A DNA stretch of 64,000 bases from Sphingopyxis sp. 2PD (GTDB lineage: Bacteria; Pseudomonadota; Alphaproteobacteria; Sphingomonadales; Sphingomonadaceae). The stretch's first letter is position 1. Every line of letters starts with the position of its first letter. Positions 1 to 64,000 of this stretch are shown piece after piece. The position numbers and the translations under genes were made by a program. A model generated the notes under the pieces. The model had not been told where the DNA came from and ran no database searches. It saw nothing but the letters and a program-made list of their open reading frames with translations. Location of the stretch: the NCBI RefSeq assembly GCF_005503695.1, contig NZ_SCMU01000010.1, positions 1 through 64,000 of the forward strand, written 5' to 3'.

Positions 1-14
1 TTTTTGGGGGGCAG

Positions 15-91
<77 letters not shown>

Positions 92-156
92 ACTACTGCT
101 GGGCGCCTTAGACAGCGCGCGCACGCAAGTCTATCCCGCCGTTGCAAAAGGCAAAG

Positions 157-187
157 AAAAAGGCGGCCTTCCCGAAGGAAGACCGCC
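157..187 (-). terminator. Rho-independent terminator of the alanine-rich lipoprotein gene
   Basis: On the minus strand an 11-bp stem (one G-U pair) starting GGCGGTCTTCC closes on a TTCG tetraloop and is followed directly by TTTTTCTTT. It lies about 40 nt past the stop of the lipoprotein gene. The stable UUCG loop and T-run make this the clearest intrinsic terminator in the window. Confidence 0.9.
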
Positions 188-225
188 CAATTCTAGTTTC
201 GGTCAACGCCCCGAAGGGCTGTGAC

Positions 226-513
226 TTACTTCTTTTCTTCAGCCGGAGCGGCCGGAGCAGCAGCGGCGTCGGCCGGAGCAGCAGCGGTCGCAGCAGCGTC
301 AGCCGGAGCAGCGGCAGCAGCGTCGGCACCAGCAGCGGCAGCTTCGGCACCAGCAGCAGCGGCGTCGGCGCCAGCAGCAGCGGCGTCAGCGCCTTCTTCA
401 GCAACAGCTTCAGCAGCCGGGGCTTCCGTGGTGGCTTCTTCAGCAGCCTTTTCACCGCAAGCGGCGAGGGCGAACATGCTGGCAGCAACGGCGATAGCAG
501 CAAATTTCTTCAT
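226..513 (-). CDS. Small alanine-rich lipoprotein
   Basis: 95 residues. The N-terminus has two lysines, a hydrophobic stretch and a lipobox ending Leu-Ala-Ala-Cys at about residues 16-19, so it should be exported and lipidated at Cys19. The rest is low complexity: short units of Gly-Ala-Asp/Glu followed by four or five alanines, then Ala-Pro-rich sequence ending in two lysines. It has its own promoter-like element upstream and a strong terminator downstream, so it is probably a monocistronic and well-expressed gene. No enzymatic domain is visible. A periplasmic spacer or envelope structural role is possible but unproven. The repeat could vary in length between strains. Confidence 0.8.
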   Translation of the reverse strand: MKKFAAIAVAASMFALAACGEKAAEEATTEAPAAEAVAEEGADAAAAGADAAAAGAEAAAAGADAAAAAPADAAATAAAPADAAAAPAAPAEEKK

Positions 514-576
514 GATGTGTGGGCTCCCTAAAATGCCTTACCGCGATGGGGAAACTTCCCGTCCCGCGAGCGGCGG

Positions 577-604
577 GATTTAGCCGTTCCGTATGGATCG
601 TCAA
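577..604 (-). promoter_or_regulatory. Putative sigma-70-type promoter for the lipoprotein gene
   Basis: On the minus strand TTGACG is followed after 16 bp by TAAATC, about 65 nt upstream of the lipoprotein start. The leader between contains a GC-rich hairpin (CCCGC...GCGGG). The call rests only on consensus similarity. Confidence 0.5.
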
Positions 605-659
605 CAAAAATAATTGAGATGCCGTGCGCTGGCGGAAAACTGTCATTTCCGCGCAACAT

Positions 660-2051
660 TCACGGCAGCTCGGCGTCGCTGCTATTGGCGAGAATCGCCA
701 GTGTCGCGCTCCAGACCGCGACATTTTTCCGCAATTGCACCGGATCGATCTTGTCGAGCGTATCGTCGGGCGTGTGGTGCAGATCGAAATAGCGCGTCCC
801 ATCCTGTGCCAGGTCGATCGTCGGCACCCCCGCGGCGACCAGCGCGCCAATATCCGCACCGCCACTTGCGGGCTGGCGACCGCGCACGACGCCGAAGGGA
901 GCTACGGCAGCGGTCAGCCGGTCGGCGAGCGGCTTTGCGCTGTCGGGCAGCTTGAAATCGATGCGCCACACGCGATCGGCTCCAAAATCGGACTCGAGCG
1001 CGACCGCATGCTTCTGTTCGCCATGGCGCTCGAAATAGGCCTTGCCGCCGAACACGCCCACTTCCTCTGCTCCCGCCCACAAAATGCGGATCGTCCGGCG
1101 CGGCTGGCCCGCCGTCATCACATGTTTCGCCGCTGCGGTGATAACCCCGCACCCCGCGGCGTCATCGATCGCGCCGGTGCCCAGATCCCAACTGTCGAGA
1201 TGACAGGCGATGATGACCGGGCTGGCGCCGCGATCGCTTCCGGGCACTTCGGCGATGACGTTCCCCGATTTGCGGATGCCGAGGTTCTGCGGAGTCAGGA
1301 TGAGCTTCATCGTGAGCAGCGGCGCTTCATCGCTGCGCACCGGCTGCGCGCGTCGCCACTGCCGGACAAGTTGATCGGCATCGGGATTGGAGATCGCGCC
1401 CGCTGGAATCGGCTTCACTCCGGCGTCGAAATTGGTGACGCCGGTGTGCGGGTTCCGGTGGCTGTCGGTCCCGATCGAGCGGATCACGATCGCGATCGCG
1501 CCTTTTTGGGCGGCGACGTTGGGGCCGGAAAACCGCCCACGGCCATAATAGCCGTAGCCGCTGCCGTCCTGTGCCGGCTTCATCTGATGATCGATGAAGA
1601 CGATCTTGCCCTTTACGCTGGCGGCGGGTGCGGCGGCCAGCGCGTCGAAGCTCTCAAAATAGGCGATCTCGCCTTCGATGCCCTTGGCGCCCGTCGATGC
1701 GCTGTTGCCAAGCGCGGTGATCGCCAGCTTCTGGGGCACGATCGCACTGGTCAACCAAGCCTCTTCGGCACCGCGCACCCACACGGGCATGTCGAACGCC
1801 TCCTCGCGGACGTTCGCGAAGCCCATGGCCTGCAACCGCCGCGCGGCCCAGCGGCGCGCAGCGGCTTCGGACTCGGTTCCGGGCATGCGCGGGCCGATCT
1901 CGGTTGTCAGGTCGCGGGTGATCGCCCATGCCGGATCGTTGCCTTGCAGCGCCAGCTCGGCAGCACTCGGTATAGGTTGGGCAGTTACGGCAGAGGAGAA
2001 GAGGAGTGCGGTGATTCCGGCAAGGCGGATCGGTGTGCGGGGGTTTCTCAT
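660..2051 (-). CDS. M28-family zinc metallopeptidase, exported
   Basis: 463 residues. The start was set at the ATG giving MRNPRTPIRL, because it yields a normal signal peptide ending Val-Thr-Ala. An upstream in-frame ATG would add 24 less typical residues. A PA-like insert lies in the middle. The M28 zinc site is visible: a His-Leu-Asp-Ser metal motif, then Asp-Asp-Ala-Ala-Gly, then Gly-Ala-Glu-Glu with the catalytic glutamate, and a late His-His-Thr-Pro-Asp-Asp. It probably acts in the periplasm on peptides with free amino termini. It is transcribed divergently from ettA. Confidence 0.88.
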   Translation of the reverse strand: MRNPRTPIRLAGITALLFSSAVTAQPIPSAAELALQGNDPAWAITRDLTTEIGPRMPGTESEAAARRWAARRLQAMGFANVREEAFDMPVWVRGAEEAWLTSAIVPQKLAITALGNSASTGAKGIEGEIAYFESFDALAAAPAASVKGKIVFIDHQMKPAQDGSGYGYYGRGRFSGPNVAAQKGAIAIVIRSIGTDSHRNPHTGVTNFDAGVKPIPAGAISNPDADQLVRQWRRAQPVRSDEAPLLTMKLILTPQNLGIRKSGNVIAEVPGSDRGASPVIIACHLDSWDLGTGAIDDAAGCGVITAAAKHVMTAGQPRRTIRILWAGAEEVGVFGGKAYFERHGEQKHAVALESDFGADRVWRIDFKLPDSAKPLADRLTAAVAPFGVVRGRQPASGGADIGALVAAGVPTIDLAQDGTRYFDLHHTPDDTLDKIDPVQLRKNVAVWSATLAILANSSDAELP

Positions 2052-2194
2052 CCCGCTGTCGTAGCTGCGCGTCTCGCGGGCGCAAGCGCCGATCGCCCCG
2101 ATGATTGCCAAGATGGCCCCCATTCGCTAACCGCGCCACGATTCCATTGTTACCAAGGCCGCGCCTGCGGCCCAGCCCACACCGGAGCATTTCC

Positions 2195-3874
2195 ATGGCC
2201 GCCCAATATAGTTTCGTGATGAAGGGTCTGACCAAGACCTATCCCGGCGCGCAAAAGCCGACGCTCAACAATCTGAGCCTGCAATTCTATCCCGATGCCA
2301 AGATTGGCATCGTCGGTCCGAACGGCACCGGTAAATCGACGCTGATGAAGATCATGGCGGGCATGGATACCGAATTTTCGGGCGAGGCCTGGCCGGGCGA
2401 GGGGATCACTGTCGGTTATCTCGCGCAGGAGCCCGAGCTCGACCCGACCAAGACGGTCAAGGAAAATGTCATGGACGGCGTTCGCGGTGTCGCCGACATG
2501 ATGGACCGCTTCAACGAGATCAGCACGCTGATGGCCGATCCGCCCGCCGACGCCGATTTTGATGCGCTGATGGAGGAAATGGGCACGCTGCAGGAAAAGA
2601 TCGACGCGGTCGACGGCTGGACGCTCGACAACCAGCTTGAAATTGCGATGGAAGCGCTGCGTTGCCCACCGGGCGACTGGAGCGTCGAGAATCTGTCGGG
2701 CGGCGAACGCCGCCGCATCGCGCTGACCCGTCTGCTGCTCGAAAAGCCGTCGATCCTGCTGCTCGACGAACCGACCAACCACCTCGATGCCGAAAGCGTC
2801 GCCTGGCTCGAAAAGCATCTGGTGGACTATCCGGGCAACGTCATCCTCGTCACCCACGACCGTTACTTCCTCGACAATGTCGTGAATTGGATCCTCGAAC
2901 TCGATCGCGGCCGCTATTTTGTCTATGAAGGCAATTATTCGACCTATCTCGAAAAGAAGGGCAAGCGCCTCGAGCAGGAAGCGCGCGAGGACCAGGGCCG
3001 CCAGAAGGCGATCAAGGACGAGCTCGAGTGGATCCGGCAGTCGCCGAAAGCGCGTCAGGCCAAGTCGAAGGCGCGTATCAAATCGTTCGATCAGCTCATC
3101 GAGGCGCAGGAAAACCGCGCGCCCGGCAAGGCGCAGATCGTCATTCAGGTGCCCGAACGCCTTGGCGGCAAGGTGATCGAGGTGTCGGGCATTTCCAAGG
3201 CTTATGGCGACAAACTGCTCTTTGAAGATCTGTCGTTCACGCTGCCGCCGGGCGGCATCGTCGGCGTGATCGGCCCGAACGGCGCCGGCAAATCGACGCT
3301 GTTCAAGCTGATTACCGGGCAGGAAACCCCCGACAGCGGCAGCGTCGCGATCGGCGATACCGTCCGCCTCGGCTATGTCGACCAGAGCCGCGATGCGCTC
3401 GACCCGAACAAGAATGTCTGGGAAGAGATTTCGGGCGGCCACGACATGATGAACATCGGCAAGCACGAAATGCAGACCCGCGCCTATGTTGGCGCGTTCA
3501 ACTTCAAGGGCGTCGACCAGCAGAAAAAGGTCGGCCAGCTGTCGGGCGGTGAACGCAACCGCGTCCATATGGCAAAAATGCTGAAGCAGGGCGGCAACGT
3601 GCTGCTGCTCGACGAACCGACCAACGACCTCGACACCGAAACCCTCGCCGCGCTCGAAGAAGCGCTCGAAAATTTCGCGGGCTGCGCGGTGGTCATCAGC
3701 CACGACCGCTTCTTCCTCGATCGCCTCGCGACGCACATTCTGGCGTTCGAGGGCGACAGCCATGTCGAATGGTTCGAGGGCAATTTCGAAGCGTATGAAG
3801 AGGACAAGATCCGCCGCCTTGGTGAGGGCGCGACCCGTCCGCACGCAACGACGTACAAGAAGCTGTCGCGCTAA
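2195..3874 (+). CDS. ettA: Energy-dependent translational throttle protein EttA (ABC-F ATPase)
   Basis: 559 residues, close to E. coli EttA (555). It has two ABC domains and no membrane segments. Walker A GPNGTGKS lies at residues 41-48, with the first signature LSGGERRR and Walker B LLLDEPTNHLD. The second half repeats GPNGAGKS, LSGGERNR and LLLDEPTNDLD. The charged linker between domains and the arm insertion are typical of ABC-F factors that bind the ribosomal E site and gate the first elongation step according to ATP/ADP level. The chosen ATG gives the family-typical N-terminus MAAQYSFVMKGL. The upstream in-frame extension is not conserved-looking. Confidence 0.95.
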   Translation: MAAQYSFVMKGLTKTYPGAQKPTLNNLSLQFYPDAKIGIVGPNGTGKSTLMKIMAGMDTEFSGEAWPGEGITVGYLAQEPELDPTKTVKENVMDGVRGVADMMDRFNEISTLMADPPADADFDALMEEMGTLQEKIDAVDGWTLDNQLEIAMEALRCPPGDWSVENLSGGERRRIALTRLLLEKPSILLLDEPTNHLDAESVAWLEKHLVDYPGNVILVTHDRYFLDNVVNWILELDRGRYFVYEGNYSTYLEKKGKRLEQEAREDQGRQKAIKDELEWIRQSPKARQAKSKARIKSFDQLIEAQENRAPGKAQIVIQVPERLGGKVIEVSGISKAYGDKLLFEDLSFTLPPGGIVGVIGPNGAGKSTLFKLITGQETPDSGSVAIGDTVRLGYVDQSRDALDPNKNVWEEISGGHDMMNIGKHEMQTRAYVGAFNFKGVDQQKKVGQLSGGERNRVHMAKMLKQGGNVLLLDEPTNDLDTETLAALEEALENFAGCAVVISHDRFFLDRLATHILAFEGDSHVEWFEGNFEAYEEDKIRRLGEGATRPHATTYKKLSR

Positions 3875-3879
3875 AAGCG

Positions 3880-4338
3880 ATGACGGGGAAGGCGGAGCCA
3901 ATCTCGGAGCCAATCTCGTCGGGCGCGATCCGGCTGGACGCCGATGCGCTCAACGCGTTCATGGCGGACGCCTTTCCCAATTCGGCGCCGGGTTCGCGCG
4001 GCACCGTCGTGTCGGCGGCGCCCGGGCATATCCAGGCGCGGATGGACCCGAATGAAAACGCTTTGCGGCCCGGTGGCCTCATTTCCGGACCCACGCAGAT
4101 GGGGTTCGCCGATATGGCGGCCTACGCGCTCGTCCTGGCGCATATCGGTCCGGTCGCGATGGCGGTGACGAGCGCGCTCAACTATCAGTTCCTGCGTCCG
4201 TGCCGGCCGGGGCCGCTGTTCGCCGATGCGCATATGTTGCGGCTTGGAAAACGGCTCGCGGTGATGGACGTCCGGATCTGGACCGACGACCCCGAAAAGC
4301 CTGTCGGACAGGCGAATGTGACCTACGCCATTCCCTAG
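3880..4338 (+). CDS. PaaI-like hotdog-fold thioesterase
   Basis: 152 residues. It starts 5 nt after the ettA stop, so it is probably co-transcribed with ettA. The sequence has the hotdog pattern: a substrate-side stretch around Arg-Pro-Gly-Gly-Leu-Ile-Ser-Gly-Pro followed by the central helix, then beta strands with an Asn-Tyr-Gln-Phe-Leu-Arg-Pro turn. Members hydrolyse acyl-CoA thioesters, but the substrate cannot be read from sequence. A second, shorter relative lies at 51543-51941. Confidence 0.75.
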   Translation: MTGKAEPISEPISSGAIRLDADALNAFMADAFPNSAPGSRGTVVSAAPGHIQARMDPNENALRPGGLISGPTQMGFADMAAYALVLAHIGPVAMAVTSALNYQFLRPCRPGPLFADAHMLRLGKRLAVMDVRIWTDDPEKPVGQANVTYAIP

Positions 4339-4411
4339 ATCGCTGCTTGAACGCCTATTCTCCTCGGCTATCCGCTGTGTTATAGCGATAACACAATTGG
4401 GGAGGAACATC

Positions 4412-4984
4412 ATGCGAATTGCTCTTGTTGCTGCGGCCTTGCTGTCGGCCGCCGTCTTGCCCGCGCAGGCGCAGATGCGGACCGATCCTGCGGTCGTCGC
4501 CGAACAAAAGGCCGCGATCGCCCGATTGGCGAAACTGCACGGCGAATGGCGCGGGACCGCGACGATCACGTCGCCGGGCGGTACGATCAAGTTGGTGCAG
4601 ACCGAGCGCGCCGGGCCGATGCTGGACGGCACCGCGGTGGTGATCGAGGGGCGCGGTTATGACGAGGCGGGCAAGCTCGCCTTCAATGCTTTTGCGGTGA
4701 TTTCGTACGACGCCGCGACCGATCAATATGCCATGAACAGCTGGACCGACGGTCGCACCGGGAAATTCCCGTTTGCGGTGACCGATACGGGCTTTGAATG
4801 GAGCATCCCCGTCCCGAACGGCGCCACGATCAAATATGTCGCGACAGTCGCCGACGGCAAATGGACCGAGGTCGGCAGCTATGTCGGCGTCGGGATGCCG
4901 CCGGTCGAATTCGCCAAGCTGGAAGTCGCGCGGATCGGCGATAGCGATTGGCCGGCGGCGGGGTTTGTTCCCGCGAAACCGTGA
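4412..4984 (+). CDS. Exported hypothetical protein (DUF1579-like)
   Basis: 190 residues. The ATG is preceded by GGGGAGGA with good spacing, so I chose it over an in-frame start 5 codons upstream. A signal peptide ends Ala-Gln-Ala around residue 20. The mature part contains LHGEWRG, then a beta-rich region ending in SYVGVGMPP, which resembles lipocalin-like DUF1579/heme-binding-type small barrels. I cannot assign a ligand. It should be periplasmic. It is followed by a short inverted repeat rather than by another + strand gene. Confidence 0.7.
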   Translation: MRIALVAAALLSAAVLPAQAQMRTDPAVVAEQKAAIARLAKLHGEWRGTATITSPGGTIKLVQTERAGPMLDGTAVVIEGRGYDEAGKLAFNAFAVISYDAATDQYAMNSWTDGRTGKFPFAVTDTGFEWSIPVPNGATIKYVATVADGKWTEVGSYVGVGMPPVEFAKLEVARIGDSDWPAAGFVPAKP

Positions 4985-5001
4985 CGCGGGCCTTTCACGA
5001 G

Positions 5002-5064
5002 GAGCGAAGCGACGCGGCAATCCAGAGCCTGCGTAAACCTGCACTGCATTGCTCCGCTTCGCTC
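5002..5064. repeat. Short inverted repeat between convergent genes
   Basis: GAGCGAAGCG (5002-5011) is the inverse complement of CGCTTCGCTC (5055-5064). Flanking sequence (GGCAATCC, GCAATGAC) extends the similarity imperfectly. It lies between convergent genes and looks like a dispersed REP-type element. It may act as a bidirectional transcript end. Confidence 0.6.
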
Positions 5065-5085
5065 GCAATGACGCCGAGAAGAAGG

Positions 5086-5664
5086 TCAGGCGGGCGGCAC
5101 CTCCCACAAGATTAATTTGGTCGCGCGGACATCTTCGCGCGCCTTGGCGGCGTCGAGGCGTTCGAGCTTGATGCTGCCCTTGAGCGCCTCCATTTCGATC
5201 ATCGCGCCGATCACGACAACCCCGCCCGGGCCGACATCGATGTCGAATTCGGCGGGGTGCGCCAGCTTCGCCTTTGCCGTGGCGATATGTAAATGGTGCA
5301 TTCCAGGCGCGACGTCCGCCATCAGCATCTGGCCTGACTTGATCTGCCCCTTCGCCACGCCGTCGAGCGTGACGTCCATCCCCTGCAGCGCCGCGACAAA
5401 GCCCCGGCGCACCACATAGAGTCGTGCCTTGCCGGCGGGCGCCTGCATCGTTCGCGCGTCGGCGGTCGCCGCGGTATCGGCCTTCGCGCCGCCCTTGTTG
5501 CTCGACAACGCCCAAAAGCAGAAGATGACAACGCCCCCGATCAGCAGCACCGACAGGATGAGCAGGGTTTCGGGCGCCAGCACGCTGGCCAGCGACGGTC
5601 CCATGAGCGCGCCAACGATGGCCGCCGCAAAAATCAGCGTCAACCATATCGCATTCTTGCTCAT
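5086..5664 (-). CDS. Hypothetical membrane-anchored protein
   Basis: 192 residues. Two hydrophobic segments (about residues 5-30 and 33-52) are followed by a soluble part of about 135 residues rich in beta strands. That part includes KGQIKSGQMLMADVAPGMHH, somewhat like a PEGA-type surface domain. I do not recognise the family. It begins 14 nt after the carbonic anhydrase stop and should be co-transcribed with it, so a membrane or cytosolic accessory role near bicarbonate metabolism is possible but speculative. Confidence 0.65.
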   Translation of the reverse strand: MSKNAIWLTLIFAAAIVGALMGPSLASVLAPETLLILSVLLIGGVVIFCFWALSSNKGGAKADTAATADARTMQAPAGKARLYVVRRGFVAALQGMDVTLDGVAKGQIKSGQMLMADVAPGMHHLHIATAKAKLAHPAEFDIDVGPGGVVVIGAMIEMEALKGSIKLERLDAAKAREDVRATKLILWEVPPA

Positions 5665-5678
5665 ATCGCGCTCCCGTT

Positions 5679-6320
5679 TCAGGCGGCGGGCTCAAACTCC
5701 CGCGTCGCGTCGTCCATAAGGTGCAGCACCCCGTCGCTGATCGCGAAAAAGGCCCCGCGCAGACGCAAGGTGCCGCGCCGTTCCTTTTCCTGGATGCAGG
5801 GGAAGGTCCGCAGATTGTCGATGCTGACGCGCACCGCGGCCAGCTCCATCGCGCGGCCCGCTTCTCGGTTGTCGATGTCGGTATGATCGTGGCGCACCTG
5901 TTCACTGGCGTCGTCGAGCAGCGCGATCCAGTCGGCGATAAAACCGCCGCGGCCCGGCTCGGCGCCCGCCATCGATTTGTGAAGCGCGGCATGGCACCCG
6001 CCGCAGAGGCCGTGGCCCATCACGACGATTTCCTCGACCTTCAGGAATTGGACGGCGAATTCGAGCGCCGCCGACACGCCGTGACGGCCCGGCGTCGTTT
6101 CGAACGGCGGGACCAGAGCGGCGACGTTGCGCACGACAAAGATTTCGCCCGGATTGGTGTCGAAAATCTGCGACGGTTCGACGCGGCTGTCGGAGCAGGC
6201 GATCACCATCACCTTGGGCGACTGGCCTTCGGCCAGTTCGTCCCAGCGGTCGCGCTGTTGTTGCCAGCCGCCGCTACGGAAACGGCGGTATCCCTCGATC
6301 ATGTCGGTAAAGTGAGTCAT
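5679..6320 (-). CDS. Beta-class carbonic anhydrase
   Basis: 213 residues. It converts CO2 to bicarbonate with a zinc ion. The zinc ligands and catalytic dyad are visible: Cys42 and the Asp44-Ser-Arg46 pair in ACSDSR, then His103 and Cys106 in GHGLCGG. Length and spacing match bacterial beta carbonic anhydrases. There is no signal peptide, so it is cytosolic. It is the first gene of a two-gene leftward unit and is divergent from lipA. Confidence 0.93.
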
Positions 6321-6382
6321 GGACTCGCCTTAGCATAGGTAGAGAGGTTGAGAAGAGGCGCGCGCGCGACTATGTGGGCGGC

Positions 6383-7318
6383 ATGACCGCTCCCGCACAG
6401 CCCGTTTCGACTCCCAGCCAGCGCACGCGCAAGCCCGACTGGATCCGCGTCAAGGCGCCGACCAGCCCCGGCTATGCGGAAACGCGCAAGCTGATGCGCG
6501 AGCTCAACCTGCATACGGTGTGCGAAGAGGCGGCGTGTCCGAACATCGGCGAATGCTGGACCAAGAAGCATGCGACGGTGATGATCCTGGGCGATACCTG
6601 CACCCGCGCCTGCGCCTTTTGCAACGTCAAGACGGGGATGCCGCGGGCGGTCGATCCGTTCGAGCCCGAGCATACCGCGATTGCGGCGGCGAAGATGGGG
6701 CTCAGCCACATCGTCATCACCTCGGTCGACCGCGACGATTTGCCCGACGGCGGCGCGAGCCAGTTTGTGAAGGTGATCAATGCGCTGCGCCGCGAAACGC
6801 CGCAGACGACGATCGAGATCCTGACGCCGGACTTCCGCAACAAGCCCGAAAGCGCAGTTGCAGCGATCGTCGATGCGCGGCCCGACGTCTATAATCACAA
6901 TCTCGAAACCGTGCCGCGGCTCTATCCGACGATCCGTCCCGGCGCGCGCTATTATGCGTCGCTTCGCCTGCTCGAAAGCGTCAAACGCCGCGATCCGTCG
7001 ATCTTTACCAAGTCGGGCATCATGCTGGGGCTCGGCGAGCAGCGGATGGAAGTGCATCAGGTGATGGACGACATGCGCAGCGCCGACATCGATTTCATGA
7101 CGATGGGTCAATATCTGCAACCGACGCCGAAGCACGCCAAGGTCATCGACTTCGTGACCCCGCAAGCGTTCGACGCCTATGCCCAGATCGCGCGCGCCAA
7201 GGGTTTCCTTCAGGTCGCCTCGTCGCCGCTGACGCGCTCCAGCTATCATGCCGGCGATGATTTCGAACGGATGCGCGCTGCCCGCGAAGCGCAATTGGCC
7301 CGGACCAAGGCGGACTGA
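6383..7318 (+). CDS. lipA: Lipoyl synthase
   Basis: 311 residues. This radical-SAM enzyme inserts two sulfurs into octanoyl groups on lipoyl domains. The auxiliary cluster cysteines are C47, C52 and C58 ([12 protein letters not shown]), and the radical-SAM triad is C73, C77 and C80 (CTRACAFC). The conserved [11 protein letters not shown] lies near the C-terminus. The ATG at 6383 was preferred over a GTG three codons upstream. The next gene follows without a gap. Confidence 0.97.
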
Positions 7319-7798
7319 TTGCCAAGGCACCATGAAACCCGCGTTCTGCCGTATAGCGAAGAGCAGATGTTCGCGCTCGTCACCGACATCGAGCGCTATC
7401 CCGAGTTTCTGCCGTGGGTGATTGCGCTGCGCATCCGCAGCGACAGCGAACATGAAGCGGTCGCCGACATGATAGTCGGGTTCAAGGGACTGCGCGAAAG
7501 CTTCTCGTGCCGCGTCCACAAAGAACGGCCGCGCGAAGTGACGGTGAGCTATATCGACGGGCCGATGCGCCACCTGAACAATGAATGGCATTTTTCACCC
7601 GTCGAGGGTGGCGGCTGCCGCGTCGACTTCATGGTCGATTTCGCTTTCCGCAGCCGCATGTTCGAAGCACTGGCAGGGCAGATGTTCGACAAGGCGTTGC
7701 GCAAGATGATCGCGGCGTTCGAAACGCGCGCCGATGACCTTTACGGCGCGGGGAGGGCGATGTCCTCCGACGGGCGCAGCGCGTCCCTGTCGGGCTGA
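7319..7798 (+). CDS. RatA/COQ10-like START-domain protein (ubiquinone-binding)
   Basis: 159 residues with a TTG start directly after the lipA stop codon. The sequence MPRHHETRVLPYSEEQMFAL and DIERYPEFLPW are hallmarks of the COQ10/RatA family, small START-fold proteins that bind ubiquinone and support respiration. E. coli RatA has also been reported to act on the ribosome, but the respiratory role is more likely for an alphaproteobacterial protein next to lipA. The last 58 nt overlap the 3' end of pncC on the other strand. Confidence 0.85.
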   Translation: MPRHHETRVLPYSEEQMFALVTDIERYPEFLPWVIALRIRSDSEHEAVADMIVGFKGLRESFSCRVHKERPREVTVSYIDGPMRHLNNEWHFSPVEGGGCRVDFMVDFAFRSRMFEALAGQMFDKALRKMIAAFETRADDLYGAGRAMSSDGRSASLSG

Positions 7799-8298
7799 AG
7801 CAGGTCGAGCGCGAACAGCGTGGCCGCATGGCGGATCGCGGCGCGATCGGTCGACTCGAACTGTACTCGCTGGGTGAAATAATCGTCGGGATCCTGGCCG
7901 CGCAGCGCGCGGGCGAAAACGACCAGCCCGACGGGCTTTTTCTCCGATCCCCCGCCCGGGCCGGCGATTCCGGTGATCGCTACGGCAATATCGGCGTCGC
8001 TATTGGCGAGCGCTCCGGATGCCATCGCCCACGCCGTCGCCAGCGACACTTCGCCGAAGGTTTCGAGGATTTCGCTGCTGACGTCGAGCTGGCTTTGCTT
8101 GGCATGGCCCGAATAGGTGATGAAGCCGGCAGAAAACACGTCCGAACTGCCTGCGATATCGGTCAGCGCGGCGCTGACCATGCCGCCGGTGCAGCTTTCG
8201 GCCACTCCCACCTTGCGCCCCGCCGCGCGATTGTTTGCGAGCACGCTGGTCGCAAGCTCGTCGCGCGCGAAAAGGCGCGATTCAGGGTCTGGCAACAC
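7741..8298 (-). CDS. pncC: CinA-family nicotinamide-nucleotide amidohydrolase
   Basis: 185 residues, the stand-alone C-terminal CinA domain without the N-terminal COG1058 domain. The motifs AESCTGGMVSAALTDIAGSS and GIAGPGGGSEKKPVG are typical of the deamidase that recycles NMN to nicotinate mononucleotide. The start is GTG at 8298, 4 nt after the ispDF stop, so the two are one transcript. Its 3' end overlaps the RatA-like gene. Confidence 0.88.
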   Translation of the reverse strand: MLPDPESRLFARDELATSVLANNRAAGRKVGVAESCTGGMVSAALTDIAGSSDVFSAGFITYSGHAKQSQLDVSSEILETFGEVSLATAWAMASGALANSDADIAVAITGIAGPGGGSEKKPVGLVVFARALRGQDPDDYFTQRVQFESTDRAAIRHAATLFALDLLQPDRDALRPSEDIALPAP

Positions 8299-8302
8299 GG
8301 TA

Positions 8303-9481
8303 TCAATTCTCCGGAAGTCGCAGGGTCGCGACGGCTTGGGCAGCTATCCCTTCGCGGCGACCGGTGAACCCCAGCCGCTCTGTCGTTGTGGCCTTCACAC
8401 TAACCCGTTCGACCGGAATCGCAAGGATTTCGGCAATCCGTGCGCGCATTGCCGCACGGTGGGGGCCGATCTTCGGCGCTTCGGCGATGATGGTGAGATC
8501 GACATGGTCGATCCGGCCCGAACGCGCCGCAACGCGCGCTGCTGCAAAGGACAGGAAACGGTGCGAGGCGGCGCCGCGCCATTGCAGGTCGCTGGGCGGG
8601 AAATGATCGCCAATGTCGCCATCGCCAAGCGCGCCGAGGATCGCATCGGTCAACGCGTGAAGTCCGACGTCGGCATCGCTATGGCCTTCAAGCCCATGAC
8701 TATGCGCGATTTCTATGCCGCAGATCCACAGCGGCTTACCGGCAACAAGCCTGTGGACGTCATATCCCATTCCGACGGCGGTTCTTGTCATGGTCTTAAT
8801 CCCCAACAATCCTGACAGGATTGCCATATCTTCGGCATAAGTCAGTTTGTGGAGCCGCGCGTCGCCCGCGACGGTCGCGACGGAAAGCCCCTGGCGCCGT
8901 ACTAGCTGCGCGTCGTCGGTTGCGGCTTCCTCGGCCGCCACGCCATGCGCGCGGCGCAATGTCCCAAGATGGAACGCCTGCGGGGTCTGAACGCGCGCCA
9001 GCGCCGCGCGGTCGACGACCTCGCCTGCTTCGCTCCCCGCGTGCTCGACGAGGGTATCGGGAACCGGCAGCGTCGGAATTGCAGCGTTGGCGACATCAAG
9101 CGCCGCAAGCAGCCGATCGATGACGTCGGCGGTCACGCCGGGCCGCGCCGCGTCGTGAACCAGCACCCGCACCGCGTCGTCGCAGTGGGCCAGCGCGGCG
9201 AGCGCGTTGGCGACCGATTGTTGCCGTTCTTCCCCGGGACCGGCGGAAATCCAGCCATCCGGCAGTGTACCGAGCGCCGCCATAACGTCATCATTGCCGA
9301 CGACAACGCCGCCAGCGATCGCAGGGTGGCCAGCGAGGGCGTCGAGGCTCCAGCGCAAGACCGGCTTGCCGCCGAGCATCGCAAGCTGCTTGGGCATCAC
9401 GAAACCGGCGCGGCTCCCTCGACCGCCCGCAAGCAATATAGCCATCGCGCGCGGCGTGGCGAGGGGAGCGGACTCAGTCAT
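8303..9481 (-). CDS. ispDF: Bifunctional IspD/IspF enzyme of the MEP isoprenoid pathway
   Basis: 392 residues. Residues 1 to about 225 are the IspD cytidylyltransferase (LLAGGRGSRAG nucleotide loop, MPKQ, RVLVHDAARP). Residues about 233-392 are IspF, with its zinc site GYDVHRL and the HSDAD motif. Fusion of the two non-consecutive MEP steps is common in alphaproteobacteria. Products are CDP-methylerythritol (IspD) and methylerythritol cyclodiphosphate (IspF). The gene heads a two-gene unit with pncC and is divergent from dusB. Confidence 0.95.
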   Translation of the reverse strand: MTESAPLATPRAMAILLAGGRGSRAGFVMPKQLAMLGGKPVLRWSLDALAGHPAIAGGVVVGNDDVMAALGTLPDGWISAGPGEERQQSVANALAALAHCDDAVRVLVHDAARPGVTADVIDRLLAALDVANAAIPTLPVPDTLVEHAGSEAGEVVDRAALARVQTPQAFHLGTLRRAHGVAAEEAATDDAQLVRRQGLSVATVAGDARLHKLTYAEDMAILSGLLGIKTMTRTAVGMGYDVHRLVAGKPLWICGIEIAHSHGLEGHSDADVGLHALTDAILGALGDGDIGDHFPPSDLQWRGAASHRFLSFAAARVAARSGRIDHVDLTIIAEAPKIGPHRAAMRARIAEILAIPVERVSVKATTTERLGFTGRREGIAAQAVATLRLPEN

Positions 9482-9576
9482 GTTGCGCGCCGGTTAGCGC
9501 AGCGGCGGCTTGCGGGAAAGCGGCTTAGCGTGTACGGGCTGCTCAAATTTTAGGCAATTTCGAGAAAGCTCCCGCC

Positions 9577-10575
9577 ATGGCGCCGCTGCGGCCCATCCAG
9601 ATCGGCAACATCACCATCGCGGATCCCGTGATCCTTGCGCCGATGACGGGCGTCACCGACCTGCCGTTCCGCAAGCTGGTGCGCTATTATGGTTCGGGGC
9701 TCAACGTCACCGAGATGATCGCGAGTCAGGCCGCGATCCGCGAAACGCGCCAGTCGATCCAGAAAGCCGCCTGGGATCCGGTCGAAGAGCCGGTTTCGAT
9801 GCAGCTTGTCGGGTGCACCCCCTATGAAATGGGCGAGGCGGCCAAGCTCAACGAGGATCGCGGCGCATCGATCATCGACATCAACATGGGCTGTCCGGTG
9901 CGCAAGGTCACCAACGGCGATGCCGGATCCGCGCTGATGCGCGACCTGAAGCTCGCCGCGGCGCTGATCGACAGTTGCGTGAAGGCGGTGTCGGTCCCGG
10001 TGACGGTCAAGATGCGCATGGGGTGGTGCCACGACAGTCTCAACGCGCCCGAACTGGCGCATATTGCCGAGGATCTGGGCGCGAAGCTGGTGACCGTGCA
10101 CGGCCGCACTCGCAATCAGATGTATCGCGGCGAGGCCGACTGGGCTTTTGTCCGTTCGGTTAAGGATGCGGTGTCGATCCCGGTCATTGTCAATGGCGAC
10201 ATCTGCTCGGCGGACGACGCGAGGACCGCGCTGTCGCAAAGCGGCGCCGACGGGGTGATGATCGGTCGCGGCGCCTATGGCCGCCCGTGGCTGCTGGGTC
10301 AGGTGATGGCGGCGCTGCGCGGCGAGGGCGAGCGCCCCGACCCCGGCATCGACGAACAATATGACGTCATTACATCGCATTACCGGGCGATGATCGACCA
10401 TTATGGCGAGATTACCGGGGTCAATATGGCGCGCAAGCACCTTGGCTGGTACGTCAAGGGGCTACACGGATCGGCCGAGTTTCGCAACATGGTCAACCAG
10501 ATCCCGAGCAGCCGTGACGTGCTCGACGCGCTCGAACGCTTCTATGCGCCCTTCCTGACCAAGGCCGCGGCGTGA
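9577..10575 (+). CDS. dusB: tRNA-dihydrouridine synthase (DusB/NifR3)
   Basis: 332 residues. This FMN enzyme reduces uridine in the tRNA D-loop. The family hallmarks are [13 protein letters not shown] at the N-terminus, the catalytic-loop region [10 protein letters not shown] with its cysteine, VTVKMRMGW, and the FMN phosphate site [16 protein letters not shown]. It precedes ntrB with a 4-nt GTGA overlap, the nifR3-ntrB-ntrC arrangement long known in alphaproteobacteria. Confidence 0.95.
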
Positions 10576-11659
10576 CCACGCTCACGTCGAGCATCCCGCG
10601 TTTCGACCATGACGAGCTGATCCACTCGCACCCCGTTCCCACCCTGCTGATCGACAAGGGTGCCGTCGTTCTGTTCGTCAACGCCGCCGCCGAGCAAATG
10701 TGCAATATGAGCCGGTCGGCGATGATCGGCCGCGTGGTCTATGACGTGATCGACATGGACCGCAGCTATCGCCAGCGAATGAGCGACGCCGCGACGTCGG
10801 CGCTGTTCGCGCATCGCGCCGAAATTTCGGTGGGTGGGCGCAAGGCGATTTATGTCGACATGCAGATGGTGCCTTATGGCCAGAGCGGCCACCGCATCCT
10901 CGCGCTGATTCCGGCCCACAGTGATGCCGAATTGATGGGCGGCGCGATTGGACGGTCGGGACGCGCCGCCGGCGGCGCGGCATCGATGCTGGCGCACGAA
11001 ATCAAGAATCCGCTCGCGGGTATAAAGGGCGCGGCGCAATTGCTGGCGCGCAAGACCGACGCCAGCGGCGAACGCTTTACGACATTGATCTGCGCCGAGG
11101 TCGACCGGATCGCGACGCTGATCGATCAGATGGAGCATTTTTCGCGCGGGCAGCCGATCGCCTGCGCCGCGATCAACCTGTACCAGCCGATCCACCAGGC
11201 GATGGAAACCGCGCGCGCGCGCCAGTTTCCGGGGGTGCGCTTTGCGGAGGATTTCGACCCGTCCTTGCCGCTCGTGCACGGCAACCATGACGCCATGGTG
11301 CAGATATTGCTCAACCTGGTCACCAATGGCTGCGAAGCGCTGGGTGGGCGCGACGACGGCGTGGTGCGGATCGCCACCGCCTATCGCCACGGGCTGTCGA
11401 TCGACAATGGCGACGGGCGCGGGCGCATCGCGCTGCCGATCGAGGTCAGCGTCAGCGACAATGGCCCGGGGGTTCCAGCCGATATTCGCGGCGACCTGTT
11501 CGACCCGTTCGTAACGACGAAGCGCGAGGGGCGGGGACTCGGCCTCGCCCTCGTCGCCAAGCTGGCGCGCGATATGGGCGGCACCGTCCAGCATATGCGC
11601 GACGGCGACTGGACGCGCTTTCGCGTTCATTTGCCGGTCGCGCAAAAGGTCCGCCCCGC

Positions 11660-11663
<4 letters not shown>
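10572..11663 (+). CDS. ntrB: Nitrogen-regulation sensor kinase NtrB
   Basis: 363 residues with a GTG start inside the dusB stop. An N-terminal PAS domain covers about residues 15-120. The H-box is [12 protein letters not shown] with phospho-acceptor His142. The ATPase has N-box, SDNGPGVP and GRGLGLALV. There is no membrane segment, as expected for cytosolic NtrB controlled by PII. It phosphorylates the adjacent NtrC, whose ATG overlaps the ntrB stop by 4 nt. Confidence 0.93.
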
Positions 11664-13069
<1,406 letters not shown>

Positions 13070-13132
13070 TGACGCCGACCTAGTCCATAGTAGCGTCATT
13101 CAGTCTGCCCGAGCGCAGTTTGTGTGTTTTCT

Positions 13133-15454
13133 ATGCAACAGGTTTGTCGTAGCATGGCAACAATGGCGCATGCGGCACCCCTGACTCACGATCATGATCT
13201 CGCCGAAGAGGAAGCGCGCTCGGGCTTCTGGCGCTTCGCCGCGCCCGAATATTACACGCTGGCGCTGATCGTCAGTATCGGCATCGCAACCTATGTCTTC
13301 GTCACCGGCGACGCGCAGAGCGAACGGCTGCTGACCCCGGCGCTGGTCGCGGCGATCATGGTCGCCAACCTGGTGCCCGCGATGGCGTTGATCGTGCTGA
13401 TCGGCAGCCGCATCGCGCGGGCGCGCGCGGTGCGATCGATGGAGGGGGGCAATGGCCGCCTGCACGTCCGGCTCGTGGCCTTGTTTTCGCTGATCGCGGC
13501 TACTCCGACACTGCTTGTCGTGATTTTCGCGTCGCTACTTTTCCAGTTCGGCGTCGATTTCTGGTACTCCGACCGTTCGCGCGGCATGTTCGAAAACGCT
13601 GCAACGCTGGCTCAGTCGTTTTACGAGGAAAGTCAAAAGTCGGTCGCCGGACAAACGAAGGCAATGTCCACGGATTTGGGCAAATATCTGGACAGCCAGA
13701 CGATCGATAGCATCAGTTTCCAAGACGCCTATGGATTTCAAGTTGTAGTTCGCGAACTGAATGAATCCGCCATTATCGAGATTGGGCGCGATGGAATCCC
13801 GCGGACTGCGGTGATGATCGACCCCGACAATAGGGCGGCGGAAGGGCGGATAACGCCATCGATTATCCAACGGCTCAACGCTGGTGAAGACGTAGTAGTC
13901 ACGCGAAGCGCCAACAGGATTGAGGCGGTCACAAGACTTCCTGGCAGGCCCAACGCGTTCCTTTATGCGTCGCGTGCCGTGTCCAGCCTTGGGCAGCAGC
14001 AGTTTCAACTCGCTCGCACGGTACTTGCGGACTACAACGCGTTGTTCGAGCGCTCGCAGCTCTTGCAGCTGCAGTTCAACGGCGCCCTTTACCTCGGTTC
14101 GCTGCTCCTCCTCGCGTTGGCGGTCATCGCCGCAATCGTCGTCGCGGACCGGATCGTCCGCCCGCTCGGCACGCTCATCGGCGCGACGCGCACAGCGGCG
14201 GGGGGCGATCTGTCGGTTCGCGTGACGCCACCTGCACGCGATGACGAGATTTCGGTGCTGACCCGCGCCTTCAACCGCATGACCGAACAGCTGGAAGGCC
14301 AGACCGGCGCTCTGGTCAGCGTCAACGAACAGCTCGAGGCGCGCCGCAGCTTCATCGAAGCGGTGCTCAGCGGAGTGTCGTCGGCGGTGATTTCGGTCGA
14401 TGCCGACCACCGGATCCAGCTCGCCAACGCCGCTGCGGAACGTCTGATATGTCAGTCGACCGACTGTTTGACCGGACGGCCTTTGGCCGAGGTCGCGCCC
14501 GAACTGGCGCAATTGCTGACCGGCGACGAACATGAGGCGATCGTGCAACTGGCCCGCCCTGATGCCGAGCCCGCGACGCTGGCCGCCAAGGCGGTTGCGC
14601 AGGGGGACGGCTTTGTCCTGAGTTTTGAAGATATTACCCAGCAACTATTGGATCAGCGCCGCGCCGCCTGGTCCGACGTTGCACGGCGCATCGCGCATGA
14701 GATCAAGAACCCGCTCACCCCCATCCAGCTCGCGGCGGAACGGCTGCAGCGGCGCTTCGGCGACAAGGTTGAAGGCGACAGCGCAACCTTCAAAAAGCTG
14801 ACCGATACGGTGATCCGCCAGGTGCATGATATGCGGCGGATGGTCGACGAGTTTTCGAGCTTCGCCCGCATGCCCAAGCCGACCTTCGGGGTCGAAGATG
14901 TCCGCGATATTCTGCGCCAGTCGGTCTTTCTGTTCGAGGTCGCGAAGCCCGAGATCGCGTTTACGATCCAAACCCCGGACGAGATCGAACCGCTGGTGTG
15001 CGACCGCCGCCTATTGTCGCAGGCAATGACAAATATTGTCAAGAATGCGGTGGAAGCAATTGAAGAACGACTAAAACATTCCGATTCTACGCCAAGTGGT
15101 CATATTGATGCGACGCTCGACATGGGGCCGCGCGGGGAATTGATCATTCGGATATCGGACGATGGCATCGGGCTGCCGCAAGCGCGCGAAGCGATTGCCG
15201 AGCCCTATATGACGACCCGCCAGGGCGGGACCGGATTGGGGCTCGCCATCGTCAAGAAGATCGTCGAGCAACATTATGGCGAACTGGAATTTTCGGACAA
15301 TCCGGCAGGGCAGGGGACGTGCGTCACACTGACGCTCCATCCCGACCGGCTGCGCGGATTGGAAGGCAAGGGCGAAGAAACAAGCATGGGATACGCAGAA
15401 TCGGTTCCGGGGCGGATCCGCAACCGACAGGACAGAGAAGAACATGGCGCTTGA
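13133..15454 (+). CDS. ntrY: Membrane sensor kinase NtrY
   Basis: About 773 residues. Several in-frame starts are possible (GTG 13124, ATG 13133, 13154 and 13163) and none has a clear ribosome site, so the N-terminus is uncertain. Two transmembrane segments, a third at the start of a periplasmic sensing region, and another after it precede a HAMP linker. A PAS domain and the kinase follow, with H-box [21 protein letters not shown] and ATPase motifs SDDGIGLP and GTGLGLAIVKK. It pairs with NtrX and has been linked to redox, respiration and nitrogen control in other alphaproteobacteria. Confidence 0.93.
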   Translation: MQQVCRSMATMAHAAPLTHDHDLAEEEARSGFWRFAAPEYYTLALIVSIGIATYVFVTGDAQSERLLTPALVAAIMVANLVPAMALIVLIGSRIARARAVRSMEGGNGRLHVRLVALFSLIAATPTLLVVIFASLLFQFGVDFWYSDRSRGMFENAATLAQSFYEESQKSVAGQTKAMSTDLGKYLDSQTIDSISFQDAYGFQVVVRELNESAIIEIGRDGIPRTAVMIDPDNRAAEGRITPSIIQRLNAGEDVVVTRSANRIEAVTRLPGRPNAFLYASRAVSSLGQQQFQLARTVLADYNALFERSQLLQLQFNGALYLGSLLLLALAVIAAIVVADRIVRPLGTLIGATRTAAGGDLSVRVTPPARDDEISVLTRAFNRMTEQLEGQTGALVSVNEQLEARRSFIEAVLSGVSSAVISVDADHRIQLANAAAERLICQSTDCLTGRPLAEVAPELAQLLTGDEHEAIVQLARPDAEPATLAAKAVAQGDGFVLSFEDITQQLLDQRRAAWSDVARRIAHEIKNPLTPIQLAAERLQRRFGDKVEGDSATFKKLTDTVIRQVHDMRRMVDEFSSFARMPKPTFGVEDVRDILRQSVFLFEVAKPEIAFTIQTPDEIEPLVCDRRLLSQAMTNIVKNAVEAIEERLKHSDSTPSGHIDATLDMGPRGELIIRISDDGIGLPQAREAIAEPYMTTRQGGTGLGLAIVKKIVEQHYGELEFSDNPAGQGTCVTLTLHPDRLRGLEGKGEETSMGYAESVPGRIRNRQDREEHGA

Positions 15455-16823
15455 TATTCTGATCGTCGACGACGAACGCGACATTTGCGATCTGGTCGCC
15501 GGCGTCATGGAAGACGAGGGTTATGAGGCGCGCATCGCCTCGGACAGCGACTCCGCGCTCGAAGCGATCCGCCAGCGACGCCCATCGCTCGCACTGATCG
15601 ACGTGTGGTTGCAGGGCTCGCGGCTCGACGGCTTGGGCTTGGTCGAAGCGATCAAGGATTTCGACCCGACGCTGCCGATCATCGTCATTTCGGGCCATGG
15701 CGGGCTCGACACCGCCGTCGCAGCCATTCGCCGCGGCGCCTATGATTTCATCGAAAAGCCGTTCGAAGCCTCGCGTTTGCTCCATCTGGTAGCGCGCGCG
15801 ACCGAGAGCGAACGGCTGAAGTTCGAATATGAGCAGCTACGCGAAAAGGCGGGGCCATCGGACGAGCTGACCGGAACCAGCGCGGCGATTAACAATGTCC
15901 GCGCGACGCTGAAGCGCGTGGCGGGCACCGGCAGCCGGGTGCTGATCACCGGCGCGGCAGGGGTCGGGAAAGAAGTCGCTGCGCGCGTGCTGCACGGTTG
16001 GAGCGGTCGCCACAATGCGCCCTTCCGTGTCATTTCATCGGCGCGCATGGACCCGGAGACCGTCGAAACCGAATTGTTCGGCGCCGAAGGCGACGACGGG
16101 GCGATTCGTGTCGGGTTGCTCGAACAGGCGCATGGCGGAACCTTGTTCCTCGACGAGGTCGCCGACATGCCGCTGACGACGCAGGGCAAGATCCTGCGCG
16201 TCTTAACCGACCAGAGCTTTACGCGCGTGGGCGGCCGCACGATGATCCGCGTCGACGTGCGGATCATTTCCGGATCGGCGCGCGACCTGATGACCGAAAT
16301 CGCCGAGAGCCGCTTTCGCGAGGATCTCTATTACCGGCTCAACGTCGTGCCGGTGCATATCCCGCCGCTGCGCGAACGGCGCGACGACATCGCCAGCCTG
16401 TGCGACCATTATATCCGCCGCTACGCCGCCGACCGCCGCGTGCCGCCGCCCGAGATCAGTTCGGAAGCGATGGCGGCGTTGCAAGCGCATGAATGGCCGG
16501 GCAACGTCCGCGAGCTGCGCAATGTGATCGAGCGCGTGATGATCCTCGCGCCGAGCGACCGGTTGGCCCGGATCGACGCCGACATGCTGCCCGGCGAGCT
16601 CGTGCGCGGCGGCACCGACATCCTGCCCAATTCGGAATCGATCACCGCAATCCCGCTGAAAGAAGCGCGCGAGAATTTCGAGCGCGAATATCTGCGGATC
16701 CAGATCAATCGGTTTTCGGGCAATATTTCGCGCACCGCGACCTTTATCGGCATGGAAAGGTCGGCGCTGCACCGCAAACTGAAACTTTTGGGGCTCACCG
16801 AGAGTTCGGACGGCGAGGGGTAA
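15444..16823 (+). CDS. ntrX: Response regulator NtrX with degenerate sigma-54 contact loop
   Basis: 459 residues, overlapping the ntrY end by 11 nt. The receiver has phospho-acceptor Asp53. The AAA+ domain keeps Walker B LFLDEVAD and the conserved FREDLYYRLNVVPV. Walker A is changed to GAAGVGKE (170-177), and the GAFTGA loop is replaced by sequence around EGDDGAIRVG (215-224). A Fis-type helix-turn-helix ends the protein. Without GAFTGA it should not activate sigma-54 promoters. Published NtrX studies (Brucella) also report loss of this loop, so it probably regulates sigma-70 promoters. Confidence 0.94.
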   Translation: MALDILIVDDERDICDLVAGVMEDEGYEARIASDSDSALEAIRQRRPSLALIDVWLQGSRLDGLGLVEAIKDFDPTLPIIVISGHGGLDTAVAAIRRGAYDFIEKPFEASRLLHLVARATESERLKFEYEQLREKAGPSDELTGTSAAINNVRATLKRVAGTGSRVLITGAAGVGKEVAARVLHGWSGRHNAPFRVISSARMDPETVETELFGAEGDDGAIRVGLLEQAHGGTLFLDEVADMPLTTQGKILRVLTDQSFTRVGGRTMIRVDVRIISGSARDLMTEIAESRFREDLYYRLNVVPVHIPPLRERRDDIASLCDHYIRRYAADRRVPPPEISSEAMAALQAHEWPGNVRELRNVIERVMILAPSDRLARIDADMLPGELVRGGTDILPNSESITAIPLKEARENFEREYLRIQINRFSGNISRTATFIGMERSALHRKLKLLGLTESSDGEG

Positions 16824-16861
16824 AGGCTTTGCGCTAGACCTGAGGCAGGCTTTGCCGCATA

Positions 16862-16867
16862 TTGACA
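16862..16867 (+). promoter_or_regulatory. Possible -35 element upstream of hfq
   Basis: A perfect TTGACA lies 73 nt upstream of the hfq start, in the 116-nt gap after ntrX. The sequence 17 nt further on is not a good -10, and CTTAAA lies only about 12 nt away. hfq may therefore have its own promoter here, but the call is weak. Confidence 0.3.
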
Positions 16868-16939
16868 GCAAGAAGAAGGTCTTAAAGCCGGAACACCGGT
16901 GCATACCCGCGGTCGTACCGCCAAAAACAGGAGGCAAAT

Positions 16940-17443
16940 GTGTCCGATAAGAACCAGAATCTCCAGGATATTTTCCTAAACGCGCTGCGTAAGAGCAAAA
17001 CCCCGGTAACGATGTTCCTCGTCAAGGGGGTGAAGCTTCAGGGCATCATCACCTGGTTTGACAATTTCTCGTTGCTGCTGCGCCGCGATGGTCAGTCCCA
17101 GCTCGTCTATAAGCATGCGATCTCGACGGTGATGCCGTCGCACGACTTCGACTTGTCTTTGCTCGGCGGCAATCTGCGCGAGGCGCCGGCCAGTAAAGGC
17201 AAGGCTTTGCAGGACGTATTCCTGAATGCGGTGCGCAAATCCGACGAATCGGTGACCATGTTCCTGGTCAATGGCGTGATGCTGCAGGGGGATATCGTCG
17301 CATTCGACCTGTTCTGCATGCTGCTCGAGCGCGAGCGCCAGGTGCAGCTCGTGTACAAGCACGCGATTTCGACGGTGCAGCCGAACGGCCCGATCAACCT
17401 GACCGATAGCGGCGAGGGTGACGGCGAAGCGGACGACGCCTGA
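16940..17443 (+). CDS. hfq: RNA chaperone Hfq, tandem two-domain form
   Basis: 167 residues, about twice the usual length. There are two complete Sm domains: residues about 7-66 and 89-148. Each begins LQD(I/V)FLNA and each contains the Sm2 motif YKHAISTV (57-64 and 139-146), an 82-residue period. A short linker (about 68-88) joins them, and an acidic tail follows. The GTG start is fixed by AGGAGG at 16929-16934. An overlapping ATG 2 nt upstream is out of frame and stops after 13 codons. The fused protein could form a trimer that mimics the normal hexamer. It is known in some sphingomonads (Novosphingobium). It precedes hflX. Confidence 0.94.
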
Positions 17444-17472
17444 TCGCCTCGATTATCGACAGTCCGGAAGAG

Positions 17473-18792
17473 GTGACCCGCGGCGCGGCCGCGCTGTTGG
17501 TCGTGCCCGAATGGCATAGCCAGCGGCTAGCGCGCGATCTCGACGCGCGCGCCGAGGAGGCGCGGGGACTTGCGCTCGCGATCGGGCTCGACGTCGTTGC
17601 CGTCCACAGTTTGCGCCTGCGCCAGACGCGCGCAGCGACCTTGCTCGGCGTCGGGCAGATCGAAGCGATTACGCCCGACATCGAGAAATACGGCGTCCAA
17701 CTGGTCGTGGTCGACGCCGCGCTTAGCCCGATCCAGCAGCGCAATCTGGAAACGGCCTTTGGCACCAAGGTGATCGACCGGACCGGGCTGATCCTCGAAA
17801 TCTTTGGCGAACGCGCCGCAACTGCGGAGGGGCGGTTGCAGGTCGAACTGGCGCATCTCGATTATCAGGCGGGGCGGCTGGTGCGCAGCTGGACCCATCT
17901 CGAACGCCAGCGCGGCGGCTTCGGCTTCCTTGGCGGCCCCGGCGAAACGCAGATCGAAGCCGACCGCCGGATGATCCGCAACCGCATGGCCCGCATCCGC
18001 CGGTCGCTCGACGATGCGCGGCGCACGCGCCAGCTCCAGCGATCCAAGCGTCAGCGTGCACCATGGCCGGTGGTCGCGCTGGTTGGCTATACCAACGCCG
18101 GTAAATCGACATTTTTCAATCGCTTGACGGGAAGTGACGTCATGGCGGAAGACATGTTGTTCGCGACCCTCGACCCCACGATGCGCGAAATCCGGCTGCC
18201 CGGGATCGACAAAGCGATCCTGTCGGACACGGTGGGGTTTGTGTCGGACTTGCCGACCGAACTGGTCGCGGCCTTCCGCGCGACGCTCGAAGAGGTCACG
18301 ACCGCCGACCTGATCGTGCACGTCCGCGATATCGTCCACCCCGACAGCGAAGCGCAATATGACGATGTCAGCGCGATCCTGGGCTCACTGGGCGTCAACG
18401 GGCCGCAGGACGACGGGGAGGGCGATGCGCCACCGCCGATCCCCCAGATCGAAATCTGGAACAAGATCGACACCGCAGACGACGACAGCCGCGCCGCGAT
18501 CGAGGAGATGGCGGCCCGTCGTTCTGACGTCGCGGTCATCTCGGCCGTAACGGGCGAGGGTGTCGAAGACGCGCGCGCGCTGATGGCGTCGCAGCTGACC
18601 GCGCTCCACAAGATCCAGCGGATTTACCTGAGCTATCAGGACGGCGAAGCTGCGGCATGGCTTTACGCGCGCGGTGAAGTGCTCGCGGACGAGCCGCAGG
18701 GGGAAGGCCATGTGCTGACCGTGCGGCTTGATCCCGCCGATGGCGCGAGATTTGCGCGGCTTTGGCCTACGGACGACGCTCCGACGCCTTGA
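17473..18792 (+). CDS. hflX: Ribosome-associated GTPase HflX
   Basis: 439 residues with a GTG start 29 nt after hfq. The N-terminal HflX domain (RLRQTRAATLLGVGQ, VDAALSPIQQRNLE) is followed by the coiled region with FGFLGGPGETQIEADRR and the G domain: G1 GYTNAGKST, G3 DTVGFVSDLP, G4 NKID. It binds large ribosomal subunits and splits stalled ribosomes under stress. The hfq-hflX order is widely conserved. The last 26 nt overlap the mazG 3' end. Confidence 0.95.
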   Translation: MTRGAAALLVVPEWHSQRLARDLDARAEEARGLALAIGLDVVAVHSLRLRQTRAATLLGVGQIEAITPDIEKYGVQLVVVDAALSPIQQRNLETAFGTKVIDRTGLILEIFGERAATAEGRLQVELAHLDYQAGRLVRSWTHLERQRGGFGFLGGPGETQIEADRRMIRNRMARIRRSLDDARRTRQLQRSKRQRAPWPVVALVGYTNAGKSTFFNRLTGSDVMAEDMLFATLDPTMREIRLPGIDKAILSDTVGFVSDLPTELVAAFRATLEEVTTADLIVHVRDIVHPDSEAQYDDVSAILGSLGVNGPQDDGEGDAPPPIPQIEIWNKIDTADDDSRAAIEEMAARRSDVAVISAVTGEGVEDARALMASQLTALHKIQRIYLSYQDGEAAAWLYARGEVLADEPQGEGHVLTVRLDPADGARFARLWPTDDAPTP

Positions 18793-19543
18793 CCGCCTGC
18801 CAATGGGCTTCCTGCACGTCGAGCGACAGCCCGGCCAGGCTGCCGCCGGCGCGATCTTCCATGGCGGCAAAGCGGCGCGCGAATTTCGCGTTGGCATCGC
18901 GCAGCGCGGTTTCAGCATCGACGCCCAGATGGCTTGCATAATTGACGACGGCGAACAGCAGGTCGCCGACCTCCTCGTGGCGCGCGGCATCGTCGGAGGC
19001 GGTCGCGACCTCTTCCAATTCTTCGGCAATCTTGGCGCGCGGTCCTTCGGCATCGGGCCAGTCGAAACCGACGCGGGCGGCGCGCGACTGGAGCTTTTGG
19101 GCGCGCAGGAGTGCCGGAAGCGACAGCGCCACGCCCGACAGTGCGCCTTTCGGGCCGTCGGCGGCGCGCTCGTCGGCCTTGATTTGTTCCCACTGCTGGC
19201 GGACGTCATCCGTCTTGCCGTCACCGAAGATATGCGGATGGCGGCGTTCCATCTTGTCGCTGATCGCGGTCGCGACGTCGTTGAAGTCGAACAGGCCTGC
19301 GTCGGCGGCAATCTGGCTATGGAACACGACCTGGAGCAACAGGTCGCCAAGCTCGTCGCAAATCGCCGCAGGATCACCGCCAGCGATGGCATCGGCGACT
19401 TCATAGGCTTCTTCGATCGTGTAGGGTGCGATCGTCGCGAAACTCTGCGCAAGATCCCATTCGCATCCACCATCGGGGTCACGTAATTTGGCCATCACAG
19501 CCAGCAGCCGATCGATGGGGTATTGGAGCGACGCGTCGGGCAT
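18767..19543 (-). CDS. mazG: Nucleoside triphosphate pyrophosphohydrolase MazG
   Basis: 258 residues, the two-domain MazG length. The metal-binding helices show the EExxE...ExxD pattern in both halves: EEAYEVADAI with DELGDLLLQVVFH, and later EELEEVATA with EEVGDLLFAVVNYA. The family hydrolyses non-canonical and excess NTPs to NMPs. It is convergent with hflX and has an AT-rich palindromic region upstream. Confidence 0.93.
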   Translation of the reverse strand: MPDASLQYPIDRLLAVMAKLRDPDGGCEWDLAQSFATIAPYTIEEAYEVADAIAGGDPAAICDELGDLLLQVVFHSQIAADAGLFDFNDVATAISDKMERRHPHIFGDGKTDDVRQQWEQIKADERAADGPKGALSGVALSLPALLRAQKLQSRAARVGFDWPDAEGPRAKIAEELEEVATASDDAARHEEVGDLLFAVVNYASHLGVDAETALRDANAKFARRFAAMEDRAGGSLAGLSLDVQEAHWQAVKASERRP

Positions 19544-19554
19544 ATATTTATCCG

Positions 19555-19568
19555 ATAATATATATTAT
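19555..19568. promoter_or_regulatory. AT-only perfect palindrome upstream of mazG
   Basis: ATAATATATATTAT is a perfect 14-bp palindrome, 12 nt upstream of the mazG start, within an AT-rich patch of about 45 nt (19542-19586) in an otherwise GC-rich genome. It could hold the mazG -10 region or an operator. No repressor is identified. Confidence 0.4.
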
Positions 19569-19664
19569 GTTAAATACACATTGATGTGGTGAGGCCAGAA
19601 AGCCCCCTGCCGTTGGAATCAGGCAGCTTTCTCATCAACCGTCAGGCAACCTATTCGTCGCGGA

Positions 19665-19841
19665 TCATGTGACGAGTTGCCACGTCCGAATGACCAGAAA
19701 GACCAAAGCGAAAATCGCGACCCACGCCAGCGCCATTTTGACCCAGTCGGTCATTGGCAAGCGCCGCGCGACCAGCGAGCTGATCACCAGCGCGAATGCC
19801 CCGACGAACCAGATCAGCTGGACGCCTGTGTCACCACTCAT
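19665..19841 (-). CDS. 58-residue membrane protein, translationally coupled
   Basis: A short reading frame starting MSGDTGVQLIWFVG. It has two hydrophobic segments (about residues 8-25 and 35-52) separated by ARRLPMTDW. Its ATG overlaps the TGA of the metallo-hydrolase gene by 4 nt (ATGA), so it is probably translated by coupling. The sequence resembles the N-terminal membrane anchor seen in some alphaproteobacterial TIGR02281 retropepsin-like proteases, from memory, but no protease domain follows. It is either a stand-alone small membrane protein or a remnant. Confidence 0.65.
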   Translation of the reverse strand: MSGDTGVQLIWFVGAFALVISSLVARRLPMTDWVKMALAWVAIFALVFLVIRTWQLVT

Positions 19842-20602
19842 AGCTGCACCTCCAGCCCGTCATATCCCGGCTCGACACCCGGTGGCAATTCGGCCGCCAG
19901 ATCGTCATAATCCATCGTGTTGTCCATGTGGGTGATGATCGCGCGTGGATTGCCGCATTTCTCAAGCGCCGCGAGCGTCATCGCCAGATGCGGATGCGTC
20001 GGGTGTGGATAGCGGCGCAGCGCATCGATCACGAACAGATCGACACCCTGGAAAAAGTCGACCATTTCGTCGGTAAATTTTGAAAAATCAGTGGCATATC
20101 CAATCTTGTGGACACCATCGCTAAAGACCAGTCCGCTCGCCTTGATCGGCCCGTGCGGCATTTCGATCGCCGAAACCTCGATGGGACCGATCGACTGGTG
20201 ATCCAGCAGATCGATCGGATCGACCAAGGCCGGATAGCCGGCATTTCCCGCAAAGGCGTATGTGAAGCGCCATTTGAGCGTGTCGAGCACATGGCCGCGC
20301 GCATAGGCGGGCACCTGCGACCCGCGCAGGTGCATGATCTGGCGCAGGTCGTCGAGACCATGGCAATGGTCGGCATGCTCATGCGTCCAGATGATGCCGT
20401 CGATCACGCCGACCTTGGCATCGAGCAGCTGGAGCCGCATGTCGGGGCTGCTGTCGACCAGCAAGCGAAAACCGCCGAGCGAGATCAGGATCGATGCGCG
20501 GCTGCGCAGGTTACGCGGATTGTCGGGGTCGCATTGCCCCCAGTCATTGCCGATCCGCGGTACGCCCGACGACGTTCCGCAGCCCAGGATGCGAACCTTC
20601 AT
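19838..20602 (-). CDS. Metallo-beta-lactamase-fold hydrolase (PhnP-like)
   Basis: 254 residues. The start was set at the ATG giving MKVRILGCGTSSGVPRIG, which is the family-typical N-terminus, although the frame is open further upstream. The metal site HEHADHCHGLDDLR is intact, and a late HLAMTL...THMDN supplies further ligands. It is close to PhnP and small phosphodiesterase-type MBL proteins commonly found after tatD. The substrate is unknown. It lies 13 nt after tatD and is coupled to the 58-residue ORF. Confidence 0.88.
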   Translation of the reverse strand: MKVRILGCGTSSGVPRIGNDWGQCDPDNPRNLRSRASILISLGGFRLLVDSSPDMRLQLLDAKVGVIDGIIWTHEHADHCHGLDDLRQIMHLRGSQVPAYARGHVLDTLKWRFTYAFAGNAGYPALVDPIDLLDHQSIGPIEVSAIEMPHGPIKASGLVFSDGVHKIGYATDFSKFTDEMVDFFQGVDLFVIDALRRYPHPTHPHLAMTLAALEKCGNPRAIITHMDNTMDYDDLAAELPPGVEPGYDGLEVQL

Positions 20603-20615
20603 AGCGCGCTTGACG

Positions 20616-21395
20616 TCACGGCGCCGCCTTTTTGAAAAGCTTGTAAAAATTGGCGCTGGTTGCCGCGGCCAGCGTTTCTTGGTCCTCGCCCCGCAGCGTT
20701 GCCAGAAACGCCAGCGTATCGGCGACAAACGCTGGTTCGCCTGTCTTGCCGCGGTGCGGGACGGGGGCGAGGAAAGGGGAGTCGGTTTCGATCAGCAGCC
20801 GGTCCTGCGGCAGCCATTTGGCGGTCGCCTGCAGATCGGCGGCATTCTTGAACGTCACGATGCCAGAGATCGAAATAATCAATCCCAGTTCGAGCGCCCT
20901 GCGCGCGAAATCGTCACTCGCGGTGAAGCAATGGATCACGCCGGTAAACGCCGCCCTGCCCATCTCTTCGCCCAGCAGCGCCAGCGTGTCCGCTTCGGCG
21001 TCACGGGTATGGACGATGATCGGCAGCCCCGTTGCCTGCGACGCGTGGATGTGGCGGCGGAAACTGTCCTGCTGCCGGACGCGGTCGCTCTTGTCGTAAT
21101 AATAGTCGAGGCCGGTCTCGCCGATGCCAACCACGCGCGGGTGCGCCGCACGCTCGATCAGCTTGGCGGTATCGACATCGGGATGACGGTCGGCGTCGTG
21201 CGGGTGGATGCCGACACTGGCCCACACGTCAGGATTGGCTTCTGCCGCCGCCAGGACATCGTCCCATTCGCTCTCGCGCGTTGCGATGTTGAGCATCGCC
21301 GTCACGCCGCGGGCGCGGGCGCGGTCGAGCACATCTCCCTGCTGTTCGGCGAGCCCCTTGTAATTGAGGTGGCAATGCGAATCGACGAGCATCAC
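20616..21395 (-). CDS. tatD: TatD-family metal-dependent hydrolase
   Basis: 259 residues. It starts MMLVDSHCHLNY with the HxH metal motif. Later motifs are GETGLDYYYDKS with the bridging glutamate, HTRDAE, VIHCFT and LIETDSPFLAPVPHRG. It belongs to the TIM-barrel 3'-5' DNase or deacylase group. Its ATG overlaps the metG stop by 4 nt. Confidence 0.93.
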   Translation of the reverse strand: MMLVDSHCHLNYKGLAEQQGDVLDRARARGVTAMLNIATRESEWDDVLAAAEANPDVWASVGIHPHDADRHPDVDTAKLIERAAHPRVVGIGETGLDYYYDKSDRVRQQDSFRRHIHASQATGLPIIVHTRDAEADTLALLGEEMGRAAFTGVIHCFTASDDFARRALELGLIISISGIVTFKNAADLQATAKWLPQDRLLIETDSPFLAPVPHRGKTGEPAFVADTLAFLATLRGEDQETLAAATSANFYKLFKKAAP

Positions 21396-22969
21396 GCCTC
21401 CCCTTCCCCTTCCGGCACGTCGAGGCGCGGGAAGAGGGGGGTCGGCTGTCCGAGCGAAAAGCCGCTTTCAGTAAGCTTTACGAACCAATCGCCGTCGTTC
21501 AACGCCGCAAAATTGCGCGCATCTTCGGCAATGCCCATCTGATCAAGTAGCATGTCGGCCGCGGTAGGTACCACCGGGCGGATTGCTATCGCGAGGGTGC
21601 GAACGACTTGGAACAAGGTCATCAGCACGGCGCGCATACGGTCAGGGTCAGTTTTGCGCAGCGCCCAGGGGGCTTGGGTGTCGACATATTGGTTGCACGC
21701 GAACACGGCACGCAACCACTCCTCAATCCCGACCGAGAAGGCTAGCTGTTCGAATTCGCGCGGCAGCAAGTTGCGGCAAGTATCGTTTACGATTGAAAAC
21801 AGTGCGCGATCATCCTCGTGCGACGCATAGTTCGCGGTCAGAGCGCCATCCAAGTTCTTGAAAATCATCGACAGGCTGCGCTGTGCCAGATTGCCGAAGC
21901 TGTTGGCGAGATCGGCATTGGCGGTCCACACGATCGCTTCCGCCGAATAGGTACCGTCCTGGCCAAAGCTGACTTCGCGCAGCAGATAATAGCGCAGCGG
22001 ATCGACCCCGAAGGTGTCGGCGAGCGCCATGGGATCGACGACATTGCCCAGAGACTTGGACATCTTTTCACCGCGGTTCAGCAGGAAGCCATGGCCGAAC
22101 ACCTGTTTGGGGAGCGGCAGACCGGCACTCATCAGGAAAGCCGGCCAGTAAACGGCATGAAAACGCACGATATCCTTGCCAATCATATGGATATTGGCGG
22201 GCCAGAATTTGCCGAAATCGCCATCCAGATCTGGATAGCCCAGCCCCGAAAGATAAGTGGTGAGCGCGTCAACCCACACATACATCACATGCCCCGGCGA
22301 TCCCGGAACCGGAACGCCCCAGTCGAAGCTGGTGCGCGAGACGCTGAGATCCTTGAGGCCGCCTTCGACGAAGCGCATCACCTCGTTGCGGCGGCTATCG
22401 GGGCGGATGAAATCGGGCTGGTCGTTGTAGAGCGTGAGCAATTTGTCCTGATAGTTCGACAGGCGGAAGAACCAGCTTTCCTCGACGGTCCACTCAACGG
22501 GGGTGCCTTGCGGCGACAGGCGGGCATCCCCTTCCCCGTCGACCAGCTCGCTTTCGTCGTAGAAAGCTTCGTCGCGAACCGAATACCAGCCCTCATAGCG
22601 GTCGAGATAAAGATCGCCATTGGCCTCCATTGCGCGCCAGATCGCTTGCGATGCGGCATGATGCGCTGGGTCCGACGTGCGCATGAAATTGTCATAGCTG
22701 ATATTCAGCTTGGCATACATCTCACGGAAATAAGATGACATTTCATCAGCCAGGTCGATCGTTTCACGACCCTGGTCACGCGCCGTCTGGAACATTTTCA
22801 GGCCATGTTCGTCGGTGCCGGTGATCAGCCGCACGTCGCGGCCCTGGGCGCGCTGGAACCGCGCCATCACGTCGGTGGCAATCGCTTCATAGGCGTGGCC
22901 GATATGCGGACGACCATTGGGGTAGCTGATCGCGGTGGTGATGTAGAAAGGGGCGCTGTTTTCGGACAT
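21392..22969 (-). CDS. metG: Methionyl-tRNA synthetase, short zinc-less form
   Basis: 525 residues. The class I HIGH motif appears as RPHIGHAYE, and the KMSKS loop as EKMSKSLGN. The connecting peptide between them has no cysteine pairs, so the zinc knuckle is absent, as in the MetG2-type enzymes. The C-terminal tRNA-binding appendix seen in E. coli MetG is also missing. It charges tRNA-Met. It is co-transcribed with holB upstream (38 nt gap) and tatD downstream. Confidence 0.94.
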   Translation of the reverse strand: MSENSAPFYITTAISYPNGRPHIGHAYEAIATDVMARFQRAQGRDVRLITGTDEHGLKMFQTARDQGRETIDLADEMSSYFREMYAKLNISYDNFMRTSDPAHHAASQAIWRAMEANGDLYLDRYEGWYSVRDEAFYDESELVDGEGDARLSPQGTPVEWTVEESWFFRLSNYQDKLLTLYNDQPDFIRPDSRRNEVMRFVEGGLKDLSVSRTSFDWGVPVPGSPGHVMYVWVDALTTYLSGLGYPDLDGDFGKFWPANIHMIGKDIVRFHAVYWPAFLMSAGLPLPKQVFGHGFLLNRGEKMSKSLGNVVDPMALADTFGVDPLRYYLLREVSFGQDGTYSAEAIVWTANADLANSFGNLAQRSLSMIFKNLDGALTANYASHEDDRALFSIVNDTCRNLLPREFEQLAFSVGIEEWLRAVFACNQYVDTQAPWALRKTDPDRMRAVLMTLFQVVRTLAIAIRPVVPTAADMLLDQMGIAEDARNFAALNDGDWFVKLTESGFSLGQPTPLFPRLDVPEGEGEA

Positions 22970-23007
22970 GGCCGCGCCTTAGCCGCTGGCGCGCGCGAGG
23001 GAAAGCG

Positions 23008-23994
23008 TCAGCGTGCCGGTTGCGTCGAACGCGGCGCCAGTTCGGCAAGGCAGTTGCCGATTTCAAACCCGACCATCGTGCCGTCATAGGAGCCGCGGAT
23101 CGCGTCGCGAACCGTGCGTTGGATGCGGTCCCATTGCGCCAAGATGGGAGCGATCTCGGCTACTGACCGTTCGCGCGCCAGCCGCGCGAGCAGCCCGGGG
23201 ACGATGTCGATCACCAGTTCGAGCCGAGGGCGATTGCTCGTGCCGCCGACCTCGCGCGCCAGCGCCTCGCGCAGCCGGTTTTCGGGGTCGCCGGTCGCGG
23301 CGATCGCGAGCAGTTTTTTCTCCATGGCGGCGACATCGCTGTCGATCAGTGCCAGCGCCTTGCCCGGCACGCCGCCCGATGCGGCGACGATCGCGCGCAC
23401 CTCGGCGACATCGAGCATCGGGCGCAAATCATGCAGCCATGCGGTCATGACGTCACGGTCAACGGGTTGAAAACGCAGCGTTCTGCACCGCGACCGGATC
23501 GTCGGCAATAAACGTCCCGGTGAGTGGCTGACGAGCAGGAACAGCGTTTTTGCCGGCGGTTCCTCCAGCGTCTTGAGCAGCGCATTGGCGGCGTCGATTT
23601 CCAGATCGTCGATCGCGTCGACGATGATCACGCGCCAGTCGCCCAGCGACAGCGACAGATGCAAGCGGCGGATCATGGTCCGCACCTGATCGATCGTGAT
23701 GTTGCGCGCCAGTTCCTTGCTCTTATCCTTCGGCTGGCGCGTCAGGTGCAGGATCTCGGGATGATTCCCCGCCTCGACAAGTCGCCCCGCGGCGCTGTCC
23801 CCCGGATCATCGACCCCAAATGCCTGCCCGTCGCCGCCGGCGCCATGGGTGACCAGGAAGCGAGCGACGCGGGCGGCAAAAGCCCCCTTCCCCATTCCCT
23901 GCGGCCCGGCGAGGAGCCAGGCGTGATGCAGCCTGCCGCCCTGCCAGCCTTCGAGAAAGGCCGCCTCGGCGTCCTGATGACCGATCATAGCCAT
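23008..23994 (-). CDS. holB: DNA polymerase III subunit delta-prime
   Basis: 328 residues. It starts MAMIGHQDAEAAF, overlapping the tmk stop. The Walker-like motif is GPQGMGKGAFA and the sensor region is LLKTLEEPP with SHSPGRLLPTIRSRCR, the SRC motif of clamp-loader subunits. The zinc-finger cysteines of E. coli delta-prime are not visible. It is the stator of the clamp loader. The tmk-holB pairing is common. Confidence 0.9.
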   Translation of the reverse strand: MAMIGHQDAEAAFLEGWQGGRLHHAWLLAGPQGMGKGAFAARVARFLVTHGAGGDGQAFGVDDPGDSAAGRLVEAGNHPEILHLTRQPKDKSKELARNITIDQVRTMIRRLHLSLSLGDWRVIIVDAIDDLEIDAANALLKTLEEPPAKTLFLLVSHSPGRLLPTIRSRCRTLRFQPVDRDVMTAWLHDLRPMLDVAEVRAIVAASGGVPGKALALIDSDVAAMEKKLLAIAATGDPENRLREALAREVGGTSNRPRLELVIDIVPGLLARLARERSVAEIAPILAQWDRIQRTVRDAIRGSYDGTMVGFEIGNCLAELAPRSTQPAR

Positions 23995-24605
23995 TCGGTC
24001 AGCCCCGTGAGGATCGCCGCGGTGACCCGTTCGGCGGGGGCATCGGCATCGACGATCCGCCAGCGCTCGGGCTCCGCCCCAGCCATTTCGACGAAGCGCT
24101 CGGCCAGGCGCGCCTGATATTCGGCGGGCTTGCTGCCCATGCGGTCGCTGCCACCACGGGCCGTCAGGCGGCGCGCGGCCTCGGCGGGGCTGACGGTGAG
24201 CAGAAAGGTGCGATCGGGCATCAGCCCTTCGGATCCGACACCGTGCAGCGCCAATATGTCGGCGTCGGTCAGGCCGCCGCCGCCGCCCTGATAAGCTCGG
24301 CTCGAATCGACGAAACGATCGCACAGCACCCACGCGCCGCGGGCCAGTGCCGGACGGATGGTCCGCGCGACATGGTCGGCGCGCGCGGCGGCGAACAGCA
24401 AGGCTTCGCTGCGCGCATCCCAGCGGTCGTCGCTGCCTTCCATCAACAGCGACCGGATCGCTTCGGCACCTGCGCTGCCGCCGGGCTCGCGCGTTGCCAC
24501 GACGTCGAGGCCGCGCGCCCTAATCGCCTCGGCCAGTGCGGCGATTTGCGTCGATTTGCCGACCCCCTCGCCGCCTTCAAGCGTGATAAAGCGCCCGGGT
24601 GTCAT
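23985..24605 (-). CDS. tmk: Thymidylate kinase
   Basis: 206 residues. P-loop EGGEGVGKST near the N-terminus, TREPGGS, the DRFVDSSRAYQG motif and a LID region with RGGSDRMG. It phosphorylates dTMP to dTDP for DNA synthesis. It starts 75 nt after the carboxypeptidase gene and overlaps holB. Confidence 0.95.
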   Translation of the reverse strand: MTPGRFITLEGGEGVGKSTQIAALAEAIRARGLDVVATREPGGSAGAEAIRSLLMEGSDDRWDARSEALLFAAARADHVARTIRPALARGAWVLCDRFVDSSRAYQGGGGGLTDADILALHGVGSEGLMPDRTFLLTVSPAEAARRLTARGGSDRMGSKPAEYQARLAERFVEMAGAEPERWRIVDADAPAERVTAAILTGLTEWL

Positions 24606-24680
24606 GCTGAAAGCCGACGAGGATCGAATGGGAGGCGCGCGTGCATTGCACCGCGGTAGCCGCCAGCACGGCGTTTGTCA

Positions 24681-25637
24681 TCACGGCGCGGCGCGCGCGC
24701 CGCCGCTCGCGATCTTTTTGCCCTTGCCGCCTTCGTTGGTGGCCATCGATTTGGCGAAACCCCAAGTCATCAGCCGCTCGGCTTCGTCGCGGCGCGCTTT
24801 GTCGCTCGGCAGGCCGGCAACGACCATGATCAGGCGCCGACCATCGCGCTTGGCCGATCCCAGCAGGCAATAGCCGGCTTCCGAGGTGTGGCCGGTCTTC
24901 AATCCGTCGGCGCCCAGAACGCGCCCGAGGATGGGATTGCGGTTGGCCTGGATGATCGGTTTGCCTTCGGGCGAAATACCGTGCTGGAGCCGGGGAAGTG
25001 AAAAATAGCGGTTGTAGCCCGCAGGATGATCGCGGATCAGCCGGTCGGCAAGCGTGATGAGATCGGCGGCGCTGACCTTGGTCACTCCGCCGTCGGGCCA
25101 GCCATTCGGCGTTCCGAAATTACTCGACGCCATGCCAATCTTTGCCGCTACGGCGTTCATTCTTTTTACGAAAGCTTCCTCACTTCCATCGATACCGACG
25201 GCCAGTGCGGCGGCAGCGTCGTTGCCCGATACGGTGATCAGGCCTTTGAGCAGGTCGTCGACGGAGACTTTTTCGCCCGGGCGAAGGAACATCGTCGATC
25301 CGCCGTTGCTGCCCCGCCATTTCTTCCAGGTCGCTTCGCTGACCGTAAACTGCTTGTCGCGCGTCAGTTCGCCCTTTTTGATCAGGTCGAGCACGACATA
25401 GGCTGTCATGACTTTCGCCATCGACGCGGGCGCGAAGCGTTTTTCCGCACCGCGTGAAAACAATATTTCGCCTGAATCGAGATCCTTGAGCATCACGATC
25501 GGCGCCTGCGTGGTGTAGGCGGGGCGTGTTGCCGCTGCGCTTTTGGGTTGCGACCCGTCGGCTGCCACCGCTGACGTTGCCGACGCCAGCAGAATGGCTG
25601 CGAAAATCGCGACGCTTTGCTTTGTGGTCTTTCGCAC
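24681..25637 (-). CDS. D-alanyl-D-alanine carboxypeptidase (PBP5-type catalytic domain only)
   Basis: 318 residues from a GTG start at 25637, chosen because the signal peptide begins there (VRKTTKQSVAIFAAILL). Catalytic motifs are SMAK (SxxK), SGN (SxN) and KTG in LKTGHTSEAGYC. After the catalytic domain the protein ends in a Lys/Gly/Ala-rich tail. The PBP5 C-terminal beta domain and its membrane-anchoring helix are missing. It trims peptidoglycan pentapeptides in the periplasm. It lies 10 nt after rlpA. Confidence 0.9.
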   Translation of the reverse strand: MRKTTKQSVAIFAAILLASATSAVAADGSQPKSAAATRPAYTTQAPIVMLKDLDSGEILFSRGAEKRFAPASMAKVMTAYVVLDLIKKGELTRDKQFTVSEATWKKWRGSNGGSTMFLRPGEKVSVDDLLKGLITVSGNDAAAALAVGIDGSEEAFVKRMNAVAAKIGMASSNFGTPNGWPDGGVTKVSAADLITLADRLIRDHPAGYNRYFSLPRLQHGISPEGKPIIQANRNPILGRVLGADGLKTGHTSEAGYCLLGSAKRDGRRLIMVVAGLPSDKARRDEAERLMTWGFAKSMATNEGGKGKKIASGGARAAP

Positions 25638-25647
25638 GCGGCGCCCG

Positions 25648-26619
25648 TCAGCGATCGCGCTGGACCACCGCGTCGCGGAAGCCTTTCGCCTTCGCCGTGC
25701 CGAGCGCGGTGCGCGCTTCGGCGTCGCTCGCAAAGGGGCCGATCCGAACGCGCCAGAGGTTGCCGGCCTTGCTGACCGTCCCGCCCACCGACTTTGCGGC
25801 GGCATCGGCGCGGCTTTCGCTGCTGAAAGCGCCAACCTGGACGACGAATTTTCCAGACACCGCGGGAACGGGCTTGGCGGGTGTTGCCGGTTTGGCCGCA
25901 GGCTTTGGTTTTTCAACCGCAAGCCGGTCATCGCCGGGCTTCGCTGTTCCCGATGCAATGGGCGCCGCGGGCTGCGCTTCGACGGGCGGCGCGGCAGCCG
26001 ACGCTTTCGGCACCGGCATGGCTTTGAGCTTGGTGCGCAGGATCGACAGCAATGAGTCGGGGGTCGCGATCCGCTCTGGAACCGCACGGCCCGTGCGCAG
26101 TTGCGCCCGCTCGGCGGCGGGCGGGTTGGTACGGCGGACCCGGACCGCGGATACACCGCCGGTTAGCCCCAGCTGTTCGGCGGCGCCGCGCGACAGGTCG
26201 ATCAGCCGGTCGCCGACCATCGGCCCGCGATCGTTGACACGCACCAGGATCGTGCGTCCGGTGTCGAGCGCGGTCACTTCGACATAGCTCGGCAACGGCA
26301 ACGTCTTGTGCGCGGCGCTGATCCCGGCGGGATCGAACGTCTCGCCATTGGCGGTCGGCCGTCCAGCGAGTTCGTCGCCATACCAGCTTGCGTAACCGAC
26401 ATCGTCATAATCGGCGATATCCGCGGGAGTGTAGGTGGTGCCCGCGATCGTATAGGGATCGCCGATCTTGACCGGCGTATCGCTCACGCCGCCGGCGGAT
26501 TGGGCCGGTGTCGGGCTGGCGGTTGGACCGCCGTCGCGCTCGCCGCCAAAACTGCCGCAGCCGCCGAGCAGCAGCATCGCCCCGGCCATTAGCGCCGCTT
26601 TTCTACCGATCGATTTCAT
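25648..26619 (-). CDS. rlpA: RlpA-family septal lytic transglycosylase, lipoprotein
   Basis: 323 residues. The lipobox is Leu-Leu-Gly-Gly-Cys at about residues 17-21. A double-psi beta barrel follows, with the motif DVGYASWYGDELAGRPTANGE and VRVNDRGPMVGDRLIDLS. A Pro/Ala linker then leads to a SPOR domain (GKFVVQVGAFSSESRA...RVRIGPF). The SPOR domain binds denuded septal glycan. The start overlaps the mltB end by 17 nt. Confidence 0.93.
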   Translation of the reverse strand: MKSIGRKAALMAGAMLLLGGCGSFGGERDGGPTASPTPAQSAGGVSDTPVKIGDPYTIAGTTYTPADIADYDDVGYASWYGDELAGRPTANGETFDPAGISAAHKTLPLPSYVEVTALDTGRTILVRVNDRGPMVGDRLIDLSRGAAEQLGLTGGVSAVRVRRTNPPAAERAQLRTGRAVPERIATPDSLLSILRTKLKAMPVPKASAAAPPVEAQPAAPIASGTAKPGDDRLAVEKPKPAAKPATPAKPVPAVSGKFVVQVGAFSSESRADAAAKSVGGTVSKAGNLWRVRIGPFASDAEARTALGTAKAKGFRDAVVQRDR

Positions 26620-27664
26620 CCGCCAGCAACCCCACTGATAGTGCGTAAAAATTGGAACAATTATAGTCCAATATCGCACGATAGTTACCGGTCAGCAAAT
26701 ATGCGGTCCGTCCGGGCCCATCGGGTTCGAGCAGAACCGCCTGAACCTGTCCATCGGGCCAGCGCCCACCGATCGGCTGGATCCCATCGGCGCGCCATTC
26801 GGCCATCGAACGCCAGCGGCTGTGGCGGGCAAAGACGCGTGGGCAGCGGGTGGGTGTCAGGCGGCTGGCAAAACGATTGCGGTCAAAGCCGCTGGGTACC
26901 GTTACGGCGACGCCCCAAGGCTGTCCGGCGCGCCAGCCCGCGCGGCGTAGGTAAGCACCGATCGATTCAATCGCATCGGCCTCGCTCGACCAGATGTTGG
27001 CGCGGCCGTCGCCGTCGCCATCTTCAGCGACTGCCAGATAGACCGACGGCAGGAACTGCGGATAGCCGAAGGCGCCCGCCCAGCTGCCCTTCAAGACTTC
27101 GCGCGGCACCCCGCGCTGGACCATCTCCAGCGTCGCGAGGAATTCGGGTTCGAACAGGCTACGGCGGCGCCCTTCATAGGCCAGTGTCGCCAGTGCTTCG
27201 GGCAGGTCGAAGCTGCCGGTTACCTGGCCGTAAGCGGTTTCATGGCCGTAAATCGCGATCATGATGCTGGTCGGTACCCCGGTGCGCGCTTCGATCCGCG
27301 ACAACAAGGGCAGCAGGCGGTCGTGGACGCGGCGTCCACCGCCGATCCGCGCGGCATCGACATGTTTGGCCTTGTAGGGCGCGAAATTCGGGATCGGGGT
27401 GTCGTTGGTCGGCGGGCTACCCAGATTGTCGCGGTCGAGCGCGACCACACGCGGATTGTAGCGCAGACCGGCGGTAACCCGGTCGAACACCTGCCGCGAC
27501 ACGCCGCGCGCCTGCGCCTTGGGCCACAGCGACTGGACATAGGCATCGAAGCCGCTGTCGCCGCTCTGCGCGTGCAGCGGCGCCGATGCGGTGAGCAGCC
27601 ATGCCGACAGAATGGCAGTGGTGACAGCGAAAAGGCGTCCGATTTTTAAACTGATAGCGTGCAT
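26603..27664 (-). CDS. mltB: Membrane-bound lytic murein transglycosylase B family
   Basis: 353 residues. A signal peptide ends Leu-His-Ala-Gln. The catalytic glutamate is in IYGHETAYGQVTG. GSWAGAFGYPQFLPS and NWSSEADAI-type family motifs follow. It cleaves the glycan backbone, leaving 1,6-anhydro ends. No C-terminal peptidoglycan-binding domain is present. It is the first gene of the long leftward envelope and replication cluster. Confidence 0.9.
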   Translation of the reverse strand: MHAISLKIGRLFAVTTAILSAWLLTASAPLHAQSGDSGFDAYVQSLWPKAQARGVSRQVFDRVTAGLRYNPRVVALDRDNLGSPPTNDTPIPNFAPYKAKHVDAARIGGGRRVHDRLLPLLSRIEARTGVPTSIMIAIYGHETAYGQVTGSFDLPEALATLAYEGRRRSLFEPEFLATLEMVQRGVPREVLKGSWAGAFGYPQFLPSVYLAVAEDGDGDGRANIWSSEADAIESIGAYLRRAGWRAGQPWGVAVTVPSGFDRNRFASRLTPTRCPRVFARHSRWRSMAEWRADGIQPIGGRWPDGQVQAVLLEPDGPGRTAYLLTGNYRAILDYNCSNFYALSVGLLADEIDR

Positions 27665-27812
27665 GATGCTCCCACCCATAGGGCGTGTCTCGCACAGATG
27701 CGAGCGGCTTGGCTAGGCAAGGGCGGGACGAGCCGAGTCATTCGCGCGGCGGGCCGAGCCGACAAGGTTTTTCTTGCCGCAGCGCATCCGCGCGCTATGG
27801 CGGCGGCCAAGC

Positions 27813-27902
27813 GGACAGGTGGCCGAGTGGTTTAAGGCAGCGGTCTTGAAAACCGCCGTGGGTGCAAGCTCACCGTGGGTTCGAATCCCACCCTGTCCGC
27901 CA
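27813..27902 (+). tRNA. tRNA-Ser (anticodon UGA)
   Basis: 90-nt type II tRNA. GGACAGG pairs with CCTGTCC, the discriminator is G, and CCA is encoded. The anticodon stem GCGGT/ACCGC holds the loop CTTGAAA, giving UGA. The long variable arm is GTGGGTGCAAGCTCAC. The T-loop is GTTCGAATC. Confidence 0.97.
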
Positions 27903-28150
27903 CGGCATGCACAAACAGCATGCAGCGTTTGGCAAATTACCGCGATGCCCGGTGCAGAGTGGACGCTACCCCAGGCCCGACGTCCGAAACGGTCGCGGCG
28001 AAATGCCACGGCGACCTTATGTTTTTGCCCCCCGTAGCGTGGTCGGCCATATCAGGCGGGTTGCCTATGGTAAACCCGATGTCCGGGCGGCTTTGAAGCG
28101 CGCGATTTTTGTTCAAGGCTGTGCCGCATTCGCTCCGTCTTGTGGTTGTC

Positions 28151-28169
28151 GCCGGGATGACATCCCGGC
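28151..28169 (+). promoter_or_regulatory. Leader hairpin just upstream of the autotransporter ribosome site
   Basis: GCCGGGAT-GAC-ATCCCGGC forms an 8-bp perfect hairpin ending 11 nt before GAGGAA (28181-28186) and 21 nt before the start codon. It could affect translation or mRNA stability of the large surface protein. The rest of the 288-nt gap after tRNA-Ser shows no other clear element apart from a GCATGC repeat near 27906. Confidence 0.4.
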
Positions 28170-28190
28170 TCCGATCACAAGAGGAACCCG

Positions 28191-31100
28191 ATGCGCAATA
28201 CCTTGCTGGCCACCACCTGTCTGGCCGCCCTGCTTTCGACCGCGGCCCAAGCGGAAACGACGATCACCACGGCGACCACGGCGCCGGTGCGGACGTCGAC
28301 GATCAAATCGGGCGCGCCCGACGATATCAAGGTTACCTCGACAGGTTCGGTAAAACCCGCGGGCGGCGCTGCGGTCACCATCGACAGCAATCACAAGGTG
28401 ATCAACGAAGGCACGATCGAGATCAGCAACGTCAACGGCGCGCGCGGAATCGTCGCCAATGCGGGGACGGTCGGCGCGATCACCAATGCCGCGACGGGCA
28501 AGATCATCCTCGACGAACCCTATGCGCCGACCGACATCGACAATGATGGCGACATCGATGGCGCTTTTGCGCTGGGCAGCAACCGCGTCGGCATTGCGAC
28601 GCTAGGCGACTTTACCGGGAATATCGTCAACAGCGGCGCGATCACGATCGAAGGCAATGATTCGGCAGGCATTCGCCTCGGCGGGCCGCTGACGGGCAAT
28701 TTCACGAACGACGGCACGATCTCTGTGCTGGGCGACCGCGCGCTTGGCGTCGGCTTGCAGGATGTGACCGGCAACGTCCGGTTAGCCGGGACGATCACCG
28801 CGACCGGTCTCGATGCGACGGCCGCGCGCGTTGCGGGGAACATCACGGGCGCGCTCGTCGTTCAGGGCAATCTGACCGCGACCGGTTACCGCTTCACGAC
28901 GCCGCCCGCCGACCCGTCGAAGCTGGACGCCGACGACCTGCTGATCGGCGGTCCGGCGCTGTCGGTCGAAGGGAATGTGACCGGCGGCATAATTCTCGCC
29001 GTCCCGCCCAAGGATACGAGCACGACCGACAATGACGAGGACAAGGACGGCATCCCCGACGACAAGGAAGGCAGCGCCGCGGTGCGCTCCTTCGGTTCGG
29101 CGGCGGCGGTGCGTATCGGGTCGGCAACGCAAAGCGTGACGATCGGCCCGGTCGCGGGAACCGGCACCGGCTTTGGCCTGATCATCGATGGCGGCGTGAT
29201 CGGCAACGGTCTTTATGCGGGCAAGGACGGCAACGGGATGCAGATCGGCGGCCTTGGCGGCGCCGTGACCATCGCAGGCGGGATCGGTATCGGCGCGACC
29301 GGCAGTGTCGCAGCGCTGTCGAAAGATGTCGCGGCGACCGCGATCCGGATTGGCAGCGGTGCGACGACCCCCGAACTGCGCAACGCGGGCAAGATCGAGG
29401 CGACGACCGCAGGCAATGTCGCGGGTTCGGTCGCGACCGCGGTGCTGGTCGAAGCGGGCGGCAACGTCGCGTTGATCCGCAACAGCAGCTTGATCGCGGC
29501 CAAGACCGGCGGCGACAATGGCACAGCGCGGGCAATCGTCGACCTGTCGGGTACCGTCGCCACGGTCGAAAACAGCGGCACGATCAGCGCCACAGGCGCG
29601 CTAGCCACATCGGACCGCAATATCGCGATCGACCTGTCGGCCAACGCCGTAGGCGCAACCGTGAAGCAGACCGCGGTTGCGTCGGGCGTCACCGCCCCCA
29701 GCATCGTCGGCGACGTTCGCTTCGGCGGCGGCAACGACGTATTCGACATCGCCGACGGATCGGTGAAGGGGAACAGCTTCTTTGGCGGCGGCAACAACCG
29801 CCTCGCGCTGTCGGGTGACGCGATCTACACTGGCAACGCGCGCTTTGGCGCCGGGAACGACAGCATGACGCTGGTCGGCACGTCGAAGTTCACAGGAGCC
29901 GTTGATTTCGGTGGTGGCACCGATACGCTCAGCATCGGCGGTACGTCGATCTTCTCTGGCTCGCTGGCCAATGCGCAGGGACTCGCCGTCACGGTCGGGG
30001 GCGGCACCTTTGACGTCACGGGCGCAGCGCGGATTGCATCGCTGGCGGTTACCGACAAGGGAACGCTGGGCGTCCTGCTCGACACCGGCAGCACCGGCAC
30101 CGCGTTGCAGGTCACGGGCAACGCAAGCTTTGGCGCCGAATCCAAGCTGGCGCTGCGTCTGTCGAGCATCGAACAGGCCGAAGGTCGGCACGTCGTCCTG
30201 ACCGCCGGTACGCTGACCGGCGCGAACAACCTCACTGCGTCGCAGACGCTGCTGCCGTTCCTCTACAAAGGCACGTTGACGTCGAATGCGACGCAGCTGA
30301 TCGTCGATGTGTCGCGCAAGAGCACATCCGAACTCGGGCTCAATCGGTCGGAAGCCGGCGCGTTCGACGCGGTGCTTGACGCGGTGGTCGCCGACCAGAA
30401 GATCGAGGACGTGTTCCTGGGGATCACCAGCGGCGATCAGTTCCGTAGCCAGCTGGGCCAGATGCTTCCCGAGCATGAGGGCGGCGTATTCGAAACCGTC
30501 ACCTCTGGCTCGCGCGCGCTGTCGCGGCATTTGCAAGACCCCAACGCGCCGTTCCAGGACGAGGACAAATGGGGTTATTGGGTGAACCAGGCCGTCTGGG
30601 GTACGTCGAAAAGCGTCGGCGATACCGCGAGCTATGACGTCAGCGGCTGGGGCATCGGGCTCGGCGCCGAGATCAAGAGCGACATCGGCAACTTCGGTGG
30701 TTCGGTCGCTTTTCTCAGCGGCAAGGACAGCAACGGCAGCAATGCGAACGAGGTCAGCACCAGCCAGTTCGAGGGCGCCCTGCATTGGCGCCTGCGGTCG
30801 AAGGGCTTCATGGCCAACGCCCGCGTCTCGGGCGCGCCGATCAAGATGAAGGGCACCCGCATCTTCAGCGCCGAGGCGGGCGCTGACGACATCGAGAAGA
30901 CGATGAAGGGGAAATGGGACGGAACCCTGTGGTCGGCGTCGGGCTCGCTCGCCTATGACGCCCGCGCCGGGGGGATCACGATCCGCCCGATGGTCGCGGT
31001 CGATTACTTCAAACTTACCGAAAAGGGCTATCAGGAAACCGGCGGCGGCGACGCGCTCGACCTGAAGGTGCTGGGGCGTGACAGCGATGAACTGGCGGTG

Positions 31101-31403
31101 TCGGGCACCGTGGCGCTCGGCATGGATTTCGGCGGCCTTGACCAATATGACGGCTGGACGCGCTTCGAAATCGAAGGCGGCCGTCGCCAGATCGTCGGCG
31201 GCACGCTCGGCGCGACGACCGCGTCGTTCAAGGATGGCACGCCGTTCACCCTTATCCCTGATGATCGCACGAGCGGCTGGGTCGGCCGTCTCCGTGGCAT
31301 CGCCGGCAACTCGGCCTTTCAGGTCGCCGGTGAAGTGTCCGCGGAGGAACAGCAAAGCCATATCGGCTGGGCGTTCCGTGCGAGTCTGCGGGTCGGCCTC
31401 TAG
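28191..31403 (+). CDS. Autotransporter-like outer-membrane protein
   Basis: 1070 residues. A signal peptide ends Ala-Gln-Ala near residue 21. A long passenger of Gly/Ala/Thr/Asn-rich beta-helix-like repeats follows (GTI, NAGTV, GNDSAGIRLGG and similar). Two acidic stretches stand out: DIDNDGDIDG and DNDEDKDGIPDD, which look like calcium-binding DxDxDG loops. The last roughly 280 residues form an autotransporter beta-barrel (YWVNQAVWG, ...GWAFRASLRVGL). The final residue is Leu rather than the usual Phe. The ligand or surface role is unknown. It lies upstream of a FecI/FecR/receptor unit. Confidence 0.85.
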   Translation: MRNTLLATTCLAALLSTAAQAETTITTATTAPVRTSTIKSGAPDDIKVTSTGSVKPAGGAAVTIDSNHKVINEGTIEISNVNGARGIVANAGTVGAITNAATGKIILDEPYAPTDIDNDGDIDGAFALGSNRVGIATLGDFTGNIVNSGAITIEGNDSAGIRLGGPLTGNFTNDGTISVLGDRALGVGLQDVTGNVRLAGTITATGLDATAARVAGNITGALVVQGNLTATGYRFTTPPADPSKLDADDLLIGGPALSVEGNVTGGIILAVPPKDTSTTDNDEDKDGIPDDKEGSAAVRSFGSAAAVRIGSATQSVTIGPVAGTGTGFGLIIDGGVIGNGLYAGKDGNGMQIGGLGGAVTIAGGIGIGATGSVAALSKDVAATAIRIGSGATTPELRNAGKIEATTAGNVAGSVATAVLVEAGGNVALIRNSSLIAAKTGGDNGTARAIVDLSGTVATVENSGTISATGALATSDRNIAIDLSANAVGATVKQTAVASGVTAPSIVGDVRFGGGNDVFDIADGSVKGNSFFGGGNNRLALSGDAIYTGNARFGAGNDSMTLVGTSKFTGAVDFGGGTDTLSIGGTSIFSGSLANAQGLAVTVGGGTFDVTGAARIASLAVTDKGTLGVLLDTGSTGTALQVTGNASFGAESKLALRLSSIEQAEGRHVVLTAGTLTGANNLTASQTLLPFLYKGTLTSNATQLIVDVSRKSTSELGLNRSEAGAFDAVLDAVVADQKIEDVFLGITSGDQFRSQLGQMLPEHEGGVFETVTSGSRALSRHLQDPNAPFQDEDKWGYWVNQAVWGTSKSVGDTASYDVSGWGIGLGAEIKSDIGNFGGSVAFLSGKDSNGSNANEVSTSQFEGALHWRLRSKGFMANARVSGAPIKMKGTRIFSAEAGADDIEKTMKGKWDGTLWSASGSLAYDARAGGITIRPMVAVDYFKLTEKGYQETGGGDALDLKVLGRDSDELAVSGTVALGMDFGGLDQYDGWTRFEIEGGRRQIVGGTLGATTASFKDGTPFTLIPDDRTSGWVGRLRGIAGNSAFQVAGEVSAEEQQSHIGWAFRASLRVGL

Positions 31404-31423
31404 CCCCCCGGCCGGCCCCGCGT

Positions 31424-31463
31424 GCAAGGGGGAGGCACCTCCCTACCCCCGCCTCCCCCTTGC
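31424..31463. terminator. Terminator-like inverted repeat after the autotransporter gene
   Basis: GCAAGGGGGAGG (31424-31435) and CCTCCCCCTTGC (31452-31463) form a perfect 12-bp stem with a 16-nt loop, 20 nt after the stop codon. There is no long T-run, so efficiency is uncertain. It probably separates the autotransporter transcript from the sigma factor unit. Confidence 0.55.
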
Positions 31464-31636
31464 TTAGACAGAAATGAAACAAGACGCCGATGTTTGCACA
31501 ACCCCTTCCCTCTCGTCCGGCACCGCGGTTGCGCGGTGGGACTTGGCCGCTATATGACGGCGGCATCAGGGGAAGCTATGGCGCGCGCCGGGGCGGCGCC
31601 GACCGGCAAAAGATGGCGTTCCAGAGCAAGCAATCG

Positions 31637-32158
31637 ATGACCAGTTCGAACGACCGAACCGATGCTGCGCAAGGCATCGAAGGCGTATTGCTCGCCAACC
31701 GCGATCGGATCGTCCGTTTCTTGCTGGCGCGCGGCGCGGGGGATGCGGCCGAGGATCTGTTCCAGGATTTGTGGATGCGACTGACCGATCGTCCCATGGG
31801 GCCGGTCGCCGACCCCCTGCCCTATGTCATGCGCGCCGCCAACAATCTGATGCTCGACCGGTATCGTTCAGCGCGGCAGAGCGCGCTGCGCGATCAAGCC
31901 TGGGGGGAGACGGCGGCCACCCACGCCCCGTCGGCAGAGATCGCACTGATCTCGCGCGAGCAGCTTGGGCTGGTCGAGGCGGCGATTGCGGGTAGCGGCG
32001 AACGCGCCGCCCGCATCTTTCGCCGGTTCCGCGTCGACGGCGCCAATCAACGCGATATTGCCAGTGAAATGGGGGTCAGCCTGAGCACAGTCGAAGCCGA
32101 TTTGCGTAAGGTGTATGCGACGCTTGCCGCGTTACGGAGACAGTTCGATGCGTCCTGA
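31637..32158 (+). CDS. FecI-like ECF sigma factor
   Basis: 173 residues from ATG 31637. An in-frame ATG at 31613 would add 8 residues, and neither has a strong ribosome site. Region 2 contains FLLARGAGDAAEDLFQDLWMRL and YVMRAANNLMLDRYRSA. Region 4 is RDIASEMGVSLSTVEADLRKVYATL. It should direct RNA polymerase to the receptor promoter when released by the FecR protein encoded next, whose start overlaps this stop by 11 nt. Confidence 0.9.
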   Translation: MTSSNDRTDAAQGIEGVLLANRDRIVRFLLARGAGDAAEDLFQDLWMRLTDRPMGPVADPLPYVMRAANNLMLDRYRSARQSALRDQAWGETAATHAPSAEIALISREQLGLVEAAIAGSGERAARIFRRFRVDGANQRDIASEMGVSLSTVEADLRKVYATLAALRRQFDAS

Positions 32159-33080
32159 TATCGACAGCATTGAAGCGCGCGCCATCGACTGGCTGATCCG
32201 CCAGCGCGACCCGGCGTTCGACGATTGGGACGGCTTTACCGACTGGCTCGGCGAGGACCCCGACCATGCCGCCATCTACGATACCGTCGCGAGCCTCGAT
32301 CAGGATCTTGGCGCGCTGCCTCCGGCGGCAAAGCCCATGGCAGCGACCGTGCCTACCACGCCGCGCCGTGCGTCACGTCGTGGCTGGTTTGGCGGCGCCA
32401 TGGCGGCAGCCTTGGTCGCGGTTATCGCGCTATCGACCCTCAATCCCTTCGCTAGCGCCGATCGGATCGAAACCGCGGCAGGCGAACAGCGCACGATCGA
32501 GCTTGCCGATGGATCGCGGATCGAGATCAACGGCGGGTCGGTGATCGAAATCGACAAGGATCGCCCGCGCTTTGCTCGTCTGGAAAGCGGTGAGGCGATG
32601 TTCCACGTCGTCCACCGCGATAACGATCCCTTTGTCGTCGAAACGGGCGGCAACCGCATCGTCGATCTGGGAACCGCGTTCAACGTCGTTCGGCGCGAGC
32701 GCCAGACGTCGGTCGCCGTTTCGGAGGGTATCGTTCTTTACAACCCCGACCGCGACGAGGTTCGCCTGGTCGCGGGCAAGGCGATCGAGGTCCGCGATGG
32801 CGATCGAAAGGCGCCGGTTGTGCAGGACGTCGATGTGGCCAGTATCGGCGGCTGGCGCAGCGGGCTGCTGGTTTACAATGGGGCACCGCTGGCGGTGGTC
32901 GCCGAAGATCTGAAGCGAACCGCAGGAATGGATGTTCGGATCGCACCTGCGGCCGCCGACCTGTCGTTCCGCGGCGCGCTGATCATTGACAAGAACCGCG
33001 GTCGTACGATTGCCGATCTTGCCGCCTTGTCGGGAACAAAGGTGCAGCGACAGGGCGACGGCTGGATATTGACCCGCTGA
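32148..33080 (+). CDS. FecR-family anti-sigma/signal transducer
   Basis: 310 residues. The N-terminal cytosolic part contains DWLIRQRDPAFDDWDGFTDWL, the sigma-binding FecR signature. One transmembrane segment lies around residues 85-105. The periplasmic FecR domain has ERTIEL-like ADGSRIEINGGS and GTAFNVVRRE, and ends in an STN-like C-terminus (GTKVQRQGDGW). It should receive the signal from the STN domain of the receptor, whose start lies 2 nt downstream. Confidence 0.92.
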   Translation: MRPDIDSIEARAIDWLIRQRDPAFDDWDGFTDWLGEDPDHAAIYDTVASLDQDLGALPPAAKPMAATVPTTPRRASRRGWFGGAMAAALVAVIALSTLNPFASADRIETAAGEQRTIELADGSRIEINGGSVIEIDKDRPRFARLESGEAMFHVVHRDNDPFVVETGGNRIVDLGTAFNVVRRERQTSVAVSEGIVLYNPDRDEVRLVAGKAIEVRDGDRKAPVVQDVDVASIGGWRSGLLVYNGAPLAVVAEDLKRTAGMDVRIAPAAADLSFRGALIIDKNRGRTIADLAALSGTKVQRQGDGWILTR

Positions 33081-33082
33081 CC

Positions 33083-35566
33083 ATGCACCCGCGCCTCGCC
33101 CTTGTCGCCGCTGCGACGCTGCTGGCCCTGCCTGCGCAGGCCTTGGCGGCGGAGGAACGCACGTTCGACGTGCCGAGAGGGAGCCTGTCGACTGCCTTGC
33201 CGGTGATCAGTCGGCAGGCCGGGGTGAGCATCAGCGTCGTTGACGCGAAACTGTGGAAAGCGCGGGTCAAACGGGTGCGCGGTCGGATGAGCGTCGAGCA
33301 AGCGATCCAGCGGCTGTTGAGCGGTTCCGACGCCCGCGCAATCCGTGTCTCGGCCACGAGCTGGCGTATCGAACGCCGTCCGCTTGCGCCGCGTGTTGCC
33401 CACCGCCCCGCCCCGCCGCCGCAGCAGACGCCGCAGCCGCGCGCGCGCGCGCCTTCGCAGGATATGGTCGCCACGGCGCAGGACGAGATCATCGTCACCG
33501 CGTCGAAAACCGACCTGCCCTATTCGCATTTTGCCGGCGTCGTCACCCAATTGAGTGGCGGCGATTTGGCGTTTGGCGGCGAACGCGGGATGGAATCGAT
33601 CCTGTCGCGCACCGCGACGGTGTCCTCGACCCATCTGGGTTCGGGGCGCAACAAGCTGTTCATTCGCGGCATCGCCGATTCCAGCTTCACCGGCCCGACG
33701 CAATCGACCGTCGGGCAATATCTGGGCGACATCCGGCTCAGCTATAATGCCCCCGATCCCGACCTGCGTCTTTATGACGTCGACAATGTCGAAATCCTCG
33801 AAGGACCGCAGGGCACGCTCTATGGTGCCGGATCGCTCGGCGGCATCATCCGCGTCGTCCCCAAATCGCCCGATCCGCGCGCGATGTCGGTGCAGGCGAT
33901 CGCGGGCGTCTCGGTCACCCAGCATGGCGACCCCGGTGGCGACATCGCCGCGATCGCCAACCTCCCCGTCGGTGACAATGGCCATGCGCTCCGTCTCGTC
34001 GGCTATATGCTGACCGACGGCGGCTATATCGATAACCCGCTACGGGGACAGAATGACGTCAACCGCGTCCATGTGCGCGGCGGCCGCGCGGCCTTTCGCT
34101 TCGACGCTGGCGATGACTGGACCGTCGATCTGGGCGGCGTTTACCAGTCGATCAAATCGAACGATGCACAATATGCCGACAAGGCGGCCGACCCGCTGAC
34201 GCGCAATTCGATGGTCGAGCAGAATGCCTCGGCGCGTTACGGGCTCGGTACGATTGTGGTGATGAAAGACTGGGACGGCCTGCATTTCCAGTCGTCGAAC
34301 GCCTTTGTCGACCATCGCCTGTTCGAACGCTTCGACGCCAGCCTGCCCGAAGCGCCGCCCGGATCGGTCGTCTCGAGCGGCGCGGTCGATGTCGAGCGCC
34401 TGTTCGCACCGATCCAGGTCATCCCGCTCAGCACGGTGCCCCGCGTGCTCGACCAGCGCAACGCGACGCGAATGTTCGTCAGCGAAAACCGCTTGTCGCG
34501 TCCCTATCATGACGGGTTGGGCTGGGTGATCGGCGCGAGCTTCATCGACAATCGCGCGCAGCAGAACCGCGAATATCGCTATGGCGCGCTGCGCGCGGTC
34601 CTCCCCGGCGTCACCAACAAAATTACCGAAGTCACGGGCTATGCCGAGGCGACGGTCGAAGTGACGCCGAACCTGATCGCGGCGGGCGGCGTCCGCCTGT
34701 CGCACGCGCGGCTGGGCGGGATGGCGGAAGGCGTCTCGTTCGCGCTCGCCCAGGCGGGCCGCGCGACGACCGCGTCGCGAAGCGAAACCGACCTGCTGCC
34801 CTCCTTCTCCCTGCTCGCGACGCCGCTGCATAACCTGCGCCTCTATGCGCGCTATCAGGAAGGATTCCGGCCCGGCGGCCTCGCGGTCGATGGCAATTTT
34901 GTGCGGCGCTTCCTGAACGATCAGGTGCGGACGTGGGAGGCGGGTGTCCGCTTCGGCGACAAGCGGCAAACCCTGTTCGATGCCAGCATTGCGGTGTCGC
35001 ACAGTCGTTGGCGCAACATCCAGGCCGATTTCATCGACAGCACGGGCTTTCCGACCACCGCCAACATCGGCGATGGCCGGATCACCAGCGTTTCGGGCGC
35101 GCTCGCGATGCGCCCGACCGAGGCACTGACCTTTGAACTCGGCGCAGTCTATAACCACAGCCGCGTCGACGATCTGGCGCTGGAAATCCTGCCGGTATTT
35201 GCCGCAGCGCCCGCCCGACTGGGCCGCATTCCCAATGTCGCGAGCCACGCGGTGCGCGGATCGGTCAATTATGCGACCGTCGTCGGCGACGAGGATTTTC
35301 GTGTCAATGGCTGGGCCAACTATGTCGGACCGTCGCGGCTTGGGATCGGGCCGGTTCTGGGCGAAAGCCAGGGCGATTATATCGACACCGGACTGGCGAT
35401 GCGCGTCGGCAATGAACGGCGCGGATTGTCGCTGACGCTGACCAACCTGTTCGATTCGCGCGGCAATCGCTTTTCGCTGGGGACGCCGTTTGTCGAGGGT
35501 AATGAGGGTTTCATGACCCCGCTGCGGCCAAGGACGCTGCGGATCGCGGTGGATGTAGCGTATTAG
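33083..35566 (+). CDS. TonB-dependent receptor with N-terminal STN signalling domain
   Basis: 827 residues. A signal peptide is followed by an STN domain (about residues 25-95: FDVPRGSLSTALPVISRQAGV), a Pro/Gln-rich linker, a TonB-box-like EIIVTA and a plug domain with VEILEGPQGTLYGAGSLGGIIRV. The beta-barrel ends LRIAVDVAY. The STN domain marks it as a transducer that signals to FecR and the sigma factor upstream. The substrate (siderophore, heme or glycan) cannot be deduced, and no SusD-like or siderophore genes adjoin it. Confidence 0.92.
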   Translation: MHPRLALVAAATLLALPAQALAAEERTFDVPRGSLSTALPVISRQAGVSISVVDAKLWKARVKRVRGRMSVEQAIQRLLSGSDARAIRVSATSWRIERRPLAPRVAHRPAPPPQQTPQPRARAPSQDMVATAQDEIIVTASKTDLPYSHFAGVVTQLSGGDLAFGGERGMESILSRTATVSSTHLGSGRNKLFIRGIADSSFTGPTQSTVGQYLGDIRLSYNAPDPDLRLYDVDNVEILEGPQGTLYGAGSLGGIIRVVPKSPDPRAMSVQAIAGVSVTQHGDPGGDIAAIANLPVGDNGHALRLVGYMLTDGGYIDNPLRGQNDVNRVHVRGGRAAFRFDAGDDWTVDLGGVYQSIKSNDAQYADKAADPLTRNSMVEQNASARYGLGTIVVMKDWDGLHFQSSNAFVDHRLFERFDASLPEAPPGSVVSSGAVDVERLFAPIQVIPLSTVPRVLDQRNATRMFVSENRLSRPYHDGLGWVIGASFIDNRAQQNREYRYGALRAVLPGVTNKITEVTGYAEATVEVTPNLIAAGGVRLSHARLGGMAEGVSFALAQAGRATTASRSETDLLPSFSLLATPLHNLRLYARYQEGFRPGGLAVDGNFVRRFLNDQVRTWEAGVRFGDKRQTLFDASIAVSHSRWRNIQADFIDSTGFPTTANIGDGRITSVSGALAMRPTEALTFELGAVYNHSRVDDLALEILPVFAAAPARLGRIPNVASHAVRGSVNYATVVGDEDFRVNGWANYVGPSRLGIGPVLGESQGDYIDTGLAMRVGNERRGLSLTLTNLFDSRGNRFSLGTPFVEGNEGFMTPLRPRTLRIAVDVAY

Positions 35567-35607
35567 CGAATGTCGGCTTTGGGGTGGTGAGCGGACGTTC
35601 CGACTGA

Positions 35608-35699
35608 CCGTCGCCCCCGCGAAGGCGGGGGCCGCTAGCTGCCTATCCCTGCGTCGCTGCGTAAACCGACAGCGGCCCCCGCCTTCGCGGGGGCGACGG
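35608..35699. repeat. Perfect 29-bp inverted repeat pair (REP-like element)
   Basis: The 29-bp arm at 35608-35636 (starts CCGTCGCCCCCGCGAAGGCG) is the exact inverse complement of 35671-35699, with a 34-nt loop. The same 29-mer recurs at 37128-37156. It follows the receptor gene and may end its transcript. Confidence 0.85.
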
Positions 35700-35730
35700 C
35701 TTGTTTCGATCGGTAACCGCTACGCTCAAT

Positions 35731-35760
35731 TCGTCATCCCGGCGCAGGCCGGGATGACGA
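35731..35760. repeat. Short palindromic repeat with TCGTCATCCCGGC arms
   Basis: TCGTCATCCCGGC and GCCGGGATGACGA form a 13-bp stem with a 4-nt loop. Similar arms (GCCGGGAT/ATCCCGGC) occur in the autotransporter leader at 28151-28169, which suggests a dispersed family. Confidence 0.7.
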
Positions 35761-35767
35761 TGCTATA

Positions 35768-35905
35768 GATCCTCCCTGTGGCGAAGCCATGGGGAGGGGG
35801 ACCGTTCGCGAAGCGAATGGTGGAGGGGCGGCGACGGTAGCGCCAAAGCCCCTCCGCCAGCGCTCCGCGCTGCCACCTCCCCATCGCTGCGCGACAGGGA
35901 GGATC
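35768..35905. repeat. Long nested inverted repeat
   Basis: GATCCTCCCTGT (35768-35779) pairs with ACAGGGAGGATC (35894-35905). Inside are further arms (GGGGAGG/CCTCCCC and GGAGGGGC/GCCCCTCC, CGCGAAGCG/CGCTCCGCG-like) giving a branched hairpin of about 138 nt. With the two preceding elements it fills the 412-bp gene-free stretch 35567-35978. I see no gene there. Confidence 0.7.
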
Positions 35906-35978
35906 AACGGCAGCTATCGGTCGATAACTGCCACTGCCGTCGTCGATGCCCCACTCCGCCCGAGAGGTGTTCGCTAGA

Positions 35979-37118
35979 TCAATCCGCCAGTACCAACCGT
36001 TCGTAACGATCCATGTGATAATCATGGCTGCCGAACTGGCCCTCGATCATCGTAGCGCGCTTGAAATAATGGCCGATCGCCAATTCCTGCGTGATGCCGA
36101 TGCCGCCATGCGTCTGGATCGCGTTCTGGCCGACAAATTTGGCGCCGCGCGCGACCTTCGCCTTGGCGGCGGAAACCGCCGCCATGCGTTCGTTCGCGGG
36201 CAGGCCGAGCTTCAGCACGCCCATGATCGTCATCGAACGCGCCTGTTCGACTTCCATGAACATGTCGACCATACGGTGCTGGAGCACTTGGAATTTGGCG
36301 ATCGGAATGCCGAACTGCTTGCGCTGCTGGGTATATTCCAGCGTGCCTTCGTGTAGCTTCTGCATGACGCCGGTCGCTTCGGCGCACACCGCGACGGTCG
36401 CTTCATCGACGATCTGTTCGACCAGCGGCAGGCCGGTGCCTTCGCCGCCGAGCAGCGCGTCGCCGGGGATTGCGACATTTTCGAAATAGATTTCCGACGC
36501 GCGGCTGCCATCGACGGTCGGATAGTCGCGGCGGACGATGCCGGGCAGATTGGCGTCGATCAGGAACAGCGACACGCCCTCGCGGTCGCGCTGGCCGCCG
36601 CCGGTACGCGCGGTAACGAGCAGATGCGTCGCCCATGGTGCGGCGTAAACAACACCCTTGTGCCCGTTCAGCACATAGCCCGCGCCGTCCTTCTTCGCGG
36701 TGGTGCGCAGATTGGCAAGATCGTAGCGGCCCTGAGGCTCGGCATAGGCGAAAGCGATGATCGCGTTGCCGGCAATGATCTCGGGGATCATTGCGTCAGA
36801 CTGCGCCCCGCCGACGGCTTTCAGTGCGCCGCCTGCGATGACGACGGTGGGCAAGTAGGGCTCGATCCCGATGACCTTGCCCAATTCCTCCATCACGATC
36901 GCATTTTCGAGCGCGCCGCCGCCAAGACCGCCATGGTCCTCGTCAAAGGCTGCGCCCAGCATGCCGAGTTCCTGCGCCAGGGCGGTCCAGATCGCCGGAT
37001 CGCGACCGCTGTCCGAATTGATGAACTTCTGGCGCGTTTCAAAATCATAGGTGTCGCTGAGGAAGCGCGACAGCGTGTCGCGGATCATGTCCTGCGTTTC
37101 GGTATAGGTGAAATCCAT
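35979..37118 (-). CDS. Acyl-CoA dehydrogenase, subunit with the QTHGG FAD motif
   Basis: 379 residues. It has the acyl-CoA dehydrogenase fold: FAYAEPQGRYD (substrate and flavin loop), LNGHKGVVYAAPWA, and NAIQTHGGIGITQELAIGHYFKR near the C-terminus. The usual C-terminal yEG(T/S)neIqr..I motif is replaced by MIEGQFGSHDYHMDRY. Its partner gene, immediately upstream on the same strand, has the reverse pattern. The pair therefore probably forms a heteromeric enzyme like mycobacterial ChsE1-ChsE2. The substrate is unknown. The two genes are separated by a 29-bp-arm inverted repeat. Confidence 0.88.
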   Translation of the reverse strand: MDFTYTETQDMIRDTLSRFLSDTYDFETRQKFINSDSGRDPAIWTALAQELGMLGAAFDEDHGGLGGGALENAIVMEELGKVIGIEPYLPTVVIAGGALKAVGGAQSDAMIPEIIAGNAIIAFAYAEPQGRYDLANLRTTAKKDGAGYVLNGHKGVVYAAPWATHLLVTARTGGGQRDREGVSLFLIDANLPGIVRRDYPTVDGSRASEIYFENVAIPGDALLGGEGTGLPLVEQIVDEATVAVCAEATGVMQKLHEGTLEYTQQRKQFGIPIAKFQVLQHRMVDMFMEVEQARSMTIMGVLKLGLPANERMAAVSAAKAKVARGAKFVGQNAIQTHGGIGITQELAIGHYFKRATMIEGQFGSHDYHMDRYERLVLAD

Positions 37119-37127
37119 TTTACATCC

Positions 37128-37218
37128 CCGTCGCCCCCGCGAAGGCGGGGGCCGCTATTGGTTTATACAGCGGCGCTGAGCCAGGCCGATTGCGGCCCCC
37201 GCCTGCGCGGGGGCGACG
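37128..37218. repeat. Second copy of the 29-bp REP-like inverted repeat
   Basis: 37128-37156 is identical to the 29-mer at 35608-35636. The right arm (37191-37218) is a slightly diverged inverse copy, with CCTGCGC in place of CCTTCGC. It occupies the 106-nt gap between the two acyl-CoA dehydrogenase genes and could set different transcript levels for the pair. Confidence 0.85.
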
Positions 37219-37224
37219 CATGCG

Positions 37225-38418
37225 TCAGAGCCCGAGCACCATCTTTGCGATGATGTTGCGCTGAATCTCGTTCGACCCGCCATAGATCGTCGTCTTGCGC
37301 ATGTTGAAATAGGTCGGCGCGGCTCGGTGGGCGTAGTCGGGGCCGATCGGATGTTCGTTATCGCCCTCGCCGAATCCGCGGAAATAGGGCGCGCCATAAT
37401 GGCCGACGGCCTCCAGCGACAATTCAGTCAAGCGCTGCTGGATTTCAGATCCCTTGATCTTGAGCAGGCTCGATTCCGGCCCCGGGCCACGCCCGGCGTT
37501 CGGGCCGGCGAGACTGCGCAGCTCGGTAAATTCGAGCGCCGCCAGATCGACTTCCAGCTCGGCGACCTTGCGCTTGAAGAACGCATTGGCGAGCAGCGGC
37601 TTGTCGCCATCGACTTCGGTGCGGGCGATGGCCTTGACCTTTTCGATCCCGCGCTTCGACGCCGCGACCCCGGCAATGCCGGTCCGTTCATGCGCGAGCA
37701 GAAATTTGGCGCAGGTCCAGCCTTTGTTTTCTTCGTAAACGCGGTTGGCGACGGGGACGCGGACATCCTCCAGCCACACCTCGTTGACCTCATGCTCGCC
37801 GCCCAAGGTGATGATCGGGCGCACGGTAATGCCGGGCGACTTCATGTCGATGAGGAGGAAGGAAATCCCCTCCTGCTGCTTGGCGTCCTTGTCGGTACGC
37901 ACCAGGAAGAAGCCCCAGTCAGCGTGCTGCGCGAGCGTCGTCCAGGTCTTTTGCCCATTGACGATATAGTCGTCGCCGTCGCGGACGGCCGTCGTGCGCA
38001 GCGAGGCAAGATCGCTGCCCGAACCCGGCTCCGAATAGCCTTGGCACCACCAATCCTCACCCGACAGGATGCGGGGAAGGAAATGCGCCTTCTGTTCGGG
38101 CGTGCCGAAGGTGTAAATGACGGGTCCGACCATCGCGAGGCCAAAGGGCATCAGGCGGATGCAGTCGGCGCGCGCCGTTTCTTCCGACCAGATGAAACGC
38201 TGCGTCGGCGTCCAGCCGGTGCCGCCATACTCGACCGGCCATGCGGGTGCGATCCAGCCCTTCTTGTGCAGGATCTTGTGCCAGACAAGGAAATCCTCCT
38301 TGGACATCTCCTCGCCCTCATCCTGCTTTTCACGCAGTTCGGCGGGGTAATTTTCGGCGATGAAGTCGCGCACTTCCTGCTGGAAGGCGAGATCTTCGGG
38401 GCTGAATTCCATGTCCAT
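37225..38418 (-). CDS. Acyl-CoA dehydrogenase, subunit with the C-terminal IYGGSNEIQRN motif
   Basis: 397 residues. The ATG at 38418 follows GGGAG with 7-nt spacing. A GTG directly upstream is less likely. Motifs include WCQGYSEPGSGSDLASLRTTA, VNGQKTWTTLAQHADW and the C-terminal TTIYGGSNEIQRNIIAKMVLGL. The HGG flavin motif found in the neighbour is absent; AVGHYGAPYFRG stands in its place. It probably pairs with the gene downstream. The nearby CaiB-type CoA transferase at 43844 may or may not belong to the same pathway. Confidence 0.9.
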   Translation of the reverse strand: MDMEFSPEDLAFQQEVRDFIAENYPAELREKQDEGEEMSKEDFLVWHKILHKKGWIAPAWPVEYGGTGWTPTQRFIWSEETARADCIRLMPFGLAMVGPVIYTFGTPEQKAHFLPRILSGEDWWCQGYSEPGSGSDLASLRTTAVRDGDDYIVNGQKTWTTLAQHADWGFFLVRTDKDAKQQEGISFLLIDMKSPGITVRPIITLGGEHEVNEVWLEDVRVPVANRVYEENKGWTCAKFLLAHERTGIAGVAASKRGIEKVKAIARTEVDGDKPLLANAFFKRKVAELEVDLAALEFTELRSLAGPNAGRGPGPESSLLKIKGSEIQQRLTELSLEAVGHYGAPYFRGFGEGDNEHPIGPDYAHRAAPTYFNMRKTTIYGGSNEIQRNIIAKMVLGL

Positions 38419-38582
38419 CACGAATCTCCCATTGGGTAATGGCGCGCTTATACTGCGCGCTCACCTTTACGTAAACGGCAAGTTGCTACTTGCAACTTTC
38501 CTTGGCCCAATGATTGGGCGTAACATCGCCGCTTGTCCAGCGCGTGCATTCGTCACGGGCGGACAAAGTTGGGGGATGGGAG

Positions 38583-39659
38583 ATGACAAAAGGCAAGCGT
38601 ACAGCGCTCTGGGTGGCGACGATCCTTGGCATCGCGCTTCTGTCGGCGTGGTTGTTTCAGCGGCCGATCGGCCTTTGGCTCTTCGAGCGCGCGGTCGAAC
38701 GCGCGGCGGCGCGCGACACGCTCAAGGATCTGCCAGACGGATTGCACGTCGGTCTCTGCGGTACCGGCTCCCCCCTCCCCAGCCGCGAGCGTGCGGCGTC
38801 CTGCACCGTCGTGATCGCGGGCAAGGCGTTGTTCGTCGTCGATGCAGGAGAGGGTGCGGCGCGCAATATTGCACAGATGGGCCTGCCCAATGGCCGTATC
38901 AAGGCGATGTTCCTGACCCATTTTCATTCGGACCATATCGACGGGATGGGGCCAATGATGCTGCTGCGCTGGACCGCCAGCGGCAACAAAAGTCCTCTGC
39001 CCGTTTATGGGCCGTCGGGTGTCGAGCAGGTTATTGCCGGGTTCAACGCCGCCTACGCACTCGATAATGGCTATCGCACCGCGCACCATGGCGAGGCGAT
39101 CACGCCTCCCGCGGCTGCCGGCGCGACGGCGATCGCCTTTGCGCTCCCGGCGGCACCGACGGTCATCTACGACGCGGGCGGCCTTCGCGTCACCGCTTTC
39201 GCCGTCGATCACCGCCCGGTCCAGCCGTCGGTCGGCTATCGGTTCGACTATAAGGGACGCAGCCTCGTCGTCAGTGGCGACACGGCACCATCAAGCACGC
39301 TGGAAGTGGCTTCCAAAGGCGCTGACCTTCTGATTCACGAGGCACTGAACCCCGCGATGGTCAAGACGCTCGCGGCAAAGCTCGACAAGGCGGGCCGCAA
39401 CCAGACTGCACAGATCATGCGCGACATCCTCGATTATCATGCCAGCCCGGCGCAAGCCGCCGACAGCGCGCGCGTCGCAGGGGTCCAGATGCTGGTGCTC
39501 AGCCACGTCGTGCCGTCGATGCCATCGCCCTACCTGAATGCGGCGTTCCTTGACGGCGCCGAAGATCGGTTCGACGGGCCGATTATCGTCGGCGAGGACG
39601 GCCAATATTTCTCGCTGCCCGCTGGCAGCAAGACAATCGACCGCGGCAGCTGGTTCTAG
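38583..39659 (+). CDS. Membrane-anchored metallo-beta-lactamase-fold hydrolase
   Basis: 358 residues. The ATG follows GGGGGATGGGAG. An N-terminal transmembrane segment (about residues 8-25) anchors it. The RNase Z-like core has GTGSPLPSRERA, then HFHSDHIDGMGPM (HxHxDH), SGDTAPS and a late VLSHVVP histidine. The membrane anchor argues against a tRNA 3'-processing role, and an exported esterase or sulfatase-like activity is more likely. The last 4 nt overlap the convergent PAS gene. Confidence 0.82.
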   Translation: MTKGKRTALWVATILGIALLSAWLFQRPIGLWLFERAVERAAARDTLKDLPDGLHVGLCGTGSPLPSRERAASCTVVIAGKALFVVDAGEGAARNIAQMGLPNGRIKAMFLTHFHSDHIDGMGPMMLLRWTASGNKSPLPVYGPSGVEQVIAGFNAAYALDNGYRTAHHGEAITPPAAAGATAIAFALPAAPTVIYDAGGLRVTAFAVDHRPVQPSVGYRFDYKGRSLVVSGDTAPSSTLEVASKGADLLIHEALNPAMVKTLAAKLDKAGRNQTAQIMRDILDYHASPAQAADSARVAGVQMLVLSHVVPSMPSPYLNAAFLDGAEDRFDGPIIVGEDGQYFSLPAGSKTIDRGSWF

Positions 39660-40552
39660 GCAGCGCGTCGGGTGACCAGAACAACCGCACCATCGCTGGC
39701 ATAAGGTCCACGGACTTCGGCGATCGTCAGATCGACGTCGATGGCGTCGCCGTCGCGCGTCACCATTTGGGACGCGATGCAGACGGGCTGACCCGATCGG
39801 AACAGCGCCTCCAGTCCCTCAGAAAAACCTGACCGATCACCGACCGCCAACAACGCCGAAAAACGCACCCGCCGGATCGCGGTGGCATCGACCCCGAGCA
39901 TAACGAGTAGCGAGTCGTTCGCCGCCTCGACCGCTCCGCGCACCGATATGCGGGCGTGACCGATACTGCCCTGCGCTTCGATCGCGCTCAACAGGGCGGC
40001 GCGTGCGTCGGTGGCGGCAAAATTGTCGATGGCACCGCTGACGTCGCGCAGGATCATCGCACCGCCGGTCGGGGTCGGCACAAGATCGATCCGCAGCCAT
40101 TGGCGCGGTCGCAAAATGTCCGGCAACTCGCCCGAAAAACGCTCACGATGGTCGATCAGGCGGATGATATGCTGCGTCAGCATGCTGCGCTCGATCCGTG
40201 GCACCGCGGTCGTCAGGGGTACGCCGATCATCTCCGCGCATGATCGTTCCAGCATGTCGCAGGCCGCCGGGTTGGCGGCGACGATCCGCCATTGCCGATC
40301 GATCAGGATCACTCCGTCGCGGATCGATTCGACCACCCCCGCCAGCGATTGTTGCAGGCGGTCTGCGGTCCCTGCAACATTGTTCGCCTCGCTATCGAGC
40401 CGACGATAATCGTCGAGCGAGATCAGCACATGGGCATCCTTGCCATGGTGCGTCACGACGACAGGCTCGCGCGCCGATTGCAGGCGCCAATTGGCAAAGC
40501 CGCGAATGAAATCGGCTGCCGATACTCGCTGCGGTTCCTGCGCCGTCGCCAC
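39656..40552 (-). CDS. PAS-domain protein with N-terminal Phd/YefM-like segment
   Basis: 298 residues. Residues about 8-53 read VSAADFIRGFANW...PVVVTHHGKDAHVLISLDDYRRL, a good match to the Phd/YefM antitoxin fold (Sxxexr...pvvIt.hGk...vlis.eeY). Two PAS domains follow (about 65-175 and 185-295), the first with GVILIDRQWRIVAANPAACDML. There is no kinase, GGDEF or output domain, so the antitoxin-like part may be the DNA-binding output. No toxin gene adjoins it. Confidence 0.75.
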   Translation of the reverse strand: MATAQEPQRVSAADFIRGFANWRLQSAREPVVVTHHGKDAHVLISLDDYRRLDSEANNVAGTADRLQQSLAGVVESIRDGVILIDRQWRIVAANPAACDMLERSCAEMIGVPLTTAVPRIERSMLTQHIIRLIDHRERFSGELPDILRPRQWLRIDLVPTPTGGAMILRDVSGAIDNFAATDARAALLSAIEAQGSIGHARISVRGAVEAANDSLLVMLGVDATAIRRVRFSALLAVGDRSGFSEGLEALFRSGQPVCIASQMVTRDGDAIDVDLTIAEVRGPYASDGAVVLVTRRAA

Positions 40553-40649
40553 ACTGACCTCCCGAAATGTCGATGCTTCGCGAGTATATTGGGGCGTTTT
40601 CCCAAAGCTTGGCCGCGAATTGCGTCCGATCCGGCGCCGGTCTGGCGGA

Positions 40650-42284
40650 TCAGACCAGCTTCGCTTTCCCGCAACGCAGCGCGTTGACCCGCGCGTCGGC
40701 CTGTCCGACGTGCACGCCGAGCAGTCCGGTGAGGTCGGCGATCACGGTATCGACCACGGGCGCGGCAAGCGCGACGCCGTCGGCGACGGCGGAGCGCAGC
40801 GCGTTGAGGTTGAGCCCGATGCCCAGCACATTGACGCGAAGTTCCATGCGGTCAGCAAGCGATCGGGCGGCACCCGCGACGATGCCGCTGCTCGACACGG
40901 TCTTGACTTGCCCATCGTCAATATCGCGGCGCGAAAAGGCGACCGGCTTTTCGGCGAGGTCGGACAGCACCAGTTCGGCCTCGGCGTCAACGCTGGCCAG
41001 CGGCAGTTTCACCACGCGCGCCGGAGCGGGATCGAGCGGGCGCTTCATATCCTGGAAATCGGCGGCGTCGACGGTGCCGATCGCCAGCATGGCGGGCGAG
41101 GTCACCACCGCGAGCGACACCGCCGCGCTGCTGTCGGGACCACAATCGATCTCAGAAATCCGCGCCGATGCCGAGCCCAGTTCGGCGAGCACCGGGACGT
41201 GGACGCTGGCAAGCAGGGTCTGGACCCTCGTGTCGATCTTCAGCCGTACCTGCGCGGTGCGGACGACGACCTGATTGGTGTCGGTCACCGCAATCAAAGG
41301 CGAATGGGCTGGCGGCTCGCCGACGAGCAGCGCGATGTCGATGCCGGACCCGCCCGGCAGCGCACTCGCGACCGAAAGGTCGACCTGGCGATTGGCGTTG
41401 CTCAGCAACAACATCGCGCGCAGCAGGCTGAGCGCATTGACCTTGACGGGGTTGGCGGGGTCGACGCGGATGCTCGACGAGCGCGGCCCCAGATCGATCG
41501 CGCGCGACGGCAGCAGGCTGCGCGGCAAGGCGCGTCCGGCGATATGTTCGAGCACCCCTGCGGCTTGGCCATCCGATGCGCTAGCCAGCGCTGATACGAC
41601 CTGCGGCAGCGTGACATGGCTGTCGAGCGTCTGGCCAAAGGTCAGCACATCGGCATCGATCTCGGTCCGGAGCGCCTCGGAAAAGGCGAGCAAGTCGATG
41701 TCGGTGCTGGCGAGAGCGTTATAATCCATCAGCGACAGGCTGAGCTCGCTGCCGGTCAACCCCGACAACAACGCGTTGGGAAGGCCGCCGTGCACCGCAG
41801 CGACGCGCGACCCGAGCGAAAAGGCCGCGTAGCCGCGCCGCGCGCCGGTGGCCGTGGCGCGGATGACGGTGTCGCTCTTGCCGGTCAGGAAACGGCCGAA
41901 GTAGAGCGGGCGGTTGCGGGTCAGGCTGATCTGCACGGCGTTCGCTGACGCTCCTCCGGGCGCGAAACGCTGCTCGGCCGCCACGGTCCGTTCGGGCGTA
42001 TAGGTGCCTGTGGTGAGCGCTGCGATCTGGATGCCGCAATCGCAATTGGCGGCAATGATCCGCTCGGCCGCCGCCCGCTCCTCGCCCGGTCGCCCGGCTG
42101 CCGCCATTGCCGCCGCGTCGGCGATGCCCTGCAGTTTCCGCCGGTCGAGGTAAAGCGAGCCGACATCGACCGCGAGCGCCGCGGCACCGATCAGCATCGT
42201 CATCGCGAAGGCGGTCGCGATGCTGATTCCCGCGCGGCGGTCGCGGACCAAGCCGCAAAGGAACGGGAGCAGCGCCACGGTCAA
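40650..42284 (-). CDS. TadG-like pilus/secretion-associated protein
   Basis: 544 residues. It has the N-terminal TadE/TadG membrane segment (DRRAGISIATAFAMTMLIGAAALAVDVGSLY) followed by a long periplasmic part with LDRRKLQGIADAAAMAAAG, typical of TadG. No von Willebrand A metal motif is evident. Its ATG overlaps the TadE-like gene by 4 nt. No other tad genes occur in the window, so the machinery must lie elsewhere. Confidence 0.82.
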   Translation of the reverse strand: MTVALLPFLCGLVRDRRAGISIATAFAMTMLIGAAALAVDVGSLYLDRRKLQGIADAAAMAAAGRPGEERAAAERIIAANCDCGIQIAALTTGTYTPERTVAAEQRFAPGGASANAVQISLTRNRPLYFGRFLTGKSDTVIRATATGARRGYAAFSLGSRVAAVHGGLPNALLSGLTGSELSLSLMDYNALASTDIDLLAFSEALRTEIDADVLTFGQTLDSHVTLPQVVSALASASDGQAAGVLEHIAGRALPRSLLPSRAIDLGPRSSSIRVDPANPVKVNALSLLRAMLLLSNANRQVDLSVASALPGGSGIDIALLVGEPPAHSPLIAVTDTNQVVVRTAQVRLKIDTRVQTLLASVHVPVLAELGSASARISEIDCGPDSSAAVSLAVVTSPAMLAIGTVDAADFQDMKRPLDPAPARVVKLPLASVDAEAELVLSDLAEKPVAFSRRDIDDGQVKTVSSSGIVAGAARSLADRMELRVNVLGIGLNLNALRSAVADGVALAAPVVDTVIADLTGLLGVHVGQADARVNALRCGKAKLV

Positions 42285-42736
42285 TCGACCGGCAATTCAA
42301 AGGTCGCGCGCGACCGAATGACATTGGTCGGCGACGGGACCAGCGCCGAACGCAGGAAGCTGTCCGGCGGAGCGGTAAAGGCGACCGCAACCGTGATGGC
42401 TTCGTTCGTTTCGGACACCGCGACGCTATGCGAGCCGCTCACCGATTGCAGGCTCCGCGCAACCGCGCGCGTCGCCACCGCGCTGCGATCGGCGGCATCG
42501 AGCCCGACGATGGCGGCGCGTGCACCGTCGTTCGCCGCCTGCTGGACGCTGTGCGCGAGCATGAAATATTGGCCATAGACCAGCATGCCCGTCAGCAGCA
42601 TGAGGAGCAGCGGCAGCACCAGCGCCATTTCGACGATGGCAGCGCCGCGCTCCTCGCGCAGCAGAGTGGGGCCGGGCGGAGACGGACGGCGGGCGGGCCG
42701 CGGCAAGACAGGGAAAGCTGTCATGGCCGCCAGCAT
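42281..42736 (-). CDS. TadE-like pseudopilin-family protein
   Basis: 151 residues (or 147 from the ATG at 42724). After a Pro/Arg-rich start it has EERGAAIVEMALVLPLLLMLLTGMLVYGQYF, the TadE signature with a Glu at position 5 of the prepilin-like segment. It is co-translated with the TadG-like gene. Minor pilins of this type assemble with Flp pili, but no flp or cpa genes are here. Confidence 0.85.
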   Translation of the reverse strand: MLAAMTAFPVLPRPARRPSPPGPTLLREERGAAIVEMALVLPLLLMLLTGMLVYGQYFMLAHSVQQAANDGARAAIVGLDAADRSAVATRAVARSLQSVSGSHSVAVSETNEAITVAVAFTAPPDSFLRSALVPSPTNVIRSRATFELPVD

Positions 42737-42750
42737 GACGGTCCGAAATG

Positions 42751-42782
42751 AAAGCGGCGTCGAGATCGCCCGACGCCGCTTT
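42751..42782 (-). terminator. Terminator-like 12-bp hairpin after yghU
   Basis: AAAGCGGCGTCG (42751-42762) and CGACGCCGCTTT (42771-42782) form a perfect 12-bp stem with an 8-nt loop. It sits about 110 nt beyond the yghU stop and just upstream of the TadE start, both on the minus strand. T-runs on both sides are short, so it could work in either direction. Confidence 0.65.
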
Positions 42783-42892
42783 TGCGTATTTTACATAGCA
42801 TTTGCGTGCAGTGCAGCGGCCTTGTCGGCGGTTTGCGCCATTCCTTGACGCAGCGCTAACGACGGGCGGTCGTCGCCCGTCGCAAATTGCGC

Positions 42893-43768
42893 TTATTGAG
42901 CGGTCTCCAGCTTGTCCTGGGTCTTGAGGTCAAAGTCCGATGCGTCGTGGCGTTCGCGAAGCTGACTCGCCGGATCGCCGGTAACGCGATTGACCATCCG
43001 CCCGCGCTTGACCGCGGGGCGCGTGGCCAGTTGGTCGGTCCAGCGCTGTACATTCTTATATTCATGCACCTGCAGGAACTCGCCCGCGTCATAGACCAGC
43101 CCCTTGGCCAGCGCGCCGTACCAGGGCCAGATCGCCATGTCGGCGATGGTGTAGTCGGCGCCCGCGACATATTCGCTCTCCGCGAGGCGCCGGTCGAGCA
43201 CGTCCATCTGGCGCTTCACTTCCATCGCATAGCGATTGATCGGATATTCCTGCTTCGTCGGCGCATAGGCGTAGAAATGGCCAAAGCCGCCGCCAAGGAA
43301 CGGCGCGCTGCCCATCTGCCACATCAGCCACGACAAGGTCTCTGCACGCTTCGCGGTCTCGGTCGGCAGGAAGGCGCCAAATTTTTCGGCAAGATGAATC
43401 AGGATCGCCCCCGATTCGAACACGCGGATGGGCTCGGCGCCGCTGCGATCGACGAGAACAGGGATCTTGCTGTTCGGGTTCGCCGCGACATAGCCGCTCG
43501 AAAACTGATCGCCCTCGCCGATGTTGATCAGCCACGCGTCATATTCGGCGCCGCTATGACCTGCCGCCAGCAGCTCTTCGAGCATCACCGTGACCTTCAC
43601 CCCATTGGGGGTGCCGAGCGAATAGAGTTGCAGCGGATGCTTGCCGATGGGCAGATCCTTGTCGTGCGTCGGCCCGGCGATCGGGCGATTGATGTTGGCA
43701 AAGCGTCCACCGCTATCCTTGTCCCACGTCCACACTTTTGGCGGCACATATTCGGCTTGATCGGTCAT
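42893..43768 (-). CDS. yghU: Glutathione-dependent disulfide-bond oxidoreductase YghU-like
   Basis: 291 residues, close to E. coli YghU (288). It starts MTDQAEYVPPKVWTWDKDSGGRFANINRPIAGP, the YghU-type N-terminal arm. The thioredoxin fold has SLGTPNGVKVTVML, with Thr-Pro-Asn-Gly replacing the cysteines, and the ESGAILIHLAEK motif. The GST C-terminal helices end with QLATRPAVKRG. It binds two glutathiones and reduces disulfide bonds. It is followed by a terminator-like hairpin. Confidence 0.93.
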   Translation of the reverse strand: MTDQAEYVPPKVWTWDKDSGGRFANINRPIAGPTHDKDLPIGKHPLQLYSLGTPNGVKVTVMLEELLAAGHSGAEYDAWLINIGEGDQFSSGYVAANPNSKIPVLVDRSGAEPIRVFESGAILIHLAEKFGAFLPTETAKRAETLSWLMWQMGSAPFLGGGFGHFYAYAPTKQEYPINRYAMEVKRQMDVLDRRLAESEYVAGADYTIADMAIWPWYGALAKGLVYDAGEFLQVHEYKNVQRWTDQLATRPAVKRGRMVNRVTGDPASQLRERHDASDFDLKTQDKLETAQ

Positions 43769-43843
43769 CGCGGAGCTCCTGCACTGAATTTCATACTGAA
43801 CGGTATTTAAAGATCGATGCCATCGCCGTCCACCCCTAGCCGG

Positions 43844-45022
43844 TCAAATAATAATTGCCGCACGTAAAGCTGCGACCTCAGTCGTGTCATAGCCGAGTTC
43901 GGCCAGGATCGCGTCGCTGTGTTCGCCGACTTGCGGCGCGCGCGTCGAAGCGACCTTGTCGCTGCCCGACAAACTGATCGGCGCCCGAATGATGGGCGCG
44001 CCGCCGGGCGTTCCCGGATAGTCGGCAGGCTCGACGAGCCCCATTGCGGCCACTTGCGGCTGCGCTAACGCTTCGGCTGCGCGCAGCACCGGCGCTGCCG
44101 GAACGCGGGCCGCGCCCAGTTCGGCGATGGCGTCAGCGCTGCTCCGGTCGATGCACCATGCCTGCATGATCGCGCTCAGCGCTTCGCCATTGTCGCCGCG
44201 CAAGATATCGCTGGCATAGCGCGGATCGTCGATCAGTTCGGGCCGCCCGACCAGATTGGCCCAGCGGGCAAAGATGCCGCCGCCGACGATCTGGGTAACG
44301 ATCCACCCATCACACGTCCGAAAGATGTCGGTCGGCCCGGAGCTGTAACTCCGATTGCCGATCGGCTGACGCTCGACGCCGTTGAGCGCATGATCGATCG
44401 CCAACGCGTTCGAAAAGGCAAGCGCGGTGCCGAGCAGCGACCCCGAAACGCATTGCCCCTTCCCCGTCGTTTCGCGCTCACGCAGCGCCAGCATGACGCC
44501 AAAGGCGGTGTGCAGCGCGGTGCCGAAATCGACGTAATTGACCTGCGCGCGGTAGGGCTGATCGGGCGTCCCGGTCAAATGTACCGCGCCCGACATCGCC
44601 TGTCCGACCGCATCGAAACCGACGTTCTGCGCCAGCGGCCCCTCGCTGCCGAATGCCGACGCGGTGGCAAGGATGATCCGCGGGTTGATCGCGGACAAGC
44701 TCGCGAAATCGAGCCCCAGCTTGGTCAGCGCGTCGTGCGGCAGGTTGGCGACGACGACATCGGCGGTTTCGACGAGCTGCCGGACAATTTTGCGTCCTTC
44801 GGGGCTGCCGGGCTTCAGCGTCAGGCAGCGCTTGCCGCGGTTCATCTGCAGGAACATCGCCCCCGATCCGTCGTCGGCCACCGGAACCGTGAACCGGTCG
44901 TCATTGCCGCCCGGCGCCTCGATCCGGATGACGTCGGCGCCATAGTCGGCGAGCAGGGCGGCGCAATAGGGACCGGCGATATAGCGCCCGAAATCGAGGA
45001 CTCTTATTCCCTTGAGCGGCAC
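43844..45022 (-). CDS. CaiB/BaiF-type CoA transferase (class III)
   Basis: 392 residues. The N-terminus is MPLKGIRVLDFGRYIAGPYC, with VIRIEAPGGNDDR and NRGKRCLTLKPGSPEGR, all family signatures. The catalytic aspartate lies in GFDAVGQAMSG. It moves CoA between organic acids without a ping-pong thioester exchange. The substrate is unknown. It may support the same CoA-ester catabolism as the acyl-CoA dehydrogenase pair 6 kb away, but nothing directly links them. Confidence 0.9.
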   Translation of the reverse strand: MPLKGIRVLDFGRYIAGPYCAALLADYGADVIRIEAPGGNDDRFTVPVADDGSGAMFLQMNRGKRCLTLKPGSPEGRKIVRQLVETADVVVANLPHDALTKLGLDFASLSAINPRIILATASAFGSEGPLAQNVGFDAVGQAMSGAVHLTGTPDQPYRAQVNYVDFGTALHTAFGVMLALRERETTGKGQCVSGSLLGTALAFSNALAIDHALNGVERQPIGNRSYSSGPTDIFRTCDGWIVTQIVGGGIFARWANLVGRPELIDDPRYASDILRGDNGEALSAIMQAWCIDRSSADAIAELGAARVPAAPVLRAAEALAQPQVAAMGLVEPADYPGTPGGAPIIRAPISLSGSDKVASTRAPQVGEHSDAILAELGYDTTEVAALRAAIII

Positions 45023-45163
45023 GCTTCACTCTCCCCATTGCTGTCTTTGGGTCGGGCTAGCAGCCGCCTGTCGAGCGTGCCAGCGCCTTCGTCGAAACCT
45101 GTCGCTTGCATGTTCGTTACAGCATCATATGGTCGGCACATAATTTCAAACGGGGATAATTTC

Positions 45164-48100
45164 ATGGCGCGCTTCGCTCTCGCCCTTGCGGCGACTTTGG
45201 CTTGTTCGACTTCGGTTTTTGCCCAGCAGGCGGCACCAGCGCCCGCCGCAGATGCGAAAGCCCAGAAATGGGACGTCAACGCTCCGCCGGGGATGGCGAC
45301 GCGCAAGGTGCCGATTGCCGTCGATGAAGGCAGCTGGATGAACGTCGATGTTTCACCCGACGGCCGCACCATCGCTTTCGACCTGCTTGGCGACATTTAC
45401 ACCATGCCGATCGAGGGTGGCACCCCGACGCGCATCGCAGAAGGTCTCGCGTTCGAGCATCAGCCGCGCTTTTCGCCCGACGGCAAGCGGATCGCCTTTG
45501 TGTCCGACCGGGGAGGCGGCGACAATATCTGGCTGATGAATCGCGACGGCAGCGACAAGGTGCAATTGAGCAAGGAAGATTTCCGCTTGCTCAATCAGCC
45601 AAGCTGGTCGCCCGACGGGCAGTTCATTGTCGCGAAGAAACATTTCACCACGGGCCGCTCGCTCGGCACCGGCGAGGTGTGGATGTACCATGTCTCGGGC
45701 GGCGCCGGCGTGCCGCTGGTCAAGAAACCCAATGAGCGCCACCAGAAGGAGCTCGGCGAACCGATCTTCGCCGCCGACGGCAAGAGCGTGTTTTACACGC
45801 GCAATGTCACCCCGGGCCCGATCTTTGAATATGCGCAGGACAGCAACACCGACCTGTTCCACATCGAACGCTATGATTTGCAGGCAGCGAAGGTTACCAC
45901 TGCGGCGTCGGGCGATGGCGGGGCGGTGCGCCCCACCCCTTCCCCCGATGGCAAGCGACTGGCGTTCGTGCGCCGTGAAGCGACCCAATCGAAGCTTTAT
46001 GTGAAAGATCTCACTTCGGGGATCGAGCGCAAGGTTTATGATGCGCTCGACCAGGATGTGCAGGAAACCTGGGCGGTCACCGGCGTCTATCCGAACATGG
46101 CGTGGACTCCCGACAGTAGCGATATCGTCTTTTGGTCGGGCGGCAAGCTGCGCCGCGTCAGCAGCCAGGGCGGCGACGCGCGGATCATTCCGTTCAGCAT
46201 CAACGATGACCGCGTGATCATCGACGCCACCCACCCGGCGGTCGAGGTGGCACCGGACAGCTTTACGACACAGATGCCGCGCTGGGCCGAGGTGTCGCCC
46301 GATGGGCGTAGCGTCGTGTTCGAAACGCTCGGCAAGCTGTACATCAAGCCCGCCAGCGGCGGCACCGCGCGGCGACTGACCGCCGCGAGGGACGATGCGA
46401 TGGAGGCATGGCCAAGCTGGTCGCGCGACGGCAAGTCGCTCGTCTTCGTCCGCTGGACCGACAGCGGGCTCGGCGAAATTCACGTCGTCGGTGCAGGCGG
46501 TGGCGCATCGCGCAAGCTTACGACCGTTCCCGGCCATTATGCCGAACCGCGTTTCTCTCCGGACGGCAAGACAATCGTGTTCGAGCGGCGCGGCAGCGGC
46601 GGGCTGACCTCGGCGCGCTGGAGCGAGGACACCGGCGTCTATCGCATGGCGGCGAGCGGAGGCTCTGCCGAACTGGTCAGCCGCGACGGCGCAAAGCCGC
46701 AATATGGGGCGACCAACGACCGTATTTTCATGGTGACCGCGGGCGACGGCAAAAGCCAGCTCGTCAGCACCGACCTCAGCGGCCAGGACAAGCGCACCCA
46801 TGCTAACGGCGAACTGGTCAGCGACTATGAAATCTCGCCCGACGGCGGGACGCTGGCATTCCGCCAGAACTACGACGCCTATGTCACCCCGCTGATGCCC
46901 GGCGGGCAGGACGTGTCGCTCGGCACCAAGAGCGGAGCCTTGCCCGTAACGCGGGTTAGCGGCAGCGGCGCCGAATATATCCATTGGTCCAACGGCGGTC
47001 GACGCCTGCACTGGAGCCGGGGGGCGACGCTGTTCAGCGCCGACCTAGCGCGTTTGTTCACCAACGCGCCCGCCGACGACAAGGCACCCAAATTCACGCC
47101 GCCGACCGATGGCGTCTCGCTCGCCATGACGCAAACGGCGGCCAAACGCCGCGGCACCGTCGTCATCACCGGCGCGCGCATCGTCACCATGGCGGGCGCC
47201 GACGGCGGCATCATCGACAATGGCGCGATCGTCATCGAAGGCGACCGCATCACTGCGGTTGGCCCCTTGGCGTCGATCAGCGTCCCGACCGGCGCCGTCA
47301 CCATCGATGCAACCGGCAAGACGATCGTACCCGGTTTCGTCGATGCGCACGCCCATGGCAGTCACGGCGATGACGAACTGATCCCGCAGCAGAACTGGTC
47401 CGAAATCGTCAATCTGGCGATGGGGACCACGACTAGCCACAACCCCTCGTCGCGCGCCTCGGAAATCTTTGTGTCGTCCGAAATGCAGCGCGCCGGGCTG
47501 ATCCTGGCGCCGCGGATCTTTTCGACCGGCGAGATCATCTATGGCGCGAAAGCGGCGGGGGTCTATGCCGAGATCAACGGCTATGACGACGCGCTGGCGC
47601 ATGTCCGCCGCCTGAAGGCGCAGGGCGCGCATAGCGTCAAAAACTACAACCAGCCGCGCCGCGATCAGCGCCAGATGGTGGTCAAGGCCGCGCAGGCCGA
47701 GAACATGCTCGTCGTGCCGGAGGGCGGCTCGCTCTACACGATGGACGTGTCGTTGATCCAGGACGGCAATTCGACCGTCGAGCACAATATCCCGCTCCAC
47801 ACCTTCTACAAGGATCTGGTGCAGCTGTGGGGGCAGACGCAGGTCGATTACACCCCGACGCTGGTCGTCACCTACGGCGGCCCGGCGGGCGACCCCTATT
47901 GGCGCGCGCACACCAATGTATGGGAGCATCCGATCCTGACCAGGCACATCCCGCCTGCCCAGCTCGCCGCGAACAACAAGCGCCGCACGATCGCGCCCGA
48001 GGGCGACTATGTCGACGATGATTCGGCGCGCGAGGCAGGAAAGATCGCCGCCGCAGGACGAATGGTGTCGATCGGCGCGCATGGACAGCAATCGGGGCTT

Positions 48101-48403
48101 GGCGCGCATTGGGAGATCTGGTCGTTCGTGCGCGGCGGGTGGAGCAATGTCGATGCGCTGCGCGCCGCGACCATCATGCCCGCTACCTCGCTCGGCTATG
48201 GCAAGGATGTCGGATCGCTCGAAGCGGGCAAGCTCGCCGATCTGCTGATCCTCGACGCCGATCCGACACAGGACATTCGCAATACCGAAAAAATTCACCG
48301 CGTGATGCTGGGCGGGCGGCTGTACGATCCGCTGACGATGAACGAGGTCGCGACGGGCAATCGCACGCGCGCGCCCTATTGGTGGGAAGCCGAAAAGCCC
48401 TGA
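45164..48403 (+). CDS. Exported TolB-propeller/amidohydrolase fusion protein
   Basis: 1079 residues. The start was set at ATG 45164, which gives a signal peptide ending Val-Phe-Ala. The open frame upstream belongs to the opposite CoA-transferase gene. Residues about 60-640 hold many PD40/TolB beta-propeller repeats (FSPDGKRIAFVSDR type). Residues about 650-1079 are an amidohydrolase barrel: AHAHGSH (HxH), VEHNIPLH, IGAHGQQSG and EAGKLADLLILDADP. Such proteins are usually annotated as periplasmic amidohydrolases or peptidases with unknown substrate. They are common in sphingomonads. Confidence 0.9.
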   Translation: MARFALALAATLACSTSVFAQQAAPAPAADAKAQKWDVNAPPGMATRKVPIAVDEGSWMNVDVSPDGRTIAFDLLGDIYTMPIEGGTPTRIAEGLAFEHQPRFSPDGKRIAFVSDRGGGDNIWLMNRDGSDKVQLSKEDFRLLNQPSWSPDGQFIVAKKHFTTGRSLGTGEVWMYHVSGGAGVPLVKKPNERHQKELGEPIFAADGKSVFYTRNVTPGPIFEYAQDSNTDLFHIERYDLQAAKVTTAASGDGGAVRPTPSPDGKRLAFVRREATQSKLYVKDLTSGIERKVYDALDQDVQETWAVTGVYPNMAWTPDSSDIVFWSGGKLRRVSSQGGDARIIPFSINDDRVIIDATHPAVEVAPDSFTTQMPRWAEVSPDGRSVVFETLGKLYIKPASGGTARRLTAARDDAMEAWPSWSRDGKSLVFVRWTDSGLGEIHVVGAGGGASRKLTTVPGHYAEPRFSPDGKTIVFERRGSGGLTSARWSEDTGVYRMAASGGSAELVSRDGAKPQYGATNDRIFMVTAGDGKSQLVSTDLSGQDKRTHANGELVSDYEISPDGGTLAFRQNYDAYVTPLMPGGQDVSLGTKSGALPVTRVSGSGAEYIHWSNGGRRLHWSRGATLFSADLARLFTNAPADDKAPKFTPPTDGVSLAMTQTAAKRRGTVVITGARIVTMAGADGGIIDNGAIVIEGDRITAVGPLASISVPTGAVTIDATGKTIVPGFVDAHAHGSHGDDELIPQQNWSEIVNLAMGTTTSHNPSSRASEIFVSSEMQRAGLILAPRIFSTGEIIYGAKAAGVYAEINGYDDALAHVRRLKAQGAHSVKNYNQPRRDQRQMVVKAAQAENMLVVPEGGSLYTMDVSLIQDGNSTVEHNIPLHTFYKDLVQLWGQTQVDYTPTLVVTYGGPAGDPYWRAHTNVWEHPILTRHIPPAQLAANNKRRTIAPEGDYVDDDSAREAGKIAAAGRMVSIGAHGQQSGLGAHWEIWSFVRGGWSNVDALRAATIMPATSLGYGKDVGSLEAGKLADLLILDADPTQDIRNTEKIHRVMLGGRLYDPLTMNEVATGNRTRAPYWWEAEKP

Positions 48404-48494
48404 TTGGGACGCCATCGGGCGGCGGACGCGCGAAATTGTGACGAGAGGGTTGCAACTCGCGCGAGCCGCCGCTAGGGGCGTCACCTCTCAGCGA

Positions 48495-48584
48495 GGAGAG
48501 TTGGCTGAGTGGTCGAAAGCGTCGCACTCGAAATGCGAAGTGCCGGCAACGGTACCGAGGGTTCGAATCCCTCACTCTCCTCCA
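48495..48584 (+). tRNA. tRNA-Ser (anticodon CGA)
   Basis: 90-nt type II tRNA. GGAGAGT pairs with ACTCTCC, the discriminator is T, and CCA is encoded. The anticodon stem TCGCA/TGCGA holds the loop CTCGAAA, giving CGA. The long variable arm and GTTCGAATC T-loop are present. It is the second tRNA-Ser in the window. Confidence 0.97.
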
Positions 48585-48649
48585 TTTTTCCCTGATCTGA
48601 CCACCAGCGGACGACCGCCCCGGCATCGCTATCGGGACGGTCGATTGAT

Positions 48650-49279
48650 CTACATTCGAATGTCGGGCAGCGACGGTGTGGTCAGCGACGCGACGATCGC
48701 GCCGACGATCAGGAACAATACGATCGCGACGATGATCACGACCACGGTATAGCCCATCGCCTTGTCCTGCGGCACCTTCATCAGGATCGGTAGTCCCAGG
48801 TATAGCAGATAGAGGCTGTAGAGGCCGAGCAGTCCCAGGATCGCAAGCGCCGGGATCAGGCCGAATATTCCCGCCAGCCAGCCTGCCGTCGCCGAATAGG
48901 CCGCGACCTTCAGCGCCTGGACCTGATTCTTTTGCCCACCGAAGTTGGGCGCCAGCCCGTCGATCACCAGCGCCAGGGCAAAGGTCGTCGCGAGCGCCAG
49001 GCCATAAGACAGTATCGCCGAAACCAGCGCGGTGCCGATCGGGGGGTGAAAACTGATGCCAAATGCCCCGTAGCCAAAAACCTGCCCGCCGATGAACTGG
49101 GCGATCGGCCCGATCGCGGCCAGCACCAGCACGTAAGGCATGTAGATCGACTGGGTCGTCGCGGGCTCGGTGTCGATGACCGCCCACGTCTCCTTGGGTT
49201 TCAGGATGATGTTCTTGGCCCGCTCGATAATGCCCGATGCGGGGCTTGGCGGTGGGTTGCTCGTCGGAATGTCGCTCAT
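48650..49279 (-). CDS. Yip1-family integral membrane protein
   Basis: 209 residues from the ATG giving MSDIPTSNPPPSPASG. After a Pro-rich start, a segment IIERAKNIILKPKETWAVIDTEPAT precedes five or six hydrophobic helices. This is the bacterial Yip1/DUF1282 layout. The function is not known. There is a short final segment after the last helix. It stands alone between a tRNA and hspQ. Confidence 0.75.
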   Translation of the reverse strand: MSDIPTSNPPPSPASGIIERAKNIILKPKETWAVIDTEPATTQSIYMPYVLVLAAIGPIAQFIGGQVFGYGAFGISFHPPIGTALVSAILSYGLALATTFALALVIDGLAPNFGGQKNQVQALKVAAYSATAGWLAGIFGLIPALAILGLLGLYSLYLLYLGLPILMKVPQDKAMGYTVVVIIVAIVLFLIVGAIVASLTTPSLPDIRM

Positions 49280-49467
49280 GCTATGCCTTTCCCTGTTGCA
49301 ATCAACACGGCCCGCAATCCAGCCCGGTATAACCGGCGGCCGAGCAGACAGCTTAGCTCGGCTCGCGCCAACATCTGTAACGCGTATCACAGCCGGGATT
49401 CGACCCACCGGCGGGCAGCCGAGTGTAACAGGGTTGAAACAGCAGGGAATAGCCATAGATTAGGCAC

Positions 49468-49842
49468 ATGATTTCCAAATCTTCCTCCGACCATCATGGG
49501 GCGGTAACGGCGCCGCTGATCGGTGCTGCCAGCTTCGCGCCCGGCGACATCGTGCGCCACCGCATGTTCGATTTTCGCGGCGTCGTGTTCGACATCGACC
49601 CGGTCTTTGCGAACAGCGACGAGTGGTATGAAGCGATCCCGGAGGAAATCCGTCCGGCGAAAGAGCAGCCCTATTACCATCTGCTCGCCGAAAATGGCGA
49701 TTCATCCTATATCGCTTACGTTAGCCAGCAGAATCTGGTGCCCGACGCCGAAGGCGGGCCGATCGATCATCCGCAGATCGACGCGATGTTCGAAGGGCTG
49801 GACGACGGCCGTTACCGCGTCCGCGCCATCCATCGCCACTGA
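49468..49842 (+). CDS. hspQ: Heat-shock protein HspQ (hemimethylated-DNA-binding YccV family)
   Basis: 124 residues. The conserved block FAPGDIVRHRMFDFRGVVFDIDPVF, DEWYEAIP, QPYYHLLAEN and YVSQQNLVPD identifies HspQ/YccV. In enterobacteria it modulates Lon specificity and was first described as binding hemimethylated DNA. It has an N-terminal extension of about 20 residues. It is convergent with the ABC permease with a 3-nt gap. Confidence 0.93.
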   Translation: MISKSSSDHHGAVTAPLIGAASFAPGDIVRHRMFDFRGVVFDIDPVFANSDEWYEAIPEEIRPAKEQPYYHLLAENGDSSYIAYVSQQNLVPDAEGGPIDHPQIDAMFEGLDDGRYRVRAIHRH

Positions 49843-49845
49843 TGG

Positions 49846-50718
49846 TCAGGCTTTGAGCTTCCAGCCGGAAGCAAGCAGGCGATAGGTCAGCAGTCCCAGC
49901 ACGATATTGACCGCGATCAGCACCGCGATTGCGGTCACCACCGGCTTGTTGATCGTCGAATCGACCGTACCGATAAAGCCGTAGCGAAATCCCATGATCG
50001 CGTAATAGACGGGATTGCCGTGCGCGACGGTCTGGAACCAGGGCGCCAGCCGGTCGACCGAATAGAAGGTTCCCGAAAGCAGCGCGAGCGGGGTGACGAC
50101 GAAATTGGTCACTGCGGCGGCATGATCGAACTTCTCTGCCCAGACCGACGTAATAAGGCCCAGAAACCCGAGCATCGCGGCACCGAGAACCCCGAACACC
50201 GCGACGGCCCAAAAATGCTGAGGCGTCACGCTGACCCCCGGCCACAGTGTCATCGCGAGCCACAGTGCGATCCCGACAAGGATAGCCCGCGTGATCGCCG
50301 CGCCGATCAGCGCGATGATCAGCTCACCCACCGCAAGCGGCGGCATCAGATAATCGACGATCGTGCCCTGGATCTTGCCGACGAGCAGCGAAAAGCTGGA
50401 ATTGGCAAAGCTGTTCTGCAGCATTGCCATCATGATCAGCCCCGGCGCGATGAAATCGGCGAAGGGAACCCCGATCACTTCGCGGCCTGCGCCGCCGAGC
50501 GCCACGGTGAAAATGACCAGAAACAGTAGCGTCGTGATCGCGGGCGCCCAGATTGTTTGCAGCTGGACCTTGAAAAACCGCCGCACCTCCTTGACATATA
50601 GCGCCTGCATGCCGGGCACGTTGAGCGTCCGGATGTGCGGCACTCCCGGTTCGGCAAAGGGCGGGGTTGCCGCGAATTTGCTCGAGTCGGGTCGCGAAAT
50701 TTGGGGCTGGTCGTTCAT
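49846..50718 (-). CDS. ABC-2-type transporter permease
   Basis: 290 residues from ATG 50718. After a soluble start (IRTLNVPGMQALYVKEVRRFFK) there are six hydrophobic helices, with the ABC-2 signature region FLGLITSVWAEKFDHAAAVTNFVVTPLALLSGTFYSVDRLAPW. This resembles the NodJ/YadH permease type. The matching ATPase gene is not beside it, so the partner lies outside the window or elsewhere. Confidence 0.87.
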   Translation of the reverse strand: MNDQPQISRPDSSKFAATPPFAEPGVPHIRTLNVPGMQALYVKEVRRFFKVQLQTIWAPAITTLLFLVIFTVALGGAGREVIGVPFADFIAPGLIMMAMLQNSFANSSFSLLVGKIQGTIVDYLMPPLAVGELIIALIGAAITRAILVGIALWLAMTLWPGVSVTPQHFWAVAVFGVLGAAMLGFLGLITSVWAEKFDHAAAVTNFVVTPLALLSGTFYSVDRLAPWFQTVAHGNPVYYAIMGFRYGFIGTVDSTINKPVVTAIAVLIAVNIVLGLLTYRLLASGWKLKA

Positions 50719-50836
50719 GGCGTTCTCGCCTATCGCCTCCCCGATCTTACCGCAAGCTGGGCAGTGGCGCCGATCCCTATGGATCGCATCGATGACCGCG
50801 ACACCACCCGCGGCGTGGAATGATAAGGATTTGAAT

Positions 50837-51532
50837 ATGTCTTGGACCGATGAGCGCATCGAAAGCCTGCGCACCATGTGGGAAAAAGGGCTGACCGCCA
50901 GCCAGATCGCCGACGAATTGGGCGGGGTCAGCCGCAACGCGGTGATCGGCAAGGCGCATCGCCTCGGTCTGAAATCGCGCCCCTCGCCGGTCAAGGCGAC
51001 CGACAAGGTCAAGCCGGTGAAAGTCGCAGCCCCTGCGGCGCCCAAGCCGGCGGCGCCCGTCGCCGCCCCGCGCGCCGCTGCACCGGTCGCGCCGCGGCCC
51101 GCCGCACCCGCGCCGCCCAAGTCCGAAGCACGGCCGACGGTCGATACGCCGACCGCCGACGGATCGGTGGGGGAACAGCCTCCGAAGAGCGACCAGCCGC
51201 GTATCGTGTCGATCGGTCCTGGCGGCTTTATCCGCCAAGGACCTGGCGATCAGCAGGCGCCGATCCCGCCTGCGCCGCCGCGCCGTCTGGTGCCGGCCAA
51301 GCCAAGCCCGGAAATCGCGGACAAAACCAGCCTGCTTGACCTTAATGACCGTATCTGCCGCTGGCCGATGGGGCATCCGGGCGAGCCCGATTTCCATTTC
51401 TGCGGGCAGGCCGTGAACCCCGGCTTCCCCTATTGCGTCGAGCATTGCGGCCGCGCCTATCAGGCGCAGTTGCCGCGCGGCACGCGCCGTCCGCCCCCGC
51501 CGCCGCCGTTCGGAGGTCCGCGCGTACGATAG
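50837..51532 (+). CDS. gcrA: Cell-cycle transcriptional regulator GcrA
   Basis: 231 residues. The N-terminal helix-turn-helix is MSWTDERIESLRTMWEKGL...SRNAVIGKAHRLGL. A long Ala/Pro/Lys linker (about residues 48-165) follows. The C-terminal sigma-70-binding domain has CRWPMGHPGEPDFHFCG and YCVEHCGRAYQ. GcrA binds RNA polymerase sigma-70 and promoters with CcrM-methylated GANTC sites. The start is preceded by AAGGA. The linker is longer than in Caulobacter. Confidence 0.95.
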   Translation: MSWTDERIESLRTMWEKGLTASQIADELGGVSRNAVIGKAHRLGLKSRPSPVKATDKVKPVKVAAPAAPKPAAPVAAPRAAAPVAPRPAAPAPPKSEARPTVDTPTADGSVGEQPPKSDQPRIVSIGPGGFIRQGPGDQQAPIPPAPPRRLVPAKPSPEIADKTSLLDLNDRICRWPMGHPGEPDFHFCGQAVNPGFPYCVEHCGRAYQAQLPRGTRRPPPPPPFGGPRVR

Positions 51533-51542
51533 GGCGCGTTCG

Positions 51543-51941
51543 GTGAGGCCGTTCGCTCAGGAGTTCGAGTTCGCGCGCGCGCTTGGCCTGCAAATGGTCG
51601 AGCGCGGCGACGGGCGCTGCGTGATGGCGATCGACGTCAATCGCCATCAGCATTTCAGCCCGCAAGGTGCCGCGCACGGCGGTGTTGCCTATTCACTGGC
51701 GGACACCGCGATGGGGGGTGCGCTGACCAGCGTGCTCGACGCCGATCGATGGTGCGCGACGCTGGAGATCAAATTCAACTATCATGTCCGTGTCGGTGAA
51801 GGGCGGCTCACCTGCGAGGCGCAAGTGCTGCACCGCGGCAAACGTGTCGCCAATATCGACGCCAAACTGTATCAGGATGGCCGCCTGGTCAGCAGTGCGA
51901 ACGGAAATTTCGCGATCTTCGCGGCACCGACGCCCGAATAG
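51543..51941 (+). CDS. PaaI-family hotdog thioesterase
   Basis: 132 residues with a GTG start 10 nt after gcrA. Hotdog motifs: HGGVAYSLADTAMGGAL (the HGG catalytic or substrate turn) and LEIKFNYHVRVGEGRLTCEAQVLHRGKRV. It is close to PaaI phenylacetyl-CoA thioesterases. No other paa genes are here, so a general acyl-CoA housekeeping role is equally likely. Confidence 0.88.
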   Translation: MRPFAQEFEFARALGLQMVERGDGRCVMAIDVNRHQHFSPQGAAHGGVAYSLADTAMGGALTSVLDADRWCATLEIKFNYHVRVGEGRLTCEAQVLHRGKRVANIDAKLYQDGRLVSSANGNFAIFAAPTPE

Positions 51942-51945
51942 CCAA

Positions 51946-51977
51946 AAAGGCGCCGGACCTTTCGATCCGACGCCTTT
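51946..51977. terminator. Bidirectional terminator between thioesterase and outer-membrane gene
   Basis: AAAGGCGCCGGA (51946-51957) and TCCGACGCCTTT (51966-51977) pair over 12 bp with one mismatch, around an 8-nt loop. It lies between two convergent genes, with A/T tracts on both sides. Confidence 0.75.
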
Positions 51978-51998
51978 CAACTACTTATTTTCAATAGT

Positions 51999-52829
51999 TT
52001 AGAAACGGAAGCTCAGCGTCCCGCGCACGCTGTGGGTGCGGAAATGGTCGCTGCTGCGCTTCATGTCGGTCCCGCCACCATTGAGCAGGAACGGGTTGGT
52101 CGCGGGTGCCGTACCCTGGCCGACATTGACGACAAAATCATTGTCCTTGATGTCGGTGTACAGATATTCGAGCCCAACCGCGATGTTGTTGGTCACCATG
52201 ATTTCGGCGCCGCCGCCTGCGGTATAGCCCCAGCCGTTGGTCTTGCCGTTGTCGGCAAAGCTGTTGGCGGTGTTGCTCGTGGTCAAGCGGTTATCGAGAC
52301 GGGCATAGGCGCCGCCACCGGTCACATAGAACAACGCGCCGCCACCGGGGGTGTAACCGGCGCGCAGGCGGGCATTCGCCTGATAATCGGCTTCACGGCT
52401 GAAGGTGTAGCTCGCCGGCGTGGTCGAAAATGCGGTGACGCTGTCGCGCGCCACGCTGCGACCGCCCTCGATCACGGCGCCAAGGACGAAATTGCCCATG
52501 CGCTTGTCAAAGCCGAACCGGGCGAAATATTCGGGGCCGTCCTTGTCGTTGCGGCAATTGAGGTTGGCGGTACTGGTGGCCGCACCATTGCAGAAGCCGG
52601 TCGAGAAGGCGTTGGCGCCGCCCACGGTCGTGACCTGGTCGCCATAGGTGCCATCGCGGTTGGTATCGAACAGCACGGTTTCGCCGCGATCGCTGCCTTG
52701 CAACGTGCCGCCGCCGCCAATGCTGATGTAGGGACCGTCAAAATCCTGTGACGGGTCGCGGTCCTGCGCGAAGGCCGGGACGGCGACGGTGCTGGCCGCC
52801 AGAACGGCGAGGAGAGAAAGAGCTTTCAT
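51999..52829 (-). CDS. Outer-membrane beta-barrel protein (OmpA-like/Opa-type porin fold)
   Basis: 276 residues. A signal peptide ends Pro-Ala-Phe-Ala. The mature part has alternating beta strands (GPYISIGGGG, YFARFGFDKRMGNFVLGAVIEGG, GWGYTAGGGAEIMVTNNIAVGLEYLYTD) and ends in Phe (GTLSFRF), the barrel-assembly signal. Two cysteines in FCNG...LNC may form a loop disulfide. It is a small eight-strand-type barrel of unknown ligand. Confidence 0.87.
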   Translation of the reverse strand: MKALSLLAVLAASTVAVPAFAQDRDPSQDFDGPYISIGGGGTLQGSDRGETVLFDTNRDGTYGDQVTTVGGANAFSTGFCNGAATSTANLNCRNDKDGPEYFARFGFDKRMGNFVLGAVIEGGRSVARDSVTAFSTTPASYTFSREADYQANARLRAGYTPGGGALFYVTGGGAYARLDNRLTTSNTANSFADNGKTNGWGYTAGGGAEIMVTNNIAVGLEYLYTDIKDNDFVVNVGQGTAPATNPFLLNGGGTDMKRSSDHFRTHSVRGTLSFRF

Positions 52830-52998
52830 GTTTTACTCCGCTTTTTGAATGACTTTTTAGTCACCCGCCAAACCCGTCCTGCTTGCCCAAAGTTCCGTCG
52901 ACACACAAAAACGGGACGAATCGAGTGCCTGCGGTCCGGTTCGCATCGCCCGAAAACCGCGCTTGCCAGCGGGCTTTCCCGCCCCCTATAGCCAAGGC

Positions 52999-54978
52999 AT
53001 GAGTCACGATTTGTTCGACGCCGCGACCCCGGCTACCGAGAGCTACAATGCTTCGCAGATCGAGGTGCTGGAGGGGCTGGAGCCCGTCCGGCGGCGCCCC
53101 GGCATGTACATCGGCGGCACCGACGAGCGCGCGCTGCACCACCTGGCCGCCGAGGTGATCGACAACAGCATGGACGAGGCGGTGGCGGGCCATGCCAGCC
53201 GCATCGAAATCACGCTCGATGTCGGGAACCGGCTGACCGTCACCGATAACGGCCGCGGCATCCCGATCGATCCGCATCCGAAATTTCCCGGCAAATCGGC
53301 GCTGGAGGTGATCCTGACGACGCTGCATTCGGGCGGCAAGTTCGAAGGCAAGGCCTATGCGACATCGGGCGGCCTGCACGGCGTCGGGATCAGCGTCGTC
53401 AACGCGCTGTCGATTGATACCGAGGTCGAAGTGGCGCGCGGCAAGCAGCTCTATCGCCAGCGCTTTGCGCGCGGCACTCCGGTCGGCGGGCTTGAGGAGC
53501 TCGGCCCGACCCCCAACCGGCGCGGGACCAGCGTGTCGTTCATCCCCGACCCCGAAATCTTTGGCGACCATCAGCGCTTCAAGCCGCAGCGGCTGTATCG
53601 CATGGCGCGGTCAAAGGCCTATTTGTTCGCGGGCGTGGAAATTCGGTGGAAATGCGCCGCCGAGTTGATCGGTGACGACACCCCTGCCGAAGCCACCTTC
53701 CAATTTCCGGGTGGTCTCGCCGATCATTTGAAGGAGCAGATCGGAACGCGCGAATGTGCGACCGCCGAGCCGTTCATCGGCCGTCAGGATTTTCCGGGCG
53801 ACCAGGGCCGCGCTGAATGGGCGATTGCCTGGCCGCTGTGGTCCGACGGCAGCTATAGCTGGTATTGTAACACCATTCCGACCCCCGCCGGCGGCACGCA
53901 CGAGGCGGGGCTGCGCGCGGCGCTGACCAAGGGTTTGCGCGGTTTTGGCGAGCTGATCGGTCAGAAAAAGGCGGCGCAGATCACCGCCGAGGACGTGTTC
54001 AACGGCGGTGAGATGATGCTGTCGGTGTTCATTCGCGACCCGCAGTTCCAGAGCCAGACCAAGGACCGGCTGAGCAGCCCGGAAGCGGCGCGCCTGACAG
54101 AAAACGCCGTTCGCGACCATTTCGACCATTTCCTGTCGGACAATATGGACCGTGGCCGCGCGCTGCTCGGGCTTGTGCTCGATCGCATGGACGAGCGACT
54201 GAAGCGCAAGGCCGAGCGCGAGGTCAAGCGCAAGACGGCAACCAGCGGGCGAAAGCTTCGCCTGCCCGGCAAGCTGACAGATTGTGCGAATGATGGCCCC
54301 GAAGGCACGGAATTGTTTATCGTCGAAGGCGACAGTGCCGGCGGCAGCGCCAAGCAAGCGCGCGACCGCAAGACGCAGGCGATCCTGCCGATCCGCGGCA
54401 AGATACTGAACGTAGCGAGCGCGAGCGCCGACAAGATCCGCGCCAATCAGGAGATCGCCGACCTGGCGCTCGCGCTGGGCTGCGGCATGCGCAAGGATTG
54501 CGATGCCGACCGGCTGCGCTACGAAAAAATCGTGATCATGACCGATGCCGATGTCGACGGCGCGCATATCGCGACCTTGCTGATGACCTTTTTCTTTCAG
54601 GAAATGCCCGACATCGTACGCCGCGGGCATGTCTATCTGGCGCAACCGCCGCTCTATCGCCTGACCGCGGGCAGCATGTCGGCCTATGCGCGCGACGACG
54701 GGCATCGCGCCGAGCTTGAAGCGACGCAGTTCAAGGGCAAGAAAGTCGAGGTCGGCCGCTTCAAAGGGTTGGGAGAAATGAATCCTAACCAATTGAAAGA
54801 AACGACGATGGACCCCGCCACGCGCTCAATGCTGCGCGTTACGCTCCCACAGGAATATGAGGAGCGACATCTGGTCAAGGATCTGGTCGACCGGTTGATG
54901 GGCAAGCATCCCGAACATCGTTTCCAGTTCATTCAGGCCAATGCCGCGACGCTCGACGAGGCGGCGATCGACGCGTAG
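52999..54978 (+). CDS. parE: DNA topoisomerase IV subunit B
   Basis: 659 residues from ATG 52999. The GHKL ATPase has RPGMYIGGTDERALHHL, DNGRGIP and GGLHGVGISVVNALS. The TOPRIM has EGDSAGGSAKQ and DADVDGAHI. The C-terminus has GRFKGLGEMNPNQLKETTMDP. Length and the PGMYIGGTDERALHH pattern fit ParE rather than GyrB. It works with ParC (not here) to decatenate chromosomes. Confidence 0.95.
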   Translation: MSHDLFDAATPATESYNASQIEVLEGLEPVRRRPGMYIGGTDERALHHLAAEVIDNSMDEAVAGHASRIEITLDVGNRLTVTDNGRGIPIDPHPKFPGKSALEVILTTLHSGGKFEGKAYATSGGLHGVGISVVNALSIDTEVEVARGKQLYRQRFARGTPVGGLEELGPTPNRRGTSVSFIPDPEIFGDHQRFKPQRLYRMARSKAYLFAGVEIRWKCAAELIGDDTPAEATFQFPGGLADHLKEQIGTRECATAEPFIGRQDFPGDQGRAEWAIAWPLWSDGSYSWYCNTIPTPAGGTHEAGLRAALTKGLRGFGELIGQKKAAQITAEDVFNGGEMMLSVFIRDPQFQSQTKDRLSSPEAARLTENAVRDHFDHFLSDNMDRGRALLGLVLDRMDERLKRKAEREVKRKTATSGRKLRLPGKLTDCANDGPEGTELFIVEGDSAGGSAKQARDRKTQAILPIRGKILNVASASADKIRANQEIADLALALGCGMRKDCDADRLRYEKIVIMTDADVDGAHIATLLMTFFFQEMPDIVRRGHVYLAQPPLYRLTAGSMSAYARDDGHRAELEATQFKGKKVEVGRFKGLGEMNPNQLKETTMDPATRSMLRVTLPQEYEERHLVKDLVDRLMGKHPEHRFQFIQANAATLDEAAIDA

Positions 54979-55015
54979 GATTGCCGCTGAATTTTCGCCG
55001 GAAACGGGGGTCGTC

Positions 55016-56326
55016 ATGGTCCGAAAGACTATTTTACTGGCATTTACGCTTGGGCTGACGTTGCCCGCCGGACCGAGCCTGGCGCAGTCGCCCGAAATGC
55101 AGGCCGCGGCTGACTCCGCCTTCGAGCGACGCGCTGCGCAGCTTGTCGATGTGCTGGGCGGCTCGGTTGCCTTCGCCGATTATTTCGACCCGACATTCCA
55201 ATCCGCCCTGCCCGAGGCGCAGTTCAGGGCGATGACCGCCAGCCTGATCGCGCAATATGGCAAGCCGATCGCCGTCGAGAAGCTGGCGTCGAACGACGGC
55301 CGTTCAGGCTCGCTTGCGCTGCGGTTCGAGAAGGGCGTCGGGACGGTACTGCTCGACGTTGGCGCCGATCCCGACGCGCGCGTCATCGGCCTGCGCCTGA
55401 CCGGCTTTGAAATGGCGAACGACAGTTTCGACACCGTCGCCGCCGAAATTGCCGCATTGCCGGGGTCGACCGGCTTCCTCGTTGCCGAAATCACCGGCGA
55501 CACCGTTCGCCCGCTCGCATCGGCCAACCCCGACCAGCAATTCGCCGTCGGATCGACCTTCAAGCTCTATATTCTCGATGAACTGGCGGCCCAGGTCGCC
55601 GCGAAGAAGCGCCGCTGGTCCGATGTCGTGCCGCTTTCGCATCTCAGCTTTTCGTCGATGGGCACCGCAAACTGGCCGAAGGATACACCGGTCACGCTGC
55701 AAAGCCTGGCGAACTGGATGATTTCGGTCAGCGACAACAGCGCGACCGACACGCTGATCCTCCAGCTCGGCCGCGAGGCGATTGAGGCGCGGATGCGGGC
55801 GGCAGGGCACAGCAATCCGTCGCGCAATATTCCGTTTCTGACCACGGTCGAGGCCTTTGCCCTCAAGGGCAACAATTTCGGAAGCGAGCGCTCCACCTTT
55901 ATTGCGGGTGACGATGCGGCGCAACGCGAACTGATCAATGCCAACCAGCACCGATTGACCCTGTCCAATGTTGACGGCGTGAGCTTCGCCGGAAAACCGC
56001 GCTATATCGACAGTCTCGAATGGTTCGCCAGCCCCAACGACGTCGCAAAATTGATGATCGACCTGCGCAAGCGCAACTCGCCGACGGCGATGTCGGTGAT
56101 GGCGATCAACCCCGGCGTAAATCCGGGCGCCACCAAGGATTGGAGCTGGCTCGGTTACAAAGGCGGGTCCGAACTGGGCGTAATATCGATGAGCCTGCTT
56201 GGCGAACGCAAGTCCGACGGCAAATGGTTCGTGGTCACCGCAAGCTGGAACAACCCCGACGCGCCGGTGGCAACCGAAACGATGGTCAGCCTGGTGACCC
56301 GACTGTTGGCGCTGGCCGCCAAATAG
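55016..56326 (+). CDS. Exported beta-lactamase-like serine hydrolase with N-terminal extra domain
   Basis: 436 residues. A signal peptide ends Ser-Leu-Ala-Gln near residue 24. Residues about 35-135 form a DUF3887-like (NTF2-type) domain. The rest is class A-type penicillin-recognising: Ser180-x-x-Lys183 in GSTFKLYIL, SDN at 239-241, and KGG in place of KTG at 382-384. No clear EPELN-type motif is seen. It could be a beta-lactamase or another serine hydrolase. Resistance cannot be claimed from sequence. Confidence 0.83.
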   Translation: MVRKTILLAFTLGLTLPAGPSLAQSPEMQAAADSAFERRAAQLVDVLGGSVAFADYFDPTFQSALPEAQFRAMTASLIAQYGKPIAVEKLASNDGRSGSLALRFEKGVGTVLLDVGADPDARVIGLRLTGFEMANDSFDTVAAEIAALPGSTGFLVAEITGDTVRPLASANPDQQFAVGSTFKLYILDELAAQVAAKKRRWSDVVPLSHLSFSSMGTANWPKDTPVTLQSLANWMISVSDNSATDTLILQLGREAIEARMRAAGHSNPSRNIPFLTTVEAFALKGNNFGSERSTFIAGDDAAQRELINANQHRLTLSNVDGVSFAGKPRYIDSLEWFASPNDVAKLMIDLRKRNSPTAMSVMAINPGVNPGATKDWSWLGYKGGSELGVISMSLLGERKSDGKWFVVTASWNNPDAPVATETMVSLVTRLLALAAK

Positions 56327-56344
56327 CGACCCGATGCGCGATGT

Positions 56345-57136
56345 TTACGCCGTCAACGCGGCAACCAGCGCCTTGACCTTGGCCTGTCGCCATTGCGGCG
56401 TCGGCGCGACCAGCCAGTAACCGCGCTTCACTGTAACGGCCTCGCCAATCTGGCGAACGCGGCCCGCCGCAATATCGGCCTCGGCAAGCATTGCCGGGAC
56501 ATTGGCGTGGCCAAGTCCGTTGGCTGCCGCATCGATGGCGAGACCGGCGTCGCCCAAACGCAGCGCCGGTTCGCCATCGGCGACCGGGCAGCCCGGCCAA
56601 GCGATCCGCGTGTCGCTACTGCTGCCCGGGCCCGCAACAGTCACCATCAGCGGATCGGCGAGCGCCACGCCCTCATGATCACCCGCGCCGTCGGTCCAGA
56701 AAATCGCGAGATCGAGGTTGGCCTCGGTGAAGTCGATGCCGCTGTCGGCGGACACCAAGGTGAAACGCACGTCGGGCGCCTGCTGGCTATAGCGCGCGAG
56801 CCGCGGCGCCAGCCATTTGGCGGTCAGATCGCGCGGCGCTGCAATCGTCAGCGATTGCGACGATTGCCCCGCCTGCATCGCGCGGACCGACTCCTCGAAC
56901 TGCAGAAAGCCTTGTCGCAGCGCATCAAGGCCTGCCTCGGCCTCACCGGTCAGCTCCAAGCCCTTGGGCGTGCGGCGGAACAGCACGACGCCGAGCATAT
57001 CCTCGAGCGCGCGGATTTGCTGTCCAACCGCAGCCGGGGTTACCGCCAGTTCGTCGGCAGCGCGCGTGAAGCTCAAATGCCGGGCAGCGGCGTCGAACAC
57101 GCGCAGGGCGTTGAGCGGCAGGTGCGTGCGCTTCAT
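56345..57136 (-). CDS. LysR-family transcriptional regulator (GcvA-like)
   Basis: 263 residues, slightly short for a LysR protein. The N-terminal winged helix reads LNALRVFDAAARHLSFTRAADELAVTPAAVGQQIRALED. A periplasmic-binding-like effector domain follows, with AAPRDLTAKWLAPRLARY. Its ATG overlaps the apaG stop by 4 nt, so it ends a leuB-metZ-apaG-lysR leftward series. Possible targets are the amino-acid genes upstream, but LysR genes usually lie divergent, so this is uncertain. Confidence 0.9.
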   Translation of the reverse strand: MKRTHLPLNALRVFDAAARHLSFTRAADELAVTPAAVGQQIRALEDMLGVVLFRRTPKGLELTGEAEAGLDALRQGFLQFEESVRAMQAGQSSQSLTIAAPRDLTAKWLAPRLARYSQQAPDVRFTLVSADSGIDFTEANLDLAIFWTDGAGDHEGVALADPLMVTVAGPGSSSDTRIAWPGCPVADGEPALRLGDAGLAIDAAANGLGHANVPAMLAEADIAAGRVRQIGEAVTVKRGYWLVAPTPQWRQAKVKALVAALTA

Positions 57137-57555
57137 GCGGCGGTCGCAGGCGCCACGAGCGGGAAATGCGGGATCGCGACCAGCATCTGCGATCCGTCGC
57201 CGATTTCCATCGCATAACTGCCGACCATCGACCCTTCGGGGGTTGGTAGCGGGCAGCCCGACACATAGTCATAGGCGCCGCCGGGCGCGATCAGCGGCTG
57301 TTCGCCGACGACCCCTTCGCCTTCGACTTCGCTGATCTGGCCGCGCCCGTCGCTGATCCGCCAATGACGACTGATCAGCTGGACCGCGACGTCGCCATGA
57401 TTTTCGATCCGGACATGATAGGCCCAGAACCAGCGACCGAGCGCCGGGTGCGACTGTTCGGGCAGATAGCTGACCGACACACGCACCGTGACGGGGCCGG
57501 TGGTCGCGGCAAAGGGGAAGAAGGAGTCGATCATCGCGCCCACAGCGTCGCTCAA
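57133..57555 (-). CDS. apaG: ApaG-domain protein
   Basis: 140 residues (or 133 from an inner ATG). Family signatures: VSVSYLPEQSHP, YHVRIENHGDVAVQLISRHWRISDG and GVVGEQPLIAPGGAYDYVSGCPLPTPEGSMVG. It is a small fibronectin-type beta sandwich, historically linked to Co2+/Mg2+ tolerance, with unclear biochemical function. It overlaps metZ and the LysR gene by 4 nt each. Confidence 0.94.
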   Translation of the reverse strand: MSDAVGAMIDSFFPFAATTGPVTVRVSVSYLPEQSHPALGRWFWAYHVRIENHGDVAVQLISRHWRISDGRGQISEVEGEGVVGEQPLIAPGGAYDYVSGCPLPTPEGSMVGSYAMEIGDGSQMLVAIPHFPLVAPATAA

Positions 57556-58757
57556 AGCCCGACTTTGGTCAATGCCTGGTCCAGATCGGCGATCAGGTCG
57601 CGCGGGTCTTCGAGCCCGATATTGATCCGCAGCATGCCGTCAACGACCCCCATGTCGGCGCGCGCTTCGGCGCTGACGCTATAATGGGTGGTCGATGCGG
57701 GGTGGCAGCACAAGCTCCGTGAGTCGCCGATGTTGTTCGAAATATCGACCAGTTCGAGCGCGTTGAGCAGCGCCATCGCCTGTTCGCGCCCTTCGAGAAT
57801 GAAGGAAAAGATCGGCCCGCACGCCTCCATCTGGCTCATCGCCAGATTATGCTGCGGATGGCTGGCAAGACCGGGGTGGAGGATCTTCGGCACCCGCTTT
57901 TCGACAAATTTGCCGACCGCCAGTGCATTCTCCGACTGTCGCCGCGCGCGCAGGTCGAGCGTTTCGAGGCCTTTCAGCACCACCCACGCGTTGAACGGTG
58001 ACAGGTTGGGGCCGGTATTGCGCTGGAACGGCAGCAGCACGTCGTTGATGAATTTCTCGGTCCCGCACACCGCGCCCGCGAGCACACGCCCCTGCCCCTC
58101 CATCAGCTTGGTCGCCGAATAGGCGACGACGTCGGCGCCGAAGTCCATCGGGCGCTGAAGCACGCTCGTGGCAAAGGCATTGTCGACCACCGTCGTGATG
58201 CCGTGCGCGCGCGCGACGCTGCACACATGTTGCATGTCGACAATATCCATCGTCGGGTTCGCAGGTGTTTCGAAGAAAAAGACCTTGGTGTTTGACTTGA
58301 TGGCCTTTTCCCACGCGTCGTTGTCGCGCCCGTCGATCACAGTCGTTTCGATTCCGAAGCGCGGGCACAGCTGGTCGACCAGCCAGCGGCACGATCCGAA
58401 CGCAGCTTTGGCCGCGACGATATGGTCGCCCGCCGACAGCTGGCAGAGCAAGGCGGTCGTCATCGCCGCCATGCCCGTCGCCTGCGTCCGGCACGCCTCG
58501 GCGCCCTCCATCAGCGCGATGCGCTCCTCGAGCATCGCGACGGTCGGGTTCTGGAGCCGCGAATAGGTCATGCCCTGCGCCTCGCCCGCGAAACGCGCGG
58601 CGACCGTCTCGGCATCGTCATAGGTGTAGCCCGAGGTCAGGAACAGCGCCTCCGACGTTTCGCCATGTTCGCTGCGCCAGGTGCCGCCGCGCACCGCCTG
58701 GGTCGCCGGGTGCCAGTTGCGGGTGGTGCTGCGATCGAAGCCCGTGGTCTTTTTCAT
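57552..58757 (-). CDS. metZ: O-succinylhomoserine sulfhydrylase
   Basis: 401 residues of the Cys/Met-metabolism PLP family. The PLP lysine is in YSATKLMEGQGRVLAGA. FFETPANPTMDIVD and ATGMAAMTTALLCQLSAGD support MetZ. It makes homocysteine directly from O-succinylhomoserine and sulfide. It sits downstream of leuB, from which it is separated by a 70-bp inverted repeat. I see no SAM-II-like leader in the short upstream region. Confidence 0.93.
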   Translation of the reverse strand: MKKTTGFDRSTTRNWHPATQAVRGGTWRSEHGETSEALFLTSGYTYDDAETVAARFAGEAQGMTYSRLQNPTVAMLEERIALMEGAEACRTQATGMAAMTTALLCQLSAGDHIVAAKAAFGSCRWLVDQLCPRFGIETTVIDGRDNDAWEKAIKSNTKVFFFETPANPTMDIVDMQHVCSVARAHGITTVVDNAFATSVLQRPMDFGADVVAYSATKLMEGQGRVLAGAVCGTEKFINDVLLPFQRNTGPNLSPFNAWVVLKGLETLDLRARRQSENALAVGKFVEKRVPKILHPGLASHPQHNLAMSQMEACGPIFSFILEGREQAMALLNALELVDISNNIGDSRSLCCHPASTTHYSVSAEARADMGVVDGMLRINIGLEDPRDLIADLDQALTKVGL

Positions 58758-58788
58758 CTCAACCGTCCGTGTATTTCTAGCTGTCTAA

Positions 58789-58858
58789 ACCGTAGCCCTG
58801 AGCTTGTCGAAGGGCGCTCCTCGCCGGGAGGCGCTTTCGACAAGCTCAGGGCTACGGT
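58789..58858. repeat. Perfect 23-bp inverted repeat (CCTGAGCTTGTCGAA family)
   Basis: The arm 58789-58811 (starts ACCGTAGCCCTGAGCTTGTC) is the exact inverse complement of 58836-58858, with a 24-nt loop that itself can pair (CGCTCC/GGAGGCG). It fills the gap between leuB and metZ. A related copy is at 59948-60035. Confidence 0.88.
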
Positions 58859-58874
58859 GAGTAATGTGCGGCTT

Positions 58875-59921
58875 TCACGCGCTCAAAGCCGCAACGACCG
58901 CATCGCCCAGAGCAGAAGTGCCCATGTTTCCGCCCAGATCGGCGCCGCGGCAACCATCTGCGAGTATCTTGGCCACCGCCGCCTCGATCCGCGCCGCGCT
59001 CGCTTCGTCGCCGCCCGAATGGCGGAGCAGCATCGCGAGCGAGAGGATCATCGCCAGCGGATTGGCGACGCCCCTGCCCGCGATGTCGGGTGCGCTGCCG
59101 TGGATCGGCTCGTACAGGCCCAAGTGGCCTTCGCTGAGCGACGCGGATGCGAGCAGCCCGATCGACCCGACGCACATCGACGCCTGATCGGACAAGATGT
59201 CGCCGAACAGGTTCCCGGTGACGACGACATCGAACTGGCCCGGATTGCGCACGAGCTGCATCGCGGCATTGTCGACATACATATGCGTCAGCGCAACGTC
59301 GGGATATTCCGCCGCAACCTCGATCACCACGTCGCGCCACAGCTGCGACGTTTCGAGCACATTCGCCTTGTCGACCGAGCAAAGCCGCTTCGCGCGGCCA
59401 TGCGCCGCGCGGAACGCGACATGCGCGATGCGCCGCACCTCGCTCTCGCTGTACGACATGACGTCATAACCCTCGCGCTCTCCCCCCACGGTCGTACGCA
59501 TGCCCTTTTCGCCGAAATAGACGTCGCCGTTGAGCTCGCGAACGATCAGCAGATCGATCGCCGCCGCGACTTCGGGGCGCAGTGCCGAGCTGCCTTCGAG
59601 CCCGGCGAATAATTTGGCCGGGCGAAGATTCGCGAAAAGGCCCAATTCGGCGCGCAGCCCGAGGATCGCCTGTTCGGGGCGCAGATGCCGCTCGACATTG
59701 TCGAAGCGTGGATCGCCGACCGCACCGAACAGGATCGCATCGGCGGCTTTTGCCTTTTCGAGCGTTTCAGCCGGCAGCGGATGGCCGGTCGCTTCGAACG
59801 CCGCCCCGCCGACAAGCGCGCGGTCGAGCGTGACGGGAAGCGCGAGCGCGCCAAGGACCTTTTCGGCCTCCACCATGATCTCGGGACCGATACCGTCGCC
59901 AGCCAGCAGCAGGATTTTCAA
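58875..59921 (-). CDS. leuB: 3-isopropylmalate dehydrogenase
   Basis: 348 residues from a TTG start at 59921, preceded by AAAAGGG with 7-nt spacing. An ATG 58 codons upstream would include translated repeat sequence, so it was rejected. Motifs: [33 protein letters not shown] and the NAD-site [20 protein letters not shown]. It oxidises and decarboxylates 3-isopropylmalate in leucine synthesis. leuA/C/D are not here. Confidence 0.95.
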
Positions 59922-59947
59922 TGCGTCACCCTTTTCGTCCAGAAACA

Positions 59948-60035
59948 CCGTTCGCCCTGAGCTTGTCGAAGGGCCGCTCTTCTCTTTGGCGCCGTCAAAG
60001 AAAGGACGGTGCTTCGACAAGCTCAGCACAAACGG
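59948..60035. repeat. Second CCTGAGCTTGTCGAA-family inverted repeat
   Basis: Left arm 59948-59971 and right arm 60012-60035 share the core CTGAGCTTGTCGAAG/CTTCGACAAGCTCAG, plus outer CCGTT/AACGG, with short mismatches between. It lies 26 nt upstream of the leuB TTG start, between recO and leuB. Confidence 0.85.
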
Positions 60036-60087
60036 AGTGGGCGGATAGTCCCGGTTCGACGCTGCTCCTCTAGGCAGCACGGCCGAG

Positions 60088-60825
60088 TCACGCAACCGCC
60101 CTCTTGAGCCGGTCGACCAATCTTTCCCTTGCCGTCAGCAAGTCCCGGTTGCGGCCATCGAGGACGTCACGGTCGAGGAAATGGCCGGTGATGATCAGCC
60201 CGTCGATTACATCGTCCATCGCGGGATTTGCATCGTGACCCGGCAGGAAGCCCGGCAGGCGAAACAACCGTTCCTCATAACCCGCCGCCGCTGCAAGGCT
60301 CACCGCGCCGCCCGATTTCGGGCTGACGAAAGCAAGCTCGTTCGTCGAACTCGTCACCACGCATTCCTCGAGGTTCAGCCCGAAACCCAGTTCAGCGAGC
60401 AGCAGCAATTCGTAGCGCGCCAGCGCGGCCGCCCATTGCCGCGCCGCGGAGGCGGCGCCGATCGCGTCGAGCACCGCCGAAAGCGCGGCATATAGCGCGG
60501 GGTAGGGCTGGCTTTCAGGCAGCGTTGCCGCGGTCAGGCTGGTCACCCAGTCGATCGCCGCCGCCGCGAGCGGTTCGGCCAATAGCGGCGCGCGGCTGGC
60601 GAGCAACTCGGCGGTCGCACTCGCCAACTGCTCCTCGGTCCGCGCGCGCAGCTCGATCGCGACCAGATTGCCCGGGATAAGGATCGGGCGCAGCCGCGTC
60701 GACCGCCCGCCGCGCACATAGCCGCCAACAAGTCCCGCTTCCTCGGTCAAAGCGCGCAGAATGGCACCATGTTCGCCATGCGCACGGACCGCGCAGACGA
60801 TCGCGGTGGCGGTCAGGCTGGCCAA
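60088..60825 (-). CDS. recO: DNA repair protein RecO
   Basis: 245 residues. It is assigned a TTG start at 60825 ([20 protein letters not shown]), because the family N-terminal OB fold begins there and no ATG or GTG precedes it in frame close by. [21 protein letters not shown] and [27 protein letters not shown] are RecO features. It loads RecA with RecR on SSB-coated gaps. It overlaps the thioesterase end by 13 nt. Confidence 0.88.
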
Positions 60826-61205
60826 AGCACCATCTGCGTCTGCGTTACCAACGCCACGTCGGCGCCGTCCTCGGTGCGAATGCACGTCTGCCACACCGAC
60901 AGCCGCTTGCCGATCTTCACTGGGGTCGCCTCTCCTACCAACACCGATCCGACCGGCCCGGCGCCAAGGAAATTGGTCTTGCTCTCGATCGTCGTCGTGC
61001 CCTGCGCGCCTTCGGGCAGCGTCAGGAACGCGCCGACAGCGCCAAGACAGTCGGCGAAGGCCATGATAGCGCCGCCATGGACGATATGGCCCGCGGTGCA
61101 AATCTCGGGACGCACGGGCAGTTTGCCCGCGACGCGATCCTTGCTTCCTTCGTGGATCGTAACGCCGAGCGTTCCCGCAAGCGGCATGGCGGCTGCAAAA
61201 TCCAT
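60813..61205 (-). CDS. PaaI/YbdB-type hotdog thioesterase
   Basis: 130 residues from ATG 61205; a longer frame with extra residues at the start is not family-like. Motifs: [24 protein letters not shown] and [27 protein letters not shown]. This is the fourth enzyme of the hotdog type or close to it in the window (after 3880 and 51543). It lies between uvrC and recO in a leftward run. Confidence 0.85.
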
Positions 61206-61258
61206 GTCCTGTCCCTTCCTAACCCAAACCCCTCCCCTGAAAGAGAGGGGCTCAATCT

Positions 61259-63193
61259 TCATCCCCCCGGATTGTAGAAATCATAGACCGCCTGCGCCAC
61301 ACCGGCACTGACCCCAGGCGCTTTCTGCAGATCCTCCAGGCTCGCCCCCTTGATCGCGCGGGCGGTGCCGAAGTGCATCAACAGCGCCTTCTTGCGCGCC
61401 GGGCCGATGCCCGGCACCTCGTCGAGCGGCGAGCTGCCCATCGCCTTCGCGCGTTTCGCCCGGTGCGCGCCGATCGCAAAACGGTGCGCCTCGTCGCGAA
61501 GCCGCTGGATATAGAACAGCACCGCATTGTTCGTCGGCAGCGTGAATTCGCGCCCGTCGGGGTGATAGAAGGTCTCGCGCCCGGCGTTGCGATCCGGCCC
61601 CTTGGCGACCCCGACGAACGGCAGGTCGTCGATCCCGAGCTCGGCAAAAACCGATGCGACCGCCGAAACCTGCCCCTTGCCGCCGTCGATCAGTACTAGG
61701 TCGGGCCATTCGCCCTTCGTTCGTTCGGGATCTTCCTCGATCGCGCGTGCGAAGCGGCGCTGGAACACCTCGCGCATCATCGCGAAATCGTCGCCCGGCT
61801 GGGTTTCGGCGCGCTTGATGTTGAACTTGCGGTATGCGCCCTTGATCCAGCCCTCGGGGCCGGCGACGACCATCGCGCCAAGCGCATTGGTTCCCTGAAT
61901 ATGACTGTTGTCGTAGATTTCGATGCGCTGCGGCGGTTCGTCGAGGTCGAACAGATCGGCGAGCTCGCGTCCGAGCTTGGCCTGGCTGCTGCTTTCGGCG
62001 AGGCGTCGGTCGAGTTCCTCGCCCGCATTGCGCACCGCCTGATCGAGCAGACGCTTGCGGTTGCCGCGCTGCGGCACGCTGATCTCGACCTTGCGCCCCG
62101 CCGCTTCGCCAAGCGCTTCGGCGAGCAATGCGCATTCGTCGGGTTCGCGATCGACGAGGATCAGTTTCGGCGGCGGCAGGCCTTCGTAGAATTGCATGAG
62201 GAAGCTTTCGAGTACCTCGCCCTCGGGTACGCCTGCGACATGCGCGGGGAAAAAGCTGCGATGCCCCCAATTTTGCCCGCCGCGGATGAAGAAGCCCGCG
62301 ATGCAGAGCTGGCCGCCCTTCGCCGCGAGCGCAAACACATCGGCGTCACCCAGCCCGTCGGCGTGGACCGACTGGCTGCCCTGAATGAAGGTCAGTGCCT
62401 TCAGCCGGTCGCGCAGCACCGCGGCCTGCTCATAGTCCATCGCTTCGGCGGCCTTAGTCATCGCGTCGCCCAGCCGCTTCTGCACGGCGGTCGAGCGGCC
62501 TTCGAGGAAGTCCTGCGCGTCGCTTACCAGCGCCGCATAATCGGCCTTGGCGATGCGATCGACGCACGGCGCGCTGCACCGCTTGATCTGATAGAGCAGG
62601 CACGGCCGCGAGCGATTGGCGAAGAAACTGTCGGTACAGCTGCGCAGCAGAAAGGTTTTTTGCAGCGCGTTGAGCGTGCGCCCCACCGAACCCGCGCTCG
62701 CGAATGGACCATAGTAGCGCCCCTTGGCGCGCCGTGCGCCGCGATGCTTCTGCACGCGCGGAAAATCATGGTCGGTGCGCAGCAGGATGAAGGGGAAGCT
62801 TTTGTCGTCGCGGAGCAGCACATTGTACGGCGGGCGGTAGCGCTTGATCAGCTGCGCCTCGAGCAGCAGTGCCTCGGCCTCGCTGGTCGTCGTGACGATC
62901 TCCATCGCGCGCGTCTGCGACACCATCCGCTGCAGGCGCTGCGGCAGCCGCGCGACCTGCGTGTAGTTGGTGACCCGGTTCTTGAGCGCGCGCGCCTTCC
63001 CGACATAGAGCACGTCGCCGCGCGCATCGAGCATGCGGTAAACGCCCGGACGCACCGGCAATTTGCGCACGACGCTGCGGATCGCCTCGGCCCCGCGCTC
63101 GAGGTCGGGCTTGTCGCCCTCCTCGCCGCCGCCGCGCACGACATAGGTCGCCTTCTCTTCATTGAATCGGTCGGGAGCGTTCGGGCGGGCCAT
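61259..63193 (-). CDS. uvrC: Excinuclease ABC subunit C
   Basis: 644 residues. The N-terminal GIY-YIG nuclease (LPVRPGVYRMLDARGDVLYVGKARALKNRV) makes the 3' incision. A UvrB-binding UVR motif follows, then the RNase H-like nuclease (IEIYDNSHIQGTNALGAMVV) for the 5' incision. Two helix-hairpin-helix units end the protein (LDEVPGIGPARKKALLMHFG). A cluster CLLYQIKRCSAPC gives the conserved cysteines. It has a 45-residue N-terminal extension and is divergent from the SDR gene. Confidence 0.96.
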   Translation of the reverse strand: MARPNAPDRFNEEKATYVVRGGGEEGDKPDLERGAEAIRSVVRKLPVRPGVYRMLDARGDVLYVGKARALKNRVTNYTQVARLPQRLQRMVSQTRAMEIVTTTSEAEALLLEAQLIKRYRPPYNVLLRDDKSFPFILLRTDHDFPRVQKHRGARRAKGRYYGPFASAGSVGRTLNALQKTFLLRSCTDSFFANRSRPCLLYQIKRCSAPCVDRIAKADYAALVSDAQDFLEGRSTAVQKRLGDAMTKAAEAMDYEQAAVLRDRLKALTFIQGSQSVHADGLGDADVFALAAKGGQLCIAGFFIRGGQNWGHRSFFPAHVAGVPEGEVLESFLMQFYEGLPPPKLILVDREPDECALLAEALGEAAGRKVEISVPQRGNRKRLLDQAVRNAGEELDRRLAESSSQAKLGRELADLFDLDEPPQRIEIYDNSHIQGTNALGAMVVAGPEGWIKGAYRKFNIKRAETQPGDDFAMMREVFQRRFARAIEEDPERTKGEWPDLVLIDGGKGQVSAVASVFAELGIDDLPFVGVAKGPDRNAGRETFYHPDGREFTLPTNNAVLFYIQRLRDEAHRFAIGAHRAKRAKAMGSSPLDEVPGIGPARKKALLMHFGTARAIKGASLEDLQKAPGVSAGVAQAVYDFYNPGG

Positions 63194-63261
63194 GATTTTG
63201 CATGTAGGCGAAGGTGATACGACCCGCCATAGTGTGCAGGGTAAAACATGGGAGGGGTCTT

Positions 63262-63981
63262 ATGGAGTTACGCGGCAAACTGGCGCTGGTCACCGGCGGG
63301 AGCGACGGCATCGGGCGCGAGATCGCGCTACAATTGCAGGGGCTCGGCGCTGATGTGATCGTCACGGGGCGCTCGACGGAAAAGCTTCAAGCGATGGCGG
63401 CGCTGGGATTCGGCACGATCGCCGGCGATCTGTCGACCGCCGCAGGGGTCGATGCCGTCGTGACGAGCGTAGCGGGGAAACCGCTCGCCATACTCGTCAA
63501 TAATGCCGGGATCGGCAGCGAATATGAGCTTGAGGACGCCGGGACGCTGGGCAGTGCGGAATTGTGCATCCGGACCAACCTCGACGCCCCAATCGCGCTT
63601 TGCACCCGCTTGCTACCTGCGCTGCGCGCCCAGCGCGAGGCGACGATCGTCAACGTCACCTCGGGCCTTGCGATCGCGCCGCGCGCCGGCGGTGCGATCT
63701 ATTGCGCCACCAAGGCCGGGCTCCGGAGTTACACCCAGGCGATCCGTCACCTGCTCAAGGACAGCAATGTCCGTGTGATCGAGGCGTTACCGCCCGTCGT
63801 CGAAACCAACCTGACCGCGGGTCGCAGCGGCAAGAAAATGAGCGCCCACGATTGTGCCGCTGAAATCGTCCACGGCATCCGCACCGGCAAGGCCGAGATC
63901 AACGTCGGCATGGTAAAGATTTTGCAGCTGGTCCACAGCATCTCACCGGCTCTGGCGCGGCGGATCATGATCAAGTTCTGA
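63262..63981 (+). CDS. Short-chain dehydrogenase/reductase
   Basis: 239 residues. The ATG follows GGGAGGGG. Rossmann motif TGGSDGIG, NNAG, and the catalytic Ser...Tyr-x-x-x-Lys in NVTSGLAIAPRAGGAIYCATK. The N-terminus is LALVTGGSDGIGREIAL. It resembles DltE-like classical SDRs. The substrate is unknown. The gene is complete and ends 19 nt before the window edge. Confidence 0.9.
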   Translation: MELRGKLALVTGGSDGIGREIALQLQGLGADVIVTGRSTEKLQAMAALGFGTIAGDLSTAAGVDAVVTSVAGKPLAILVNNAGIGSEYELEDAGTLGSAELCIRTNLDAPIALCTRLLPALRAQREATIVNVTSGLAIAPRAGGAIYCATKAGLRSYTQAIRHLLKDSNVRVIEALPPVVETNLTAGRSGKKMSAHDCAAEIVHGIRTGKAEINVGMVKILQLVHSISPALARRIMIKF

Positions 63982-64000
63982 GGCAGGAAGGCGTTTGCCG

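Follow-up and report, generated by a model that had tools for sequence, protein, structure and literature searches.

A Phd/YefM antitoxin fold as the probable DNA-binding output of a PAS-domain regulator of adhesin genes in Sphingopyxis

Regulators in which PAS domains accompany a DNA-binding domain include PpsR, which has a C-terminal HTH and controls photosynthesis genes, and the eukaryotic bHLH-PAS factors, which carry a small DNA-binding domain at the N-terminus. On the antitoxin side, one account of YefM describes its autorepression and names R10 and R31 as required for DNA binding (PMC4803016). For a protein that joins a Phd-type domain to PAS domains, no description was found in the open-access literature, as searched through titles and the beginnings of abstracts.

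Here, we analyzed such a protein, encoded within a 64-kb stretch of Sphingopyxis DNA (64,000 nucleotides; hereafter the window). Our reading, drawn from sequence comparison and predicted structure, is that a PAS one-component regulator of adhesin genes, probably a repressor, has taken over an antitoxin fold for its DNA-binding output, and we put its probability at about 77%. The regulator gene, the domains of its product, and its candidate targets are listed in Table 1. GGGAGG precedes the GTG start of the regulator gene, and at its stop end the gene is overlapped by 4 bp by a convergent gene for an MBL-fold, RNase Z-like protein. The tadG-like gene ends 97 bp upstream, and because the regulator gene lies so close behind it on the same strand, it may share the tadG operon and thus control itself too. 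For the tadE-like gene, the true start is probably the ATG at 42724. Elsewhere in the window (31490-35566), genes for a sigma factor, FecR, and a TonB-dependent receptor stand in a row and constitute a FecI/FecR-type signaling set.

Table 1. Regulator gene, protein domains, neighboring candidate targets, and putative operator, in window coordinates.
Feature	Position	Strand	Description and basis
Phd-PAS-PAS regulator gene	39656..40552	(-)	298 aa, GTG start; ORF and profile matches
Phd/YefM-type N-terminal domain, residues 8-53	40394..40531	(-)	predicted DNA-binding and dimerization domain; profiles, structure model, constraint
Linking helix, residues 59-78	40319..40378	(-)	AlphaFold model
PAS domain 1, residues 79-171	40040..40318	(-)	Pfam and AlphaFold model
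Helix between PAS domains, residues 172-194	39971..40039	(-)	AlphaFold model
PAS domain 2, residues 195-296	39665..39970	(-)	model pLDDT >90 at residues 201-280; weak PAS_3 match
tadE-like gene, putative target	42281..42736	(-)	Pfam TadE
tadG-like gene, putative target	40650..42284	(-)	Pfam Tad and Tad_C domains
Putative operator TATGTAAAATACGCAAA before tadE	42781..42797	(-)	17 bp; matrix, genome pattern scan

The first-pass annotation had assigned the N-terminal 50 or so residues to the Phd/YefM fold and had placed two PAS domains behind them, and both assignments held in profile searches and structure prediction. Specifically, the Phd/YefM match covered residues 27-54, being over the cut-off in NCBIfam (phd_fam, 23.9 vs 20.8) and at its edge in Pfam, where the single protein scored 29.4 bits against a cut-off of 29.8 and the genome scan gave 30.1, just over it. 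In a wider alignment of 32 members, 24 of which were only 24-31% identical to the window protein, 26 members matched PhdYeFM_antitox at E<=0.001, so that the match is no chance event. PAS models matched residues 72-171 well over cut-off (PAS_9 at 45.1 bits vs 27, Pfam), and the second PAS domain, for which PAS_3 stayed under its cut-off by sequence, was clear in the structure model. Sequence and fold neighbors of the PAS domains included a LOV protein, FixL, DosP, and MmoS. Neither heme nor flavin was assigned as the ligand, as no ligand residue stands out in the wider family.

Modeled at full length with AlphaFold (pLDDT 83.4, pTM 0.48), the protein had a β-α-α-β-β-α arrangement at residues 8-53, followed by a helix, a PAS domain, a second helix, and a second PAS domain, and residues 1-58 predicted alone adopted the same β-α-α-β-β-α fold with a pLDDT of 87.7. 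Foldseek searches with the latter model returned YefM, M. tuberculosis RelB1, and a prevent-host-death protein first, with a best E of only 0.0017, the model being short. In VIA-align, the 23 top rows (Z 8.4-5.4) were all antitoxins, antitoxin complexes, or a prevent-host-death protein, with Phd, YefM, RelB, VapB46, and others among the names; according to the tool's warning, a Z below 8 alone may reflect a common arrangement, and here the first unrelated row dropped to 3.5. These top rows included structures solved with DNA, namely Phd with operator DNA (4zm0, 4zm2) and YefM-YoeB with DNA (6l8e). A sensor and a DNA-binding-type domain are placed within one chain by Pfam, the AlphaFold model, and VIA. 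Of the two outcomes that would have counted against the first-pass annotation, a profile score below threshold and a model lacking the Phd fold, neither was obtained, although the single protein is borderline in Pfam.

The same fusion, which the first-pass annotation had proposed looking for in other sphingomonads, was present as full-length relatives across genera of the Sphingomonadaceae. Within the genus, 43 of 60 genomes, the window's own included, had the full-length regulator, 15 had none, and two (G010 and G033) retained only approximately residues 177-298. Searches at higher ranks found relatives in at least 30 of 298 genomes of the family (Sphingopyxis alignment, 1e-20), at least 56 of 396 of the order, all in Sphingomonadaceae (wider alignment, 1e-30), and at least 23 of 385 of the class (1e-15), counts that are lower bounds because few candidates per genome were scored. 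The alignment restricted to Sphingopyxis undercounts the regulator, in that G123 and G141 were recovered only with the wider alignment. Outside Sphingomonadaceae, the order and class searches, again with few candidates scored per genome, found no full-length relatives; the matches in the class search were PAS stretches only, except for one 93-aa frame that matched the Phd part alone. Among plasmids, one distant relative that spanned most of the query was found, in Sphingobium sp. TomTYG65. Finally, two genomes (G035 and G019) had a second regulator copy, flanked on one side by the gene of a TonB-dependent receptor and on the other, with one gene intervening, by a RadC gene (L050 7503-8384; L146), with no clear motif upstream of these second copies.

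TadE and TadG were directly upstream of the regulator in all 39 named loci, which come from Sphingopyxis or unclassified relatives. Among 25 loci from other genera (L121-L145), TadG adjoined the regulator in 10, with TadE called in nine of these, and a YadA-type adhesin gene did so in six; in another 34 loci, which the order search supplied (L288-L321), the corresponding numbers were seven for TadG and five for the YadA-type gene. Outside Sphingopyxis, a tadE/tadG-like or YadA-type gene was thus adjacent in 28 of 59 loci, as assigned by clustering and profile, with Pfam YadA domains checked in L128, L291, and L300, and neither adhesin type was adjacent in the other 31. YadA-type genes were divergent from the regulator in every case (11/11). 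TadE/TadG were divergent in nine of 17 non-Sphingopyxis cases and downstream or convergent in the rest, and since their orientation differs between loci, the pairing with the regulator has survived rearrangement. In 15 of the 34 loci from the order search the regulator had rpoD on one side and a DUF6975 gene on the other, with another gene in between at some of these loci; other adhesin-free loci were near M13 peptidase (L138), RadC-like (L127), and Crp-like (L140) genes. We also noted one large genus of the family in which the regulator sits between rpoD, located after dnaG, and DUF6975, sometimes with an adhesin or other gene inserted (e.g., L307 5208-8536). The Sphingobium TomTYG65 relative was divergent from a YadA-type gene, which was followed, according to the annotation, by OmpA family, spore coat protein U, and fimbriae usher genes.

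The association with TadG extended to co-occurrence across genomes. Strong TadG matches (E<1e-120) were present in 22 of 298 family genomes, and 21 of these carry the regulator or most of it (19 at the first search, plus G123 and G141). In G123, the copy beside TadG is without the Phd part (profile positions 57-288 only) and a Phd piece lies at a contig end. Co-occurrence to this extent has a chance probability of 3e-23, with 32 regulator genomes counted and with relatedness and adjacency uncorrected. Within the genus, the genomes with TadG and those with the full regulator were the same 43 of 60. As to the two remnants, G033 has a 188-aa ORF left of PAS domain 2 (L048 8350-8916), and tadE, tadG, and the Phd-PAS1 part are gone from between intact neighbors, in what looks like one deletion; the motif described below was kept in front of this remnant. 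G010 has a 186-aa ORF (L049 16018-16578), also a PAS domain 2 remnant, with the contig ending just past it, and the genus-wide TadG search did not find TadG in this genome.

Palindromic operator sites had been anticipated upstream of 40552, a proposal that did not hold: by eye, no clear motif copy was present in the gap of 74-129 bp that separates tadG from the regulator gene in Sphingopyxis, and the motif that we identified lies before tadE instead, at 42781-42797. Its matrix was built from 39 Sphingopyxis tadE upstream regions (the window and 38 loci; L089, with its upstream stretch cut, was left out), all 39 of which gave a site of at least 13.5 bits, by construction the best of each. The window's site scored 30.3 bits, vs 14.3 for the next match in the 64 kb. 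The pattern YGYAAAWTNYRCAAA with zero mismatches occurred at two sites in the window's genome, before tadE and before a PilZ gene, and one mismatch added 11 sites, vs three in all for the reversed control. Across the 60 genus genomes, a slightly narrower pattern, YGYAAAWTNYGCAAA, had 45 sites, vs one for its reversed control; by comparison of coordinates, 22 of the 45 preceded TadG by 496-614 bp, which places them in front of tadE, seven were 47-197 bp before the PilZ gene, and one was at the G033 remnant. An exact palindrome was set aside as the motif model, since symmetry in the Sphingopyxis matrix was stronger as a 9-bp direct repeat (correlation 0.82) than in inverted form (0.48). The matrix from other genera was partly palindromic (0.92 over 11 columns). 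Within the genus, G358 and G362 each have two exact motif matches, with no regulator found.

Beyond Sphingopyxis, the evidence for the motif came from two sets of loci. For 24 other-genus loci scored with the Sphingopyxis matrix, the combined p was 1.5e-10 against dinucleotide shuffles and 5e-17 against real windows of the same loci (14/24 at p<0.05), and for 34 hold-out loci with one fixed 400-bp zone it was 2.8e-11 (14/34 at p<0.05), or 5e-9 with the other-genus matrix (11/34 at p<0.05), all of these combined values being optimistic because loci within a genus are not independent. Zones in the first set were partly post hoc, the stretch before tadE (or TadG) having been used in L121, L129, and L136 in place of that before the regulator, and the motif tests excluded L142, whose frame was unclear. 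The real-window controls were GC-matched, except in L122, L134, and L143, where such windows were too few and the most AT-rich ones served instead. No motif reached p<0.05 in 20 of the 34 hold-out loci and 10 of the 24 first-set loci. Motif discovery on other-genus regions alone returned CGTAAATTGCGCAAAAT, the same motif as in Sphingopyxis, from 22 regions, with six loci that have no adhesin neighbors (L127, L134, L135, L138, L139, and L140) left out and no shuffled control run. A strong match in L122 at 6427 was dropped as chance, since it is inside what looks, by eye, like a glpD gene. In TomTYG65, the two best motif matches of the 14.8-kb stretch were in the intergenic gap, at only 10.4 and 10.0 bits.

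Individual genomes of the family varied. In G235, the regulator is on another contig and tadE still has the motif (19.5 bits). G129, G125, and G238 have the regulator and tadE side by side, yet weak sites (5.2-6.8 bits); G273 and G335, in which the two are apart, also have weak sites (4.6 and 5.4 bits), and G119, whose TadG is a distant one and in which no regulator was found at 1e-8, has a site of 9.7 bits. Overall, a conserved operator-like motif near neighboring genes was present in the comparison, though absent from some loci.

The second site in the window's genome (4816-4830 of L161) was 47 bp upstream of the PilZ-protein gene (4140-4769), which holds two PilZ stretches, and motif sites recurred before orthologs of this gene, often near -200. 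Sites of at least 14 bits, a limit set after the scores were seen, were present in 19 of the 23 genomes that carry the regulator in full, one of five without it, and both of those with a remnant (Fisher p 0.015; 30 of the 36 PilZ genomes had loci). In G005, the regulator is absent and a PilZ site of 14.3 bits was kept.

The motif could instead belong to another, wider surface-gene regulator of sphingomonads, with the Phd-PAS gene as its target or a mere neighbor in the cluster. The site before the distant PilZ gene, the persistence of the motif in G005, G358, and G362, all without the regulator, and the regulator loci without a clear motif lend this some weight, but we consider it unlikely given that the motif accompanies the regulator at adhesin loci of two unrelated types and also lies, at 22.6 bits, upstream of the regulator where the neighbors are different (L143). 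Moreover, exact matches were present in 31 of the 43 genus genomes with the full regulator vs four of the 17 without, two of which keep a remnant, and G293, the sole strong-TadG family genome without the regulator, had no motif either.

A second alternative is a true antitoxin that neutralizes a toxin encoded elsewhere, its PAS domains controlling antitoxin stability. The C-terminal toxin-neutralizing tail is absent, as the helix and two PAS domains come directly after the Phd part and occupy its place (Pfam, AlphaFold model). Furthermore, no toxin gene adjoins the regulator in the window, its neighbors being tadG and the MBL-fold gene, as had been observed at the outset, and no small ORF recurs directly beside the regulator among the ORFs clustered between loci, in which unconserved ORFs are unnamed. 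Because both tail and toxin neighbor are missing, we did not group the regulator with the type II antitoxins. Antitoxins can act in trans, and the genome has one other Phd/YefM match; with these points and the Phd fold itself set against the missing tail, the lack of an adjacent toxin gene, and recurrent neighbors that include adhesins, a neutralizing role appears very improbable.

The Phd-type N-terminal domain was the most conserved part of the protein. Over 31 relatives, amino acid identity to the window protein was 92% for residues 8-53, despite differences at 43.5% of comparable fourfold sites, and stood at 64% and 65% for the PAS domains and 40% for the linker. R17, F19, and G37 of the Phd part were invariant in the 32-member alignment, and R17 is presumably the counterpart of YefM R10. 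It is hardly credible that the Phd resemblance is a fossil and that the protein signals via protein contacts, its domain no longer binding DNA: YefM R31, a DNA-binding residue according to the published account (PMC4803016), seems from an alignment read by eye to fall on H35, which varies in the wider family, and the single-protein Pfam score is just under cut-off, but the strong constraint on residues 9-52, the three invariant residues, and the motif and neighbor evidence all argue for a working domain.

Recruitment of the Phd fold as a DNA-binding output, as the first-pass annotation had suggested, is backed by the domain constraint, the adhesin neighbors, and the putative operator motif. 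Under the mechanism we propose, the N-terminal domain would dimerize and bind the AT-rich operator YGYAAAWTNYGCAAA before surface-adhesin genes, the half-sites being CGYAA-like and in direct and inverted order. The targets would be tadE-tadG in this genome and YadA-type trimeric autotransporters in other genera, and the PilZ-domain gene here is probably a target too. The helix and PAS pair would replace the disordered toxin-neutralizing tail of ordinary Phd/YefM antitoxins, with the PAS domains sensing a cytoplasmic cue and presumably passing the signal on via the two helices, such that DNA affinity would change.

In most Sphingopyxis loci the site was approximately 60 bp before the tadE start; the distance was 29-57 bp in G101, G180, G141, G086, G269, G235, G212, and G123, but 143-163 bp in G252, G281, and G142. 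A protein bound close to the tadE start would overlap the promoter or transcription start. The proximity of the site to the start, together with the autorepression reported for YefM (PMC4803016), makes repression the likelier sign of regulation. A scan near tadE found no sigma-70 consensus promoter. A strong hairpin (42749-42784; 14 pairs, folding z -4.6) lies at the edge of the putative operator, before tadE, and because it starts at that edge the tadE leader may also be structured. In several Sphingopyxis species the hairpin stem seemed, by eye and uncounted, to be preserved through paired changes.

More broadly, we lean toward the view that the DNA-binding domain of an antitoxin was domesticated in Sphingomonadaceae and gave rise to a family of one-component regulators, gated by PAS domains and using an operator code of their own, that would switch several unrelated surface adhesins (TadE/TadG, trimeric autotransporters, possibly usher fimbriae) and, via the PilZ gene, touch c-di-GMP control of attachment. 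If true, this would clearly exemplify the reuse of a toxin-antitoxin component, separated from any toxin, as the output of a sensory regulator. The defined motif makes the idea testable at once, and the system would offer an entry point to adhesion control in sphingomonads.

Several known systems resemble the protein in part. Like the eukaryotic bHLH-PAS factors (ARNT, HIF, CLOCK), from which many Foldseek matches came, it has a DNA-binding domain followed by two PAS domains, but the DNA-binding fold is unrelated and whole-model TM-scores were only approximately 0.33. It resembles the PpsR/CrtJ redox repressors of alphaproteobacteria in combining a DNA-binding domain with multiple PAS domains connected by long helices, and the top Foldseek match of the whole model was PpsR (4hh2, described in its PDB title as 'without the HTH motif'); in contrast to these repressors, the output here would be an N-terminal Phd domain. 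Finally, the closest relationship of that domain is to P1 Phd and E. coli YefM, with which it has in common the N-terminal β-α-α-β-β-α fold over residues 7-58 (VIA Z 7.1-7.8: 2a6q, 4zm0, 4zm2, 3hs2). The operators described for YefM carry TGTACA (PMC4803016), as opposed to the CGYAA/TTRCG motif identified here. Unlike Phd and YefM, the regulator has PAS-PAS in place of a toxin-binding tail and has no neighboring toxin gene, and its predicted targets are adhesin genes, its own operon possibly included.
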